Shown here one piece after another: positions 1 to 51,450 of a stretch of 51,450 bases of DNA. The notes below the pieces were generated by a model. It worked only from the letters and a program-made list of their open reading frames with translations. It made no database searches and was not told the DNA's origin. Every line of letters starts with the position of its first letter. The first letter of the stretch is position 1. A program made the translations under genes and the position numbers. This stretch comes from an uncultured Opitutia bacterium (GTDB lineage: Bacteria; Verrucomicrobiota; Verrucomicrobiia; Opitutales; UBA953): contig CAIXHF010000032.1 in NCBI GenBank assembly GCA_903919185.1, positions 1 to 51,450 on the forward strand, given 5' to 3'.

Positions 1-6
1 CCCGCT

Positions 7-1266
7 TTACAGGAAGAGCGGCTTGATGTGGCGGTCGAAGAGATTGCCCGTGACGTTGCGGGCGCAGGACTCGCGGCAGGCTTGGAGTTGCTCGAGGTAG
101 CGCGGACCCATCTTGGCGGCGACCTTGAAGCCGACGTGGATCAGCTGACGGATGTTCGCGTTGTAGAGCGGGTTCTTCTGGTCGTGGCGCAGGGCACCGA
201 CGAACTGCTCGCTCGTCCAACCGTTGACGACGGCGGCGGCGGGCAGCTTGGAACGATCGATATCAATAACGGTCGCGTACGGCTGGCAGAGCTCGTCCAT
301 GTGCGACAGGGCTTCGGCGTAGATTTCCTTGGCGAGGGCGAGACCCGCACCACCGGCTTCGGCGAGGCCGATGACTTCTTCAAGCCAGGTCGTACCCGCG
401 GTCTTTACGTGCACGCCGGCACCATGCTTGGCGAGGGCGCGGCGGATGGCTGGGTAGATGGAGAACTTATCGCTACCGCTGTGCACGGAAAGTTTCAGGT
501 TAGCCGGCAGGCCATACTGCTTCACCGCACGGGCGATAACGCAGAGGTCGTCATTGAATTCGCGTTCGAATTGGGCGAGGTCGCCGACGTAGTCGACGCC
601 CTTGTTGAAGCGGCCCGTGAACTTCGGGGCGATGGTCTGAATCGGCACGCCCTCGTCGGCGATGGCCGCCAGGATAACCAGTAGTTCTGGCGGAGTCTGC
701 GGGCTATCGGTCTCGTCCATGGAGATCTCCGGAACGAAGCGGCCCACGCCCTTCACCGAGGCGATGTAACGATAGACCTTACCGGCTTCCTGCACCGCTA
801 GGAGGAACTTCGCGGCCGTGCGTTCGACGTCCGCACGGGAAGTCGTGAACGGACGGTCGACACCGGCCAGGGTGATGGTGCCAACAAGTTCAGGATGGCG
901 GTCGACAAAGGCCTGGACCGCGGCGGGGTCGGCGGGCTGCGCAATGAAGTCGGCCACGTCGATGGTGAAGAAGTCGGATACGCCGACGAAACGATCAACC
1001 GTCTTCAGGCCGATGTGGTCGGCATCGAGGAAGTAGGGGGCGGTCCAACCGAGGGCCTTCACGGCGGCATCGGCCGCGGTGCGCGTGCTCGTGGGTTCGG
1101 AACCGATGATGTTATGCTCGCGGTTCGACTTATTCCAGACCGGGACGATTTCGACACCAAGCTGCTTGGCCGCGAGGCAGGCGGCGAGCTGGGCTTCGGC
1201 TTCGTGGGCGAAGCGGTCGCCCATGCCGAGGGAGAATTTACCAATGACGAGTGGTTGGGAGGACAT
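7..1266 (-). CDS. uxaE: Tagaturonate epimerase family protein (UxaE-like)
   Basis: The protein (419 residues) resembles the UxaE family, which interconverts D-tagaturonate and D-fructuronate in hexuronate catabolism, a cytoplasmic sugar-acid pathway. Visible family-like segments are FSLGMGDRF near residue 11, VWNKSNREH at about 43-51 and YFLDADHIGLKTVDRF from about 78, the last rich in potential metal ligands (D81, D83, H84). The open frame extends 35 codons further upstream, but that extension is basic and unlike the family, so the ATG at 1264-1266 is chosen. The stop lies at 7-9. It is divergent from leuB, with about 160 bases between them in which I see no convincing promoter. No other uronate gene is in view. 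Recognition is from memory of the family, so the exact substrate is an inference. Confidence 0.72.
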   Translation of the reverse strand: MSSQPLVIGKFSLGMGDRFAHEAEAQLAACLAAKQLGVEIVPVWNKSNREHNIIGSEPTSTRTAADAAVKALGWTAPYFLDADHIGLKTVDRFVGVSDFFTIDVADFIAQPADPAAVQAFVDRHPELVGTITLAGVDRPFTTSRADVERTAAKFLLAVQEAGKVYRYIASVKGVGRFVPEISMDETDSPQTPPELLVILAAIADEGVPIQTIAPKFTGRFNKGVDYVGDLAQFEREFNDDLCVIARAVKQYGLPANLKLSVHSGSDKFSIYPAIRRALAKHGAGVHVKTAGTTWLEEVIGLAEAGGAGLALAKEIYAEALSHMDELCQPYATVIDIDRSKLPAAAVVNGWTSEQFVGALRHDQKNPLYNANIRQLIHVGFKVAAKMGPRYLEQLQACRESCARNVTGNLFDRHIKPLFL

Positions 1267-1426
1267 AACTTTGATAAGAAGGAAGGCCGAACCAAATGGA
1301 AGTCCCGCCCGACTGCAATACTGGGCCGAGGCGGAAGGATGTCGTTTAGATGCAATTATGGCGGAAGACACCGCTTGTCCTTGCCCTCCAGCGGACCGTT
1401 CCCCTTAACTGGCGACCCTTTCTCCT

Positions 1427-2521
1427 ATGCACCTGAAGATTGCTGTCCTGCCTGGCGATTACATCGGCCCTGAAGTCATGGCCGCCGCCCTGCCCGTCCT
1501 GGAGGCCGTCCTGAAGAAGTCAGGCCATACCCTCGAGCACTCCACACACGACGTGGGTGGTGCCGGCATCGATAATTATGGTAAGGCCTTGCCGGACTCG
1601 ACCCTCGAGGCTTGCCGCGCCGCGGATGCTATCCTCTTCGGTTCCGTTGGTGGTCCGAAGTGGGAAAAACTCCCCCCGGCCGAACAGCCCGAGCGCGCCT
1701 CGCTGCTCCCCCTCCGTAAGCACTTCACGCTCTACGCCAACGTTCGTCCCGGCCTGCTGCTGAAGAACCTCATCGACACCTCGCCCATCCGCCCGGACCG
1801 CATCCCGAACGGCGTGGACATGGTCTGCATCCGCGAACTCACGGGCGGTCTCTACTTCGGCCCGAAGTCCACGACGACGCTGGCGGACGGCGACATCGAA
1901 GCCATCGACACCATGGTCTACCGTAAGTCAGAGATCGAGCGCATCACCGACGTCGCCATCGCGACGGCTCGCGCGCGTCGCAAGCACATCACCCTCGTTG
2001 ATAAAGCCAACGTCCTTCAGACCTCCGTCCTTTGGCGCAAGGTCGTCGCCGATCGCCTTAAAGCCACGGCACCCGACATCACCCTCACCGTTATGTACAT
2101 TGATAACGCTGCGATGCAGTTGATCCTCAAGCCTGGGCAGTTCGACGTCCTCCTCACCGAAAACATGTTTGGTGACATCCTTTCCGACGAGATGGCCGTC
2201 ATTTGCGGCTCACTGGGTATGATGGCTTCCGCCTCCCTCGGTGCGAACCACAACCGCCACGGCTTCGGCTACGGCCTCTTCGAGCCCTCTGGTGGCACCG
2301 CCCCAGACATCGCTGGCCAGGATAAGGCCAACCCTTGCGCGCAGATTCTTTCGGCGGCCCTCATGCTGCGCCATTCCTTCGGCCTCGAAGCCGAAGCTAA
2401 GGCCATCGAACTCGCGGTCGAGAAAACCATCGCTGAAGGTATCCGCACCGCGGACATCGCCGCCGGCGGCAAGGCCGTGGGCACCAAGGTCATGGGCGCG
2501 GCCATCTTGGCCCGCCTCTGA
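1427..2521 (+). CDS. leuB: 3-isopropylmalate dehydrogenase
   Basis: LeuB oxidatively decarboxylates 3-isopropylmalate with NAD+ in the third step of leucine synthesis in the cytoplasm. At 364 residues it matches the family length. Recognisable elements are the N-terminal LPGDYIGPEVM segment, LRKHFTLYANVRP (about 96-108) with the substrate-binding arginines, RELTGGLYFG (about 136-145), the metal-binding aspartates in MFGDILSDE, and the C-terminal GTAPDIAGQDKANP signature. The ATG follows a C/T-rich run without a Shine-Dalgarno sequence. A small Cdd1-like gene starts 3 bases after the stop, so the two are probably co-transcribed. Other leu genes are not in the window. Confidence 0.96.
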   Translation: MHLKIAVLPGDYIGPEVMAAALPVLEAVLKKSGHTLEHSTHDVGGAGIDNYGKALPDSTLEACRAADAILFGSVGGPKWEKLPPAEQPERASLLPLRKHFTLYANVRPGLLLKNLIDTSPIRPDRIPNGVDMVCIRELTGGLYFGPKSTTTLADGDIEAIDTMVYRKSEIERITDVAIATARARRKHITLVDKANVLQTSVLWRKVVADRLKATAPDITLTVMYIDNAAMQLILKPGQFDVLLTENMFGDILSDEMAVICGSLGMMASASLGANHNRHGFGYGLFEPSGGTAPDIAGQDKANPCAQILSAALMLRHSFGLEAEAKAIELAVEKTIAEGIRTADIAAGGKAVGTKVMGAAILARL

Positions 2522-2523
2522 TC

Positions 2524-2817
2524 GTGGACGAAGCGGAAAGACAGCGAGCGGCCGAACGACGTCGGGAGGCCGTGTGCAGTCCGTTCATGCGTATCTCGCG
2601 CTTCCCGGTCGACGTTGCGCGCGAACTGCTCGACGCCGGCTACTACCGTGTCGACCAACTCGCTGGCCGTTCGCCCGAATCGCTGCTCACCGAGATTGTT
2701 TCGCGCAATAAGGAGAAGCTCCCGGCGCACTTCCTCCCCTCCTTGCGCATGGGGGTCTACTTCGCAGAATCCGACAGCCCGGACCCGAAGAAACTGTTTC
2801 TGGATCAGTGGCAGTGA
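2524..2817 (+). CDS. Cdd1-like (pathogenicity locus family) small helix-hairpin-helix protein
   Basis: This 97-residue protein starts with GTG two bases after the leuB stop. After a charged N-terminus (arginine- and glutamate-rich, residues 1-17) comes a helix-hairpin-helix-like stretch (FPVDVARELLDAGYYRVDQL, about 27-46) and a tail with the VYFAE...PDPKKLFLDQW pattern that I associate with the Cdd1/pathogenicity-locus family. Members are small and of unknown function; the HhH resemblance suggests nucleic-acid contact, which is inference. An internal ATG at 2587 is an alternative start and would remove the charged N-terminus. Its position suggests it is carried on the leuB transcript. Confidence 0.6.
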   Translation: MDEAERQRAAERRREAVCSPFMRISRFPVDVARELLDAGYYRVDQLAGRSPESLLTEIVSRNKEKLPAHFLPSLRMGVYFAESDSPDPKKLFLDQWQ

Positions 2818-2885
2818 GGAGGAAGTAAAGAGTCGAGGGCAGGGTCGATTGCTGGGGCGAGGACCTGGCGATGCCTTTCGGTCAA

Positions 2886-2972
2886 CGTTTCTGCACTCTG
2901 TACTCCGTACTCTATAATCTACTATCGAGTTCCGTACTCTGTACTCGATTCAGGACTCTATACTCTGTAATC
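2886..2972. repeat. Degenerate tandem ACTCTGTACTC-type repeat upstream of the ThuA gene
   Basis: The intergenic DNA between the Cdd1-like gene and the ThuA gene is built from repeated copies of (G/T)(T/C)ACTC(T/C)G separated by short spacers, with at least six ACTC cores. The repeats also create several -10-like hexamers (TATAAT at 2913-2918, TATACT at 2959-2964), so the element may supply the promoter of the next gene. A similar pyrimidine-biased run occurs at about 21412-21465. Confidence 0.7.
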
Positions 2973-2979
2973 CCTCCCC

Positions 2980-4014
2980 ATGCGCCCCCTCGCCCTGCTC
3001 TGCCTGTCCCTGCTCAGCCTCTTTGCCCGTGCGGCGGATGCCCCGCTGACCTACGTTGGCACCGAAGGCCCGGGGAAGGGCAAGAAGGTCGTGCTCATCG
3101 CCAACGACCATGAATATAAGTCCGAGGAAGCGTTGCCGCAGCTGGCGCGTATCTTGGCTAAGCACCAGGGCTTCACCTGCACGGTACTGTTCGGCATTGA
3201 CCCCAAGACTGGCACCATCGCGCTAGGTAACCCAAGCAACATCCCGGGCACCGAAGCACTGAAGGACGCCGACCTGCTGGTCATCTTCACCCGCTTCCAG
3301 TCCATCCCCGTCGAGCAGATGCAGCCCATTATCGACTACCTCAATCGGGGCGGCGCCGTCATCGGCCTGCGAACCGCAACGCACGGCTTCCGCTATGCCA
3401 AGGATAGCCCGCTCTATAAATATTCCTTCGACTACAAAGGTGAAGATTTCAAGGGCGGCTTTGGTCGACAGATACTTGGCGAAACGTGGGTCGGTCATTA
3501 TGGTCCCAACCACAAATCCAGCACCCGCCTAGACCTTGTCGCAGGACAAGCCACTCACCCCGTCCTCCGTGGCGTGAAGGACGTCTGGGCCGAGATCGGC
3601 GCGTACAATGCGAACCCCATCGAAGGAAGCACGATCCTTGCCATGGCCCAGCCCCTCAGCGGCATGAAGCCGGACTCTCCGGTCGACGCCACCAAGAAGC
3701 CCATGCCGGGCGCATGGGTGCGCACCTATAAGTCCACCTCCGGTAAAGAAGGACGCGTCTTTGCGTCGACCTACGGCGCCTCGGGTGACCTCGCCAATGA
3801 TGGCTTCCGCCGCATGCTCGTGAACGCGTGTTTCTGGACCACGGGCCTTGAAGCCGCGATTCAACCGGACCTGAAGATTGAGCTCGTCGGTCCTTACAAC
3901 CCGACCTGGCTGGGCACCTTTAAGCGGGCGGGCGCGGTAAAACCTGCGGACCTAGCCAGCTACGACAGCCCGATCTTCCCGGTCGTACCAGTCGCGCCGA
4001 CGAAGGCGAAGTAA
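2980..4014 (+). CDS. Secreted ThuA-domain protein
   Basis: The 344-residue protein has a signal peptide (hydrophobic residues 3-18, cleavage probably after ARA/ADA near 18-21) and a ThuA-like class-I glutamine-amidotransferase fold. Typical ThuA segments are the VLIANDHEYKSEEALPQLARIL start (about 38-59), DLLVIFTRFQSIP (about 97) with a following YLNRGGAVIGLRTATHGF, and the late substrate-site region around EGRVFASTYGASGD. ThuA proteins act on 3-keto-glycosides in trehalose or sucrose utilisation, and secreted versions are abundant in Planctomycetes and Verrucomicrobia. The periplasmic location and a role in 3-keto-sugar handling are inferences. The ATG directly follows a CCCTCCCC run; there is no Shine-Dalgarno sequence. 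Confidence 0.85.
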   Translation: MRPLALLCLSLLSLFARAADAPLTYVGTEGPGKGKKVVLIANDHEYKSEEALPQLARILAKHQGFTCTVLFGIDPKTGTIALGNPSNIPGTEALKDADLLVIFTRFQSIPVEQMQPIIDYLNRGGAVIGLRTATHGFRYAKDSPLYKYSFDYKGEDFKGGFGRQILGETWVGHYGPNHKSSTRLDLVAGQATHPVLRGVKDVWAEIGAYNANPIEGSTILAMAQPLSGMKPDSPVDATKKPMPGAWVRTYKSTSGKEGRVFASTYGASGDLANDGFRRMLVNACFWTTGLEAAIQPDLKIELVGPYNPTWLGTFKRAGAVKPADLASYDSPIFPVVPVAPTKAK

Positions 4015-4076
4015 GTTAGCCCGCATATCCACCGGCGGTCGTTTGCATTTTAACTATTTCCGTTCATCCTGACGGC

Positions 4077-4736
4077 ATGGGACCTTCCATCGTCGTGCCA
4101 GTGATGACCCTCGGGGACTGCGTCTTCTTACCGCAGCAACTGCTGCCCCTGCGCATCTTCGAACCGCGCTACCGGCTAATGCTGAAAGAAGCGTTGGCGG
4201 GGAACCGTATGTTTGCGGTCTCGCAGCTCGATGAGGATAACTTGTCGCCCGACAACGAAGAGCCACCGTGCCCCTTTACGTGCGTCGGGCGCATCGCTGG
4301 ACATGTGGATCTAGAAGACGGCAGCAGCCACCTAGTACTGGAAGGCCTACGCCGCGCTAAGGTGCTTAAGGTACAACGGCGCACGCCCTACCCGCGCCTA
4401 GAGATTGCTCCGCTAGCGGAAGAAGACATCGCGGACCCGCTAGACTGCACGCGCGAGATTGCGCGCATCATGGCCTTCTCCGAGCAGCTCGTCGGTGAGC
4501 TCGGTGCCGACGCCCAACCAATCATTGAAAGACTCCGCGGCCTGACGAATCAACCCGGGCTCTTAGCGGATGCGGCCGCGGGCCATCTCATCACTGAAAC
4601 GGCGGTCCGGCGGCGCCTCCTCGAATGCCTCTCACCGCAGCAACGGCTCATCCTCGTCGCCGACCAACTGGCCCGACTCGAAGCCGAACGTAGTTTGGGC
4701 GAACAGGGTCAGGACTTAGATCCAGGGATGAATTAA
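4077..4736 (+). CDS. LON peptidase substrate-binding domain protein
   Basis: A 219-residue protein made almost entirely of the N-terminal substrate-binding domain of Lon protease, with no ATPase or protease domain. The start (VPVMTLGDCVFLPQQLLPLRIFEPRYRLML, about residues 7-36) is the hallmark of the family: a beta strand, the LPL-R-IFEPRYR motif, then FAVSQLDED. The remainder is helical (about 120-210). Free-standing LON-domain proteins are common and of unsettled function, probably protein binding. The ATG lies 62 bases after the ThuA stop. The gene is followed by a REP-like doublet at 4744-4801 and converges on the BNR-repeat gene. Confidence 0.85.
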   Translation: MGPSIVVPVMTLGDCVFLPQQLLPLRIFEPRYRLMLKEALAGNRMFAVSQLDEDNLSPDNEEPPCPFTCVGRIAGHVDLEDGSSHLVLEGLRRAKVLKVQRRTPYPRLEIAPLAEEDIADPLDCTREIARIMAFSEQLVGELGADAQPIIERLRGLTNQPGLLADAAAGHLITETAVRRRLLECLSPQQRLILVADQLARLEAERSLGEQGQDLDPGMN

Positions 4737-4743
4737 GCCAGTA

Positions 4744-4801
4744 GGTAGGGTCGGGACCGCGTCACAGCCTAGCCAGGACAGCACGTGGTGCCGTCCCTAC
4801 C
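4744..4801. repeat. REP-like hairpin doublet (GGTAGGG ... CCCTACC)
   Basis: Two short elements face outward. The left one begins GGTAGGG and, on the minus strand, is a 22-base unit (4744-4765) identical at 20 of 22 positions to the plus-strand unit at 21291-21312. The right one (4776-4796) is a hairpin with arms GGACAGCAC and GTGCCGTCC around a GTG loop, followed by CTACC. The same hairpin with different but still pairing arms occurs at 21324-21344 and 25991-26011. The right element abuts the stop codon of the BNR gene and probably also acts as a bidirectional transcript end. Confidence 0.75.
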
Positions 4802-6110
4802 GATTCTTCACCTTGATGACCTTGAGCTCGGATGCTTCGGGCCAAGGCGGGGGACGGGCACGATCCCGATTGGCGTCCAGCGACTCCCAGACCAAGCGGT
4901 AGGAAAAGTCGGTCGACTCCGCACCGAGGTCGCTGGCCTGACGTTTCTTCATTCCCGCGAACGTGGATGCAACTTTCAACGCACCCGCGGGCACGAGGGT
5001 GGCCTTCTTGGCGAGCTTGGCGTCAGGAATCGGCTGCATCGTCTGGTCATCTAAAATCCAGGTGCCCGCTCCGTTCGGGTAACGATAAGCGAGCGTCAGT
5101 TTGCCATCACCGATAGGCTCGACCGCGCCGATTGAGACCTCCTCGTCGATGGTACCGCCACCGGAAAATTCCCAGCGGTAGCCCTGCCAATCGCTGACCT
5201 GAATGATGGTCCAACCCTCGGGATCGCGACGGGCCGCGTAGATTTGCAGGTCACCGTTCGCGTCATACTTATGATACGTCAGGATGACGCGCGCCCGCGT
5301 GTCGAAGCCGAGGCCAAGGTTCGAATTAATGATGCCGCCCTTAACGGGGACAGGGTCGACGATTTCGCCCGACGCGACCGTGATGGGCAACGGCAACTCC
5401 TTGCTGGCGGAGTCGACCCAATGCACGAGATCGACGGACTTCGCATAGCTAAGGTCATGGTTGGTCGAGCAGTCGGGCGTATTCCGCCAGACCCAACAAA
5501 GATGAAACATCCCGTCAGGCCCCAATAACGGCGTGGTGCAATAGGCGTTCATCTTCCCCTGCCCGTTCGTTAACGGAGTCGTGAGCAGGCGAGACCATTT
5601 CTGCGACGCTTCATCGTAAACATTGTAGAGATCGTCGCCGCTCCCGCTCTGACCATCGCGATAGCGGTAGATGAGCCGACCCCCCTTATCCTTGATAAAC
5701 ACTGGATACGTCATGCGCTGCTCGCGTTCGCCGACCATCGGGGCCGCCGCGAGCGTGGAGATATCCCCGGCCTTCGTCGTGCGGAAATAAATCAGCGGCA
5801 CCACGTGCATATTCCCTGACACATGAAGCTGGCCGGTGCGATCGAGGGCGAGCGTCACATAGTTGTGCGAATCCCAAACCACCGACGTCGACAGCTTCTG
5901 GTAAACCCACTTATCCCGATCGAGCCGACGCTGGGCCACCGTCATTTGACGGTTGGTATCGTAGTAGGCCGCATACTGATAAGGAGGCGCGGTCAGCAGG
6001 GCGAAGCCCACTTGGTGGCCTGCCCAGACCTTATCCACAGGGAGAACATCTGGCGCCGTGGCGGCCGGCAAAGGTAGCCACCCCAGCAAGCAGAAGTAGA
6101 GCCAACGCAT
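4797..6110 (-). CDS. Secreted BNR-repeat (BNR_4 type) protein
   Basis: A 437-residue exported protein: signal peptide at residues 1-19 (MRWLYFCLLGWLPLPAATA), then a beta-propeller-like body. The segment AYYDTNRQMTVAQRRLDRDKW (about 48-67) followed by SHNYVTLALDRTGQLHVSGNMH (about 80-101) is characteristic of the BNR_4 family, which contains predicted sialidase-fold glycoside-active proteins from Planctomycetes, Verrucomicrobia and Bacteroidetes. The catalytic chemistry of the family is not fixed from sequence; ulvan-lyase-like or glycosidase roles are possible, so no substrate is assigned. It converges on the LON-domain gene and lies 8 bases downstream of the membrane protein gene at 6119-6883, so those two are probably one transcript. 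Confidence 0.82.
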   Translation of the reverse strand: MRWLYFCLLGWLPLPAATAPDVLPVDKVWAGHQVGFALLTAPPYQYAAYYDTNRQMTVAQRRLDRDKWVYQKLSTSVVWDSHNYVTLALDRTGQLHVSGNMHVVPLIYFRTTKAGDISTLAAAPMVGEREQRMTYPVFIKDKGGRLIYRYRDGQSGSGDDLYNVYDEASQKWSRLLTTPLTNGQGKMNAYCTTPLLGPDGMFHLCWVWRNTPDCSTNHDLSYAKSVDLVHWVDSASKELPLPITVASGEIVDPVPVKGGIINSNLGLGFDTRARVILTYHKYDANGDLQIYAARRDPEGWTIIQVSDWQGYRWEFSGGGTIDEEVSIGAVEPIGDGKLTLAYRYPNGAGTWILDDQTMQPIPDAKLAKKATLVPAGALKVASTFAGMKKRQASDLGAESTDFSYRLVWESLDANRDRARPPPWPEASELKVIKVKNR

Positions 6111-6118
6111 GAATGCCG

Positions 6119-6883
6119 TTAGCTTTGCAAGGCCACCGCACGTTGCTTAAAGAACTCACGGGTGACCAACCCGCCCAAGACCAAGGCCAAGATGAGGGAA
6201 ACGATGGTCGTGCCGAAGTGCATCTCCTCTGCTAAAAAGTCACCGGAAGTTGCGCCAAAAGGCCGGGTGAGGACGAAAGCCGCCCAGAAAAGGCCGACCC
6301 GCGAGAGGGCGGTATGGCGCCACAAGAGCAAGAGAAGGAATAAGGCACAGCCGATGAGGAGAGTACTCGCACCCACCGACAAGCCCAGGCCGCCGTCCTT
6401 CGCGTCCTTGGCCATGTAATCACCCAACGCCGTCCCCAAGGTGTTGGAAATCACAATAGCCGCCCAATAATAGGCCTCGGTTAAACGGGACTGAACGGCA
6501 TCCACGGAAAGAGGCTCACCGGAGGCACGCCAGGCAACAAAGACCGCAGCGAGCAAAGCGACGAGTAAAGCAGAGCCCCAACCATAACCAAGGCCCTGGG
6601 TGCGATCGATTAGGTCAGCCAAAGTCGTCCCGACCGTACTCGTGGCGAGAACGACGGACCAGAAGACAAAAGGACGGTAGCCAGGCCGGCTGATTTGCCA
6701 GAACAACATTGCCAAGAGAATCGGGACTATGAGCGCCGTACTCTTAGCATAGCCCATCATGAGTCCCTCCGGGTCTTTCGAAAGATAGTCTCCCAGAGTT
6801 TCCCCTAAAGTAGTGGCGGTGATCTTCATCACCCAGAAAGAGGCGACGACGAGCGGGATTTTCCGACGGAGGTTCTCGTTCAT
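6119..6883 (-). CDS. Four-repeat integral membrane protein (COG4705-like)
   Basis: The 254-residue protein is strongly hydrophobic, with about eight membrane segments. I see four internal repeats about 60 residues apart, each carrying the pattern x-T-x-G-x-T-x-G/A-D: TTLGETLGD (24-32), STVGTTLAD (82-90), NTLGTALGD (147-155) and RPFGATSGD (207-215). The regular placement of one Asp per repeat (D32, D90, D155, D215) suggests a four-fold duplicated transporter with acidic residues near or in the membrane. It resembles the uncharacterised COG4705 family. It is divergent from the Fur-family gene, and two Fur-type palindromes lie in the intergenic region, about 117 and 144 bases from this start. 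A metal-ion or proton-coupled role is inference only. Confidence 0.75.
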   Translation of the reverse strand: MNENLRRKIPLVVASFWVMKITATTLGETLGDYLSKDPEGLMMGYAKSTALIVPILLAMLFWQISRPGYRPFVFWSVVLATSTVGTTLADLIDRTQGLGYGWGSALLVALLAAVFVAWRASGEPLSVDAVQSRLTEAYYWAAIVISNTLGTALGDYMAKDAKDGGLGLSVGASTLLIGCALFLLLLLWRHTALSRVGLFWAAFVLTRPFGATSGDFLAEEMHFGTTIVSLILALVLGGLVTREFFKQRAVALQS

Positions 6884-6999
6884 AGGGGTAGTAATTATGT
6901 AAGTTTATACGCCACAAAGCATTAAAAGTTCCACACCCTCGTGCTTTTCTAGCCTACTTTTAGCCCAATTAGTGGGTTATTCCCCTTCTCACTTGCAAA

Positions 7000-7014
7000 T
7001 TGGAATCATTCCAA
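7000..7014. promoter_or_regulatory. Perfect 7-1-7 Fur/PerR-type operator
   Basis: TTGGAATCATTCCAA is a perfect 7-1-7 inverted repeat, the architecture bound by Fur/PerR/Zur/Mur family dimers (PerR consensus TTATAATNATTATAA). It lies 18 bases upstream of the Fur-family start codon and in the region shared with the divergent membrane protein gene. Confidence 0.8.
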
Positions 7015-7026
7015 CTCATTCCTAAC

Positions 7027-7041
7027 TTAGAATGATTCAAA
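7027..7041. promoter_or_regulatory. Second 7-1-7 Fur-type operator overlapping the fur-like start codon
   Basis: TTAGAATGATTCAAA is a near-perfect 7-1-7 inverted repeat (one mismatched pair) with the same core, AAT-N-ATT, as the operator at 7000-7014. The two centres are 27 bases apart. The ATG of the regulator gene (7032-7034) is inside the site, so binding would block transcription of the regulator-suf operon directly; autoregulation is inferred. Confidence 0.7.
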
Positions 7042-7484
7042 GGCTCACAGAACATGACCGGGAGAACCTCCAGGAGTCCCTGGCGACCAGCGGCCAAAAG
7101 GTCACCGCGCAACGCGAAATCGTCTTTGCGGTGCTCCTGGCCAAGCGCGACCACCCAACGGTCGAAGATGTCTTCCAGCGGGCCCGAGAGTCCATGCCCG
7201 GTCTCTCCCTCGCCACGGTCTACAACTGCCTCGAAACCTTTGTCGGTTGCGGCCTCGTCCGTCAGGTAAACCACGAGCGTGAATCCACGCGCTACTGCCC
7301 CAACCTCGCCCCGCACGCACACTTCCGCGACGAGGCCACGGGGCACGTCCACGACATCGAACTCCCCCCGGAGATTATCCAGAGCCTCCGCTCCATCCTG
7401 CCGGCTGGCTTCAACTCCGAGACCATCGAAATCAGTTTCCGCGGACGCTCCCAGGAAACGCCCCCCCGCTCCACTTCTAACTAA
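7032..7484 (+). CDS. Fur-family transcriptional regulator heading the suf operon
   Basis: The 150-residue protein has the Fur winged helix (KVTAQREIVFAVL at 23-35, HPTVEDVFQRAR at 41-52, the recognition helix PGLSLATVYNCLETF at 56-70) and the metal-sensing segment HAHFRDEATGHVHDIE (95-110) that supplies H95, H97, D100 and further His/Asp ligands. The structural zinc CxxC pairs of classical Fur/PerR are absent: the only cysteines are C73 and C89. The gene lies 15 bases ahead of sufC, so it is the first gene of the operon, and two Fur-type palindromes sit at its promoter. The simplest reading is an autoregulated iron, manganese or peroxide sensor that controls Fe-S cluster assembly, a job done elsewhere by IscR, SufR or RirA. 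Which signal it senses cannot be told here. Confidence 0.9.
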   Translation: MIQRLTEHDRENLQESLATSGQKVTAQREIVFAVLLAKRDHPTVEDVFQRARESMPGLSLATVYNCLETFVGCGLVRQVNHERESTRYCPNLAPHAHFRDEATGHVHDIELPPEIIQSLRSILPAGFNSETIEISFRGRSQETPPRSTSN

Positions 7485-7499
7485 TTCCTTTAAACTTCC

Positions 7500-8258
7500 A
7501 TGCCTGACTCCTTGGTCATCAAGAACCTGAACGCCTCGATCGGCGAACGCCCGATTTTGAAGGACTTCTCCCTCACCGTCCCGAAAGGCGAGGTCCATGC
7601 CATCATGGGCCCGAACGGCACCGGCAAGAGCACCCTCTCGAAGGTCCTCGCGGGCCATCCTGACTACAGCGTGCAGTCAGGTTCGGCCTTACTCGACGGC
7701 GAAGAAATTCTCGGCCTCGAGCCGGACGTCGTCGCCCGCGCCGGCCTCTTCCTCGCCTTCCAGTATCCCAGTGAAATCCCCGGCGTGACCATCGCTAACT
7801 TCATCCGTGCGGCCATCGTCGCCCGCCAAGCCAAAGGTGCGCCCTTCGACGCCAAGGCCTATTACACCGAGCTCTACGCGAAGATGGATGCGCTCAAGAT
7901 GGACCGCAAATTCACGGCCCGCTTCGTTAATGAAGGCTTCTCCGGCGGCGAAAAGAAGCGCTGCGAAATCCTCCAGCTGCTGATGATTAAACCCAAGTAT
8001 GCCGTCCTCGACGAAACCGACTCTGGCCTCGACATCGATGCCTTACGCATCGTCTCCGAAGGCGTCAACCGCATGCGCGGACCCGACACGGGCTTCCTCG
8101 TCATCACCCACTACCAACGGCTCCTTGAATACATCATTCCCGATCGCGTCCACATCATGTGGGACGGTCGCATCGTCCACAGCGGCGGCAAAGAGCTGGC
8201 CATCGAACTCGAAGCCAAGGGCTACGATTGGGTGAAAACCGAACTCGCTTCGGCCTAA
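7500..8258 (+). CDS. sufC: Fe-S cluster assembly ATPase SufC
   Basis: SufC is the ABC-type ATPase of the cytoplasmic SufBCD scaffold that builds Fe-S clusters. The 252-residue protein has Walker [10 protein letters not shown] (about 38-46), the SufC-typical [13 protein letters not shown] stretch (about 83-95), the signature [13 protein letters not shown] (about 145-157) and Walker [13 protein letters not shown] (about 165-176), followed by the switch histidine in [12 protein letters not shown]. The ATG follows the regulator gene by 15 bases. sufB starts 4 bases after the stop. Confidence 0.97.
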
Positions 8259-8262
8259 GACC

Positions 8263-9690
8263 ATGGCTGAAATCGACGAAAACCTGGCCCAGCGTGAAGC
8301 GATCGATGTCGATCGCTCGAAGGGCGACTTCAAATACGAGGAGAGTTACGCCTTTGATGCTGGCGTGGGCTTGAGCGCCAGCGTGGTTGACTATATCTCG
8401 AAGGTTAAGGATGAGGAGCCGTGGATTCGCGAGTTCCGCCAGAAGTCGCTGAAGATTTTCGAGGGGCTCCCGATGCCGACGCATTGGGCGACCACCGACC
8501 TCGATAACATCAAGTTTGATAAAATCCGCTACTACCTCGCCAAGGGCCAGAAAGCCGTGCGCACGTGGGAAGAAGTGCCGGACGACGTAAAGAAGACCTT
8601 CGAACGCCTCGGCATCCCCGAGTCGGAACGCAAGTTCCTCGCGGGTGTTGAAGCCCAGTTCGACTCCGAAGCCGTCTACTCCCGCATGAAGGAAGAGCTC
8701 GAGAAGCTCGGGGTCATCTTCTGCGGGCCGACCGATGGCCTCCGCGACCACCCGGAAATCTTCCGCAAGTGGTTCGGCAAGGTCATCCCGGCCGGCGACA
8801 ATAAGTTCGCCGCCCTGAACTCGGCCGTCTTCTCGGGTGGTTCGTTCATCTACATCCCGAAAGGCGTCAAGGTCGCTCAGCCCCTGCAAGCCTACTTCCG
8901 GATCAACGCCGAAAACTTCGGCCAGTTCGAACGCACGCTCATCATCGCGGATGAAGGCTCCGAAGTTACCTACATGGAGGGCTGCACGGCGCCCAAGTTC
9001 GAGACCGCCACCCTCCACTCTGCCGTCGTGGAACTCGTCGCCCTCAAGGGCGCGAAAATCCAATACATCACCGTCCAGAACTGGTCGGCCAACGTCTTTA
9101 ACCTCGTTACCAAGCGGGGCGTCGCTGAAGAAGGCGCCGAAGTGCGCTGGATTGACTGCAACATCGGCTCCCGCCTGACCATGAAGTACCCCGGCGTCGT
9201 CCTACGCGGCAAGGGCGCGCGCGGCGAAGTATTATCCATCGCCTTGGCCAACGACGGCCAGCACCAGGACACCGGCGCGAAGATGATCCACGCGGCCGAC
9301 GACACCACTTCTAACATTATCGCTAAGTCCATCTCCGTCGGCTCGGGCCGTTCCACCTACCGTGGCTTGGTGCATATCCCGAAGACGCTGAAGAACTGCC
9401 GTAACAATACCGAGTGCGACGCCTTGCTCATCAACGAGCACAGCCGCACCGACACCTACCCGGCGATTTCCGTCCGCGGCCAGAAGAACTCCGTGCAGCA
9501 CGAAGCCAGTGTCTCTAAAGTTTCGGCTGAGCAGATTTTCTACATGATGCAGCGCGGCCTCTCCGAAGGCGAAGCCATGTCCCTCGCCGTGAACGGCTTC
9601 GTCAACGACCTCGTGAAGGAATTCCCGATGGAGTACTCCGTCGAGCTGAAGCGCCTCATCGAATTGCAGATGGAAGGATCCGTCGGATGA
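8263..9690 (+). CDS. sufB: Fe-S cluster scaffold protein SufB
   Basis: SufB is the central scaffold subunit of the SufBC2D complex on which the nascent cluster forms. The protein has 475 residues, the normal length. Diagnostic stretches include the [25 protein letters not shown] region (about 188-212), TYMEGCTAP (about 236-244, with the conserved Cys), and the C-terminal [12 protein letters not shown]...DTYPAISV segment (about 383-407) containing the conserved Cys and Asp/Glu residues used for cluster or metal binding. The stop overlaps the sufD start by 4 bases (ATGA at 9687), which points to translational coupling. Confidence 0.97.
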
Positions 9691-11012
9691 ACGTCGTCGC
9701 CTCCGCCCCCGCTGGCGTCCTCGACGTCGCCCTGCAGTCCGCCGAGACCACTCAGTTCCGAGCGCAGGACTGGTTCGCCGTCCTCCGCCAACAGGGCTGG
9801 CACACGTTCCAGTCGTTGCCGATGCCCACGCGTGACGACGAGAAGTGGCGCTTCTCCGACGCCCGTTCGCTCTCGCTCGATGGCTATGCGCCGGCGCCAG
9901 AACCGACCGAGGCCCTCGCCGCCGCGCTCATCGCGCGCTCGCACTTCGTTGCTCGTCCCGCCTCCCTGATTGTCCACGTCGATGGCCACTGCGTGCTGCG
10001 TCCGGCCCTGTCCCCGGAGCTCACCGCCCAAGGCGTGCGCTTTGAGACCTTAACGGATGCCCTGCGTCACCACCCGGCGCTGCTGCAGGAACACCTCTTG
10101 AAGCATGGCGCAGGCCTGGGCGGCGCGAAGTTCCTCGCTTTGCACCAAGCTTGGCTCCGGGCTGGCTACGTCCTCTTCGTCCCCAAGGGCGTCGAGATTC
10201 GCCAGCCGTTTGTGTCCGTCAACTGGACCTCGACCGACGGTGCTGCGGTCTTCCCGCACGCCCTCATCATCGCCGGCGAACATGCCACGGTCTCTATTCA
10301 GGACTACCACCTCGGTGCCACGGCCGACGCCCGCGCCTTGGCCATCTCTGCCTGCGACATCCATACCGGCACCGGCGCCAAGGTCTCCCGCCTCGCCGTC
10401 CAAGGCTGGGGTTCCCGCACGCAGTCTTTCCAGGTGGATAACACCTGTGGCGGTCGCGACGCGCTCATCACCTCGGTCAACGCTGCCGTCGGCTCGCGCC
10501 GCGCCCGGCTCGAGAATACCGTGCGTATCGATGGCCCTGGCGCAGACGTCCGCCTCTATGGCATCAGCGTGGCCACCGGCGAACAAGAGTTCGACCAACG
10601 CACCCTGCAGATTCACACGGCGGGCCAGGCTAAGTCCGACCTCCTCTTTAAGAACGCGCTATTGGGTAAGGCCCGCACGATCTTCTCCGGCCTCATCAAG
10701 GTCGCGCCGGATGCCCAGCGCACGGACGCCTACCAGACGAACCGGAACCTCCTGCTCTCGCCCGACGCGGAAGCGGATTCCCTGCCCGGCCTGGAGATCG
10801 AAGCTAACGATGTGAAGTGTTCGCACGGTGCGACGACCGGCCAGGTCGACGAGAACGAGCTCTTCTACCTGCGGACCCGTGGCATTCCGCTGGAAGTCGC
10901 CCAAGAACTCCTCGCCCAAGGCTTCCTCGAGGAAGTCATTGCCAAGGTCGAGGACGAGGAAGGGGCCGAAGCCCTCCGCGGCATGCTGAGCGCCAAATTC
11001 CACCAAGTTTAA
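9687..11012 (+). CDS. sufD: Fe-S cluster assembly protein SufD
   Basis: SufD is the SufB paralogue that pairs with SufB on the scaffold and is needed for iron entry. The 441-residue protein shows the N-terminal [34 protein letters not shown] pattern (about 25-58), typical of SufD, and the shared beta-helix with [13 protein letters not shown] (about 163-175) and the C-terminal [28 protein letters not shown] block (from about 373). It overlaps sufB by 4 bases, and sufT follows after 3 bases. Confidence 0.96.
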
Positions 11013-11015
11013 TTT

Positions 11016-11642
11016 ATGAGCGAAGATACCACCGGCCAACGCCACGCCCCTAGCCCACACGACCGAACCCTCGCGCGCGATGTGCAAGCGACTGTCATTC
11101 CCGCGGGTGAACCCGCGGTGCTCCCGGCGGGAACTAAGGTCACCATCACCCACCGACTCGGTGGCAACTTCACCGTCGTCTGCGACTCCGGCATGTTCCG
11201 AATCAAAGGCACGGACGCCGAAGCCCTCGGTGAGCAGGTGCCGTCCGATGCCACGGAGAACGAAGGTAAGACCGACGCCTATGGTTCCGTCGGCACCGCT
11301 GAACATGCTGGCCACACCGGCAAGCCTTCCGACGAAGCCGTCTGGGAAAGCCTTAAGAAGGTCTTCGATCCGGAAATCCCGGTGAACATCGTGGACCTCG
11401 GCTTGGTCTACTCGCTCAAGGTCGAGGCACTCGATAACTCTCCTGACCGCCACAGCGTCGTCGTCGCCATGACCTTGACCGCTCCGGGTTGCGGCATGGG
11501 TCCAGTCATCGCCGAAGACGCACGTAACCGAGTGCTCTCGGTGCCAGGCGTCAACCAGGCGCAGGTCAGCATCGTCTGGGACCCACCGTGGACCCAGACC
11601 ATGATTTCCGAAGACGGCAAGATGCAGTTGGGGCTTATCTAA
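11016..11642 (+). CDS. sufT: SufT-type Fe-S assembly factor (DUF59/MIP18 domain)
   Basis: The 208-residue protein matches SufT: an N-terminal domain with [18 protein letters not shown] (about 46-63) and a C-terminal MIP18/DUF59 domain (about 105-195) with [23 protein letters not shown] and the conserved [19 protein letters not shown] segment holding the invariant Cys. SufT assists maturation or delivery of clusters under high demand. It closes the operon fur-like-sufC-sufB-sufD-sufT. No cysteine desulfurase (SufS) or sulfur shuttle (SufE/SufU) gene is adjacent. Confidence 0.9.
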
Positions 11643-11663
11643 AGGGCACCAAAGGGGCCCTTT
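11641..11663 (+). terminator. Weak hairpin after sufT
   Basis: Arms AAAGGGC and GCCCTTT pair over a 9-base loop starting at the sufT stop codon. There is no following T-run, so it may be an mRNA 3' stabiliser or a poor terminator. Confidence 0.4.
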
Positions 11664-11673
11664 AGAGGGGACT

Positions 11674-11699
11674 AGTTGACCAAGTGACCTACTGACCAG
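11674..11699. repeat. Short degenerate tandem (TTGACCA / GTGACCT / CTGACCA)
   Basis: Three successive copies of an 8-base unit of the form (A/T)(G/C)TGACC(A/T) sit between sufT and the sugar dehydrogenase gene. They resemble, in style though not in sequence, the ACTC-type tandem at 2886-2972. No function is visible. Confidence 0.45.
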
Positions 11700-11742
11700 C
11701 GGGGACTAAGCACGGGGGGCCTTCTTTTGTCTTCCCGCAGGA

Positions 11743-11801
11743 TATAAACTTCCCGATGGTAAGGAACCGCCGAGCCCCCCGGCGGTCATCCTTTCCTTAC
11801 C
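11743..11801 (+). promoter_or_regulatory. -10 box followed by a two-tier leader hairpin ending 2 bases before the start codon
   Basis: A -10-like TATAAA lies at 11743-11748, so transcription would begin near 11755. From 11758 the RNA can fold into a hairpin with an outer perfect 9-pair stem (GGTAAGGAA at 11758-11766 with TTCCTTACC at 11793-11801) and an inner 7-pair stem (ACCGCCG at 11766-11772 with CGGCGGT at 11780-11786; base 11766 can serve only one of the two stems). The hairpin ends two bases before the ATG at 11804, so it makes up nearly the whole leader. No good -35 was found. Confidence 0.6.
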
Positions 11802-11803
11802 CT

Positions 11804-14485
11804 ATGAAGTCGTCTCTCCGCTCTGCGTTCCTTGGCTTGGCCCTCGCCGCCTTGGCCGTTGCCCCGCTCGCCGCTGTGCCCGCTGCCCCCGAGGACGCGC
11901 GCTTCAAGGTCGAGAAGCTACTGGGCGACATCCCGCAGCCGATGACGACCGAGATGGGGCCAGACGGTCGGCTCTACTTCAACGAATACGGCGGCTTGCT
12001 CAAGGCCATCGACCTCAAGACGAAGCAGGTAAAGGTCATCGGCAAGCTCGAGGTCTTTCTGCAGCAGGAAAATGGCTTCCTGAGTTTTGCCCTCGACCCC
12101 AAGTTCGCCGAGAACGGCTGGGTCTACTGCCTCTACTCTCCCATCGGCTTTGATGGTCAATCCATCTCGCGCTTCACGATTAAGGACGACGTGCTCGACC
12201 TCAAGAGCGAGAAGGTCCTCCTGCGCTACGACGAACAACGCAAGGAGTGCTGTCACCACGGAGGCAGCATGCTCTTCGGTCCGGACGGTAACCTCTACTG
12301 GTCGGCCGGTGACAACACGCACCCCTTCGGCGACAGCCAAAGCTACTCGCCCGCGGATGAACGTCCGGGTCGCCTCCCGTGGGATGCGCAGAAATCCGCT
12401 GCCAGCACCATGAGCCTTGCGGGTAAGGTGAACCGTATCCGCCCGAAGCCTGACGGCACGTACGAGATCCCGGCTGGTAACCTCTTCCCTGTCGGCACGC
12501 CCAAGACCCGTCCCGAAATCTATGCCATGGGTTGCCGCAATCCCTGGCGCCTCTCCATCGACCGAGCCACGGGCTTCGTCTACTGGGGCGAAGTCGGCCC
12601 CGACGCCAACGCCGACGGCCCCCGCGGCCCGCGCGGCTACGATGAGATCAACCAGGCCCGCAAGGCTGGCAACTTCGGCTGGCCTTACTTCGTCGGCGAC
12701 AACTACGCGTACGCCAAGGTCGACTTCGCCACAAATACCGTCGGGGCCTTCGCTGATCCGGCGCACCCGCGCAATACGAGCCCCAACAATACGGGCTTGA
12801 ATGACCTACCGCCCGCGACCCCGGCATTTATTTACTGGCCGTATAAGAGCCCGAAGAAGTGGCCCGAACTCGGCGAAGGCGGCCGCACCGCCTGCGCGGG
12901 CCCGGTCTTCCACTACTCCGCCTCGTTCGAAAAGACCGATGGCTTCCCGGAATACTTCGACCGTTGCTTACTCTTCTGGGATTGGCAGCGACCATTCATC
13001 AAGTGGGCGCGCCTCGACGCCGAGTCGAACCTTGTCGGCATCGAACCGTTCACGAACGGTAAGGTCGTCACGGGTAATTCTGGCGAGCAGGTCAAGAAAC
13101 TGCAGCCCGCGATCGCCAATGGGGCTACGCTCATGAAGCGCCCCGTGCACGCCGTTTTCGGTCCTGATGGTTGTCTCTACTTCATGGATTACGGCGAGAC
13201 CTGGGGGGCGAACCACGACAGCGGCCTCTACAAAATCTCCTACCTCCGCGGCAACCTGCCCCCTATCGCCAAGGCCGCGGTCTCGGTCGGCTTCGGTAAA
13301 GCCCCGCTGGCCGTGAAGCTGAGCGCGGCCGGTTCGAACGACCCCGAAGGGAAAGCCTTAGCCTACAGTTGGAAACTCCAACCCGGCGATCGTAAGCTCG
13401 GTGAAGGCGCAGAGCTATCCACGACGCTCGCCGAGGCCGGTAATTTCTCGATCGAACTTACGGTCAAAGATGCCGACGGCGGCGAAGCCATCTCGAGCGT
13501 GCCCGTCGTCGTCGGCAACACGCCGCCGCAGGTGCGTTTCACCTCTCCGCAGGACGGCGACTTCTTCACACCTGGCCAGAAGGTGACCTTCCAGGTAGCG
13601 GTGCAGGACGCCGAAGACGGGAGCTCGGCCAATAAGGCCCTCGAGTTTAGCCTGCGCGCGTTCGTGTCATCGGCCTTCGTTGCTGGCGACGGCAAGACTG
13701 AGTCGACCGACCCCGGCCTGACGCTCATGCGCCAAAGCGATTGCCTCAATTGCCATGCGACCGAAACGCAGCTCGTCGGCCCATCCTTTGTCGCCATCGC
13801 GGACAAGTATCGCGGCGTGAAAGATGCCTCCGAGACCTTGAACAAGAAAGTCCGCCTCGGTGGCAACGGCGTCTGGGGACAGATCCCGATGCTCGCCCAC
13901 CCGCAGCATACCGTCGATGAAGTCGCATTCATGTTGCGCTGGATTCTCGTCCTCGAGAAGGGCAAGGGTGGCCCGTCAATCACCCGCGGACTCGCCGGCG
14001 AAATTACCGCACCGAAAGCCGACAAGGCCGGCCAGTTTGTACTAGAAGCCACCTACACCGATGCTGGGGCCGCGCCCGCAGGTCCGCTCGCGGGCAAAGC
14101 CATAGTCGCCTTGCGCACGCGTCGCATCGAAGCGGAAACGGCTGAACTCGATGGCCCAAAGAATACGGGCAAGGTCGTGGGTTCCACCAACCACGGCCAT
14201 ACCTTGAAATTCGCGAACCTCAACCTCGCCGACAGCCACAGCCTCACCGTCTTCGCTTCCGCGGGCGGCGCCACCAAGGGCAGCAAGGTGGAAGTCCACC
14301 TGGATAAGCCCAGTGGCCCTGTCGTCGCGACCGTCGATATCACGAACACCGGCGATTGGAGCAAGTATACCGAGAACAAGGCGCCCTTGGCCGCCTCGAC
14401 CGGACGTCACGATGTTTACCTAGTCCTCGTCAACCCAGGCAAAGGCGGGCTGATGAACATCGACTGGATTCAGTTCAACCCTTGA
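11804..14485 (+). CDS. Secreted PQQ-type sugar dehydrogenase fused to PKD, cytochrome c and CBM6-like domains
   Basis: An 893-residue exported multidomain protein. A signal peptide (residues 1-25) is followed by a glucose/sorbosone-dehydrogenase beta-propeller (about 35-480; PMTTEMGPDGRLYFNEYGG, LSFALDPKFAENGWVYCLYS, CCHHGGSMLFGPDGNLYWSAGDNTHP, EIYAMGCRNPWRLS). Next come a PKD-like domain (about 495-590), a c-type cytochrome domain with the haem motif CLNCH at residues 647-651 and a likely Met axial ligand in GQIPMLAHP, and a C-terminal CBM6-like beta-sandwich (about 765-893; RIEAETAELDG ... LVNPGKGGLMNIDWIQF). The layout suggests oxidation of a bound sugar or polysaccharide end with electrons passed to the attached haem. 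The open frame extends 16 codons upstream to 11756, but the ATG at 11804 begins the signal peptide. The PQQ requirement and substrate are inferred from the family. Confidence 0.88.
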   Translation: MKSSLRSAFLGLALAALAVAPLAAVPAAPEDARFKVEKLLGDIPQPMTTEMGPDGRLYFNEYGGLLKAIDLKTKQVKVIGKLEVFLQQENGFLSFALDPKFAENGWVYCLYSPIGFDGQSISRFTIKDDVLDLKSEKVLLRYDEQRKECCHHGGSMLFGPDGNLYWSAGDNTHPFGDSQSYSPADERPGRLPWDAQKSAASTMSLAGKVNRIRPKPDGTYEIPAGNLFPVGTPKTRPEIYAMGCRNPWRLSIDRATGFVYWGEVGPDANADGPRGPRGYDEINQARKAGNFGWPYFVGDNYAYAKVDFATNTVGAFADPAHPRNTSPNNTGLNDLPPATPAFIYWPYKSPKKWPELGEGGRTACAGPVFHYSASFEKTDGFPEYFDRCLLFWDWQRPFIKWARLDAESNLVGIEPFTNGKVVTGNSGEQVKKLQPAIANGATLMKRPVHAVFGPDGCLYFMDYGETWGANHDSGLYKISYLRGNLPPIAKAAVSVGFGKAPLAVKLSAAGSNDPEGKALAYSWKLQPGDRKLGEGAELSTTLAEAGNFSIELTVKDADGGEAISSVPVVVGNTPPQVRFTSPQDGDFFTPGQKVTFQVAVQDAEDGSSANKALEFSLRAFVSSAFVAGDGKTESTDPGLTLMRQSDCLNCHATETQLVGPSFVAIADKYRGVKDASETLNKKVRLGGNGVWGQIPMLAHPQHTVDEVAFMLRWILVLEKGKGGPSITRGLAGEITAPKADKAGQFVLEATYTDAGAAPAGPLAGKAIVALRTRRIEAETAELDGPKNTGKVVGSTNHGHTLKFANLNLADSHSLTVFASAGGATKGSKVEVHLDKPSGPVVATVDITNTGDWSKYTENKAPLAASTGRHDVYLVLVNPGKGGLMNIDWIQFNP

Positions 14486-14508
14486 GGCCAAGAGACTACG
14501 GACGTCGG

Positions 14509-14532
14509 AACCCATGGGACCGCCCATGGGTT
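14509..14532. terminator. Perfect 10-pair hairpin between the dehydrogenase gene and hflX
   Basis: Arms AACCCATGGG and CCCATGGGTT flank a 4-base loop (ACCG) and are followed by AGCCTACCC rather than a T-run. It starts 24 bases after the dehydrogenase stop and probably ends or protects that transcript. The CCTACCC tail resembles the REP-like elements in the window. Confidence 0.55.
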
Positions 14533-14615
14533 AGCCTACCCTAAGCAAAGTGACGGAAGTTTCGCTTTGCCCGCGAAGGTCTAGCCGTCAGGATTATGCG
14601 TCCGTCCCGCACCTC

Positions 14616-15926
14616 GTGTCCGACTCTGTCCCTAAGCCCAAGCCCCTCGACCCTTTCGACCCCGAGGTTATTGCCCGTTCCAACCGGGCCATCTTGGTGG
14701 GGCTCCAGCGGCAAGGCGAGACGGCCGCGGAAGCTCAGTCGCTCCTGAACGAATTGCATGAGCTCGTCGAGAACCTCGGCGTGGAGATTCGCGGCTCGCT
14801 GATTGCCCGCATCCGCGAAGAAAGCCCGCGCCACCTGGTCGGCTCCGGCAAGATGGAGGAAATCTCCAAGCTCGCGCACGACAAAGAATGTGGCCTGGTC
14901 ATCTTTGACGATGAACTCACGCCGGCCCAGCAACGCAACTGGGAGAAAGATTCCCTCGGCCTGCACGCGATTGATCGGCAGGAAGTCATCTTAGACATCT
15001 TCGTCTCGCGGGCGAAGACCAAGGAAGCCGTTTTGCAGGTTGAGCTCGCCAAGCTCCAGCAGCAACTGCCGCGCCTCAAGCGCCTCTGGTCGCACTTGGA
15101 CCGCCAGCGTGGCGGCGGCGCGATGCAGCGTGACGCCGGCGAGACGCAGATGGAAATGGACCAGCGCAAGATCCGGGACAAGATTGCGAAAGTCCGGCGC
15201 GACCTTGCCGCCGTCGTAGCGCAGCGCGCCACGCAACGTAAGCAGCGCCAACGTATTCCCTTACCGACCGTTTCAATTGTCGGCTACACCAACGCGGGGA
15301 AATCCTCGCTGCTCAATAAACTCACAGGCTCGGACGTCCTCGCAGTGAACCAGCTCTTTGCGACGCTCGACCCGACGACCCGACGCCTTGCATTACCCTC
15401 TGGCCGCGCGATGCTCCTGACCGACACCGTCGGTTTCGTCCGCCGCCTCCCGCACCGTCTCGTCGAAGCCTTTAAGGCGACCTTGGAAGAAGCGATTCAA
15501 GCCGACTACCTGATTCACGTCGTCGACCTATCTTCCCCCGAACGCGAGAAGCATGCGCAGACGACCCTGCAGGTCCTCCAGGAAATCGGCGCGGGCGACC
15601 GTCCGATCATCACAGTACTCAACAAGGCAGACCTCGTGGATGAAGTAGTGAAGTCGGAGGCCAAGTCCGTGCACCCGGGGGCCATCCTTTTTAGTAACTT
15701 TACTGGCCAAGGCATCCCCGAGTTACAGGAGCTCTTAGAGTCCTGCGCGTCCGAGCGTGACAAAAAGGTCACCTTACTCCTCCCCCACGACCAATATGCC
15801 CTCTTGGCCAAACTACACGCTGGAGCCACCGTTTTATCGAGTAAATCAGAGGATAATGGCACCCGCGTCGAAGCCGTCGTCCCGGCCCGCCTCCAGGCCC
15901 TGGTCCAGCCCTGGGTCGTGGCTTAG
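14616..15926 (+). CDS. hflX: Ribosome-associated GTPase HflX
   Basis: HflX binds the 50S subunit and splits stalled ribosomes under stress. The protein has the HflX N-terminal domain (RNRAILVGLQ-type start, then SLLNELHELVENLGVEI and PRHLVGSGKMEEI), the ERQEVILDIFVSRAKTKEAVLQVELAKLQQQLPRL helical linker, the GGGAMQRDAGETQMEMDQR glycine-rich segment, and a GTPase domain with G1 GYTNAGKSSL, G3 DTVGFVR and G4 NKAD. The start is uncertain: GTG at 14616 gives 436 residues beginning just before conserved sequence, while GTG at 14550 adds 22 residues (458 in all) without evident similarity. Neither has a Shine-Dalgarno sequence. Confidence 0.93.
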   Translation: MSDSVPKPKPLDPFDPEVIARSNRAILVGLQRQGETAAEAQSLLNELHELVENLGVEIRGSLIARIREESPRHLVGSGKMEEISKLAHDKECGLVIFDDELTPAQQRNWEKDSLGLHAIDRQEVILDIFVSRAKTKEAVLQVELAKLQQQLPRLKRLWSHLDRQRGGGAMQRDAGETQMEMDQRKIRDKIAKVRRDLAAVVAQRATQRKQRQRIPLPTVSIVGYTNAGKSSLLNKLTGSDVLAVNQLFATLDPTTRRLALPSGRAMLLTDTVGFVRRLPHRLVEAFKATLEEAIQADYLIHVVDLSSPEREKHAQTTLQVLQEIGAGDRPIITVLNKADLVDEVVKSEAKSVHPGAILFSNFTGQGIPELQELLESCASERDKKVTLLLPHDQYALLAKLHAGATVLSSKSEDNGTRVEAVVPARLQALVQPWVVA

Positions 15927-15994
15927 TGATTTTTTGCTCCCCAAAGCCGAAACTTCCCCCTAATTGTCGGGTTCTAATATCGTAATACACCCCT

Positions 15995-16387
15995 ATGCGT
16001 CACCTCGCCCTCCTCTCCCTCCTCGTCACCGCCTCGGCCTTTGCCGCCGACGCCCCCAAGGCCAACGCTGATCGCGAAAAGGCTTGGAAGGCTGACATCT
16101 TCCCGATGCTCGAAAAGAGCTGCGCAGGTTGCCACGGCAAGGACACGACCAAGAAGGCCAAGGGCGGCTTCAACATCATGACCCTCGAGTCCGCTGCCAA
16201 GGGTGGTAAGGAAAACGGCGCCGGCATCACCTGGGGCAACACCGCCAAGAGCGCGATTTACACCCTCTCCGAACTCGGCGCCACCAAGCGCGACGAAGAA
16301 CTCGCCATGCCCCCGAAGAAGGCTAAGTCCGAGCCCCTGACCAAGGAACAGCTCGCTAAGCTCAAGGCCTTCATCGAAGCCAAGTAA
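15995..16387 (+). CDS. Small exported c-type cytochrome (planctomycete/verrucomicrobial type)
   Basis: The 130-residue protein has a signal peptide (residues 1-18, cleavage after SAFA) and one haem-binding motif, CAGCH, at residues 43-47 in the context PMLEKSCAGCHGKD, followed by the KAKGGFNIMTLESAAKGG and MPPKKAKSEPLTKEQLAKLKAFIE segments of the planctomycete-type cytochrome c domain. The methionine of MPPK is the probable second axial ligand. It is monocistronic: a strong terminator follows at 16411-16442. The ATG follows a CACCCCT run. The role is inferred to be electron transfer for periplasmic oxidations. Confidence 0.87.
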   Translation: MRHLALLSLLVTASAFAADAPKANADREKAWKADIFPMLEKSCAGCHGKDTTKKAKGGFNIMTLESAAKGGKENGAGITWGNTAKSAIYTLSELGATKRDEELAMPPKKAKSEPLTKEQLAKLKAFIEAK

Positions 16388-16410
16388 GCCGAGGCCGTCA
16401 GGCCCCCACG

Positions 16411-16442
16411 AAAGCCCGCGATGCAACCCGCGGGCTTTTTTT
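16411..16442 (+). terminator. Rho-independent terminator of the small cytochrome gene
   Basis: Arms AGCCCGCG and CGCGGGCT pair over an 8-base loop and are followed directly by a run of T, starting 26 bases after the stop codon. Confidence 0.9.
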
Positions 16443-16502
16443 GTGTCTAATGCGTAGAAACCACACGCACATAATCGCCACACCCCGTGCCGCGACTTCC
16501 GT

Positions 16503-16531
16503 TTGACCCACCACGACGAGCACGTCATAAA
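16503..16531 (+). promoter_or_regulatory. Sigma-70-type promoter for the DUF2231-like gene
   Basis: TTGACC (16503-16508) and CATAAA (16526-16531) are separated by 17 bases, placing the transcript start near 16538, about 22 bases before the ATG at 16560. This also argues against the longer reading frame that begins at 16503. Confidence 0.6.
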
Positions 16532-16559
16532 CTATGTGCACCCTAACCCCTTTAAAAAT

Positions 16560-17135
16560 ATGTCCGACCAGTCCCCCCTTACTAAATACGCCCGCCTCTG
16601 GATTGCCTTGAGCGCGAACCTCTTGCTCGTGCTGCTCGCCTGGTACCTCCCGAACGATGAAAAGAGCCGCGGTCCAGCGCTACTCTCCATCGCCGGACAC
16701 CAGCACTTCGTCCTGCTGCATTTTCCGGTCGCAATCCTGATGCTCATTCCGTTCTTCGAAATCTGGGATCGCCACAACGAAGCCAGCCTCTTGATTCGCC
16801 GACTCAGCCTCTTGGGTGCCGTCAGCATCTGGGCTACTTGCGTGTTCGGCATTTTCGAAATGCATTTCAACGGCTCAGAAGATTATAACGATTTAGACTC
16901 ACACCTCAAGACTGGCATCGCCGCATCGTTCATCGCTAGTGCTTCATGGCTACTGATCTTCCAAAGCTGGAGCGACCGCGTATTGGCGCAAATTATCGCC
17001 GTAGTGGCCATGACCATCGCTGCACACATCGGCGGGGATAGAGTCCACGGGGATCTCTTTAAGCCGAACAAGGAGTCGTTGAAGGCGACCGAACCCAAGG
17101 CCACGGCGGAGCGGCCGCCTATTCCGCTCGGCTGA
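16560..17135 (+). CDS. DUF2231-like four-helix membrane protein
   Basis: The 191-residue protein has about four membrane segments: LWIALSANLLLVLLAWYL (about 13-30), FVLLHFPVAILMLIPFFEI (about 51-69), LSLLGAVSIWATCVFGIFEM (about 83-102) and a longer region from about 122 to 160. H-x-HF at about 48-52 and the HIGGDRVHGD stretch (about 162-171) match the DUF2231-type membrane domain that in Planctomycetes and Verrucomicrobia is often joined to a cytochrome c domain; here the cytochrome is a separate gene 77 bases downstream. The ATG at 16560 is chosen because the frame upstream (to TTG 16503) overlaps the promoter. The His residues could bind haem; that is inference. Confidence 0.7.
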   Translation: MSDQSPLTKYARLWIALSANLLLVLLAWYLPNDEKSRGPALLSIAGHQHFVLLHFPVAILMLIPFFEIWDRHNEASLLIRRLSLLGAVSIWATCVFGIFEMHFNGSEDYNDLDSHLKTGIAASFIASASWLLIFQSWSDRVLAQIIAVVAMTIAAHIGGDRVHGDLFKPNKESLKATEPKATAERPPIPLG

Positions 17136-17212
17136 ACAGACTAGCCGTTCGCCTCCGGACTAAGTTTGCGCCCGGCTCCCCCTCGCCTCGCCTCCCCACC
17201 CGCCGCCCACCG

Positions 17213-17689
17213 ATGCAAGTCTCCCTGCTGCTCTGCGTCGGCACGCTCGCGGCCGCACCCCTCACGTTGAAGAAGGCCGAGCCGGCCGTATCGCTCAGCC
17301 CGACGCAGAAAGCCGACTACGCCCAGGTGATTCAACCGCTGTTCGATGCACACTGTGTGTCGTGCCACGGCCCGAAGAAGGAGAAGGGTAAGCTGCGCCT
17401 CGACTCACTCGAGGCCACGCTCAAGGGCGGCAAGAACCCGACGTTCACGCTTGGCCGGCCCGACAGCAGCATGCTGCTGGCCCGCGTCTTCCTGGAGCGC
17501 GGCGCCGGCGATGTCATGCCGCCCAAGGCCGAGCGGCCGCTGACCGAGAAGCAGAAGGAAGCGCTTTACAGCTTCGTCGAAGGACTACCGATCCCCGCCG
17601 ACCTCGCGAAGGCTGCCAAGGCCGACACCCAAGCCGCCCTGGCCGCGGCCAAGCCGAGCGCCCGCACCGATTCCCCGACCCGGAAGTAA
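17213..17689 (+). CDS. Exported c-type cytochrome, partner of the DUF2231-like protein
   Basis: A 158-residue protein with a short signal-like N-terminus (1-15) and the haem motif CVSCH at residues 48-52 in the planctomycete-type context VIQPLFDAHCVSCHGPKKEKGKLRLDS. It then has LEATLKGGKNPTFTLGRPDSSMLLARVF and the DVMPPKAERPLTEKQ segment with the probable axial Met. The tail from about 125 is Ala/Lys/Pro rich. It probably shares the transcript starting near 16538 and continues toward the ThuA gene 48 bases downstream. The neighbouring membrane protein suggests a membrane-linked electron acceptor; that is inferred. Confidence 0.83.
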   Translation: MQVSLLLCVGTLAAAPLTLKKAEPAVSLSPTQKADYAQVIQPLFDAHCVSCHGPKKEKGKLRLDSLEATLKGGKNPTFTLGRPDSSMLLARVFLERGAGDVMPPKAERPLTEKQKEALYSFVEGLPIPADLAKAAKADTQAALAAAKPSARTDSPTRK

Positions 17690-17737
17690 GTTTGGTTTGC
17701 CCAACCCCCGCCCCCCTCCCTTTATCCCCTTACCCCC

Positions 17738-18607
17738 ATGAACCTCCGTACCCTCCTCGCCCTCGCCCTCCTCGCGGGTCTGGCCACGCCCACCATCGCC
17801 GACGAAGCGAAGCCTCTGCGCGTCCTCGTCGTCGCCGGCGGTTGCTGCCACGACTACGCCAACCAGAAAGATATCCTCAAGAAGGGCATCGAAGCCCGCG
17901 TCAACTCCACCGTCACGGTGATCTATGACGCCACCAAGAGCACCAAGCCCCTCTTCGAACTCTACAAGAAGGACGGCTGGTACAAGGATTTCGACGTCGT
18001 CGTCCATGACGAGTGCGCCGCCGACATCACCGACCCGGCCTACCTCGAGAACATCCTTAAGGCCCACCGCGAAGGCGTCCCCGCCATTAACCTCCACTGC
18101 GCCATGCACAGCTACCGCTGGGGCAAGTTCCAGCAGCCAGTGAAAGCCGGCGACGATAACTCGCATTGGTATGAGATGCTCGGCCTCCAGTCCACCGGAC
18201 ACGGCGCCCAACTCCCGATTGCCATCAAGTTCACCGACAAAGATAGCCCTATCACCAAGGGCATCGCTGATTGGACTACCGTCAACGAAGAGCTTTACAA
18301 CAACGTCCAGGTTCTGACCGGTAAGGGTCTCGCCAACGGCACCCAGACCACCCCGGAGAAGAAGGACAAGGCAGGCAAGGTCTCTCCAGCCAAGGAAAAC
18401 ACTACGATCGTCGCCTGGACCAACGAATATGGCCCCAAGAAGACCCGCATCTTCTCGACCACCATTGGACACAACAACGCCACCGTCGAAGACGCTCGTT
18501 ACCTCGACATGGTCGCCCGCGCTGTTCTCTGGTCGGTCAACAAGATCGACGCTGACGGTAAGGCCCTCCCTGGCTACGAAGCCAAGAAGGTCGAAGCCAC
18601 CAAATAA
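17738..18607 (+). CDS. Secreted ThuA-domain protein
   Basis: A 289-residue exported protein: signal peptide (1-21, LALALLAGLATPTIA), then a ThuA fold with LRVLVVAGGCCHDYANQKDILKKGIEARV (about 26-54), YKDFDVVVHDECAADITD (about 82-99), a PAINLHCAMHSYRWG segment (about 115-129) corresponding to the THAF-type conserved site, and a late WTNEYGPKKTRIFSTTIGH (about 226-244) matching the family C-terminus. It is of a different subfamily from the ThuA protein at 2980-4014. Its location directly behind two cytochrome-related genes and ahead of an esterase and a DUF1080 gene suggests one periplasmic glycan-processing set. A terminator follows. Confidence 0.85.
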   Translation: MNLRTLLALALLAGLATPTIADEAKPLRVLVVAGGCCHDYANQKDILKKGIEARVNSTVTVIYDATKSTKPLFELYKKDGWYKDFDVVVHDECAADITDPAYLENILKAHREGVPAINLHCAMHSYRWGKFQQPVKAGDDNSHWYEMLGLQSTGHGAQLPIAIKFTDKDSPITKGIADWTTVNEELYNNVQVLTGKGLANGTQTTPEKKDKAGKVSPAKENTTIVAWTNEYGPKKTRIFSTTIGHNNATVEDARYLDMVARAVLWSVNKIDADGKALPGYEAKKVEATK

Positions 18608-18624
18608 GGCCGGCCGCCTCCCTG

Positions 18625-18652
18625 CAAAACCCCGGTGCTCCCGGGGTTTTTT
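18625..18652 (+). terminator. Rho-independent terminator after the ThuA gene
   Basis: Arms CCCCGG and CCGGGG (extended by A-T pairs) with a 5-base loop, then six T residues; it begins about 18 bases after the stop. Confidence 0.9.
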
Positions 18653-18742
18653 GTGTCCATTAACTGGGACGAATAGGGCCGCCGCACCCTGCCCCTTGTG
18701 TTTTCCTAGCGGTAGCCTAAGTTTCGGCCACCCCACATCCCC

Positions 18743-19570
18743 ATGAGCCTGCTCCGACTTGTGCCTCTGTTCTACGCCGTTGCCTCCTTGGCTGCGGACC
18801 CCACACCACCCAAACAGCCGCTTTGGGAGGGCGTCGCTCCGGGATTGAAGTCCGACGAAGCTCCGCTCCCCACCAAGGCCAGCTACACGGTGCACCTAGC
18901 CGAGAAACCTAACGGCGCCGCAGTGATTATTTGTCCAGGCGGCGGTTACGGTGGCTTGGTCGTCGGCGGCGAAGGCCACGGTATCGCCAAGTGGCTAAAC
19001 GCCCAAGGCATCACCGGCATCGTTCTGGAATACCGTCTCCCCGCCGGCCACGACAAGGTCCCGCTGCTCGACGCGCAAAAGGCGCTGACGCTAACGCGCG
19101 CCCATGCCGCCGAATGGAAGATCGACCCGAAGAAAGTTGGCATCATCGGCTTCTCCGCTGGCGGCCACTTGGCAGCCACCGCGGCGACACACTTTACCAC
19201 CGAGAACCGTCCTGACTTCGCCATCCTCGTGTACCCAGTGATCACGATGAGCGTCGGCACGCATGGCGGGTCGAAGAAGAACCTCTTAGGCGCGACCCCT
19301 TCGGACGAACTCGCCAATTTCTATTCAAACGAGAAGCAGGTCACCAAGGACACTCCGCCCACGTTTCTGGCACATGCCCTCGACGATAAAGCCGTGCCGA
19401 TTGAGAATAGCCGCCTGTTCCAGCAAGCCTGCCAAGCCAAGGGAGTGGCCTCTAAGCTACTCGAACTCCCTAACGGTGGCCACGGACTGAACGGCTACAA
19501 GGGCCCCTCATGGGACGCTTGGCAGAAGCAGTCCTTGGAATGGCTCCGCGACCAGAAATTCATCCCCTAA
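18743..19570 (+). CDS. Secreted alpha/beta hydrolase, acetyl-xylan-esterase-like
   Basis: The 275-residue protein has a signal peptide (1-18) and an alpha/beta-hydrolase domain: PNGAAVIICPGGGYGGLV with the oxyanion glycines (about 57-74), the nucleophile elbow GFSAGGH with Ser138, the acid in HALDDKAVP (about D215) and the base in NGGHG (about H247). The PGGGYGGL pattern and the W-EG-APG start resemble the BD-FAE/acetyl-xylan-esterase group of carbohydrate esterases. It probably removes acetyl or feruloyl groups from plant or algal polysaccharides; the substrate is not determined. The DUF1080 gene begins 44 bases after the stop. Confidence 0.86.
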   Translation: MSLLRLVPLFYAVASLAADPTPPKQPLWEGVAPGLKSDEAPLPTKASYTVHLAEKPNGAAVIICPGGGYGGLVVGGEGHGIAKWLNAQGITGIVLEYRLPAGHDKVPLLDAQKALTLTRAHAAEWKIDPKKVGIIGFSAGGHLAATAATHFTTENRPDFAILVYPVITMSVGTHGGSKKNLLGATPSDELANFYSNEKQVTKDTPPTFLAHALDDKAVPIENSRLFQQACQAKGVASKLLELPNGGHGLNGYKGPSWDAWQKQSLEWLRDQKFIP

Positions 19571-19614
19571 ACCTGCAACCAAAACGCTTTTCCGCTGACT
19601 CACCTTTAACCCCT

Positions 19615-20589
19615 ATGCGCCTCCCCGCCCTCCTTTGCGCCCTTAGTATCGCTGCCTTGACCGGCTATGCGGCCGACGCCCCCAAGCCCACCGCCCCTAA
19701 GGCTCCCGCCCCCAAGAATGTGGAGCCGCCGGTCTACATGACCGTCGAGACGGCCGGACCCGACTTCCCGCTGCAGGGCGAATACGCCGGCGAAAGCCTC
19801 GGCGCAGACGTCATCGCCCTCGGCGACGGCAACTTCCGCCTTGTCCTGCACAAAGGTGGCCTCCCCGGCGCCGGCTGGGATGCTTCGGCCAAGACCGAAA
19901 TGGAAGCTAAGCGCGACGGTGACGTCGTCCGTTTTAAGGACGTCGCAGAACTGAAGGGCGGCGTACTGACTGTCGGTGCCGCTACGCTCAAGCGCCTTGA
20001 GCGCCACAGCCCGACCGAAGGCGCTAAGGCCCCGGCAGGTGCGGTCATTCTCTTCGATGGAAATAATTCCGATGCTTGGAACGGTGGACATCTGGATGAG
20101 CGGAAGCTCCTTGCCGCTGGCACGACGTCTAAGCAGGCCTTCCAAAGCTTCACTCTACACCTTGAATTCCTCCTGCCTTTCAAGCCCCTCGGCCGTGGCC
20201 AAGGCCGTGCAAATAGCGGCGTCTATGTGCAGAACCGCTACGAAGTACAGGTCCTCGATAGTTTCGGCCTCAAGGGCTTGGACAACGAATGCGGCGGCGT
20301 CTACCAGAACAGTGCGCCCAAGGTGAACATGTGCTTCCCGCCGCTGCAGTGGCAGACCTACGACATAGAGTTCACCGCTGCTAAGTTTGATACCAACGGC
20401 AAGAAGACCGAAAATTCGATCCTCACCGTGAAGCACAACGGCGTCGTCGTGCAGGATAAGCTCTCGCTCAAGGGCGCGACCCCTGGCGGCGGTTTTAAGA
20501 CCGAAGTCCCTGCGCCCGGACCCTTCCAACTCCAAGGCCACGGCAACCCGGTGTATTACCGGAACGTTTGGATCGTGGAACAGAAGTAG
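19615..20589 (+). CDS. Secreted DUF1080 (3-keto-disaccharide hydrolase family) protein
   Basis: A 324-residue exported protein. A signal peptide (1-19) and a Pro/Lys linker are followed by an N-terminal domain (about 38-140) and a DUF1080 beta-sandwich (about 143-324; AVILFDGNNSDAWNG at the start, then LHLEFLLPF, ANSGVYVQNRYEVQVLDSFG and a concanavalin-like end PFQLQGHGNPVYYRNVWI). Some members hydrolyse 3-keto-glycosides; others only bind. The frame is open upstream to 19510 inside the esterase gene, but the ATG at 19615 begins the signal peptide. The stop codon is also the first base of a 49-base direct repeat (20587-20635). Confidence 0.87.
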   Translation: MRLPALLCALSIAALTGYAADAPKPTAPKAPAPKNVEPPVYMTVETAGPDFPLQGEYAGESLGADVIALGDGNFRLVLHKGGLPGAGWDASAKTEMEAKRDGDVVRFKDVAELKGGVLTVGAATLKRLERHSPTEGAKAPAGAVILFDGNNSDAWNGGHLDERKLLAAGTTSKQAFQSFTLHLEFLLPFKPLGRGQGRANSGVYVQNRYEVQVLDSFGLKGLDNECGGVYQNSAPKVNMCFPPLQWQTYDIEFTAAKFDTNGKKTENSILTVKHNGVVVQDKLSLKGATPGGGFKTEVPAPGPFQLQGHGNPVYYRNVWIVEQK

Positions 20590-20635
20590 GTCGGAGATAG
20601 GGGGCTGGTTGGCTAGAGTATGGTTGGCTAGGGGA
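20587..20635. repeat. 49-base direct repeat, left copy, flanking the four-helix-bundle gene
   Basis: It matches 21143-21191 at 46 of 49 positions. Internally it holds GGTTGGCTAG twice, the two copies 5 bases apart (GAGTAT-like spacer). Related sequence in the opposite orientation is at 21447-21486 and 23104-23137. Confidence 0.85.
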
Positions 20636-20727
20636 AATGCTGTTCCAGCCTGCGGGTGTGTATACCTAGGAAATAGATGACTGACTTAATCCGTGCCACC
20701 TCGAACCGACGCGGATTCATCCATGGC

Positions 20728-21141
20728 ATGGAGCAGCACCAAAGACTTGGACCAGTCAGGACCTACCGTGACCTTATCGTCTGGCAAAAAGGCAAACAGT
20801 TGGCAATCGACGTTTGCCTGCTTTGCGAAACACAAGGCATGCGTAGTCGCTTTGGACTCCGAGACCAAATGACTCGAGCCGCCATCTCGATTCCCTCCAA
20901 CATAGCGGAAGGGGATGAACGCGGCTCCAATAAGGATTCGTTAAAATACCTGATTATAGCCCGAGCCTCGCTGGCCGAACTTGAAACCCAAATTGAGATA
21001 ACTATCGGCCTGAACGCAATTAATGCTGAAGAATACGACAAACTGCACTTACAAGCACAGGAAGTCGGTCGGTTGATCGGCGGGACCATCCGGATGCGCC
21101 AGCTGCGCCTCAACGGCAGCCCACCTGAAGAAGCTAAGTGA
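20728..21141 (+). CDS. Four-helix-bundle protein (23S rRNA intervening-sequence protein family)
   Basis: A 137-residue helical protein with the family start RTYRDLIVWQKGKQLAIDVC (about 11-30) and the conserved middle GLRDQMTRAAISIPSNIAEGDERG (about 50-73), then SLKYLIIARASLAELETQIEI. These proteins were first found inside 23S rRNA insertions; free-standing copies are common and of unknown function, and the fold is shared with the Avd protein of diversity-generating retroelements. Here it is not near any rRNA or reverse transcriptase. It is flanked by 49-base direct repeats. The frame is open from 20677, but the ATG at 20728 gives the normal family start. Base composition is somewhat more AT-rich than in neighbouring genes, which fits acquisition from elsewhere. 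Confidence 0.83.
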   Translation: MEQHQRLGPVRTYRDLIVWQKGKQLAIDVCLLCETQGMRSRFGLRDQMTRAAISIPSNIAEGDERGSNKDSLKYLIIARASLAELETQIEITIGLNAINAEEYDKLHLQAQEVGRLIGGTIRMRQLRLNGSPPEEAK

Positions 21142-21142
21142 G

Positions 21143-21191
21143 TAGGTTGGAGATAGGGGACTGGTTGACTAGAGTATGGTTGGCTAGGGGA
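21143..21191. repeat. 49-base direct repeat, right copy
   Basis: It matches 20587-20635 with three mismatches and starts two bases after the four-helix-bundle reading frame ends. A REP-like hairpin array begins directly after it. Confidence 0.85.
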
Positions 21192-21192
21192 T

Positions 21193-21350
21193 GGTAGGGA
21201 CGTGGCTTCGCCGCGCCCTTCTTGCGATTGGAGTGCAAGGCGAAGCCTTGCCCCTACCCGCGAGCGTTGCTCGCGAGAGGCAGCTAGGTCGTGACGCCAT
21301 CCCGACCCTACCCGAGGCAATGAGGACCGCACGTGGTGCGGTCCCTACCT
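21193..21350. repeat. Array of REP-like hairpins with CCCTACC tails
   Basis: Several short hairpins are packed together. (1) GGTAGGG, then imperfect arms GTGGC and GCCGC around TTC (21193-21218). (2) GCAAGGC and GCCTTGC around GAA, then CCCTACC (21235-21258). (3) CGCGAGC and GCTCGCG around GTT (21260-21276). (4) A 22-base unit ending CCCTACC (21291-21312), the reverse-oriented twin of 4744-4765. (5) GGACCGCAC and GTGCGGTCC around GTG, then CCTACC (21324-21349). The first and second form an outward-facing pair as in REPIN elements. There is no gene in 21142-21522; this array and the ACTC-type and inverted repeats fill it. Confidence 0.78.
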
Positions 21351-21446
21351 AAGGCAGTAGAAAGGGGGCCGGAGAACTGGAAGTGGGTGTCTTGGATTCT
21401 TACGTAATCCGTCCTCTGAACTCTGCACTCTGCGTTCTTCGTCTTT

Positions 21447-21486
21447 CCCCTATACTCCATACTCCAGCCAACCAATCCCCTATCTG
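21447..21486. repeat. Inverted relative of the 49-base repeat
   Basis: The segment contains CCCCTATACTCC, ATACTCCAGCCAACCAATCC and CCTATCT, which on the minus strand align with the AGATAGGGG...CTGGTTGGCT...GAGTATGG part of the repeats at 20587 and 21143. It sits in the upstream region of the metallo-hydrolase gene. Confidence 0.7.
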
Positions 21487-21522
21487 CTTTGCTTTTTAGG
21501 GTTTCTTGGGCTCTATCGCCCC

Positions 21523-22314
21523 ATGGAAATCATTGTCATGGGCTGCGGCACTTCCCAAGGGGTCCCCTTGGTCGCGCATGATAATGCCGGGCTAGACCAA
21601 GCGAATCCGAAAAATTGGCGGTCACGCACGAGCATTCACGTGGTCATCGAAGGACACCACGTCCAGGTCGACGCAGCTCCGGAGTTCCGCCTGCAGTGCC
21701 TGCAGAATAAGATTCCGGCGGTCGACACGTTCATCCTGACGCACGGGCACGCGGACCACGTCCTCGGTATGGACGACCTCCGCCAATACTGCACGAACAA
21801 CGGCGGTGCCGCGATTCCCGTCTACAGCACCGAACAGGGCCTCAAGCGAGTCGAGGCGATCTATCCTTACGCCATCGGCGCAGCTGCCTCGCCTGGTTAT
21901 ATCGCGCTCGACCTGCACCGCATGCCCGCGGAACTCATGCTTCCCGGCGGAGGAGTCGTGCGTTCGATTCTTTTACCCCACGGGTCAGAGCCGACCCTAG
22001 GCCTAATCTTTGAAGAGCCCTCCACGGGCACGAAGTTTGTCTACTACACCGACTGCAAGACGGTGCCCATGCCAGCGGTGAACCTCGCAATGGACTGTGA
22101 TTTAGCGATTCTAGACGGCCTGCGCCCGAACTTCCACCCGACGCATATGACCATCGGTAAGGCCTGCGAAGTCGCCGGTGAGATTCGCGCCAAACAGGCG
22201 TATGTCACGCACATGACCTTCCAGATCGACTACGACACGTACACGGAGTCGCTGGCGAAGGAATTCCCTAAAGTTGGCCTTTGCTATGACGGCTTGAGGA
22301 TTCAGTTAGGTTAA
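21523..22314 (+). CDS. MBL-fold metallo-hydrolase (PhnP-like)
   Basis: A 263-residue cytoplasmic-type metallo-beta-lactamase-fold protein without a signal peptide. It starts MEIIVMGCGTSQGVP, typical of the PhnP/RNase Z-like cyclic phosphodiesterase group. Metal ligands are visible in THGHADHVLGMDDLR (about 74-88), HG at about 152 in LLPHGSEP, D in VYYTDCKT and a late H in YVTHMTF. Possible roles are cleavage of cyclic phosphodiesters or related esters; no phn genes are present. The start ATG follows GCCCC with no Shine-Dalgarno sequence. The upstream 380 bases are repeats. Confidence 0.87.
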   Translation: MEIIVMGCGTSQGVPLVAHDNAGLDQANPKNWRSRTSIHVVIEGHHVQVDAAPEFRLQCLQNKIPAVDTFILTHGHADHVLGMDDLRQYCTNNGGAAIPVYSTEQGLKRVEAIYPYAIGAAASPGYIALDLHRMPAELMLPGGGVVRSILLPHGSEPTLGLIFEEPSTGTKFVYYTDCKTVPMPAVNLAMDCDLAILDGLRPNFHPTHMTIGKACEVAGEIRAKQAYVTHMTFQIDYDTYTESLAKEFPKVGLCYDGLRIQLG

Positions 22315-22376
22315 CCCTTAAGGCAGAAAAGAGTCTTTCCTAGGTCCGGGATTCCTCCAAGGTAGGGGTATTCCTC

Positions 22377-23030
22377 ATGAAGACCCTCCTACTCGCCCTC
22401 CTCGTCGCTGGCACCGCCTACGCGGCTGACCCCGTCAAGTTGACCCTCGAAGACTTTACCGACGGCAACGGCGCCAAGCCTGGTGCTGGTTGGACCACGG
22501 AAGAAGGTGGCGTCATCCACCTCACTCCGGGCAAGGGCAGCGGCTTCCTGGTTTCTAAAAAGGAATATGCTAGCTTCGAGATGGAGTGGGATTGGAAGCT
22601 CGCTGATACCGGCAACAACGGCATCAAGTATTGGGTCGCGAGCATCAAGGACGCCAAGGGCAAGGGCGAGTGGCTCGGCATCGAGTACCAGATGATCGAC
22701 GACGACAAGCACCCCGACGGCAAGCGCGGCGGGTCGCATAATTCCGGTAGCATCTATGACCTCATCGACTCGGCCAAGGACAAGGTCCTCAAGCCCATCG
22801 GCGAATGGAACCACAGCCGCGTCGTCATCAAGAACGGCAAGATTGAACATTTCCTCAACGGCAAGCTATGCTCTTCGGTCGACACGAAGTCCGACGAATG
22901 GAAGGCCGCCCTCGCCAAGAGCAAGTTCGCCAAGAAGACCGGCTTCGCTCCGGGCAAGGGTAAGCTCATGCTCACCGAGCACGGCGACCCCTGCTGGTTC
23001 AAGAACCTGACCATCAAGGAACTGGAATAA
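22377..23030 (+). CDS. Secreted DUF1080 (3-keto-disaccharide hydrolase family) protein
   Basis: The 217-residue protein has a signal peptide (1-16, TLLLALLVAGTAYA) and a single DUF1080 domain: GFLVSKKEYASFEMEWDWKLADTGNNGIKYWV (about 56-87), LGIEYQMIDDDKHPDGKRGG (about 100-119), IGEWNHSRVVIKNGKIEHFLNGKL (about 141-164) and CWFKNLTIKEL at the end. Unlike the protein at 19615-20589 it has no extra N-terminal domain. The conserved acidic and aromatic residues of the family binding face (EYQ, WNHSR) are present. Its likely periplasmic role is in 3-keto-glycoside cleavage or glycan binding. Confidence 0.88.
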   Translation: MKTLLLALLVAGTAYAADPVKLTLEDFTDGNGAKPGAGWTTEEGGVIHLTPGKGSGFLVSKKEYASFEMEWDWKLADTGNNGIKYWVASIKDAKGKGEWLGIEYQMIDDDKHPDGKRGGSHNSGSIYDLIDSAKDKVLKPIGEWNHSRVVIKNGKIEHFLNGKLCSSVDTKSDEWKAALAKSKFAKKTGFAPGKGKLMLTEHGDPCWFKNLTIKELE

Positions 23031-23103
23031 GCCGTCCGGAAGGACGGATATTTCAGAGGACATGGGGCGGGCTAAGACTACGGGCTAAGGCTGGGTCGTT
23101 TTC

Positions 23104-23137
23104 CCCCTATACTCCTTACTCAAGCCAACCAGCCCCC
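23104..23137. repeat. Second inverted relative of the 49-base repeat
   Basis: CCCCTATACTCC, TTACTCAAGCCAACCAGCC and CCCC align with the minus strand of the 20587 and 21143 repeats and with 21447-21486. It lies in the 165-base gap between the DUF1080 gene and ffh, in which nothing else is evident. Confidence 0.65.
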
Positions 23138-23195
23138 CTTCGGGCCTTTGCTCCCTCTTGCCTTTCTAGCCTGATTCACTTCTCCTCACACTCCC

Positions 23196-24572
23196 GTGTT
23201 CGCCAACCTCACCGAGAAACTTACCAAGGCCCTCCGCGACCTCCGCGGGCTGTCCAAGCTCACCGAGGAGAATATCGCCCCAGCCTTGAGCGAGGTGCGC
23301 TCAGCGCTGATGACGGCCGACGTCAATTTCAAGGTCGCCAAGGATTTCACCGAGCGCGTCAAAGTCGCCTGCCTCGGGACCGCCGTCGTTGAGTCCGTCA
23401 ACCCCGGCCAGATGGCCGTCAAGGTCGTCTCGGACGAGCTCACCAAGCTGCTCGGCGAAGGCGCCCGTCCGCTCGCCCCGACCCGCCCCCTCCGCGTGTT
23501 GCTCGTCGGCCTGCAGGGCTCTGGCAAGACCACCAGTGCGGCCAAGCTCGCCAAGCACCTCGTGAAGAAGGAAGGCGTTCGCAAGCCATCGCTCGTCGCC
23601 GCTGACTTACGTCGCCCTGCGGCCATCGACCAGCTCGAGACCCTCGCCAAACAGGAAGGCTTTGATTTCCGCGCCGATCGCGACGCCACCGACGTCGCCG
23701 CCATGGTGGGGCGCCTCGTCAAGGACGCCGAAGCCGCCGGCTCCGACGTCGTCATCGTCGACACCGCCGGCCGCCTCCAGATCGACGGCGAGTTGATGGA
23801 CGAAGTCCGCCGCGTGCGCGAGGCCTTTCAACCGCACGAGGTCTTCCTCGTCGCCGACGCCGCCCTCGGCCAACAGGCCGTCGACGTGGCCGCCAAGTTC
23901 CACGAATCCACGCCCCTCACCGGCATCATCCTGACTAAGCTCGACGGTGATGCCCGCGGTGGTGCGGCCCTGTCGATGAAGACCGTCACTGGCGTGCCCA
24001 TCCGCTACATGGGCACGGGTGAGAAGTCGGGCGACTTCGATACCTTCCACCCGGAGCGTATGGCCCAACGTATTTTGGGCATGGGCGACGTCGTCTCCCT
24101 GGTCGAAAAGGCGCAGGAGGTCGTCGACCACAAGGAAGCTGAACGTCTGGCCGAGAAGATGAAGAAGGCCGACTTCGACCTCGAAGACTTCCTCGCGCAG
24201 ATGGCGCAGATGAAGAAGATGGGGCCGCTCGGAGACATCATGAAGATGATGCCGGGCATGGGCAACGTGCAGGTCGGTGCCCGTGAAGAGAAGATGCTCG
24301 GCAAGACCGAGGCCATTATCCTTTCGATGACGCTCAAAGAGCGCCGCAAGCCCGATATCCTCAATGCCTCGCGCCGCGCGCGTATTGCCAAAGGTTCGGG
24401 CACACAGGTCAGCGACATCAACGCGCTCATCAAACAGTTCACACAAATGCGCGAGATGATGCGCATGATGAAGGGCGGCAAGGGCAAGGAACTCATGCGC
24501 CGGATGGGCCAGATGGGCGGCGGCCGGGGAGGCTTCCCCGGTGGCGGTTTCCCGGGCGGAGGCTTCCGCTAA
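23196..24572 (+). CDS. ffh: Signal recognition particle protein Ffh
   Basis: Ffh binds signal sequences and 4.5S RNA and targets ribosomes to FtsY at the membrane. The 458-residue protein starts with GTG and has the N domain (1-95), a G domain with G1 [15 protein letters not shown] (about 107-121), DTAGRLQ (about 189-195) and [14 protein letters not shown] (about 246-259), and the methionine-rich M domain (about 325-430). The C-terminus ends in an unusual Gly/Phe/Pro-rich repeat ([14 protein letters not shown]). A HAD phosphatase gene follows after 4 bases. Confidence 0.97.
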
Positions 24573-24576
24573 GCCG

Positions 24577-25185
24577 ATGTCCCAGATGCACCCGTTTGAC
24601 CCTGCCCTGCTTTCCCGTCGGGGCTGGATCTTTGACTGCGACGGTACCCTCGCGGCTTCGATGTGGATTCACCACCGCAGCTGGACCCACATCATCAGTA
24701 AGCAGCTGGGCCAACCGTTCGACTTCCCCTGGCCACTCTTCTGCTCGATGGGCGGCATGTCCGCCGTCGATACCTGTAAGCGCCTCAAGGCTGATTACGG
24801 CTTCGACTTGGACGTGGAATTGCTTCTGGCCGATGGGCATGCCTTCCTCGAGGAACACCTCGAGAAGGATGTCACTGCCCGCCCCGAGGTGGTCAACATC
24901 GTGCACCACGTCCGTGGGCTGGGCCACAAGACCGCCGTCGCTTCGGCCGGCCGCAAGGCCCACGTGTATGCGACCCTCAACCGGATTGATATCACGCACC
25001 TCTTCGACGCCATCATCACGGCCGAGGACGCTGCGCGTTCTAAGCCGCACCCGGACCTCTTTCTCGCCGCCGCCGCTCGCATTGGCGTAGACCCGCGCGA
25101 CTGCGTTGTTCTGGAAGACAGCCCGCGGGGCAAGGAAGCCGCCGACGCCGCTGGCATGGAATGTATTTTAGTGGAGCCGGCGTAA
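24577..25185 (+). CDS. HAD-superfamily phosphatase (beta-phosphoglucomutase-like)
   Basis: The 202-residue protein has HAD motif I FDCDGTLA (about 21-28), a helical cap (about 30-100), motif II in VASAGRKAHVY, motif III Lys in SKPHPDLF and motif IV VVLEDSPRGKEAA (about 175-187). It belongs to the YqaB/beta-PGM-like branch, acting on small phosphorylated sugars or similar compounds; the substrate is unknown. The ATG at 24577 lies 4 bases after the ffh stop. A GTG in frame at 24541 would overlap ffh and is less likely. Confidence 0.87.
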   Translation: MSQMHPFDPALLSRRGWIFDCDGTLAASMWIHHRSWTHIISKQLGQPFDFPWPLFCSMGGMSAVDTCKRLKADYGFDLDVELLLADGHAFLEEHLEKDVTARPEVVNIVHHVRGLGHKTAVASAGRKAHVYATLNRIDITHLFDAIITAEDAARSKPHPDLFLAAAARIGVDPRDCVVLEDSPRGKEAADAAGMECILVEPA

Positions 25186-25188
25186 ACG

Positions 25189-25260
25189 CCCTTCGCCTAA
25201 ACGCTGCTGAAGATTACACTTCAGCAACTCTCACTCATGTCCGAGCGCTTGAGCGAAGGG
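25189..25260 (+). other. Nested stem-loop after the HAD gene
   Basis: An outer stem pairs CCCTTCGC (25189-25196) with GCGAAGGG (25253-25260) and encloses a perfect 8-pair hairpin, TGCTGAAG with CTTCAGCA (25205-25226, 6-base loop); CGC at 25202-25204 can pair with GCG at 25245-25247. There is no T-run. It may be a transcript end or a structured RNA; it could also mark the left edge of the higBA insertion. The rest of the 200-base gap holds the higBA promoter. Confidence 0.5.
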
Positions 25261-25317
25261 TGATCTTATCGTCAACCTACAGGAGTCATGCCCGCCACCC
25301 TGTGCCACTACTCACAC

Positions 25318-25374
25318 TATGCACGACCATCGTGTATATCACCCTTGACATCATGCATGCTTAGCGTGCATAGT
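25318..25374 (+). promoter_or_regulatory. higBA promoter with two operator-like palindromes
   Basis: TTGACA (25345-25350) and CATAGT (25369-25374) are 18 bases apart. Palindrome 1, TATGCACGA-CCA-TCGTGTATA (25318-25338, one mismatch), lies upstream; palindrome 2, ATGCATGC-TTA-GCGTGCAT (25353-25371, one mismatch), overlaps the spacer and -10. Both share a GTGCAT/ATGCAC core. The predicted transcript start (about 25381) is only about 5 bases before the GTG of higB, so the mRNA would be nearly leaderless. Repression by HigA or the HigBA complex is inferred. Confidence 0.7.
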
Positions 25375-25385
25375 GCTTTCCTCAC

Positions 25386-25667
25386 GTGATCGCCACGTTC
25401 GCCTGCCGAGCCACACATTTGCTTTGGCTCGGTCAAAGACCACCCGAACTGCCAGCGACAATCCAACAGACCGCCCTCCGCAAACTCACCCAGCTCCAAG
25501 CTGCCACCACGCTCAACGACCTCCGCATCCCTCCGGGCAACCGACTCCAGCCGCTCCGCGGAGACCGCCAAGGGCAGCACAGCATCCGCATTAACGACCA
25601 ATATCGACTTTGTTTCCGCTGGGTAGGCCGCGAGGCCTTCAATATCGAAATCACCGACTATCACTAA
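25386..25667 (+). CDS. higB: Type II toxin HigB (RelE/ParE fold)
   Basis: A 93-residue RelE-fold toxin, probably a ribosome-dependent mRNA endonuclease. Family features: the start ATFACRATHLLWLGQ, helix PATIQQTALRKLTQLQAA, the PPGNRLQPLRGDRQGQHSIRINDQYRLCFRW core (about 49-79), and the terminal ITDYH with the conserved C-terminal His. The start is GTG, nearly at the transcript start. The antitoxin gene begins 5 bases after the stop, the inverted order (toxin first) typical of higBA. Confidence 0.92.
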   Translation: MIATFACRATHLLWLGQRPPELPATIQQTALRKLTQLQAATTLNDLRIPPGNRLQPLRGDRQGQHSIRINDQYRLCFRWVGREAFNIEITDYH

Positions 25668-25672
25668 TCCTT

Positions 25673-25972
25673 ATGAAAAAGAAGCTCCTCAACGTCCACC
25701 CGGGCGAACTACTCCGTGAGGAGTTCCTGAACCCGCTCGGCATCACGGCCTATCGCCTGGCCAAGGGCGCCTGCCTGCCGCACCAGCGCGTCAACGAGAT
25801 CCTCAAGGAACGCCGCGGCATCACCGCCGAGACCGACCTACATCTCTGCGCCTATCTCGGGTTAGAGCCTGGCTACTGGCTGCGCGTCCAGCTCGCCTAT
25901 GACCTCAGGGAGGCCGTCAACACCATCGGGGACAAGGTCAAAGCGTCTATCAAGCCGCTGCAGGCGGCTTGA
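25673..25972 (+). CDS. higA: HigA antitoxin (XRE-family helix-turn-helix)
   Basis: A 99-residue HTH protein with the HigA start VHPGELLREEFLNPLGITAYRLAKG (about 7-31), HTH helices to QRVNEILKERRGITAETDLHLCAYLG (about 38-63) and PGYWLRVQLAYDLREA. HigA neutralises HigB and represses the operon. The frame is open 21 codons upstream inside higB, but the ATG at 25673 is the natural start. A 19-base inverted repeat, TTGAGTCGAATCGACTCAA, covers the stop codon, followed by a REP-like hairpin. Confidence 0.93.
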   Translation: MKKKLLNVHPGELLREEFLNPLGITAYRLAKGACLPHQRVNEILKERRGITAETDLHLCAYLGLEPGYWLRVQLAYDLREAVNTIGDKVKASIKPLQAA

Positions 25973-25990
25973 GTCGAATCGACTCAACGA

Positions 25991-26016
25991 GGACACGACG
26001 TGGTCGTGTCCCTACC
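25991..26016. repeat. REP-like hairpin with CCTACC tail
   Basis: Arms GGACACGAC and GTCGTGTCC pair perfectly around a GTG loop, followed by CTACCT. It is the third member of the family with 4776-4796 and 21324-21344; the arm sequences differ but pairing is kept. Confidence 0.75.
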
Positions 26017-26029
26017 TCTGAAAGCACAA

Positions 26030-26058
26030 AAAAGGACGGCACTGAGTGCCGTCCTTTT
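26030..26058. terminator. Bidirectional terminator between higA and aspC
   Basis: A perfect 13-pair stem (AAAAGGACGGCAC with GTGCCGTCCTTTT) around TGA serves both converging transcripts. Confidence 0.9.
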
Positions 26059-26070
26059 ACTTAGAGGCGA

Positions 26071-27261
26071 TTACTTCTTTAGTTTCGCGCAGAAGCGGGC
26101 GAGGCGCTCGAGACCCTGGGCGATGACTTGGTCGGAGGTCGCGTAGCTGAGGCGGATGTAGCCTTCGGAGCCGAATGCGGAACCTGGGACGACGGCCATC
26201 AGTTCTTCCTCAAGTAGGCGATCGGCGAACTGCGTAGAGGTCAGGCCGAAGGACTTGATATTCGGGAAGAGGTAGAACGCGCCCTGCGAGCGGTAGCAGG
26301 TCAGGCCAGGGATGGCATTGAGGCCGGCGAGGAGGTTGAGGCGACGCTTGTCGAAGACTGCGCCCATCTCAGCGAGGGAGGCCTTGGCCTTGTCGGGGTG
26401 CTGGTGCACCGCGAGGGCGCCGAACTGAGCGAAGGTGGTGGCGTTGGACGAGATCTGGCTCTGGAGGTCGGCCACGGCGGCGGCGAGGGCCTTATCGGAG
26501 GCCACTAAGGTACCGAGGCGCCAGCCGGTCATGGAATAGCTCTTAGCGTAGCCGGAGACAGTGATGGTCAGGCGGGCGGCTTCAGGCGAGAAGGTCGCCG
26601 GGCTGCAGGTGGTCTGGCCGTCGTAGACGAGGTTCTCGTAGATTTCGTCGGACATGATCCAGACGTTAGCCTGCACGCAGATAGCCACGAGGGCTTCGAG
26701 CTCGGCGCGGGTATAGACGGCGCCGGTCGGATTCGATGGGCTGTTGATGATGACCATGCGCGTCTTCGGGGTGAGCGCGGCGGTCAGCTGGGCAGGGGTG
26801 ATCTTGAAACCGGTGACATCCTCGGCGTTGACGACCACGGGCGTGCCGCCGGCGAGCTTCACCATCTCAGGGTAGCTCACCCAATACGGGGCGGGGATGA
26901 TGACTTCATCTCCGGCGCTGATCGTGGCGAGGATGGCGAGGTAGCAGGACATCTTGCCGCCGGGGGAGACGACGACGTTAGCGTCGGCGATGCCCGTGAA
27001 GCCGCGGCGGGTGTAGTCTTCGGCGATAGCCTTGCGGAGAGCGGGGATGCCCGGCGTGGGTGCATACTTCGTCTGGCCATCGGCGAGGGCCTTGGCGCAC
27101 GCATCCTTGATGAATTGCGGGGTATCAAAGTCGGGCTCACCGACGCCGAAGCCGACGACATCCTTGCCAGCGGCCTTGAGGGCCTTCGCCTTGGCATCGA
27201 CGGCGAGGGTCGGAGAAGGGGCAACATTGCGGGCCCAAGAGGAGAGAGCGGGATTCGACAT
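26071..27261 (-). CDS. aspC: Class I/II aminotransferase, aspartate aminotransferase-like
   Basis: A 396-residue PLP-dependent transaminase of the class Ib aspartate aminotransferase type. Recognisable segments: [14 protein letters not shown] (about 35-48), the PLP loop [28 protein letters not shown] (about 173-188), DEIYE and the Schiff-base lysine in [15 protein letters not shown] (about 235-249), and the C-terminal Arg in YIRLSYATS. The substrate could be aspartate or an aromatic or branched prephenate-type donor. The ATG has no Shine-Dalgarno sequence. The terminator at 26030-26058 follows. Confidence 0.9.
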
Positions 27262-27350
27262 GATTGGAACCCTGCAAAACGAAAGACCTCCGCCTCGCTT
27301 GGCAAGTCATTAGGCAACCCCACCCCAACCCTGACTAGCTGGCGCCTTCC

Positions 27351-27809
27351 TTAAATATCGATGGCGTCGTCCTGCTTAGGCTTCGACTGGCCGTCCGCAC
27401 CTGGACCCCGCTGGGTCGCTGGAGCAGTCGAATAGCTAATGAACCAAGAACCCACCGAAATCGCCAATGAAGCCAGCCATGGGGAGCCGAGCGGCAAACC
27501 AAGCAAATTACAGACCAGTTTCAGCATCAGCACATTCGTCAGATACAGGAGGCCGAAGGTAATGAGGCCAGTCATTAGGACCTTAGGCAGCCGCAGGACG
27601 ATGAAGAGAGGCAAGCAGAGCAGTAGCAGCCATATCAGCACGAACGGACGCACCCAGAGGTTCACCAAGCCGAGGAGCAGCGCGATCCAGAGGATGTTCG
27701 CGGAGGAATCCTTGATATCCAGATAGCCCAAACGCACCGCGATCAGGATACTGAGCGGTAGGGCAAAAAGACGGGCGAGAGCCAAAATGAAACGGAGTCC
27801 AGCGGACAT
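27351..27809 (-). CDS. Small integral membrane protein (phage-holin-family-like)
   Basis: The 152-residue protein has about four membrane segments (about 5-25, 38-57, 57-79, 80-102 and a further one at 108-128) and a hydrophilic tail ending KPKQDDAIDI. The layout resembles the YvlD/phage-holin-4 family, which despite its name is chromosomal and of unknown function. It lies between aspC and phoU on the same strand with no prophage genes nearby. Its function is unknown. Confidence 0.6.
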   Translation of the reverse strand: MSAGLRFILALARLFALPLSILIAVRLGYLDIKDSSANILWIALLLGLVNLWVRPFVLIWLLLLCLPLFIVLRLPKVLMTGLITFGLLYLTNVLMLKLVCNLLGLPLGSPWLASLAISVGSWFISYSTAPATQRGPGADGQSKPKQDDAIDI

Positions 27810-27878
27810 GACTCCACATCATACCACAAGAAACCGCCCCGTCCAGCGTCAAGCGGACGCGCCCACCCTACCCTGCGT

Positions 27879-28532
27879 TTAGCGAGCGTGGCGGATATCT
27901 TCGCCCGAGAGAATAAAGATGACCTGCTCGGCGATATTCTTCGAGTGGTCGCCGATGCGTTCCAAGGCCTTGGAGATGAAGATTAGTTCGACGTGCGAAG
28001 CGGACACCTTGAAAGTGTCGCCGGAGTGACCGAACAAGGCCTCGTAGTTCTTACGATTGAGCGCGTCGATTTCGGCATCACGCTCGAGGACGAGGCGGGC
28101 CTTGGCGAGGTCGCCCTCGATGAAGCTGTCCAAGGCCAAGCGGAGCACCTCGCAGGCGATGATGCCTTCGGCGGGGACATGGAGTAGGTCCTTAAGCGGG
28201 CCACGCTCGGAGATGACCATGGCGCGCTTAGCGATGACGGAGGCCTCGTCGGCGATACGCTCGAGGTCGTGACCGATGTCGCGGGCCGCCAGCAAGAGGC
28301 GGACGTCGCTGCCCATCGGACCGAAGAGCGTCAGGTAGCGCATGATTTCGCGGTCAACGCGCTTCTCGAGGTCGTCGACGCGGTCGTCCATCCCGCGGAC
28401 CTGAAGGGCGAGGGAATCGTCACCCTGTTCGACCGCTTGGAGGACCATCCGGGTCATATCGAGGGAGCGCTCCCCCATAAGGATGAGGTCATCGCGGAGT
28501 TGACGGAGTTCGTCGTGGAAGTGGCGTTGCAT
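27879..28532 (-). CDS. phoU: Phosphate uptake regulator PhoU
   Basis: PhoU links the Pst transporter to the PhoR/PhoB pair and represses phosphate uptake. The 217-residue protein is two three-helix bundles with the PhoU metal motifs: DRVDDLEKRVDREIMRYLTLFGP (about 50-72) and ERIADEASVIAKRAM (about 90-104) in the first repeat, and EIDALNRKNYEAL and ERIGDHSKNIAEQV in the second. It is the last gene of pstS-pstC-pstA-pstB-phoU, 29 bases after pstB. No phoB or phoR is in the window. Confidence 0.95.
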   Translation of the reverse strand: MQRHFHDELRQLRDDLILMGERSLDMTRMVLQAVEQGDDSLALQVRGMDDRVDDLEKRVDREIMRYLTLFGPMGSDVRLLLAARDIGHDLERIADEASVIAKRAMVISERGPLKDLLHVPAEGIIACEVLRLALDSFIEGDLAKARLVLERDAEIDALNRKNYEALFGHSGDTFKVSASHVELIFISKALERIGDHSKNIAEQVIFILSGEDIRHAR

Positions 28533-28561
28533 GGGCGTGTTTTCTTAGAAGTTAGGGGGGC

Positions 28562-29383
28562 TCAGCCGAAACGGCCGGAGATATATGCCTCGGTCTGCGC
28601 CTGAGACGGATTCATGAAGATCTTCTCGGTCGTATCGTATTCGATGAGTTTACCGAGGTAGAAAAAGGCCGTCCGGTCGGACACGCGGGCGGCTTGCTGC
28701 ATCGAGTGCGTGACGATGACGATGGTGAACTGCTCCTTGAGCTCGTGGATGAGCTCCTCAATCTTGCCCGTGGCGATCGGGTCGAGGGCCGAGCAAGGCT
28801 CGTCCATCAGCAAAATCTCCGGGCGATTGGCGATGGCACGGGCGATGCAAAGTCGCTGCATCTGGCCGCCCGAGAGACCGAGGGCGCTATCCTGTAGGCG
28901 GTCCTTCACTTCGTCCCAGAGGGCCGCCTTGCGGAGCGAGGTTTCACAGGCCTCGTCGAGGATGGCCCGATCGCGCACGCCCATCACGCGGAGGGCGTAG
29001 ACGACGTTCTCATAAATGGACTTCGGGAAGGGGTTGGACTTCTGAAACACCATACCAACGCGACGGCGTAAGGAGATTACTTCCAGACCTGGATCGTAGA
29101 TTGAGCGGCCGTTAATGGTGATATCACCCTCGTGACGGATGCCATCAACGAGGTCGTTCATGCGGTTGAGGTTGCGGAGGAGCGTCGACTTACCGCAACC
29201 AGAAGGACCGATAAAGGCCACAACGCGACGTTCGGGCACATCGAGGGAGATGGACTCGAGGGCCTTCTTCTCGGTGTAGTAGAAATTAAAGTCACGGATG
29301 CTGATATAGTCCTTACGGCCTTCCTTGTCGGTGGCGGGGCGGACCTGAATACGAGAGGTGGTGGGGTTCATGGTGGCGGGCAT
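28562..29383 (-). CDS. pstB: Phosphate ABC transporter ATP-binding protein PstB
   Basis: PstB is the ATPase of the high-affinity phosphate importer on the cytoplasmic face. The 273-residue protein has Walker [10 protein letters not shown] (about 59-67), the Q-loop [17 protein letters not shown] (about 108-124, typical of PstB), signature [15 protein letters not shown], Walker [15 protein letters not shown] and the H-loop VTHSMQQA. The frame has two close starts, ATG at 29383 and ATG at 29371 (MNPTT); either is possible. It lies 17 bases after pstA. Confidence 0.97.
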
Positions 29384-29400
29384 GCGGACGTTTTAAAGGG

Positions 29401-31032
29401 TTAGAAGGAGGCGCCCTTGAAGCGAGCGCGGAGACGGTTGCGAAGCGTGATCGCACCTAGGTTAAGACACACGACCAAGACAATCAGCAGGAGCGTGGTC
29501 GCGAAGACCATCGGACGGGCGGCGTCGGAGTCGGGCGACTGGAAGCCCAAGTCAAAGATATGAAAGCCGAGGTGCATGAACTTGCGGTCCAAGTGCAGGA
29601 AGGGGGCCAAGCCATCCACGGGAAGCGTCGGGGCCAGTTTAACGACGCCGACGAGCATGAGCGGAGCGACTTCACCCGCACCGCGGGCCATGGCGAGGAT
29701 GACGCCAGTCAAGATACCTGGGGCCGAAGCCGGGAGCAAAATATCGCGGATCGTCTGCCACTTGGAGGCCCCGGCAGCGAGCGAGGCTTCGCGCATGCCC
29801 CGCGGAACGGCCGAGAGGGCCTCTTCGGTGGCCACGATGACAACCGGCAAGGTCATCAGTGCCAGCGTGAGCGAACACCAGAGCAAGCCGCCGGTCCCGA
29901 AGACCGGCGTATTGTTGTTATACTTGAGCTGGTCGGCGAAGAAGAGTCGATCCAACGAACCTCCAAGGACGTAGACAAAGAACCCGAGGCCGAAGACACC
30001 GAAGACAATCGAGGGGACGCCGGCCAAGTTGTTGACGCAGATGCGGACGGCGCGCAGCACCGGGCCGTCTTTGGCATATTCGCGCAGGTAGATGGCCGCG
30101 ATGACCCCAAAAGGCGTGACCAACAAACTCATGAAGACCGTCATGACGAGCGTACCAAAGATGGCAGGCATGAGACCGCCCTCCGTATTAGCCTCGCGCG
30201 GCTCATCCATGAGAAACTCGCGAAGACGTCCGAAGAAAAGGCCGACGCGCTGACTAAAGGTCATTCGATTCGGCTCCCAGGCACGGACCAAGGAGGCAAC
30301 GGGTAGCGTCAGCGCCCGACCCGAAGCGTCGTGAACCTCCAGTTTTGCCGCGGAGATGGTGGCCGTCACTTCATCAGCCTCGGCCTTCAGTTCCGCGAAG
30401 CGGGTATCGAGTTTAGCTAGCCGATCGACGATGGCCTGCGTGGGCTCGCGACGATCTTCGGCCCGACGCTGGGCGATGCGCAAGGTTTCCATCTCGGCGT
30501 TCACTTCGCCAATCTGTCGGCGGTTGATGTCCGTCAACTGCTCGCGGATTTCACCGGCATGGCCGACTTCCGCCTGTACGGCCGAGAAGAATGAAGCTGC
30601 ACTGGCCTCGAGGCGAACCCCCTTGGCGTCGATAAGGGCGACGGGGACCACGAAAGCCGGTCCGTTTTCCATGCGCTCGAGGCCGAGGACCGCAGGATCA
30701 ACCGACTCTTGGGCGATCTTCTTTTCGTCCACCCAAATGTAGGAGCCGCCGTTGACTTCGCGAAGGCCGACTTGGTACTGGCGCTCGTAACGAGGCTCAG
30801 TGGCTAGTGAACCTGGACGAATCCGGCGCTGAGCCAATTGGCCGATATGCGTGGCGCCATCTGCTAACTTAATCGTCGGGACGGCTGGTGCCCAGAAAAC
30901 CGAGAAACCATTGACGAGGACGAGCCCGAGCAAGCCGACGACCATGGCCAAGCCCACAATTAACCCAAGGCTGGTGAACCAGACCCAAGGTTCGCCCTTA
31001 GGTGTTGCAGAATCAGAAGGTTGGTTAGCCAT
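29401..31032 (-). CDS. pstA: Phosphate ABC transporter permease PstA, long form with periplasmic coiled coil
   Basis: PstA is one of the two membrane subunits of the importer. At 543 residues it is nearly twice the enteric length. Residues about 17-38 form the first membrane segment. About 45-275 is an extra domain predicted on the outside, including a coiled-coil stretch (about 135-225, heptad-like EIREQLTDINRRQIGEVNAEM and ERRxxQAIVDRLAKLDTRFAELKAE-type runs). The ordinary permease core with its EAL-type loop (SAVPRGMREASLAAGASKWQTI, about 415-436) follows from about 285. Long PstA proteins are known in Pseudomonas-like bacteria. The gene starts 3 bases after pstC. Confidence 0.93.
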   Translation of the reverse strand: MANQPSDSATPKGEPWVWFTSLGLIVGLAMVVGLLGLVLVNGFSVFWAPAVPTIKLADGATHIGQLAQRRIRPGSLATEPRYERQYQVGLREVNGGSYIWVDEKKIAQESVDPAVLGLERMENGPAFVVPVALIDAKGVRLEASAASFFSAVQAEVGHAGEIREQLTDINRRQIGEVNAEMETLRIAQRRAEDRREPTQAIVDRLAKLDTRFAELKAEADEVTATISAAKLEVHDASGRALTLPVASLVRAWEPNRMTFSQRVGLFFGRLREFLMDEPREANTEGGLMPAIFGTLVMTVFMSLLVTPFGVIAAIYLREYAKDGPVLRAVRICVNNLAGVPSIVFGVFGLGFFVYVLGGSLDRLFFADQLKYNNNTPVFGTGGLLWCSLTLALMTLPVVIVATEEALSAVPRGMREASLAAGASKWQTIRDILLPASAPGILTGVILAMARGAGEVAPLMLVGVVKLAPTLPVDGLAPFLHLDRKFMHLGFHIFDLGFQSPDSDAARPMVFATTLLLIVLVVCLNLGAITLRNRLRARFKGASF

Positions 31033-31035
31033 GGC

Positions 31036-33333
31036 TTAGACGACCTTGTAACGCTCCCGGAGGCGCTGGCGGAGGACTTCCGCGAGGGTGTTAATAATAA
31101 AGGTGAGGAGGAAGAGGCAGCAAGCGCCGAGGAAGAGCGCGCGGAAGTGCGTATGGCCCGTCGCCGCCTCGGGGAGTTCGACCGCAATATTGGCGGAGAG
31201 CGTACGCATGCCATTGAAAGGATTGGCCTCCATCACCGGCGTATTCCCCGTGGCCATCACAACGATCATCGTCTCGCCAATGGCGCGACCAAAGCCGATC
31301 ATGACCGCAGACACGATGCCAGAGATGGCCGTTGGGACAACCACGCGCCAGACGGTCTGCCAGCGACTAGCGCCACAAGCTAAAGAACCCGAAACCAGCG
31401 ACGGAGGTACGTTGGACAAAGCGTCTTCGGCGATGGTGAACACCAGCGGAATGACGGCGAAGCCCATGACAAAACCGACCACCAAGGAATTACGTGAGTC
31501 GTAGGACAGACCCGTAGTTTGGCGCCACCACTCCCGGAAGTCAGAAACATTCTGGCCGGAAGCGAGGTCCTTAACCGTGAAGAAAGTGCTCTCGACCCAA
31601 GGCGCCGCGGACCAAGCCGCCCAGCCAGCGAGCAGCAGGAACGGCATCAGCCAGACGAACTCCCAACCTGGGCCAACGCGACGACGCACCGGTTGAGGCA
31701 ACAACGACCAGAGATACCCAGCGCTTAAGGCTGCGGGGGCGAGCACCGTGATGACGCAGATCAGCTTCAGCAGGCTGGCATCCACGAGCGGAGCCAACCA
31801 CAAGCCCGCGAGGAAGCCCAAGACCACTGAGGGCAGCGACGCCATGATTTCCATCGTCGGCTTAACGACCTTACGCCATTCGGGGCGGAGGAACTGCGAG
31901 ACGTACACCGCGGCCAAAAGAGCGATGGGCAAGGCGAACAGGAGCGCGTAGATGGTCCCTTTGACGGTGCCATAGAAAAGTGGCACGAGGGAATACTTCG
32001 CCTCGAACTCATCCGCACCCGAGCTAGACTGCCAAGTGTAGGCTGGACCTTCCGCGCCTTCGTACCAGATCTTCCCGAAGAAGGCGTTGAACGAAGATTC
32101 TGGGTGATGGTCTTCCACTTCCCAGCGGCGGAGCGAGCCATCAGCACACAGCACGCTGAAGCGGTCGTAGTTGCGTGCGAACGCGACCTGACGCACGGGC
32201 GACTCCGGAGCCACGCCGTCCCAACGGATGGAACCGGTCGTCATATTGCGGACCTGCATGCGTCCACCGGCCACCGTCAGGTAGCACTTATTACCGACGG
32301 CCGGGTAGATGCCCTGCCCTGCCCCGGGCAAAACTTCGGCATCGTGAATCTTACCCCAGCGACGCAGACTACGTCCATCGGGTTGCTTTTGTGGATAGAG
32401 CGACCAGACCTCCTCCACCCCGGCACCATTGGCGAGAACGACGGAAACATTACCGAAGATGAAACCGGCGGCGGTGACACGGCGATCGGCGGAGCCTTCG
32501 AAGGGGCGGAAGGACTGCAGAAATTCAATGACCTCGCCATTCTCCGCATAGACACGCACCTCGCCATCCTTGCGCACCACGACGACGGAATCCGCGGTCG
32601 AAGGCACCAGTACACGCTCGAGGTCAGGCACGTCCGCGGCGACCGCGAAGGGCGTTCCCACGGTAATCTTCGCTTTGCCACCCAAGCCCTTACGCTCGGT
32701 GAGGCGGAGTGCAGTCAGTCGATCGCGACCGGCTTCCTGCTGACGACAAAGCAATAAACGGCCCGCTGCGCTCATCACACTCCAAGCTTCCACGCAGGGC
32801 AAGCCGGCCTTACCGACCTGAACCGGAGCACCCGCAGTCACTTGGGGATCGAGGCTACGCTGGCCTTGCTGCGAAAAATCGGCCTTATAGGTGACCTTCA
32901 GCTCACGCACCGAGCCATCGGCGAGACCCAACACGACCAAGCCGTCGCGAGGGTAGCTGCGGACCGAGGCGACCGCGGGAAGTTCGGCCTCTGGCACCCA
33001 CTCACGGACCAACGTGCCATCCTTGACGCGGTGGAATCGGATGCGGCCATTGGCCTCCACGACAAAGGGTAACTCGCCGTATTCGTCCTCGCCGAACGCT
33101 TGGGCCGAAGCGGACATCGGTACCGGAGTGAGCGGCAAAACCTTTGCTCCGACGAATAGCGGAAAAACCTGAAAGACCAGGAACAGCAACATCCCTATGA
33201 CCGCCAAGACAACCCCCACACCACCCACGCGAATGATGCGACCCATCCAGAGGTCGGTCAGCAATGTCAGACGGGTCACCTGAAAGCGCTCCTCGGAGGG
33301 AGCCTGCGGCGCCTTTTTGTCGGTTGTGGCCAT
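31036..33333 (-). CDS. pstC: Phosphate ABC transporter permease PstC, long form with propeller-like outer domain
   Basis: PstC pairs with PstA to form the phosphate channel. The 765-residue protein has a membrane segment at about 34-57, then about 370 residues predicted outside the membrane that look like a beta-propeller (repeated motifs such as GLADGSVRELK, VRKDGEVRVYA, CADGSLRRWEV), then the permease core from about 450 (YALLFALPIALLAAVYVSQF, GFLAGLWLAPLVD, the EAA loop SLVSGSLACGASRWQTVWRVVVPTAISGI). It is separated from pstS by 142 bases containing a large inverted repeat. A second Pho-box-like direct repeat lies directly before the start codon. Confidence 0.93.
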   Translation of the reverse strand: MATTDKKAPQAPSEERFQVTRLTLLTDLWMGRIIRVGGVGVVLAVIGMLLFLVFQVFPLFVGAKVLPLTPVPMSASAQAFGEDEYGELPFVVEANGRIRFHRVKDGTLVREWVPEAELPAVASVRSYPRDGLVVLGLADGSVRELKVTYKADFSQQGQRSLDPQVTAGAPVQVGKAGLPCVEAWSVMSAAGRLLLCRQQEAGRDRLTALRLTERKGLGGKAKITVGTPFAVAADVPDLERVLVPSTADSVVVVRKDGEVRVYAENGEVIEFLQSFRPFEGSADRRVTAAGFIFGNVSVVLANGAGVEEVWSLYPQKQPDGRSLRRWGKIHDAEVLPGAGQGIYPAVGNKCYLTVAGGRMQVRNMTTGSIRWDGVAPESPVRQVAFARNYDRFSVLCADGSLRRWEVEDHHPESSFNAFFGKIWYEGAEGPAYTWQSSSGADEFEAKYSLVPLFYGTVKGTIYALLFALPIALLAAVYVSQFLRPEWRKVVKPTMEIMASLPSVVLGFLAGLWLAPLVDASLLKLICVITVLAPAALSAGYLWSLLPQPVRRRVGPGWEFVWLMPFLLLAGWAAWSAAPWVESTFFTVKDLASGQNVSDFREWWRQTTGLSYDSRNSLVVGFVMGFAVIPLVFTIAEDALSNVPPSLVSGSLACGASRWQTVWRVVVPTAISGIVSAVMIGFGRAIGETMIVVMATGNTPVMEANPFNGMRTLSANIAVELPEAATGHTHFRALFLGACCLFLLTFIINTLAEVLRQRLRERYKVV

Positions 33334-33336
33334 TCG

Positions 33337-33354
33337 GTGTCAGGAGTGTGTCAA
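33337..33354 (-). promoter_or_regulatory. Possible second Pho box before pstC
   Basis: On the minus strand, TTGACAC-ACTC-CTGACAC is a 7-4-7 direct repeat similar to the pstS box at 34493-34510. It lies only 3 bases before the pstC start, so it cannot serve an ordinary leadered promoter in the usual activating position; the assignment is tentative. Confidence 0.35.
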
Positions 33355-33395
33355 CGGTCCTTTAAATAGGACATGCGGGGATAGCCCGCCTGGGA

Positions 33396-33472
33396 GGAAT
33401 CGAATCGTTCCTGCCGCACTTTTGAGACCGACCGCTAAGCGGCGTGGTGGCGACAGGAACGGATTCGAATCC
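33396..33472 (-). other. Large inverted repeat between pstS and pstC
   Basis: CAGGAACGGATTCGAATCC (33454-33472) pairs with GGAATCGAATCGTTCCTG (33396-33413) with one bulge and one mismatch, starting 3 bases after the pstS stop; the loop holds a smaller GCCGCTTAGCGG hairpin. Further downstream GCGGG and CCCGC (33376-33389) can pair. There is no T-run. It may attenuate transcription or protect the pstS message, giving more binding protein than permease; that is inferred. Confidence 0.55.
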
Positions 33473-33475
33473 AAA

Positions 33476-34459
33476 TTATTCGGCGTTGTAGTACTTCAGG
33501 GAAGCGCGGCCTTCGGCAGCCACGTCCGCGGGGAGCGGGTAGTAGCCATCCTTGACCGTGATCTCTTGGCCCTGCTTCGAGAGCACGAAGGTGATGAACT
33601 GGCTGCTGAGCTTGTCCATGTCCTTACCCGGAGCCTTGTTCACGTAGACGTACAGGTAACGAGCGAGGGGGTAGGTGCCGTTGAGGCAGTTTTCGTAGCT
33701 CGGGGCGATGAAGGGGCTGCCTTCGCTGGCGGCAAGAGGCAAGGCGATGACGCCCGAGGTTTTGTAGCCGATACCGGAATAACCGACGGCGGCAAGGTCA
33801 GCCGAAACGCCCTGCACGACGGAGGAGGAACCAGGCTGCTCCTTGACCGAGCTCTTGTAGTCGCCGTTCTTCAGGGCGTTCTCCTTGAAGAAGCCGTAGG
33901 TTCCGGAAGCCGAGTTGCGGCCGAAGACCGAAACAGTCTTGCCCGCGAGGGCGCCGGTCGCGCCGACGTCACCCCAGGTGGCGACATCTTGGCCACCGCG
34001 CTTGCGCGTCGAAGAGAAGACACCGTCCACCTGCGTCAGGGTGAGGCCCTTGATCGGGTTGTCCTTATGGACGAAGATGGCGAGGGCGTCGATGGCAACG
34101 GCGACCTTGGTCGGCTTGTAGCCAAACTTACCGGCGAAACCAGCAACTTCGCTGGACTTCATCTCGCGGCTCATCGGCCCGAGCTGCGCAGCACCCGAAG
34201 TGATCGCGGGCGGAGCAGTACCCGAACCCTTACCTTCGACCTGCACGTTAACGTTAGGGTACTTGGCCTTGAAGCCTTCGGCCCAGAAGGTCATCAGGTT
34301 GTTGAGCGTATCGGAACCCACCGAGTTCAGATTGCCGGAGACACCAGCAGCCACGGCGTAGTCGGGAAGCTTAGCGTCAACCATCGAGTTGGACTGCTGG
34401 GCAGAGGCGGCGGAAGCCGCGAAAGCCAGGAAGGCGAGGGATTTGAGGGAGGTGTTCAT
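33476..34459 (-). CDS. pstS: Phosphate-binding protein PstS
   Basis: PstS captures phosphate in the periplasm and hands it to PstCAB. The 327-residue protein has a signal peptide (1-20, [14 protein letters not shown]), the loop [17 protein letters not shown] (about 47-63), the [24 protein letters not shown] segment (about 76-99) that contacts phosphate, and [11 protein letters not shown] (about 182-192). It is the first gene of the operon, and a Pho box lies 34 bases before the start. The ATG has no Shine-Dalgarno sequence. Confidence 0.95.
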
Positions 34460-34492
34460 GTTTGGTGAGCACAGGCATCATCCCACACGATT

Positions 34493-34510
34493 GTTACAGT
34501 CTCGTGTCAG
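34493..34510 (-). promoter_or_regulatory. Pho box upstream of pstS
   Basis: On the minus strand, CTGACAC-GAGA-CTGTAAC is two 7-base half-sites separated by 4 bases, close to the PhoB consensus (CTGTCAT, 4 bases, CTGTMAC); the second half-site is an exact match. Regulation by a PhoB-type activator under phosphate limitation is inferred. Confidence 0.75.
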
Positions 34511-34554
34511 ACGGGTGTTTGTTCGGCAATACACCCCCAGACGGAGAACTGAGC

Positions 34555-35439
34555 CTAAGGTGTCTTCAAAAACTCGGAAATCAGGGCATTTGACCTATTT
34601 TCGGCCTGTTCGAGTGGTAAACCGACCGGCAAACCAGGCCGTTTATGTCCAGTTTTGGTCAACCAGGCGTTCCGGAGAAGCGTCATGCTTTGGGCCAGCG
34701 GCTTGCCCTTGATGGGGTCGGCGAAAACCGCTTGTACGTTCCACTTCATCATCGGTGCTAAACCTTCCCACGTGGCTTGGGCCAGCATGAGATGGCCTTC
34801 GTCACCGGGATGAATGCTATCCCTTGCGAAAATAAATTTGGGATCGGACTTCTTCGCTGCCGCGCAGGCCGCGAGTACCTGGGTACGCACGTCGATAACT
34901 TGCCAATTGTAGCGACGCTGCTGCACCAGCCACAAAGAATACGTAGCCATCACTTGATCGTAAGCGGCCGCATCCGCAGGCTTATCGACACCGTAGGGTG
35001 GTGGCGTCAGTACCACGACCTTAGCGCCCGCTTTCAGGCAATCGGCACGCACGCTCGTTAAACCATCGCGATAGGCCTTGAAGCGTGCATCGTCGAGCGG
35101 CTGGAAGATTCCATCGTTAATCCCGTAACTAATAATCACGAGCGTTGGCTTGTAAGCCGTAAGCACGCGCCCAAGGCGTTCATGGACATCAGGCCGCACG
35201 AAGCTACCACCAGCGTGGCCGGGCTCGGATAGCCCTGAAGCGGTTTCGCTCGGCACGGCCATATTGACAATCGGAATACGGGCCAAGCCACGCTGGGCAC
35301 GCATAGCGGACTCCACATGAACAACCCAGCGGCCATCGTAGGTGATGCTGTCGCCGAGAAAAAGCACCCGGGGCTCCTCTTGGTCGGCGCGCACGACGAC
35401 CAGACCCAACCAGCACCAGCTTAACAACAAACGAAGCAT
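34555..35439 (-). CDS. Secreted SGNH/GDSL hydrolase
   Basis: The 294-residue protein has a signal peptide (1-18) and an SGNH hydrolase domain: block I LFLGDSITYDG with the nucleophile Ser31, block II Gly region, block III SYGIND (Gly/Asn about 101-105) and block V DSIHPGDEGH with the catalytic Asp/His (about D212 and H215). These enzymes remove acyl groups from carbohydrates or lipids; a carbohydrate esterase is the likely role among the secreted glycan enzymes of this window. The C-terminal 70 residues are helical and lack known motifs. It is divergent from uvrA. Confidence 0.86.
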   Translation of the reverse strand: MLRLLLSWCWLGLVVVRADQEEPRVLFLGDSITYDGRWVVHVESAMRAQRGLARIPIVNMAVPSETASGLSEPGHAGGSFVRPDVHERLGRVLTAYKPTLVIISYGINDGIFQPLDDARFKAYRDGLTSVRADCLKAGAKVVVLTPPPYGVDKPADAAAYDQVMATYSLWLVQQRRYNWQVIDVRTQVLAACAAAKKSDPKFIFARDSIHPGDEGHLMLAQATWEGLAPMMKWNVQAVFADPIKGKPLAQSMTLLRNAWLTKTGHKRPGLPVGLPLEQAENRSNALISEFLKTP

Positions 35440-35541
35440 GCCTGTAAACTGGCAGGTCGCCGACGGAGGGGAAAGGGGAAAAGGGAAGAGTTATTAACGG
35501 ACAGACGAAACGCATCTTCACGCTTCTCCCCGAGGGCAAGC

Positions 35542-38385
35542 TTGGCATTATCCCCTACCCTGAGCTCCCCCATCCACATCAAAGGCGCCCGCACCCACAA
35601 CCTGAAGGACGTGGAACTGACCATTCCGCGTCATCAGCTGACGGTGATCACTGGGGTCAGCGGCTCGGGTAAGTCCTCGCTCGCGTTCGATACGCTGCAT
35701 GCCGAGGGCTCTCGCCAGTACCTCGAGTCGCTCTCCGCCAAAGCCCGTGGACTCCTGGAATCAGTCTCCCGCCCAGACGTCGACTTCATCCGTGGGCTTT
35801 CTCCTGTCGTCGCCATCGCGCAACGCACCGGCGGGAATACCAACCCCCGTTCGACGGTCGCCACGTTGACGGAAATCGCCGATCATGCTCGGCCTCTCTG
35901 GATCTTGGCGGGGGAACGCACCTGTCTTAAGGACGGGCACCCTGTCCGCCGGCGCTCCCTCGACGATAACCTCAAGTCCCTCGAAGCCATCGCCGCTGGC
36001 ACGCGGCTGATGGTCATCGCCCCGGTGGCGAAGGACAAGCCGTCGATCCTCCTCGAAGCGGCCGCTGACCTCGGCCGCCGAGGCTTCACCCGCCTGCGCG
36101 TCGAGGGTAAGGTCGTCACGTTAGAGGAAGCCGAGGGTGTGCTCAAGGGGCGCGAGGCGCTCACGCTGGAAGTCGTCGTCGACCGTATCGTGGCGGGCCC
36201 TGATCAGCGAAGCCGTTTGGCTGACTCCTTGGAGTTAGCCTTCCGCGAAGGCCGGCACCGCGCGCTCGTCTTGGCCGAAACCGCCGGCGGTCTTTGGCAG
36301 GAGCACCCACTCTCCCTCCATCTCGCCTGCGAACATTGCGGCGAGACCTACGAGCCCCTGAATCCACGGACACTTTCACATAACCACCCGAGTGGCGCGT
36401 GTCCTGATTGCGGCGGCCTCGGCCGGCAACTCCGGTTTCAAGAAGGCCTCGCGATCCTCGATGAATCGCTCTCGATCAACGACGGCGTCATCAAGCCCTG
36501 GAAGTGCGGTACGCGTAAGGTACTCATCCGCCGTAACGCCATCACGCGCGCGCTGTCTGAGCAGATTCCATTCGACTTAAAAAAACCCTGGAAGGACCTC
36601 CCCGCGACCACGCGCTCGATCCTGCTGCACGGCGACCCTAAGCGCACCTACTTACTCCCGCCAGTGAAGGGCCGGAAGCCCATCGAGACTTTCTGGAATG
36701 GTATGTTCGCTGAACTCGAGCAGGCCTTCCGCACCACGACGGGTGAATCGCTCCGTCAGCGTCTCCTGCATTTTCAAGCGGGCTCGATCTGTAGCGGTTG
36801 CCAAGGGAAGCGCCTGGCGCCGGTAGCGCTTTCCCTTCGCCTCGCCAGCCTAAATATGGCCGACTTCTTAGCACTCACGATTCCGGAATCGTTAGCCTTC
36901 ACAAAAGCCTTGGCGACCCACCCAGCCGTGATGCCAGCGGAAGAAGCCAGACGCGGACTCGAACAACGGCTGAACTTCCTCAACGAGGCTGGGCTGACTT
37001 ACCTGACCCTTGACCGCGAAGTTGGGTCGCTTTCGGGCGGCGAAGCCCAACGTGTCCGCTTGGCCACGCAACTCGGGCTCGGGCTCGTCGGCGTCACGTA
37101 TGTCTTAGACGAACCGAGTATCGGGCTTCATCCGTCGGACCACGGACGACTCATCGGCTCGCTCAAGAGCCTCCGCGACCTCGGCAATACGCTCGTCGTG
37201 GTTGAGCACGACCGCGATATGATGCTCGCCGCCGATCATCTGGTCGAGATGGGCCCGGGCGCGGGCGTGCAAGGCGGCCAAGTCATCTTCACCGGCACAC
37301 CCAACGACTGCCGCCAACACGCCACGTCACGGACAGGGGCCTATCTCTCCGGCCGGGCCACCTTGGGTGGGCTCATCAAGAAGAAACCCGTCGGCAAGAC
37401 CCAGCTCGTCATCAAGGGCGCGACGGAGAATAACCTGAAAGACATCACGGCACGTTTCCCGATTGGCAACCTCACGGCGGTCTGTGGTGTCTCTGGCTCT
37501 GGTAAAAGCACTTTGGCCATCGACATCCTTGCGGCCGTGGCCGCCCGCAAAATTAATGGCGCTAAGCTTGTACCCGGTAGACACGCCGGCATCGAAGGCC
37601 TCGAAAAGATTGTCGCATTCACTTCCGTCGACCAGGAGCCCATTGGTCGCAGCCCGCGCTCCAACCCAGCCACATTCACGGGTATCATGGACCTACTGCG
37701 CGACCTGTGGTCCGCGCTCCCGCTGGCGAAGGTCCGCGGTTATGGCCCAGGGCGCTTCAGCTTCAACGTGCGCGGCGGACGTTGCGAAACCTGCGCGGGC
37801 GAAGGGTCGGTGGCACTCGACATGCAGTTCCTCGGGGAAACGTTCGTCGATTGCCCGAGCTGTGCGGGACGGCGCTTTAACCGCGAAACGCTCGAAGTAC
37901 GCTTCAAAGGGTTGAGCATTGCGGAAGCCCTGCACCTGACCGTCACCGAGGCGGGGGAAATCTTCAAAGCCCAGCCCCGTTTAGCCGAAAAGCTTCGTAC
38001 CTTGGAAGAAGTCGGGCTCGGCTACCTCAAGCTCGGCCAAGCCGCCAACACCCTCTCGGGCGGCGAAGCGCAGCGCTTAAAGTTGGCCTCGGAACTCTCC
38101 CGACGCGATCACTCGGGACGCCTCTACGTCTTGGATGAACCCACGACCGGACTCCACTGGGACGACATCGCTAAACTCTTAAAACTCCTCGAACGTCTGC
38201 GTGACGCTGGGGCGACCCTCATCGTCATCGAACACCACGCGGACGTCATCATGGCCGCCGACTGGGTGCTCGAGTTAGGACCGGTCGGTGGCGCGAAGGG
38301 CGGCGAGCTCGTCTACGAAGGCGAGCCGGCTGGCCTTCTGCGCTGTAAAGGCTCGCCCACCGGACAGGCCATCCAGCCGGTCTGA
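35542..38385 (+). CDS. uvrA: Excinuclease ABC subunit A
   Basis: UvrA is the damage-sensing ATPase of nucleotide excision repair. The 947-residue protein has two ABC modules: Walker A GVSGSGKSSLAFDTL (about 38-52) and GVSGSGKSTLAIDIL (about 650-664), two LSGGEAQRxxLAxxL signatures (about 499 and 840), the zinc modules CEHCG...CPDCGG (about 262-292), and CETCAG...CPSCAG (about 745-775), and the PRSTVATLTEI and PRSNPATFTGI motifs. There is no ATG near the beginning; a TTG at 35542 preceded 5 bases upstream by GAGGG (35532-35536) is the best start. Its length is that of ordinary UvrA. The window does not show whether it is a second copy. Confidence 0.94.
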   Translation: MALSPTLSSPIHIKGARTHNLKDVELTIPRHQLTVITGVSGSGKSSLAFDTLHAEGSRQYLESLSAKARGLLESVSRPDVDFIRGLSPVVAIAQRTGGNTNPRSTVATLTEIADHARPLWILAGERTCLKDGHPVRRRSLDDNLKSLEAIAAGTRLMVIAPVAKDKPSILLEAAADLGRRGFTRLRVEGKVVTLEEAEGVLKGREALTLEVVVDRIVAGPDQRSRLADSLELAFREGRHRALVLAETAGGLWQEHPLSLHLACEHCGETYEPLNPRTLSHNHPSGACPDCGGLGRQLRFQEGLAILDESLSINDGVIKPWKCGTRKVLIRRNAITRALSEQIPFDLKKPWKDLPATTRSILLHGDPKRTYLLPPVKGRKPIETFWNGMFAELEQAFRTTTGESLRQRLLHFQAGSICSGCQGKRLAPVALSLRLASLNMADFLALTIPESLAFTKALATHPAVMPAEEARRGLEQRLNFLNEAGLTYLTLDREVGSLSGGEAQRVRLATQLGLGLVGVTYVLDEPSIGLHPSDHGRLIGSLKSLRDLGNTLVVVEHDRDMMLAADHLVEMGPGAGVQGGQVIFTGTPNDCRQHATSRTGAYLSGRATLGGLIKKKPVGKTQLVIKGATENNLKDITARFPIGNLTAVCGVSGSGKSTLAIDILAAVAARKINGAKLVPGRHAGIEGLEKIVAFTSVDQEPIGRSPRSNPATFTGIMDLLRDLWSALPLAKVRGYGPGRFSFNVRGGRCETCAGEGSVALDMQFLGETFVDCPSCAGRRFNRETLEVRFKGLSIAEALHLTVTEAGEIFKAQPRLAEKLRTLEEVGLGYLKLGQAANTLSGGEAQRLKLASELSRRDHSGRLYVLDEPTTGLHWDDIAKLLKLLERLRDAGATLIVIEHHADVIMAADWVLELGPVGGAKGGELVYEGEPAGLLRCKGSPTGQAIQPV

Positions 38386-38387
38386 AA

Positions 38388-39254
38388 TCAGCCACCCGTC
38401 GGGGACGGATTTGTTTGGGCCTGGCGCTCGAGTATCTCCTGGGTAACTTTTTGTACGACCTGTTCGGATGGAGCCGGCGCAGGCTGATTCGTAAAGGATG
38501 CACCGGCACTCGGGGCGGGCGGAGCGATGGGTGACGCCTTAGGGGCCAACTGCGGAACGGTATCTGTTGACGGATCGAAGACCACGCTCTTGCGGCGCAC
38601 TTCCACCTCTCCGGTTTCCATCTTAAGTTTCTCCAACACGACTTGGGCAGGCGTAGCTAGATCGGAAGTGATCAGCAGCTTATTATTTGCCTCCACGCTG
38701 AGTGGCTTTCCCTTGCCGATCGGCGTGAACTTCAAAGACCCGGCCAAGACCAAGGTCTGCGCCACCAACTCTCCATTGGAGGCACGCTCGAAACTCAACT
38801 CATAGACCCCTTCACGACCTAAGTCAGAACGACCTTGTGGCGTGCGGACCGAGACCAACGAACGTGCTTGGAGCGGCGGACAAACGACCGTCACCCGCCC
38901 TGCGCCGAGCACCAAGTCGACGAGCGAGCCATCATCGGGAAGTTCACCGACCTCACGACGACGACCGGGGAGCGGCATCTTGACCTGACGAAACATGGAT
39001 AGACGCAGCCTGGTACCCGGCGCCACGAGCACCTTGACGCCGTTAGAAAATATGAGCTCAGCAGCGCCATCGCTAGGGGTCGCGAGTTCGTCATCCTCAC
39101 GAATGGCGTCCCCGGCCGTGAGGGGACGGGTTACTTGATCAAAGGTCGACTTCGCCGTGATAGCTCCTTTAAGGCCAGCCAGCTCCACTTGCCCACGGAG
39201 AAGTTCGGCCCGAGCGAGAACGACGGAGAATAATAACAAGATGAACGGTTTCAT
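38388..39254 (-). CDS. Secreted FecR-domain-like protein
   Basis: A 288-residue exported protein: signal peptide (1-17, FILLLFSVVLARA), then a FecR-type beta domain (about 20-165; LRGQVELAGLKGAIT, PLTAGDAIREDDELATPSDGAAELIFSNGVKVLVAPGTRLRL), and a Pro/Ala-rich C-terminal tail. FecR-type domains outside Fec systems are common in Verrucomicrobia as periplasmic proteins of unknown role. A TTG three codons upstream is possible, but the ATG at 39254 begins the signal peptide. It converges on uvrA with only 2 bases between the stops. No sigma factor or TonB receptor gene is adjacent. Confidence 0.65.
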   Translation of the reverse strand: MKPFILLLFSVVLARAELLRGQVELAGLKGAITAKSTFDQVTRPLTAGDAIREDDELATPSDGAAELIFSNGVKVLVAPGTRLRLSMFRQVKMPLPGRRREVGELPDDGSLVDLVLGAGRVTVVCPPLQARSLVSVRTPQGRSDLGREGVYELSFERASNGELVAQTLVLAGSLKFTPIGKGKPLSVEANNKLLITSDLATPAQVVLEKLKMETGEVEVRRKSVVFDPSTDTVPQLAPKASPIAPPAPSAGASFTNQPAPAPSEQVVQKVTQEILERQAQTNPSPTGG

Positions 39255-39338
39255 ACTCGCCAAGCCTTGGAACCATTGCCCAAGCGTCCACCGCGTTATA
39301 GTGGTGTCTATTACCTAAATAAAACTAAGGCGTTACAC

Positions 39339-39812
39339 CTAGGCCAAAGACGCTTGTAGCAAGGCTGCACAGGCGGAGAGCTCCGCGGATTCCGTTTCGG
39401 AAAACTCGTAGGGAGACATCTTGCCGATGCCGAGAACGCCCACCACTTTCCCCTCGGGAGTGATAATCGGCACGGCGAGTGCGCCTTGGACGTTGGTCTT
39501 TCGCGCATCCGGCTTCGCCACGCCACCGAGGTCTTCCTGCAGGTTACATAGTTGGACCGCTTCCTTGCGCTGGGCGGCGCAGCCAGCGATGCCCTTACCG
39601 AACGGGATGTTGTCGATCTTGGGCAACAGCATCGGCAGGACCTGCGGGGGGATACCTTGGTGCGCGATCAACATCAGTAGACCCGTCGTGGGGTCGGTGC
39701 GGTGAATCGTCCCCGTGACGCAGCCGAAGTTCTGAAGCACCTGGGCGAGCACGGCATTCCAATCGGGTTGGGCCGTCAGGAGAGCGGGAAGACCTTGCGT
39801 GGGATTTGCCAT
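39339..39812 (-). CDS. GAF-domain protein
   Basis: The 157-residue protein is a single GAF domain: WNAVLAQVLQNFGCVTGTIHRTDPTTGLLMLIAHQGIP (about 18-55), FGKGIAGCAAQRKEAVQLCNL (about 71-91) and ALAVPIITPEGKVVGVLGIG (about 111-130). Stand-alone GAF proteins bind small ligands or sense redox state, including free methionine-R-sulfoxide reductases. Cysteines C31, C78 and C90 are present but do not clearly match that enzyme. It ends 6 bases into the gap ahead of cca on the same strand, so it likely follows cca on one transcript. Confidence 0.82.
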   Translation of the reverse strand: MANPTQGLPALLTAQPDWNAVLAQVLQNFGCVTGTIHRTDPTTGLLMLIAHQGIPPQVLPMLLPKIDNIPFGKGIAGCAAQRKEAVQLCNLQEDLGGVAKPDARKTNVQGALAVPIITPEGKVVGVLGIGKMSPYEFSETESAELSACAALLQASLA

Positions 39813-39818
39813 AAAACG

Positions 39819-41216
39819 TTAGACCGCCCGGCGGGCCATGCGTTCCTGAAGCCAGACGAGGCCGGTAGCCTCGTCGGTGAACACCCCATCCATTTGAGCC
39901 TCAAAGGCCTCATCGAGCACTTCGGAGAACCATCCAGCCGGCTTATACCCAGAAGCGATGAGGTGCCGCCCCAGGAGGATGCGTTTGGGCATCGAGTCCT
40001 GAATATTGAGCTGAGCGGCCATCGCCAGCAGCCACACGCCTTGCGGCGAAGGCTCGTGACGCCATTCTTGGTTGCGGCCCTTACGGTCAGCGGAGTCAAC
40101 GCGGACGAGGCGGTCGATCCGTCCAACCTTATTCGCCAAACGGCGAACGGCGCCCTCGCCGGCCTGCGCCTTGTGGAGTTCGTGCGGCTGGGCGTGCCAG
40201 CGCACAAGCGGTAACACCGCCTCGATTAATTTTACTTCTCGGGTGAGCTGGGCGAGGAAGGCTTCGGCGAGTGGCACACTGGCGGCTTCATGGCCGTAGG
40301 CATGCCAGCGATCATCCGCTTCCTTCTTGGTCGTCGTCGCTTTACCCAAGTCATGGAGGAGCACGGCCAAGCCGACGATGAGGTCTTCCTCGTCATTGCC
40401 GGTGCGCTCAGCGGCGAAAGCATCCAAGCACAGGTAGGTATGCGTCCAGACGCAGCCTTCGGGATGCCAGGCGGGGTCCTGCGGTACATCGACGGTGGCC
40501 TGCAGTCCCGGATAGAAACGCAGCCAGCCACAATCCTGAAGGAACTTTAGTCCGAGCGACGGCTGGCGACCACGCAGCAGGAGCTTCTTCCACTCCTCCA
40601 TCAAGCGTTCGGGCGGGAGGCCCTCCTGCTTTAGGCCGCGGCATAATTCGATTGTTTCGGGTGCGACTGCGAAGCCAAAGCGAGCTGCGAACTGCATTGC
40701 CCGCAGGACGCGCAGTGGGTCTTCGGAAAACTTCGCGGAGACGTGACGGAACACTTTCTGCTGCAGGTCGGCCACGCCGCCCCAAGGGTCAATCAGCTCG
40801 CCGGTCGCTGGGTCCCAGAGGATAGCATTCGCCGTGAAATCGCGCCGTTCCGCTGCATCCTTCGGCGTCATCGTCGGGTCGGCCTGGACGTCGAAATCCG
40901 TGTGCTTAGCTCCGGTCCGATTCTCGCGGCGTGGAACGGAGACATCGATGGGATGATCTTTTACTTTGGTTACGCCGAAAGCGGCCCCGACCGTCACGAT
41001 GCCGAAGCGGCGGCGCAAAGCGGTCTCCACTTGGCGCGTGCCCAGGCCAAAGACCTCGATGTCGATCTCGCCGATGGGCAACCCCAAGAGGGCATCGCGC
41101 ACGCAGCCGCCGACGAGTAAGGGCCGACCGCCAGCCGCACGCAGCAACGCACAGACCTCGGCGACGGGCGCATGCGCACCCGTTAGGTCGATCAAGTTGG
41201 GCTGAGCGGCGGACAC
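39819..41216 (-). CDS. cca: CCA tRNA nucleotidyltransferase / poly(A) polymerase family with HD domain
   Basis: The enzyme adds or repairs the 3' CCA of tRNAs. The 465-residue protein has the nucleotidyltransferase head ([25 protein letters not shown], about 33-57, with the DxD-type acidic pair), the [24 protein letters not shown] motif (about 123-146), the [18 protein letters not shown] segment (about 163-180), and a C-terminal HD-type domain (about 255-340, [14 protein letters not shown]). It could act as poly(A) polymerase, but the tRNA-Val in this window lacks an encoded CCA, so a CCA-adding activity is required somewhere. A GAF protein gene follows. Confidence 0.9.
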
Positions 41217-41263
41217 AGCCCCACCCTACCCGCCGAGACGGGGGAGGCGAGCGGTTTTCGGAC

Positions 41264-41599
41264 TCAGAGGTTGGTTGTGAAACCTTCCTTGAGCAGCCAA
41301 GCCTTGGCCGTCTCGCGACGGTCGCCCTGGAGAACGATCTCACGGGCCTCGAGGGCGCCGCCGGTGCCGAGCGCGCGCTTCATTTCCTTAAGCAACGCCT
41401 CGCGCATACGGTTCTCCTGAGATTCCAACCAAAGCCCCTTGAGGATGGTCACTTCCTTGCCCCCGCGCCCAGTGCGCTCATATTGCAAAATGATTTTTCC
41501 GAGCTTGGGCTTGGCCTTAGCGGCGGGCACGAGCGGCTTCGGTGGTGGTCCGGGCGGTAAGCCCGACGGGTCGAGCTTCTCAAAAGGGTTCTCGTTCAT
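41264..41599 (-). CDS. SUI1/YciH-family translation factor
   Basis: The 111-residue protein has a Pro-rich N-terminus (about 10-35) and an SUI1 domain (about 36-111; TGRGGKEVTILKGLWLE then RMREALLKEMKRALGTGG and LQGDRRETAKAWLLKEGF). It is the bacterial relative of eIF1 (E. coli YciH), which influences initiation-codon choice. It overlaps the upstream small gene by 4 bases (ATGA), and its stop is 47 bases ahead of the cca start on the same strand. Confidence 0.88.
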   Translation of the reverse strand: MNENPFEKLDPSGLPPGPPPKPLVPAAKAKPKLGKIILQYERTGRGGKEVTILKGLWLESQENRMREALLKEMKRALGTGGALEAREIVLQGDRRETAKAWLLKEGFTTNL

Positions 41600-41832
41600 G
41601 CGCCACGTCCGCAGGTGCCGGCCCCCGGAGTGCCACCGTTTAAAAAAGCTAAGGCCTTCTCATAGGAACGCCGACGCAGGTAATGGTCCAAGTCGCCAGA
41701 CAGGCCCGAATTAGCCTGCGAAACCTCGCTATCGAGCACCTTTAATGACTCCAAAAGGGCCTCTTTCCCGACCCCCGGAGAAGTCAAGGCCTCGAGGGCC
41801 TGGCGGATACGTTGGATGCGGACGGGGTCCAT
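41596..41832 (-). CDS. Small helical protein of unknown function
   Basis: A 78-residue protein that I do not recognise. It begins MDPVRIQRIRQALEALTSPG and is helical throughout to RRSYEKALAFLNGG; the tail is Gly-rich with one Cys. It overlaps the SUI1 gene by 4 bases, so translation is likely coupled, and it might help that protein or the ribosome. Its 5' end is 100 bases from the divergent tRNA-Val gene. Confidence 0.6.
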   Translation of the reverse strand: MDPVRIQRIRQALEALTSPGVGKEALLESLKVLDSEVSQANSGLSGDLDHYLRRRSYEKALAFLNGGTPGAGTCGRGA

Positions 41833-41890
41833 GGTTCCGATTATGAAGGCTTTCGGCCCCCAGGGGCAAGCATCGGGGCGGTTTTCATAG

Positions 41891-41920
41891 TGGACAAAAG
41901 GCGGGGGGCTTCCCTATACC
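41891..41920 (+). promoter_or_regulatory. Promoter of tRNA-Val (and probably ilvN-ilvC)
   Basis: TGGACA (41891-41896) and TATACC (41915-41920) lie 18 bases apart, ending 12 bases before the mature 5' end of the tRNA. No other promoter is visible between here and ilvN. Confidence 0.6.
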
Positions 41921-41932
41921 CAACCCTCCATC

Positions 41933-42006
41933 GGATGGATAGCTCAGTTGGTTAGAGCGTCTGCTTTACACGCAGAATGTCGTGGGTTCGAGTCCCTCTC
42001 CGTCCA
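41933..42006 (+). tRNA. tRNA-Val (anticodon TAC)
   Basis: A 74-base cloverleaf: acceptor arms GGATGGA (41933-41939) and TCCGTCC (41999-42005), a D arm with AGCTCAGTTGGTTAGAGC, the anticodon stem TCTGC/GCAGA around TTTACAC (anticodon TAC), and a T loop of TTCGAGT. The T stem has one non-pairing position. After the discriminator A (42006) the DNA reads CCC, so the terminal CCA is not encoded and must be added. ilvN begins 22 bases downstream. Confidence 0.96.
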
Positions 42007-42028
42007 CCCTTTCACCCTCAACATCGCC

Positions 42029-42541
42029 ATGACGCTCACTAAGAAGAAGCACACGCTCTCCGCCCTCGTCGAAAACAAGTTCGGCGTCCTGGCCCGCGTC
42101 GCTGGGATGCTCTCCGGTCGCGGCTTCAACATCGAGACCCTCAATGTGGGTCCGACGCATGACCCAGCCTTCTCCCGCATCACTGCGACCGTCGTCGCCG
42201 ATGACGCCGCCCTCGACCGCTGCGTCAAGGCCCTCGATAAGCTGATTAATGTCATCACAGTGAACGACTTCTCCCGCGAGGAAGTCGACCACGTCGCCCG
42301 TGAGCTCATCCTCGTCAAGGTGAAGTCCGACAAGAAGACCCGCACCGAGATCCTCGAAATCGCCGGCCTCTTCCGCGCCAAGGTCGTCGACGTCGCCCAC
42401 GACTCGCTCCTCATCGAGTTCACCGGCAACGTGACCAAGATTTCCGCCTTCCTCGATCTCATCGAACCTTTCGGTATCATCGAAACCGCCCGCACCGGCG
42501 CCGTCGCCCTTACCCGCGGCCTCAAGAAGGCCTCCAAATAA
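42029..42541 (+). CDS. ilvN: Acetolactate synthase small (regulatory) subunit
   Basis: IlvN/IlvH binds valine and controls acetolactate synthase, the first common step of valine and leucine synthesis. The 170-residue protein has an N-terminal ACT domain (HTLSALVENKFGVLARVAGMLSGRGFNIETLNVGPTHDP, from about 8) and the C-terminal ALS domain (about 85-165). The frame is open back into the tRNA; the ATG at 42029 is the right start. The catalytic subunit gene ilvB is not adjacent, which is unusual. ilvC follows after 20 bases. It lies 22 bases behind tRNA-Val, with no terminator between them. Confidence 0.95.
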   Translation: MTLTKKKHTLSALVENKFGVLARVAGMLSGRGFNIETLNVGPTHDPAFSRITATVVADDAALDRCVKALDKLINVITVNDFSREEVDHVARELILVKVKSDKKTRTEILEIAGLFRAKVVDVAHDSLLIEFTGNVTKISAFLDLIEPFGIIETARTGAVALTRGLKKASK

Positions 42542-42561
42542 CCCTTTTCCACCCAATACCC

Positions 42562-43599
<1,038 letters not shown>

Positions 43600-43620
43600 G
43601 CGTCGGTCACTCCGCCAAGC

Positions 43621-43653
43621 AAAAGGGCCAGCGTAAGCTGGCCCTTCTTCTTT
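43621..43653. terminator. Terminator after ilvC, probably bidirectional
   Basis: A perfect stem AAGGGCCAGC with GCTGGCCCTT around GTAA, followed by CTTCTTT; it also faces the converging gene that ends at 43670. Confidence 0.88.
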
Positions 43654-43669
43654 GGGGGATGAACCGACC

Positions 43670-44236
43670 TTACATAATGATCACCGGAGCAGGCTGGGCC
43701 GCCGGGGCACCGGCATCGGCAGGCTGAGTGATTGGAGCAGCGGGGGCGGGGTTGTTGAGCGCGGCCATCTCATTGCGGAGGGCGCTCATGGCGCGGTCGC
43801 GGAGGGCGATTGAGCGCTGGCCCAGGGCTTCGCGTTCAGCGGGAGTGGCGTTGCGCATGGCTTCGCCGAGTTCACGGGCTTCGGCCATGATGGCTTGGCC
43901 TTCAGGCTTCATCATGCCGGCGAACATCGCCCGCTGCAGCTTGGCTTGGTCGCCACCGGAGATTTCTTCGACCATCTTCTTGGTCTCTTCACCAAAGGCC
44001 TTGGCGCGGGCCTTGAATTCTTCCTTGGCGATATCGTCCTCGGACTTCACCGCAGTAACTGGCGTCTCAATGGCACGCGGAGCACGAGCCTTGGAGACCG
44101 GGGCAACCTTTTCAGGGACGATGGGCTTAGGAGCCTCGACGACAACGGGTGCCAGAGTCGGGAAAGCGTAACGGGCGATCAAAAAGCCACCCCCGAGGCC
44201 GAGGGCGAGAATGAGGACAAGCGTGGTTTTGGACAT
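43670..44236 (-). CDS. Membrane-anchored helical protein of unknown function
   Basis: A 188-residue protein: N-terminal membrane anchor (about 4-22, LVLILALGLGGGFLIARYA), Pro/Val-rich linker (about 25-60), a charged helical region (about 60-160; KEEFKARAKAFGEETKKMVEEI, EAMRNATPAEREALGQRSIALRDRAMSALRNEM) and an Ala/Pro-rich end (AGAPAAQPAPVIIM). I do not recognise the family. The frame is open upstream, but the ATG at 44236 begins the anchor. It converges on ilvC and lies upstream of the DUF485-symporter pair on the other strand. Confidence 0.6.
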   Translation of the reverse strand: MSKTTLVLILALGLGGGFLIARYAFPTLAPVVVEAPKPIVPEKVAPVSKARAPRAIETPVTAVKSEDDIAKEEFKARAKAFGEETKKMVEEISGGDQAKLQRAMFAGMMKPEGQAIMAEARELGEAMRNATPAEREALGQRSIALRDRAMSALRNEMAALNNPAPAAPITQPADAGAPAAQPAPVIIM

Positions 44237-44369
44237 AGGGGAGTAATTTAGGCTTAAATAAGAAACCCGACGATTGACGGATGTTAAGACTAATCGCCCA
44301 AAACCCGCCGACCGCCCCCTCTCAAACGATTGCATTCCCCCATTCAATGGCTTGGATGTGCCCAACCCC

Positions 44370-44681
44370 ATGAAAGAGTCGAACCCCAACACTGACCCCA
44401 TCCATTCGGATGCGTTCTTGGCGCGCCTGATGAGCGGCCAGCTCAAGCTCTCCATCGCTTGCGCCTTCTGCTTCATCGTCGCGCTGGTCGCCCTCCCCTT
44501 ACTCAACTACTTCCAACCCGCGTTCATGGCCCAGCGCGTCTATGGCTTCACCCTCACGTGGTTGATCCTGGGAGTGCTGTTCTTCCCGTTTGTCTGGATT
44601 ATCTCCTTCGTCTTCATCCAGCGCTCGATCGCCCTCGAGGACGCCGAAGCCAAAGCCGCCCTGGACGGCCTGAAGAAATAA
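44370..44681 (+). CDS. DUF485-type small membrane protein, symporter partner
   Basis: A 103-residue protein with two membrane segments (about 26-49 and 56-80: LSIACAFCFIVALVALPLLNYF and FTLTWLILGVLFFPFVWIISFVFI), which is the DUF485 layout. Such proteins typically sit next to acetate/solute:sodium symporters; here the symporter gene starts 1 base after the stop. The frame is open upstream to 44274, but the ATG at 44370 gives the normal length. Confidence 0.8.
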   Translation: MKESNPNTDPIHSDAFLARLMSGQLKLSIACAFCFIVALVALPLLNYFQPAFMAQRVYGFTLTWLILGVLFFPFVWIISFVFIQRSIALEDAEAKAALDGLKK

Positions 44682-44682
44682 C

Positions 44683-46479
44683 ATGAGCGCCCTCCTCGCC
44701 TTTATCGCTGCGGCCGAACCCGCCGCCAAGGGTATCGACCCTTGGATCGCCTTCTTCTCGTTGATCACCGTTGTGATTACCGTCGGCATGGGCTTCTGGA
44801 CCGCCGGTAAGTCCAAGAGCGCCGGCGACTTCTTCGTCGCAGGCCGCTCGGTATCCGTCGGCTGGAACGCCTCCGCCATCTCCGGCGAATACCTTTCCGC
44901 CGCCTCCTTCATGGGCGTCGCTGGCATGGTGATGCTCAATGGCTACGACGCGCTCTGGTATCCAGTCTGCTACGCCTGCGGCTACCTCTTCCTACTACTC
45001 TTCATTGCGGGCCCGCTCCGTCGCTTCGGTGCCTACACCATCCCGGACTTCGCCGAAGGCCGCTATGACTCGCCGCTCTTCCGCAAGATTGCCGTCTGCT
45101 TCGTACTCTTCATCGGCTTCTTCTACACCATGCCCCAGATGAAGGGCGCGGGCACCACGCTCGCCTACATCTTCCCCGGCCTGCACTACTCTGTCGGGGT
45201 CATCGTCGTCGGTGCCGTCATCACCCTCAACGTCTCGCTCGGCGGCATGAAAGGCATCACGCTCGTGCAGGCCTTCCAGTATTGGCTCAAAGTCTTCGCC
45301 ATCACCGTGCCGATCTTCGTGATCGCCGCCATTGTCGGCCACTACCAGTCGCACCTCGAAGCCAATAAGACCGCCCAAGAAACCGTCGCGGCCGCTCCCG
45401 CTGGCATCGAACGCAAGGCCCTCCCCGCGAAGGCCCCTAAGGACGAGCAGTGGATCGCACCCTTCGGCAGCCTAACGACGAAGGCCGTCGACAACGCCAT
45501 CAAGGCCGCCAAAACGCCGGAAGAAAAGGCTGCGCTCGAGGCGAACAAGAAGCCCTATTCCCTGCTCTATACCTACTCGCTGATCATCGCACTCGTCTGC
45601 GGGACCGCTGGTTTGCCTCACATCCTGGTTCGCTTCTACACGAACCCAGACGGTGTGGCCGCCAAGCGCACCACGATGTGGGTCATGATCCTCATTGGCG
45701 TCTTCTACGTCTTCCCGCCCATCTACGGCGTCATCGGCCGTTCACTCACGCCGGAACTTTACGACGCCGTCGGCTCCAAGGGCACGGATAAGGTCGTGCT
45801 CGAACTGCCGACACTCCTCGCCGGCCGCGACCACCCGCTTCTCGGCTCCATCCTCTCGGGCATCACCTGCGCCGGCGCCTTCGCCGCGTTCATGTCGACC
45901 TTCTCTGGCCTCCTGGTCTCCATGTCCAGCGCCCTCGCGCACGACATCTATGGCCGCATGCTCAAGCCCAATGCTTCGCCCGAGCAGCGTCTCAAGGCCT
46001 TCAAATGGGCCGCCGTCATCATCGGTGTGGTCTCCGTCGGCCTCGGCACTCAAGTCGAGAAGCTAAACATTAATTACCTGGTTGGTCAGGCCTTCGCCAT
46101 CGCGGCGGCCAGCTACTTCCCCTTGCTCTTCATGAGCGTCTGGTGGCGTGGTATGACCATGCAGGGTGCCGCCACGGGCATGCTCGTTGGCGGCCTCCTC
46201 GCCCTCGGCTCCATCTTCCTGACGACGTTATCCGACGTCTACGGCTTCTCGGGTCTAGCCGACTTCTGGGTCGCCCATCCGCTCCTGCGCATCCTTTGCG
46301 AGCAGCCCGCCATCTGGGCCGTGCCGCTTTCGATCACGCTGATGATCGTCGTCTCCAAGGCCACCGCCGCGACCATCCCCGCGGATGTGCGCATGAAAAT
46401 GCTCGTCCTCCACGCCCCGGAAGCGCTCGGCCTGAAGCAGGAGTACATCAAGGAGCACGAAGGCCTCGGCGGCCACTGA
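44683..46479 (+). CDS. actP: Sodium:solute symporter, ActP-like
   Basis: The 598-residue protein is a solute:sodium symporter with about 13-14 membrane segments. Family hallmarks: an N-terminal SAGDFFVAGRSVSVGWNASAISGEYLSAASFMGVAGMV (about 46-84), the GLHYSVGVIVVGAVITLNVSLGGMKGI segment and GLPHILVRFYTNPDGVAAKR (about 306-326). A hydrophilic insert (about 225-295, Ala/Lys/Glu rich) sits between membrane segments. The DUF485 neighbour favours acetate or a similar carboxylate as substrate, although sugar or other substrates are possible. Confidence 0.88.
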   Translation: MSALLAFIAAAEPAAKGIDPWIAFFSLITVVITVGMGFWTAGKSKSAGDFFVAGRSVSVGWNASAISGEYLSAASFMGVAGMVMLNGYDALWYPVCYACGYLFLLLFIAGPLRRFGAYTIPDFAEGRYDSPLFRKIAVCFVLFIGFFYTMPQMKGAGTTLAYIFPGLHYSVGVIVVGAVITLNVSLGGMKGITLVQAFQYWLKVFAITVPIFVIAAIVGHYQSHLEANKTAQETVAAAPAGIERKALPAKAPKDEQWIAPFGSLTTKAVDNAIKAAKTPEEKAALEANKKPYSLLYTYSLIIALVCGTAGLPHILVRFYTNPDGVAAKRTTMWVMILIGVFYVFPPIYGVIGRSLTPELYDAVGSKGTDKVVLELPTLLAGRDHPLLGSILSGITCAGAFAAFMSTFSGLLVSMSSALAHDIYGRMLKPNASPEQRLKAFKWAAVIIGVVSVGLGTQVEKLNINYLVGQAFAIAAASYFPLLFMSVWWRGMTMQGAATGMLVGGLLALGSIFLTTLSDVYGFSGLADFWVAHPLLRILCEQPAIWAVPLSITLMIVVSKATAATIPADVRMKMLVLHAPEALGLKQEYIKEHEGLGGH

Positions 46480-46489
46480 GCGAGTACCG

Positions 46490-47359
46490 ATGGGCGCTCT
46501 GATTGTATCGATTCTCTTTTTGGTCGGCCTGTTCTGGGTCGTCGAGCACCTGCTCGGCAATAAGCGGGGCCTGCCTTGGCGACGGCCGCGGATGCTAGTC
46601 GACCTCGGGCTTTACGTGTTCGACGCCATCATCACCAAGCCGATTAACTTAGTGGTGATCAGCGTGGCGGCCGTGGCGTTCCTGTTATCCGCAGATGTCA
46701 TCTCATGGGAAGCGCTGAAAGCGGGTGAGTACCAAGGCTTCGGTCCACTCTCGCGGCTGCCAGGTTGGGCTCAGTTCCTGACCGCCTTTCTACTCGGTGA
46801 CTTTCTGCTGTATTGGATACATCGCTGGTTCCACGGCAAGCGGCTCTGGCGCTTTCACGCAGTGCACCATAGCTCTGAAAAACTTGATTGGCTGAGCAGC
46901 GTGCGCGGGCACCCCGTGAATGACATCATTGCTAACGCGATGCTCTTATTCCCCTTTCTCCTACTCGGCTTCGGACCAAGTGCCGCCGCGGGAGCGGGTC
47001 CCGCAATCGGCATCTTTGCGCTACTGGGCCACGCCGATGTCGAATGGGATTGGGGTCCGTTCCGTCACGTCATCGCTTCGCCCGTCTACCACCGCTGGCA
47101 CCACTCGAAGGATCCAGCGGCCATCGACAAGAACTTCGCGAGCTTCCTGCCCCTCTGGGATATCCTCTTCGGCACGCACTACATGCCGAAGGATCGCAAG
47201 CCGGAGGACTTCGGCATCCACGAGCCCGTCGAGCATACTGTCCTCGGCTTGCTCAAGCACCCCTTCAAGCCCAGCTCTGCGGGCTTCGGGCAAAATCAGG
47301 CGACGCCGCCACCTTTACCTAGACAGACGCCAGACAAATCCACCGAGCCAGAAACTTGA
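46490..47359 (+). CDS. Fatty acid hydroxylase / sterol desaturase family membrane protein
   Basis: The 289-residue protein has several membrane segments (about 3-20, 45-70, 92-110, 150-180) and the three histidine clusters of the di-iron hydroxylase family: HRWFH (about 110), HAVHHSS (about 121) and HRWHHS (about 202). These enzymes oxidise lipid C-H bonds; the substrate (sterol, fatty acid, hopanoid or carotenoid) is unknown. The C-terminal about 35 residues are Pro/Gln-rich and disordered. The next reading frame overlaps but its likely ATG is at 47401. Confidence 0.88.
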   Translation: MGALIVSILFLVGLFWVVEHLLGNKRGLPWRRPRMLVDLGLYVFDAIITKPINLVVISVAAVAFLLSADVISWEALKAGEYQGFGPLSRLPGWAQFLTAFLLGDFLLYWIHRWFHGKRLWRFHAVHHSSEKLDWLSSVRGHPVNDIIANAMLLFPFLLLGFGPSAAAGAGPAIGIFALLGHADVEWDWGPFRHVIASPVYHRWHHSKDPAAIDKNFASFLPLWDILFGTHYMPKDRKPEDFGIHEPVEHTVLGLLKHPFKPSSAGFGQNQATPPPLPRQTPDKSTEPET

Positions 47360-47400
47360 AACTTGGAAGTCCCGCCGAGGGGGACTTGGATAAGGGCGTC

Positions 47401-47745
47401 ATGACGTCCACCCGAGAAGAAGAGAACGGCGGTTACCGCCTCGTCCAGATTCTGGCCGTACTCATCGGCGCAGGCGCTTTCGCCGCCGCGTTCGTGATGA
47501 GCCGTAAAGGCGGGCTCGTCTACCTCGACTACGTCAAGGACCCCTTTGTCCGCGACGTCATGGTCGGCACCTGGATTGGCATCCCGACTGCCCTCGCTGG
47601 CGCCGTCTGCGCCTACCTAGGCGGACAAGACCGCGCTTGGGATTGGATTCGTGTCGCCGCCACCGTCACGCTGACGGCTAACCTGCTCGTCCCCGCTGCT
47701 TGGCTCGTCATGGCGCTCATGAAGGCTGGCATCATCGGGTTCTAA
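47401..47745 (+). CDS. Small membrane protein of unknown function before hemC
   Basis: A 114-residue protein with a charged start (MTSTREEENGGYR) and three membrane segments (about 15-34, 53-73 and 83-108). I do not recognise the family. The frame is open upstream to a TTG at 47356 that overlaps the previous gene, but the ATG at 47401 is more likely. It ends 2 bases before hemC, so it is probably translated with it; a role in haem synthesis is not established. Confidence 0.65.
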   Translation: MTSTREEENGGYRLVQILAVLIGAGAFAAAFVMSRKGGLVYLDYVKDPFVRDVMVGTWIGIPTALAGAVCAYLGGQDRAWDWIRVAATVTLTANLLVPAAWLVMALMKAGIIGF

Positions 47746-47747
47746 TC

Positions 47748-48602
47748 ATGGCTGGCCCGATCATCATCGTCACCCGCGGTAGCCCGCTAGCGCTGCAACA
47801 GTCGCGTGATGCCGCCGCGCGGCTCGAAGCCGCCTTGGGCCGTCCGACGGAAGTCCGCATCCTTACCACGACAGGTGACCGCCAAGCCGCTTGGTCCTTG
47901 GAGAAGCAAGGCGGTAAAGGCCTCTTCACCGCCGAGCTCGAACAAGCCCTACTCCGGTGCGAAGCCGACCTGGCCATCCACAGTTCCAAGGACTTGCCGA
48001 CCGAAATGCCGGCGGGCCTCGCCATCGCGGCGTGCCTACCCCGCCAAGACGCGCGCGATGTGCTCGTCCGTCGGGTCGACGTGACTACTCCGAACTTAAT
48101 CGCGACCGGCAGCCCACGTCGGCGCGCCCAAGGTGCCCTCACCTTCCCGCAGGCCCAGTGGACCGAACTCCGCGGTAACGTTGACACTCGCCTCAAGAAG
48201 CTCGCGAACGGCGACGCCGACGCCTCTTACCTTGCCGCCTCCGGCCTCAATCGCCTCGGCATCATCGACTGGCCTGGGCTGGTCCTAGAACCCGTCGCGC
48301 TCGAGCGCATGGTCCCTGCCGCTGGTCAGGGTGCCGTCGCCATCCAAAGCCGCAGCGCGGAAGTTGCGCAGTACGTCGCCGCTGGCTGCGCCCGCACGAC
48401 GTTCTCCGTCAGCGTCGAACGCCTCTTCCTCGCCAAGCTTGGCGAAGGTTGCCACACCGCTTTCGCCTGCCATCATGCGAATAACCGGATTGCGCTTTTC
48501 CGCGCCGACTTTGGTCGCCTTGACTTCGACTTTGCGGTGACCGACCTCGCTGCCGCCTCGGACCTCGCCGATTCCATCCTCGCCCAAATTTTGCCCCGCT
48601 GA
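47748..48602 (+). CDS. hemC: Porphobilinogen deaminase (hydroxymethylbilane synthase)
   Basis: HemC joins four porphobilinogen units into hydroxymethylbilane in haem synthesis. The 284-residue protein has IVTRGSPLALQQSRDAAARL (about 7-26), TTTGDRQ (about 41-47), KGLFTAELEQALLRCEADLAIHSSKDLPTEMP (about 56-87), SPRRRAQ and RGNVDTRLKKL (about 142-152), and the cofactor-bearing cysteine in GEGCHTAF (about C237). It is shorter than most (usually about 310) at the C-terminus. It is 2 bases after the small membrane gene, and hemD follows after 2 bases. Confidence 0.95.
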   Translation: MAGPIIIVTRGSPLALQQSRDAAARLEAALGRPTEVRILTTTGDRQAAWSLEKQGGKGLFTAELEQALLRCEADLAIHSSKDLPTEMPAGLAIAACLPRQDARDVLVRRVDVTTPNLIATGSPRRRAQGALTFPQAQWTELRGNVDTRLKKLANGDADASYLAASGLNRLGIIDWPGLVLEPVALERMVPAAGQGAVAIQSRSAEVAQYVAAGCARTTFSVSVERLFLAKLGEGCHTAFACHHANNRIALFRADFGRLDFDFAVTDLAAASDLADSILAQILPR

Positions 48603-48604
48603 AC

Positions 48605-49393
48605 ATGTCCAAGCTCCCCTTACGCGACCGCCACGTCGTCCTCACCCGCCCCGAAGGACGCGGCACGGACTGGAAAGAGCACCTCATGGAAGCGGGCGCT
48701 TCCGTCGCCGAACTCCCGCTCATCGAGATTTCCTTTGAGCCCGATGCCATCGTCTTGACCGAAGTCCTCGATGGCATGGGTGAATACGACTGGCTCGTCT
48801 TCACCAGCCCGAACGGCGTCCGCGGCTTCTTCGATCGTTTCTTCGAACGCTTTCCCGACATCCGGTCCGTGGGCGGAGTGAAGATTGCCTGCGTGGGCCC
48901 GGCCACCGAAAAAGCCGTCCGTTCATTTCACCTCGAGCCCGACCTCACCGCCGCCCAAGCCGATGCCGTTTCATTGGCGCGCAAACTGATCACGGACTTC
49001 AACGTCGAGAATCAGAAGATCCTCGTCGCTGCAGGCAACCTCAGCACCGCCGAACTCCCTCGTCTACTCATGGAAGATGGCCTCGCCATTGTCGACGTCC
49101 TCCGGGTCTACTCGACCGAAGAAAAGCCCGTCACGGAATCGCCGGAGGCCGCGGAGTTCCGCGCGCGGGGCGCTGATGCGATTGTCTTCGCCAGCCCCTC
49201 GGCCGTCGAATCGTTCATGCACCAAGCGGCTTCGCTGCGACCCGCGGCCGGGGCCCGTCAGCCCAAGGCCATCGCCATCGGGGCGACAACCGCGGACGCC
49301 ATGAAGCGTTCGGGCATTCCGTTGGCCGGCGTCGCCACCGCTCCGACTGCGAAGGCCGTGTGCGATGCGGTCATCACCGCTCTGCAATCATGA
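48605..49393 (+). CDS. hemD: Uroporphyrinogen-III synthase
   Basis: HemD closes and inverts ring D of hydroxymethylbilane. The 262-residue protein has the two-domain HemD pattern: RHVVLTRPEGRGTDWKEHLMEAGASVAELPLIEI (about 9-42), YDWLVFTSPNGVRGFFDRF (about 61-79), and a second half with ILVAAGNLSTAELPRLLMEDG (about 139) and ADAIVFASPSAVESF (about 193-207). The C-terminal KAIAIGATTADAMKRSGIPLAGVATAPTAKAVCDAV is typical. It overlaps trpF by 4 bases. Confidence 0.92.
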   Translation: MSKLPLRDRHVVLTRPEGRGTDWKEHLMEAGASVAELPLIEISFEPDAIVLTEVLDGMGEYDWLVFTSPNGVRGFFDRFFERFPDIRSVGGVKIACVGPATEKAVRSFHLEPDLTAAQADAVSLARKLITDFNVENQKILVAAGNLSTAELPRLLMEDGLAIVDVLRVYSTEEKPVTESPEAAEFRARGADAIVFASPSAVESFMHQAASLRPAAGARQPKAIAIGATTADAMKRSGIPLAGVATAPTAKAVCDAVITALQS

Positions 49394-50040
49394 TTGGCAA
49401 CGTCACCGTCAAAGTCTGCGGCATTACGCGTGCGGCCGATGCCGCGGTGGCGCTTTCGTTCGGCGCTGATTACCTCGGCGTGAACTGCTGGTCTGGTTCC
49501 CCTCGCTACGTGGACGGGGCGCTCCGTTCGACTTTGCTCCGCGAGATCCCGGGTGATAAGCGTGTTGCTGTGACCGTTAACCCGACCGTCGCCGAAGCCC
49601 AGGCCTTGCTGGCGGAAGGCTTTGCCATCGTCCAAGTCCATTTCGATCCCGGCACACGGGATTGCGATCCCGCGGCCTTGTCCGCGGCGCTGGGCCCTGC
49701 GCGCCTTTGGTTAGCGCCCAAACTCGCTGATGGCGTTGCTTGGCCGAGCGACCTGCTGAAATACTCCCAGACTTGCCTGCATGACGCCCACGCTAAGGGT
49801 GCCTTTGGCGGAACAGGCAAGCAGGCCGACTGGACCCGCTTCCAAAGCCTCCAGACTGCCCACGCTAGCCATGTTTGGATCCTGGCTGGGGGGTTAGGCC
49901 CATCCAACGTGGCGAGTGCCGTCCAAGCCTCGGCGCGCTTCTTGGACCTGAATAGCGGAGTAGAAATCAGCCCAGGCCTTAAATCTGCTGAAAAACTGTC
50001 CGATGTCCGAGCTATCCTGCTTAAAAACAGCCAATCGTAA
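49390..50040 (+). CDS. trpF: Phosphoribosylanthranilate isomerase
   Basis: TrpF performs the third step of tryptophan synthesis. The 216-residue beta/alpha-barrel has the start VKVCGITRAADAAVALSFGADYLGVN (about 6-31) with the catalytic Cys in KVCG, the VAVTVNPTVAEAQALL strand, VQVHFD (about 83-88) and the ILAGGLGPSNVASAV phosphate-binding motif (about 165-179), followed by a LDLNSGVEISPGLKS segment with the catalytic Asp. The ATG overlaps the hemD stop; the frame extends 10 codons further upstream but that is not needed. No other trp gene is nearby. Confidence 0.93.
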   Translation: MIGNVTVKVCGITRAADAAVALSFGADYLGVNCWSGSPRYVDGALRSTLLREIPGDKRVAVTVNPTVAEAQALLAEGFAIVQVHFDPGTRDCDPAALSAALGPARLWLAPKLADGVAWPSDLLKYSQTCLHDAHAKGAFGGTGKQADWTRFQSLQTAHASHVWILAGGLGPSNVASAVQASARFLDLNSGVEISPGLKSAEKLSDVRAILLKNSQS

Positions 50041-50064
50041 GAATGGTAGATAGCCAAACCCACT

Positions 50065-50080
50065 TGGCACGGGGGTTGCA
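50065..50080 (+). promoter_or_regulatory. Sigma-54 promoter of the P-II gene
   Basis: TGGCAC-GGGGG-TTGCA is an exact -24/-12 element: GG at 50066-50067 and GC at 50078-50079, exactly 10 bases between. The transcript would start near 50091, about 41 bases before the ATG. Upstream enhancer sites were not recognised in the end of trpF. Confidence 0.88.
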
Positions 50081-50083
50081 TAA

Positions 50084-50470
<387 letters not shown>

Positions 50471-50493
50471 TTACTAGGCCTACGTTGAATACA

Positions 50494-50520
50494 AAAGGGC
50501 GGCTTCGGCCGCCCTTTCTG
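50494..50520 (+). terminator. Terminator after the P-II gene
   Basis: A perfect 10-pair stem, AAAGGGCGGC with GCCGCCCTTT, around a TTCG loop, followed by CTG rather than a long T-run; the arm itself supplies a T-rich end and it serves the converging cupin gene too. Confidence 0.87.
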
Positions 50521-50541
50521 TTGGGCGAGTGTGCCGACCGG

Positions 50542-51057
50542 TTACTTCTGAACGGCTGCCTTGGTAGCGGCGGCCGCTTCGGCCTTGGCCTTGAGCATGC
50601 CAGGAGAATTCCACTTGATCACGTGATAGGTCGCCGGCTGCTCCCCGGCGTTACGAATCGCGTGGTCGATATTAGCGGCTTGGAAGATGACGGAGCCCGG
50701 ACCCAGTTTAACCCACTCGCCGGCGACGAGGGCCTCGACGACGCCCTCCTTGACGATGATGAGTTCTTCGTCGGCGTGGCGATGCGGCGGGTGCGCGGCG
50801 TTGCCCTTGTTGAGGGTCGTGATGTGGCACTCGAGCTCGTCGAGCGTGGCCGTCGGAGCTTGGCAGACCTTGCGGCTAGCGCCGTTCGCCGTGGTCTTCA
50901 CGACCAGTTTCTCCCAATCAAAAGCCAGCGAGCCCATCGGCGGCTTGGCCGGCTTAGGCTCCTGCGGGGTGGCCGCGGCGATGAAGCCGGGTAAACCGAG
51001 GCAGAGTGTGGCCGTCACAGCGACCAAGACGATATCACGACGAGTCAGGAGGGGCAT
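50542..51057 (-). CDS. Exported cupin-domain protein
   Basis: A 171-residue protein with an N-terminal export signal (TRRDIVLVAVTATLCLGLPGFIAAA, about 5-29; the RR pair with a hydrophobic stretch could be a Tat-type signal). A single cupin domain spans about 65-150, with metal-binding HPPHRHADEELIIVKEG (about 89-105) and IDHAIRNAGEQPATYHVI (about 130-147). The tail from about 155 is Ala/Lys-rich. Cupins of this sort bind metal and act in diverse reactions; the substrate is unknown. It is divergent from the solute-binding lipoprotein. Confidence 0.85.
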   Translation of the reverse strand: MPLLTRRDIVLVAVTATLCLGLPGFIAAATPQEPKPAKPPMGSLAFDWEKLVVKTTANGASRKVCQAPTATLDELECHITTLNKGNAAHPPHRHADEELIIVKEGVVEALVAGEWVKLGPGSVIFQAANIDHAIRNAGEQPATYHVIKWNSPGMLKAKAEAAAATKAAVQK

Positions 51058-51152
51058 GTCCCGACGCTAGTCGCTCATTTAGGCGGAGAAAGCGGAAAAT
51101 GTCTCCACCCGCACACTTGCCCTCCCCGCCTGCAGCCACCTAATCTCGGCCT

Positions 51153-51450
51153 ATGCGTTGCCCCTCGCGAAGCCTCTCGCTCGCCCTCGTCGCCGCCCTA
51201 GCGGCCCTCGTCGGTTGCAAACCAAAGGAAGACACTGCCTCCCAGATGGCCAAGGCCGGCATCCTGGTGATCAACAACAACGCTGAACCCTCGGGCCTCG
51301 ATCCGCAAGAGGTCACCGGCCTACTGGAATCGCGCATCGTCTACTCCCTCTTCGAAGGCCTCGTGAACTACGACCCCGTCGACCTCCACCCCATTCCCGG
51401 AGTAGCGGAAAGCTGGACGATGGCGCCGGATGGCAAGACTTGGACCTTTA
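51153..51450 (+). CDS. Oligopeptide-type ABC solute-binding lipoprotein (5' end only)
   Basis: A reading frame opens at the ATG at 51153 and runs off the window without a stop after 99 codons. It starts with a lipoprotein signal (RCPSRSLSLALVAALAALVGC, lipobox LVGC at about 19-22, so Cys22 is lipidated). It then has ILVINNNAEPSGLDPQEVTGLLESRIVYSLFEGLVNYDP (about 37-75), the typical start of family-5 solute-binding proteins (OppA/DppA), and GVAESWTMAPDGKTWTF (about 83-99). It should deliver peptides to an Opp/Dpp-type ABC importer. Confidence 0.85.
   Translation, partial: MRCPSRSLSLALVAALAALVGCKPKEDTASQMAKAGILVINNNAEPSGLDPQEVTGLLESRIVYSLFEGLVNYDPVDLHPIPGVAESWTMAPDGKTWTF

Follow-up and report, generated by a model that had tools for sequence, protein, structure and literature searches.

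Inverted short-repeat arrays accompany 23S rRNA intervening-sequence protein genes across bacterial phyla and point toward a transposon-like element

In an uncultured Opitutia bacterium (UBA953), a small gene of the 23S rRNA intervening-sequence protein family (IVP, or S23) is bracketed by two nearly identical direct repeats. This raises the question whether the gene and its repeats form a unit that has moved or duplicated, or whether the gene sits by chance in a repeat-rich gap. The window, i.e., the whole stretch of DNA analyzed here, comprises 51,450 nt of contig CAIXHF010000032.1 from assembly GCA_903919185.1 (the genome G000). The reading that we prefer, with a probability of roughly 0.7, is that arm, IVP gene and arm together make up a single member, in this window, of a transposon-like element family with no recognizable transposase. 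The features of the locus are the following.

20595–20637, plus strand: left arm, with its G-rich strand toward the gene; core of direct repeat R1 (20587–20635)
20677–21141, plus strand: 23S_rRNA_IVP / S23 four-helix-bundle gene, 154 aa, PF05635
21143–21191, plus strand: R2, apparently the left arm repeated once more in direct orientation and not a unit boundary; lacking in sister genome G023
21193–21443, no strand: mosaic of REP-like hairpins and a heptad array between gene and right arm; absent from G023
21444–21485, minus strand: right arm, inverted relative to the left arm; G020 and G021, which have no gene at this site, keep a shortened form
20651–21461, no strand: 811 bp of the window that G021 lacks entirely (8 bp common to both edges)
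23096–23137, minus strand: solitary right-arm-type array without a gene, upstream of ffh; a dispersed copy, of which the genome-wide repeat search matches 23114–23137

The 154-aa protein matched PF05635 (23S_rRNA_IVP) with an E-value of 6e-32 and 110.5 bits at a cut-off of 33.8, and therefore belongs to the family to which the first-pass annotation had related it. Its predicted structure (pLDDT 88.7) resembles 2gsc (XCC0516), a pentamer, with a TM of 0.92–0.93. The proposed relation to the fold of Avd from diversity-generating retroelements (DGRs) also holds for the model, with a TM of 0.85 to 4dwl. Profile search and fold comparison revealed no recognizable nuclease or recombinase domain in the IVP protein and matched no catalytic family; no other protein is encoded between the arms. 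To our knowledge, no function has been established for the S23/four-helix-bundle family. Flanked by a 3-keto-disaccharide hydrolase gene on one side and a metallo-beta-lactamase-fold gene on the other, the gene is not inside an rRNA gene, and it is foreign in composition: the suggested check of GC content and codon use gave 52% GC compared to 61% for the window, and a GC3 of 57% compared to 73–84% for the neighbors. It is 96.6% identical to the G023 ortholog (97% at the amino acid level) versus 88–90% for the neighboring genes, and the gene shows fewer synonymous changes than they do.

R1 and R2 do agree at 46 of 49 bases (three differences) and bracket one ORF, as originally described. The boundaries of the element, however, are inverted rather than direct. 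An alignment of the left arm with the reverse complement of 21444–21485 has 36 of 43 columns identical, and the ortholog in G023 carries a left arm (counterpart at L077 4074) and an inverted right arm, without R2 and without the REP insert. On these alignments, the unit is best described as the IVP gene with inverted arms at 20595–20637 and 21444–21485, and not as R1–gene–R2. R2 appears to be a left-arm copy of secondary origin, and both R2 and the REP-like hairpins would be later additions between gene and right arm. The heptad array GAGTGCA/GAGTTCA/GAGGACG occupies 21394–21443 on the reverse strand of the inserted mosaic. Relatives of the repeat in opposite orientation were present at 21447–21486 and 23104–23137, where they had been noted before. 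A search of close relatives for an empty site with one repeat had been proposed. Gene-less sites exist in G020 and G021, with neighbors as in the window; their junction retains the left arm plus the shortened right arm, i.e., a hairpin. G020 also lacks roughly the interval 20651–21461, and in both genomes the gene could be absent by loss instead of never having been there.

Window positions 21193–21345 and many other loci belong to a second dispersed repeat class of REP-like palindromes, e.g., GGTAGGGACGTGGCTTCGCCGCGCCC and GGACCGCACGTGGTGCGGTCC. Despite these palindromes, no Y1 transposase was detected in the draft genome G000 with the Y1_Tnp profile.

Arms accompany the IVP gene across bacterial phyla. 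To detect them, the flank preceding each gene was aligned with the reverse-complemented flank that follows it, in loci chosen by similarity from draft MAGs with uncertain start codons. Within the genus, strong inverted arms were found at 43 of 46 IVP genes, which are not independent because loci within a clade are often orthologous; strong direct flank matches occurred at only two of the 46, the window and one other. IVP loci numbered 80 in a GTDB scan and spanned many phyla, among them Planctomycetota, Acidobacteriota, Bacteroidota, Clostridia, Proteobacteria and Patescibacteria. With a score threshold chosen by eye, at least 16 was reached by 41 of the 80 loci, but by only 3.4% of the 204 control ORFs taken from these loci (p = 1.5e-20). 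At a score of at least 15, the comparison was 43 of 80 versus 8% of 62 size-matched control ORFs. At about half of these diverse loci arms were not detectable, and short, approximate 23S rRNA probes found no rRNA at any of the 80. Inverted arms were further present at 8 of 14 IVP genes on cyanobacterial plasmids and at 16 of 23 IVP copies on viral contigs, some of these copies being redundant. Dinucleotide shuffles and partner swaps abolished the inverted-arm signal, and direct flank repeats were not enriched around the family.

Degenerate 7- or 8-mers, repeated in arrays, make up the arms, with period 7 in 26 and period 8 in 12 of the 43 armed GTDB loci; the window arms have a 15-nt compound unit instead of the usual 7–8 nt. 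According to GC skew, the G-rich strand faces the gene from both arms. Tree and arm comparison showed that IVP clades of the genus have array motifs of their own, e.g., GAGTACR, GAGTCGAKGGTAGA, GCGGTTR, GATGACTGAGTCGA and CGAGGACA. GAGTACR arrays also occur in genomes where the matching clade was not found, so that motif and clade do not strictly co-occur. On cyanobacterial plasmids, TAGGGAG, GGGAAAA, GGGAACA, GGGTGTA and GGTGACA are inverted around IVP genes, and these arms include STRR-type heptads. Gene-less inverted array pairs are scattered through genomes, and convergent pairs of solitary arrays enclose short interiors that are unrelated to one another, as in AGGTRKTR(GCGGTTR)n ... (YAACCGC)nYAMYACCT. 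Among the matches listed, pairs within 600 nt were convergent in 23, divergent in none and same-strand in 7 cases, a count that includes a few convergent pairs bracketing an IVP gene and, for one search, only the close pairs.

Insertion, inversion and gene-less derivatives were all observed, in addition to the association with arms. Close relatives differed in presence or absence at five plasmid sites, each intact, and at the window site. On the cyanobacterial plasmids, the filled locus L247 has gene-less relatives in L258, L259 and L260; L240, inserted between nrdB and nrdA on the opposite strand, corresponds to gene-less L254; L242 and L249 correspond to L262 and L263; and L243 to L255 and L256, with L257 at the same site carrying arrays without the IVP gene. 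The empty sites L258–L260, L254, L262 and L263 contain no array. No consistent target-site duplication of fixed length was seen across the compared sites: none was clear at L247, L240 or L242, and L249 has a possible duplication TTCTA(A/G). In planctomycete locus L204, a dnaE2-like gene is interrupted by an element with GAAGAGAC arms; the frame of the dnaE2-like gene is open throughout, and the assembly's sole other DnaE match is distant (32%). Between the stop of an upstream codirectional frame and the outer edge of the left arm, the median distance is 6 nt, and it is within about 13 nt in 43 of 78 cases, an approximate count on stop-to-stop frames.

The element of G004 is inverted in place compared to G012, G013, G015 and G016, with breakpoints within the arms. 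Transposition of the G004 element to a new site was considered and rejected, since its seemingly unrelated flanks are the same flanks swapped. Many genus copies are vertically inherited at orthologous sites. Between L045 and L106 there are no synonymous changes in 142 codons while the flanking DNA is 91–96% identical, and in G013/G016 the element interior is 97.9% identical versus 82–86% for the flanks; several other pairs show the opposite pattern. The earlier idea of a small moving cassette without a recognized transposase is supported by the empty sites, the foreign composition and the sister element flipped in place, but it has to be given up with respect to the direct repeats as boundaries.

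An RNA-level element that is not actively mobile might instead account for these observations. In this scenario, RNase III cuts the paired arms of the transcript, as it does for 23S rRNA IVSs, and the IVP mRNA is thereby insulated or regulated, while copies spread only by homologous recombination between dispersed repeats. Predicted folds are in line with such a function, as arms are paired and the ORF lies in the loop for both the L240 element (−169 kcal/mol, z −7.4) and the G023 element (−221 kcal/mol, z −7.0), and the flip in G004 is a case of rearrangement at arms. However, because the empty sites L258–L260, L254, L262 and L263 are array-free and the dnaE2-like gene is interrupted, more than recombination between resident arrays is needed. 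That unrelated heptads of different lineages keep the same polarity likewise speaks against this explanation, which we regard as unlikely.

Still less probable, in our estimate, is that another enzyme carries the elements along as non-autonomous passengers, either a reverse transcriptase (RT), as for Avd in DGRs, or a Y1 transposase of the RAYT/IS200 type. The shared fold with Avd, the binder of a DGR reverse transcriptase, and the REPIN/RAYT-like layout, i.e., a gene between inverted repeats plus dispersed pairs, would fit this idea. Nevertheless, the gene between the arms is IVP, not an RT or transposase. Among the 31 genus genomes, which are incomplete drafts, an RT was detected in 1 and a Y1 transposase in 14, with neither in G000 or G023; RT and Y1 transposase are unlikely general partners in the genus, since they went undetected in 30 and 17 of the 31 genomes, respectively.

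The direct-repeat cassette, in which the unit would be R1–gene–R2, has the near identity of the two repeats around one gene in its favor. It is refuted by G023, where the IVP gene occurs without R2, and it is at odds with the lack of enrichment of direct flank repeats. Moreover, the search for the repeat elsewhere in the genome, as had been proposed, returned about 43 copies of the R1 core (repeat positions ~13–48, ~36 nt), mostly intergenic and within a mosaic of other short repeats. Direct pairs also surround unrelated ORFs on contig C57, one of 223 aa (8056/9002) and one of 512 aa (1928/3687). The R1/R2 repeat is a dispersed intergenic family not specific to the IVP gene, and we consider the cassette highly improbable. 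Chance placement, despite the many intergenic repeats of this genome, can practically be dismissed given the control ORFs in the same loci, the shuffles, the partner swaps and the recurrence of the arms in other phyla, on plasmids and on viral contigs.

Compared to known systems, the window element is not a strict IVS, as it lies outside rRNA, and neither a REPIN/RAYT nor a DGR. The 23S rRNA IVSs with an S23 ORF in Leptospira and Coxiella have the same protein family and complementary ends bordering the ORF, which in Coxiella form a 28-bp stem with the ORF in the loop (PMC4990558). In contrast to these, the window element has arms of tandem 7–8-mers and dispersed gene-less copies, and for the RNase III excision of IVSs it offers a predicted stem alone. 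REPIN/RAYT systems similarly place a gene between inverted repeats, with lineage-specific repeats and dispersed convergent gene-less pairs (PMC3116915 for REPINs), but here no HUH/Y1 transposase lies between the arms and tandem heptads replace the GTAG/CGTC palindromes. To DGRs the likeness is the modeled four-helix-bundle fold of Avd (TM 0.85), whereas the element has no RT, template repeat or variable repeat, and no RT was detected in G000. MITEs and IS elements share terminal inverted repeats, insertion polymorphism and internally deleted derivatives; unlike them, the element shows no DDE or HUH enzyme and no consistent target duplication.

For the transposon-like element, we infer that the IVP protein drives movement. 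The Avd-fold protein would recognize its cognate arms, as ssDNA or as the RNA stem of the arms, and, together with a host enzyme, could promote copying or insertion of anything between two arms. Arrays might then expand and contract by slippage, lose the gene and persist as solitary hairpins or STRR-type heptads, so that the element behaves like a parent with MITE-like offspring. Insertion just past stop codons, combined with a predicted RNA stem that holds the ORF in its loop as in rRNA IVSs (PMC4990558), may limit damage in operons and make the element tolerable there. Solitary heptad arrays may thus be non-autonomous debris of the family, and rRNA IVSs may be one insertion niche. The family probably gave rise to the enigmatic short repeats of cyanobacteria and numerous other bacteria. 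In its widest form, the proposal is a tentative one, which we hold at somewhat less than even odds: IVP proteins would be dedicated mobility factors of bacteria-wide selfish elements that rely on neither a known transposase nor an RT, with the heptads of cyanobacteria, Xanthomonas and others as non-autonomous offspring and 23S rRNA IVSs as copies landed in rRNA.

Heptads GGGAATC/GGGGAYT have been described in Xanthomonas and Nostoc, and Rehm et al. reported 70 convergent GGGAATC array pairs in X. campestris (PMC4692102); this species encodes an IVP protein (2gsc, XCC0516). GGGAATC arrays were absent from all IVP loci examined. For the TAACTGA repeats of Beggiatoaceae, "no mechanism is evident" (PMC4679880). 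All these repeats resemble the arms, as do cyanobacterial STRRs, in being 7-nt tandem units between genes; for Xanthomonas and Beggiatoaceae the comparison is by description only, and the papers on the Xanthomonas/Nostoc and Beggiatoaceae repeats report no associated gene. A literature search that covered no preprints and few subscription papers found no published link between IVP/S23 genes and heptad arrays; others may have reported one earlier. The heptads of cyanobacteria, xanthomonads and Beggiatoaceae had no known source (PMC4692102; PMC4679880), and the link to IVP gives both them and the S23 family a testable origin.

IVP genes have been reported to be CRISPR-associated (PMC3936711). 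In L246, L248 and L251 they separate cas6 from cas4 (Pseudanabaena, Anabaena 90) or cmr2 from cmr3 (Picosynechococcus), and are framed by arrays, weakly in L251. Since such framing is expected of insertion, IVP genes among cas genes would be insertion passengers, and the reported association may reflect insertion.

In G023, an IS3-type IS at about 55–1330 of contig C281 (L115), with two minus-strand ORFs and ends TGACCTGACCCC/GGGGTCAGGTCA, breaks the IVP gene at its 3' end; the gene is intact in contig C110 of this MAG. With this apparent strain variation, the gene seems dispensable. IVP genes of the genus cluster in the vicinity of ffh (window 23196–25185; L078, L079, L080, L082, L085, L088): several genomes have them behind ffh-HAD and G011/G022 between ffh and the metallo-beta-lactamase gene, whereas the window copy precedes ffh by two genes. 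A HigB/HigA-like toxin-antitoxin pair, named by sequence reading only, follows the HAD gene at 25386–25972; this stretch is wholly absent in G009, and its first part is absent in G021. At 44236–44362, G021 and G009 have about 4.4 kb extra at the same point. Positions 30725–32718 are only about 70% identical to G021, and a similar stretch is 69% identical to G020, within surroundings of 87–92%, suggestive of a fast-evolving or replaced gene region.
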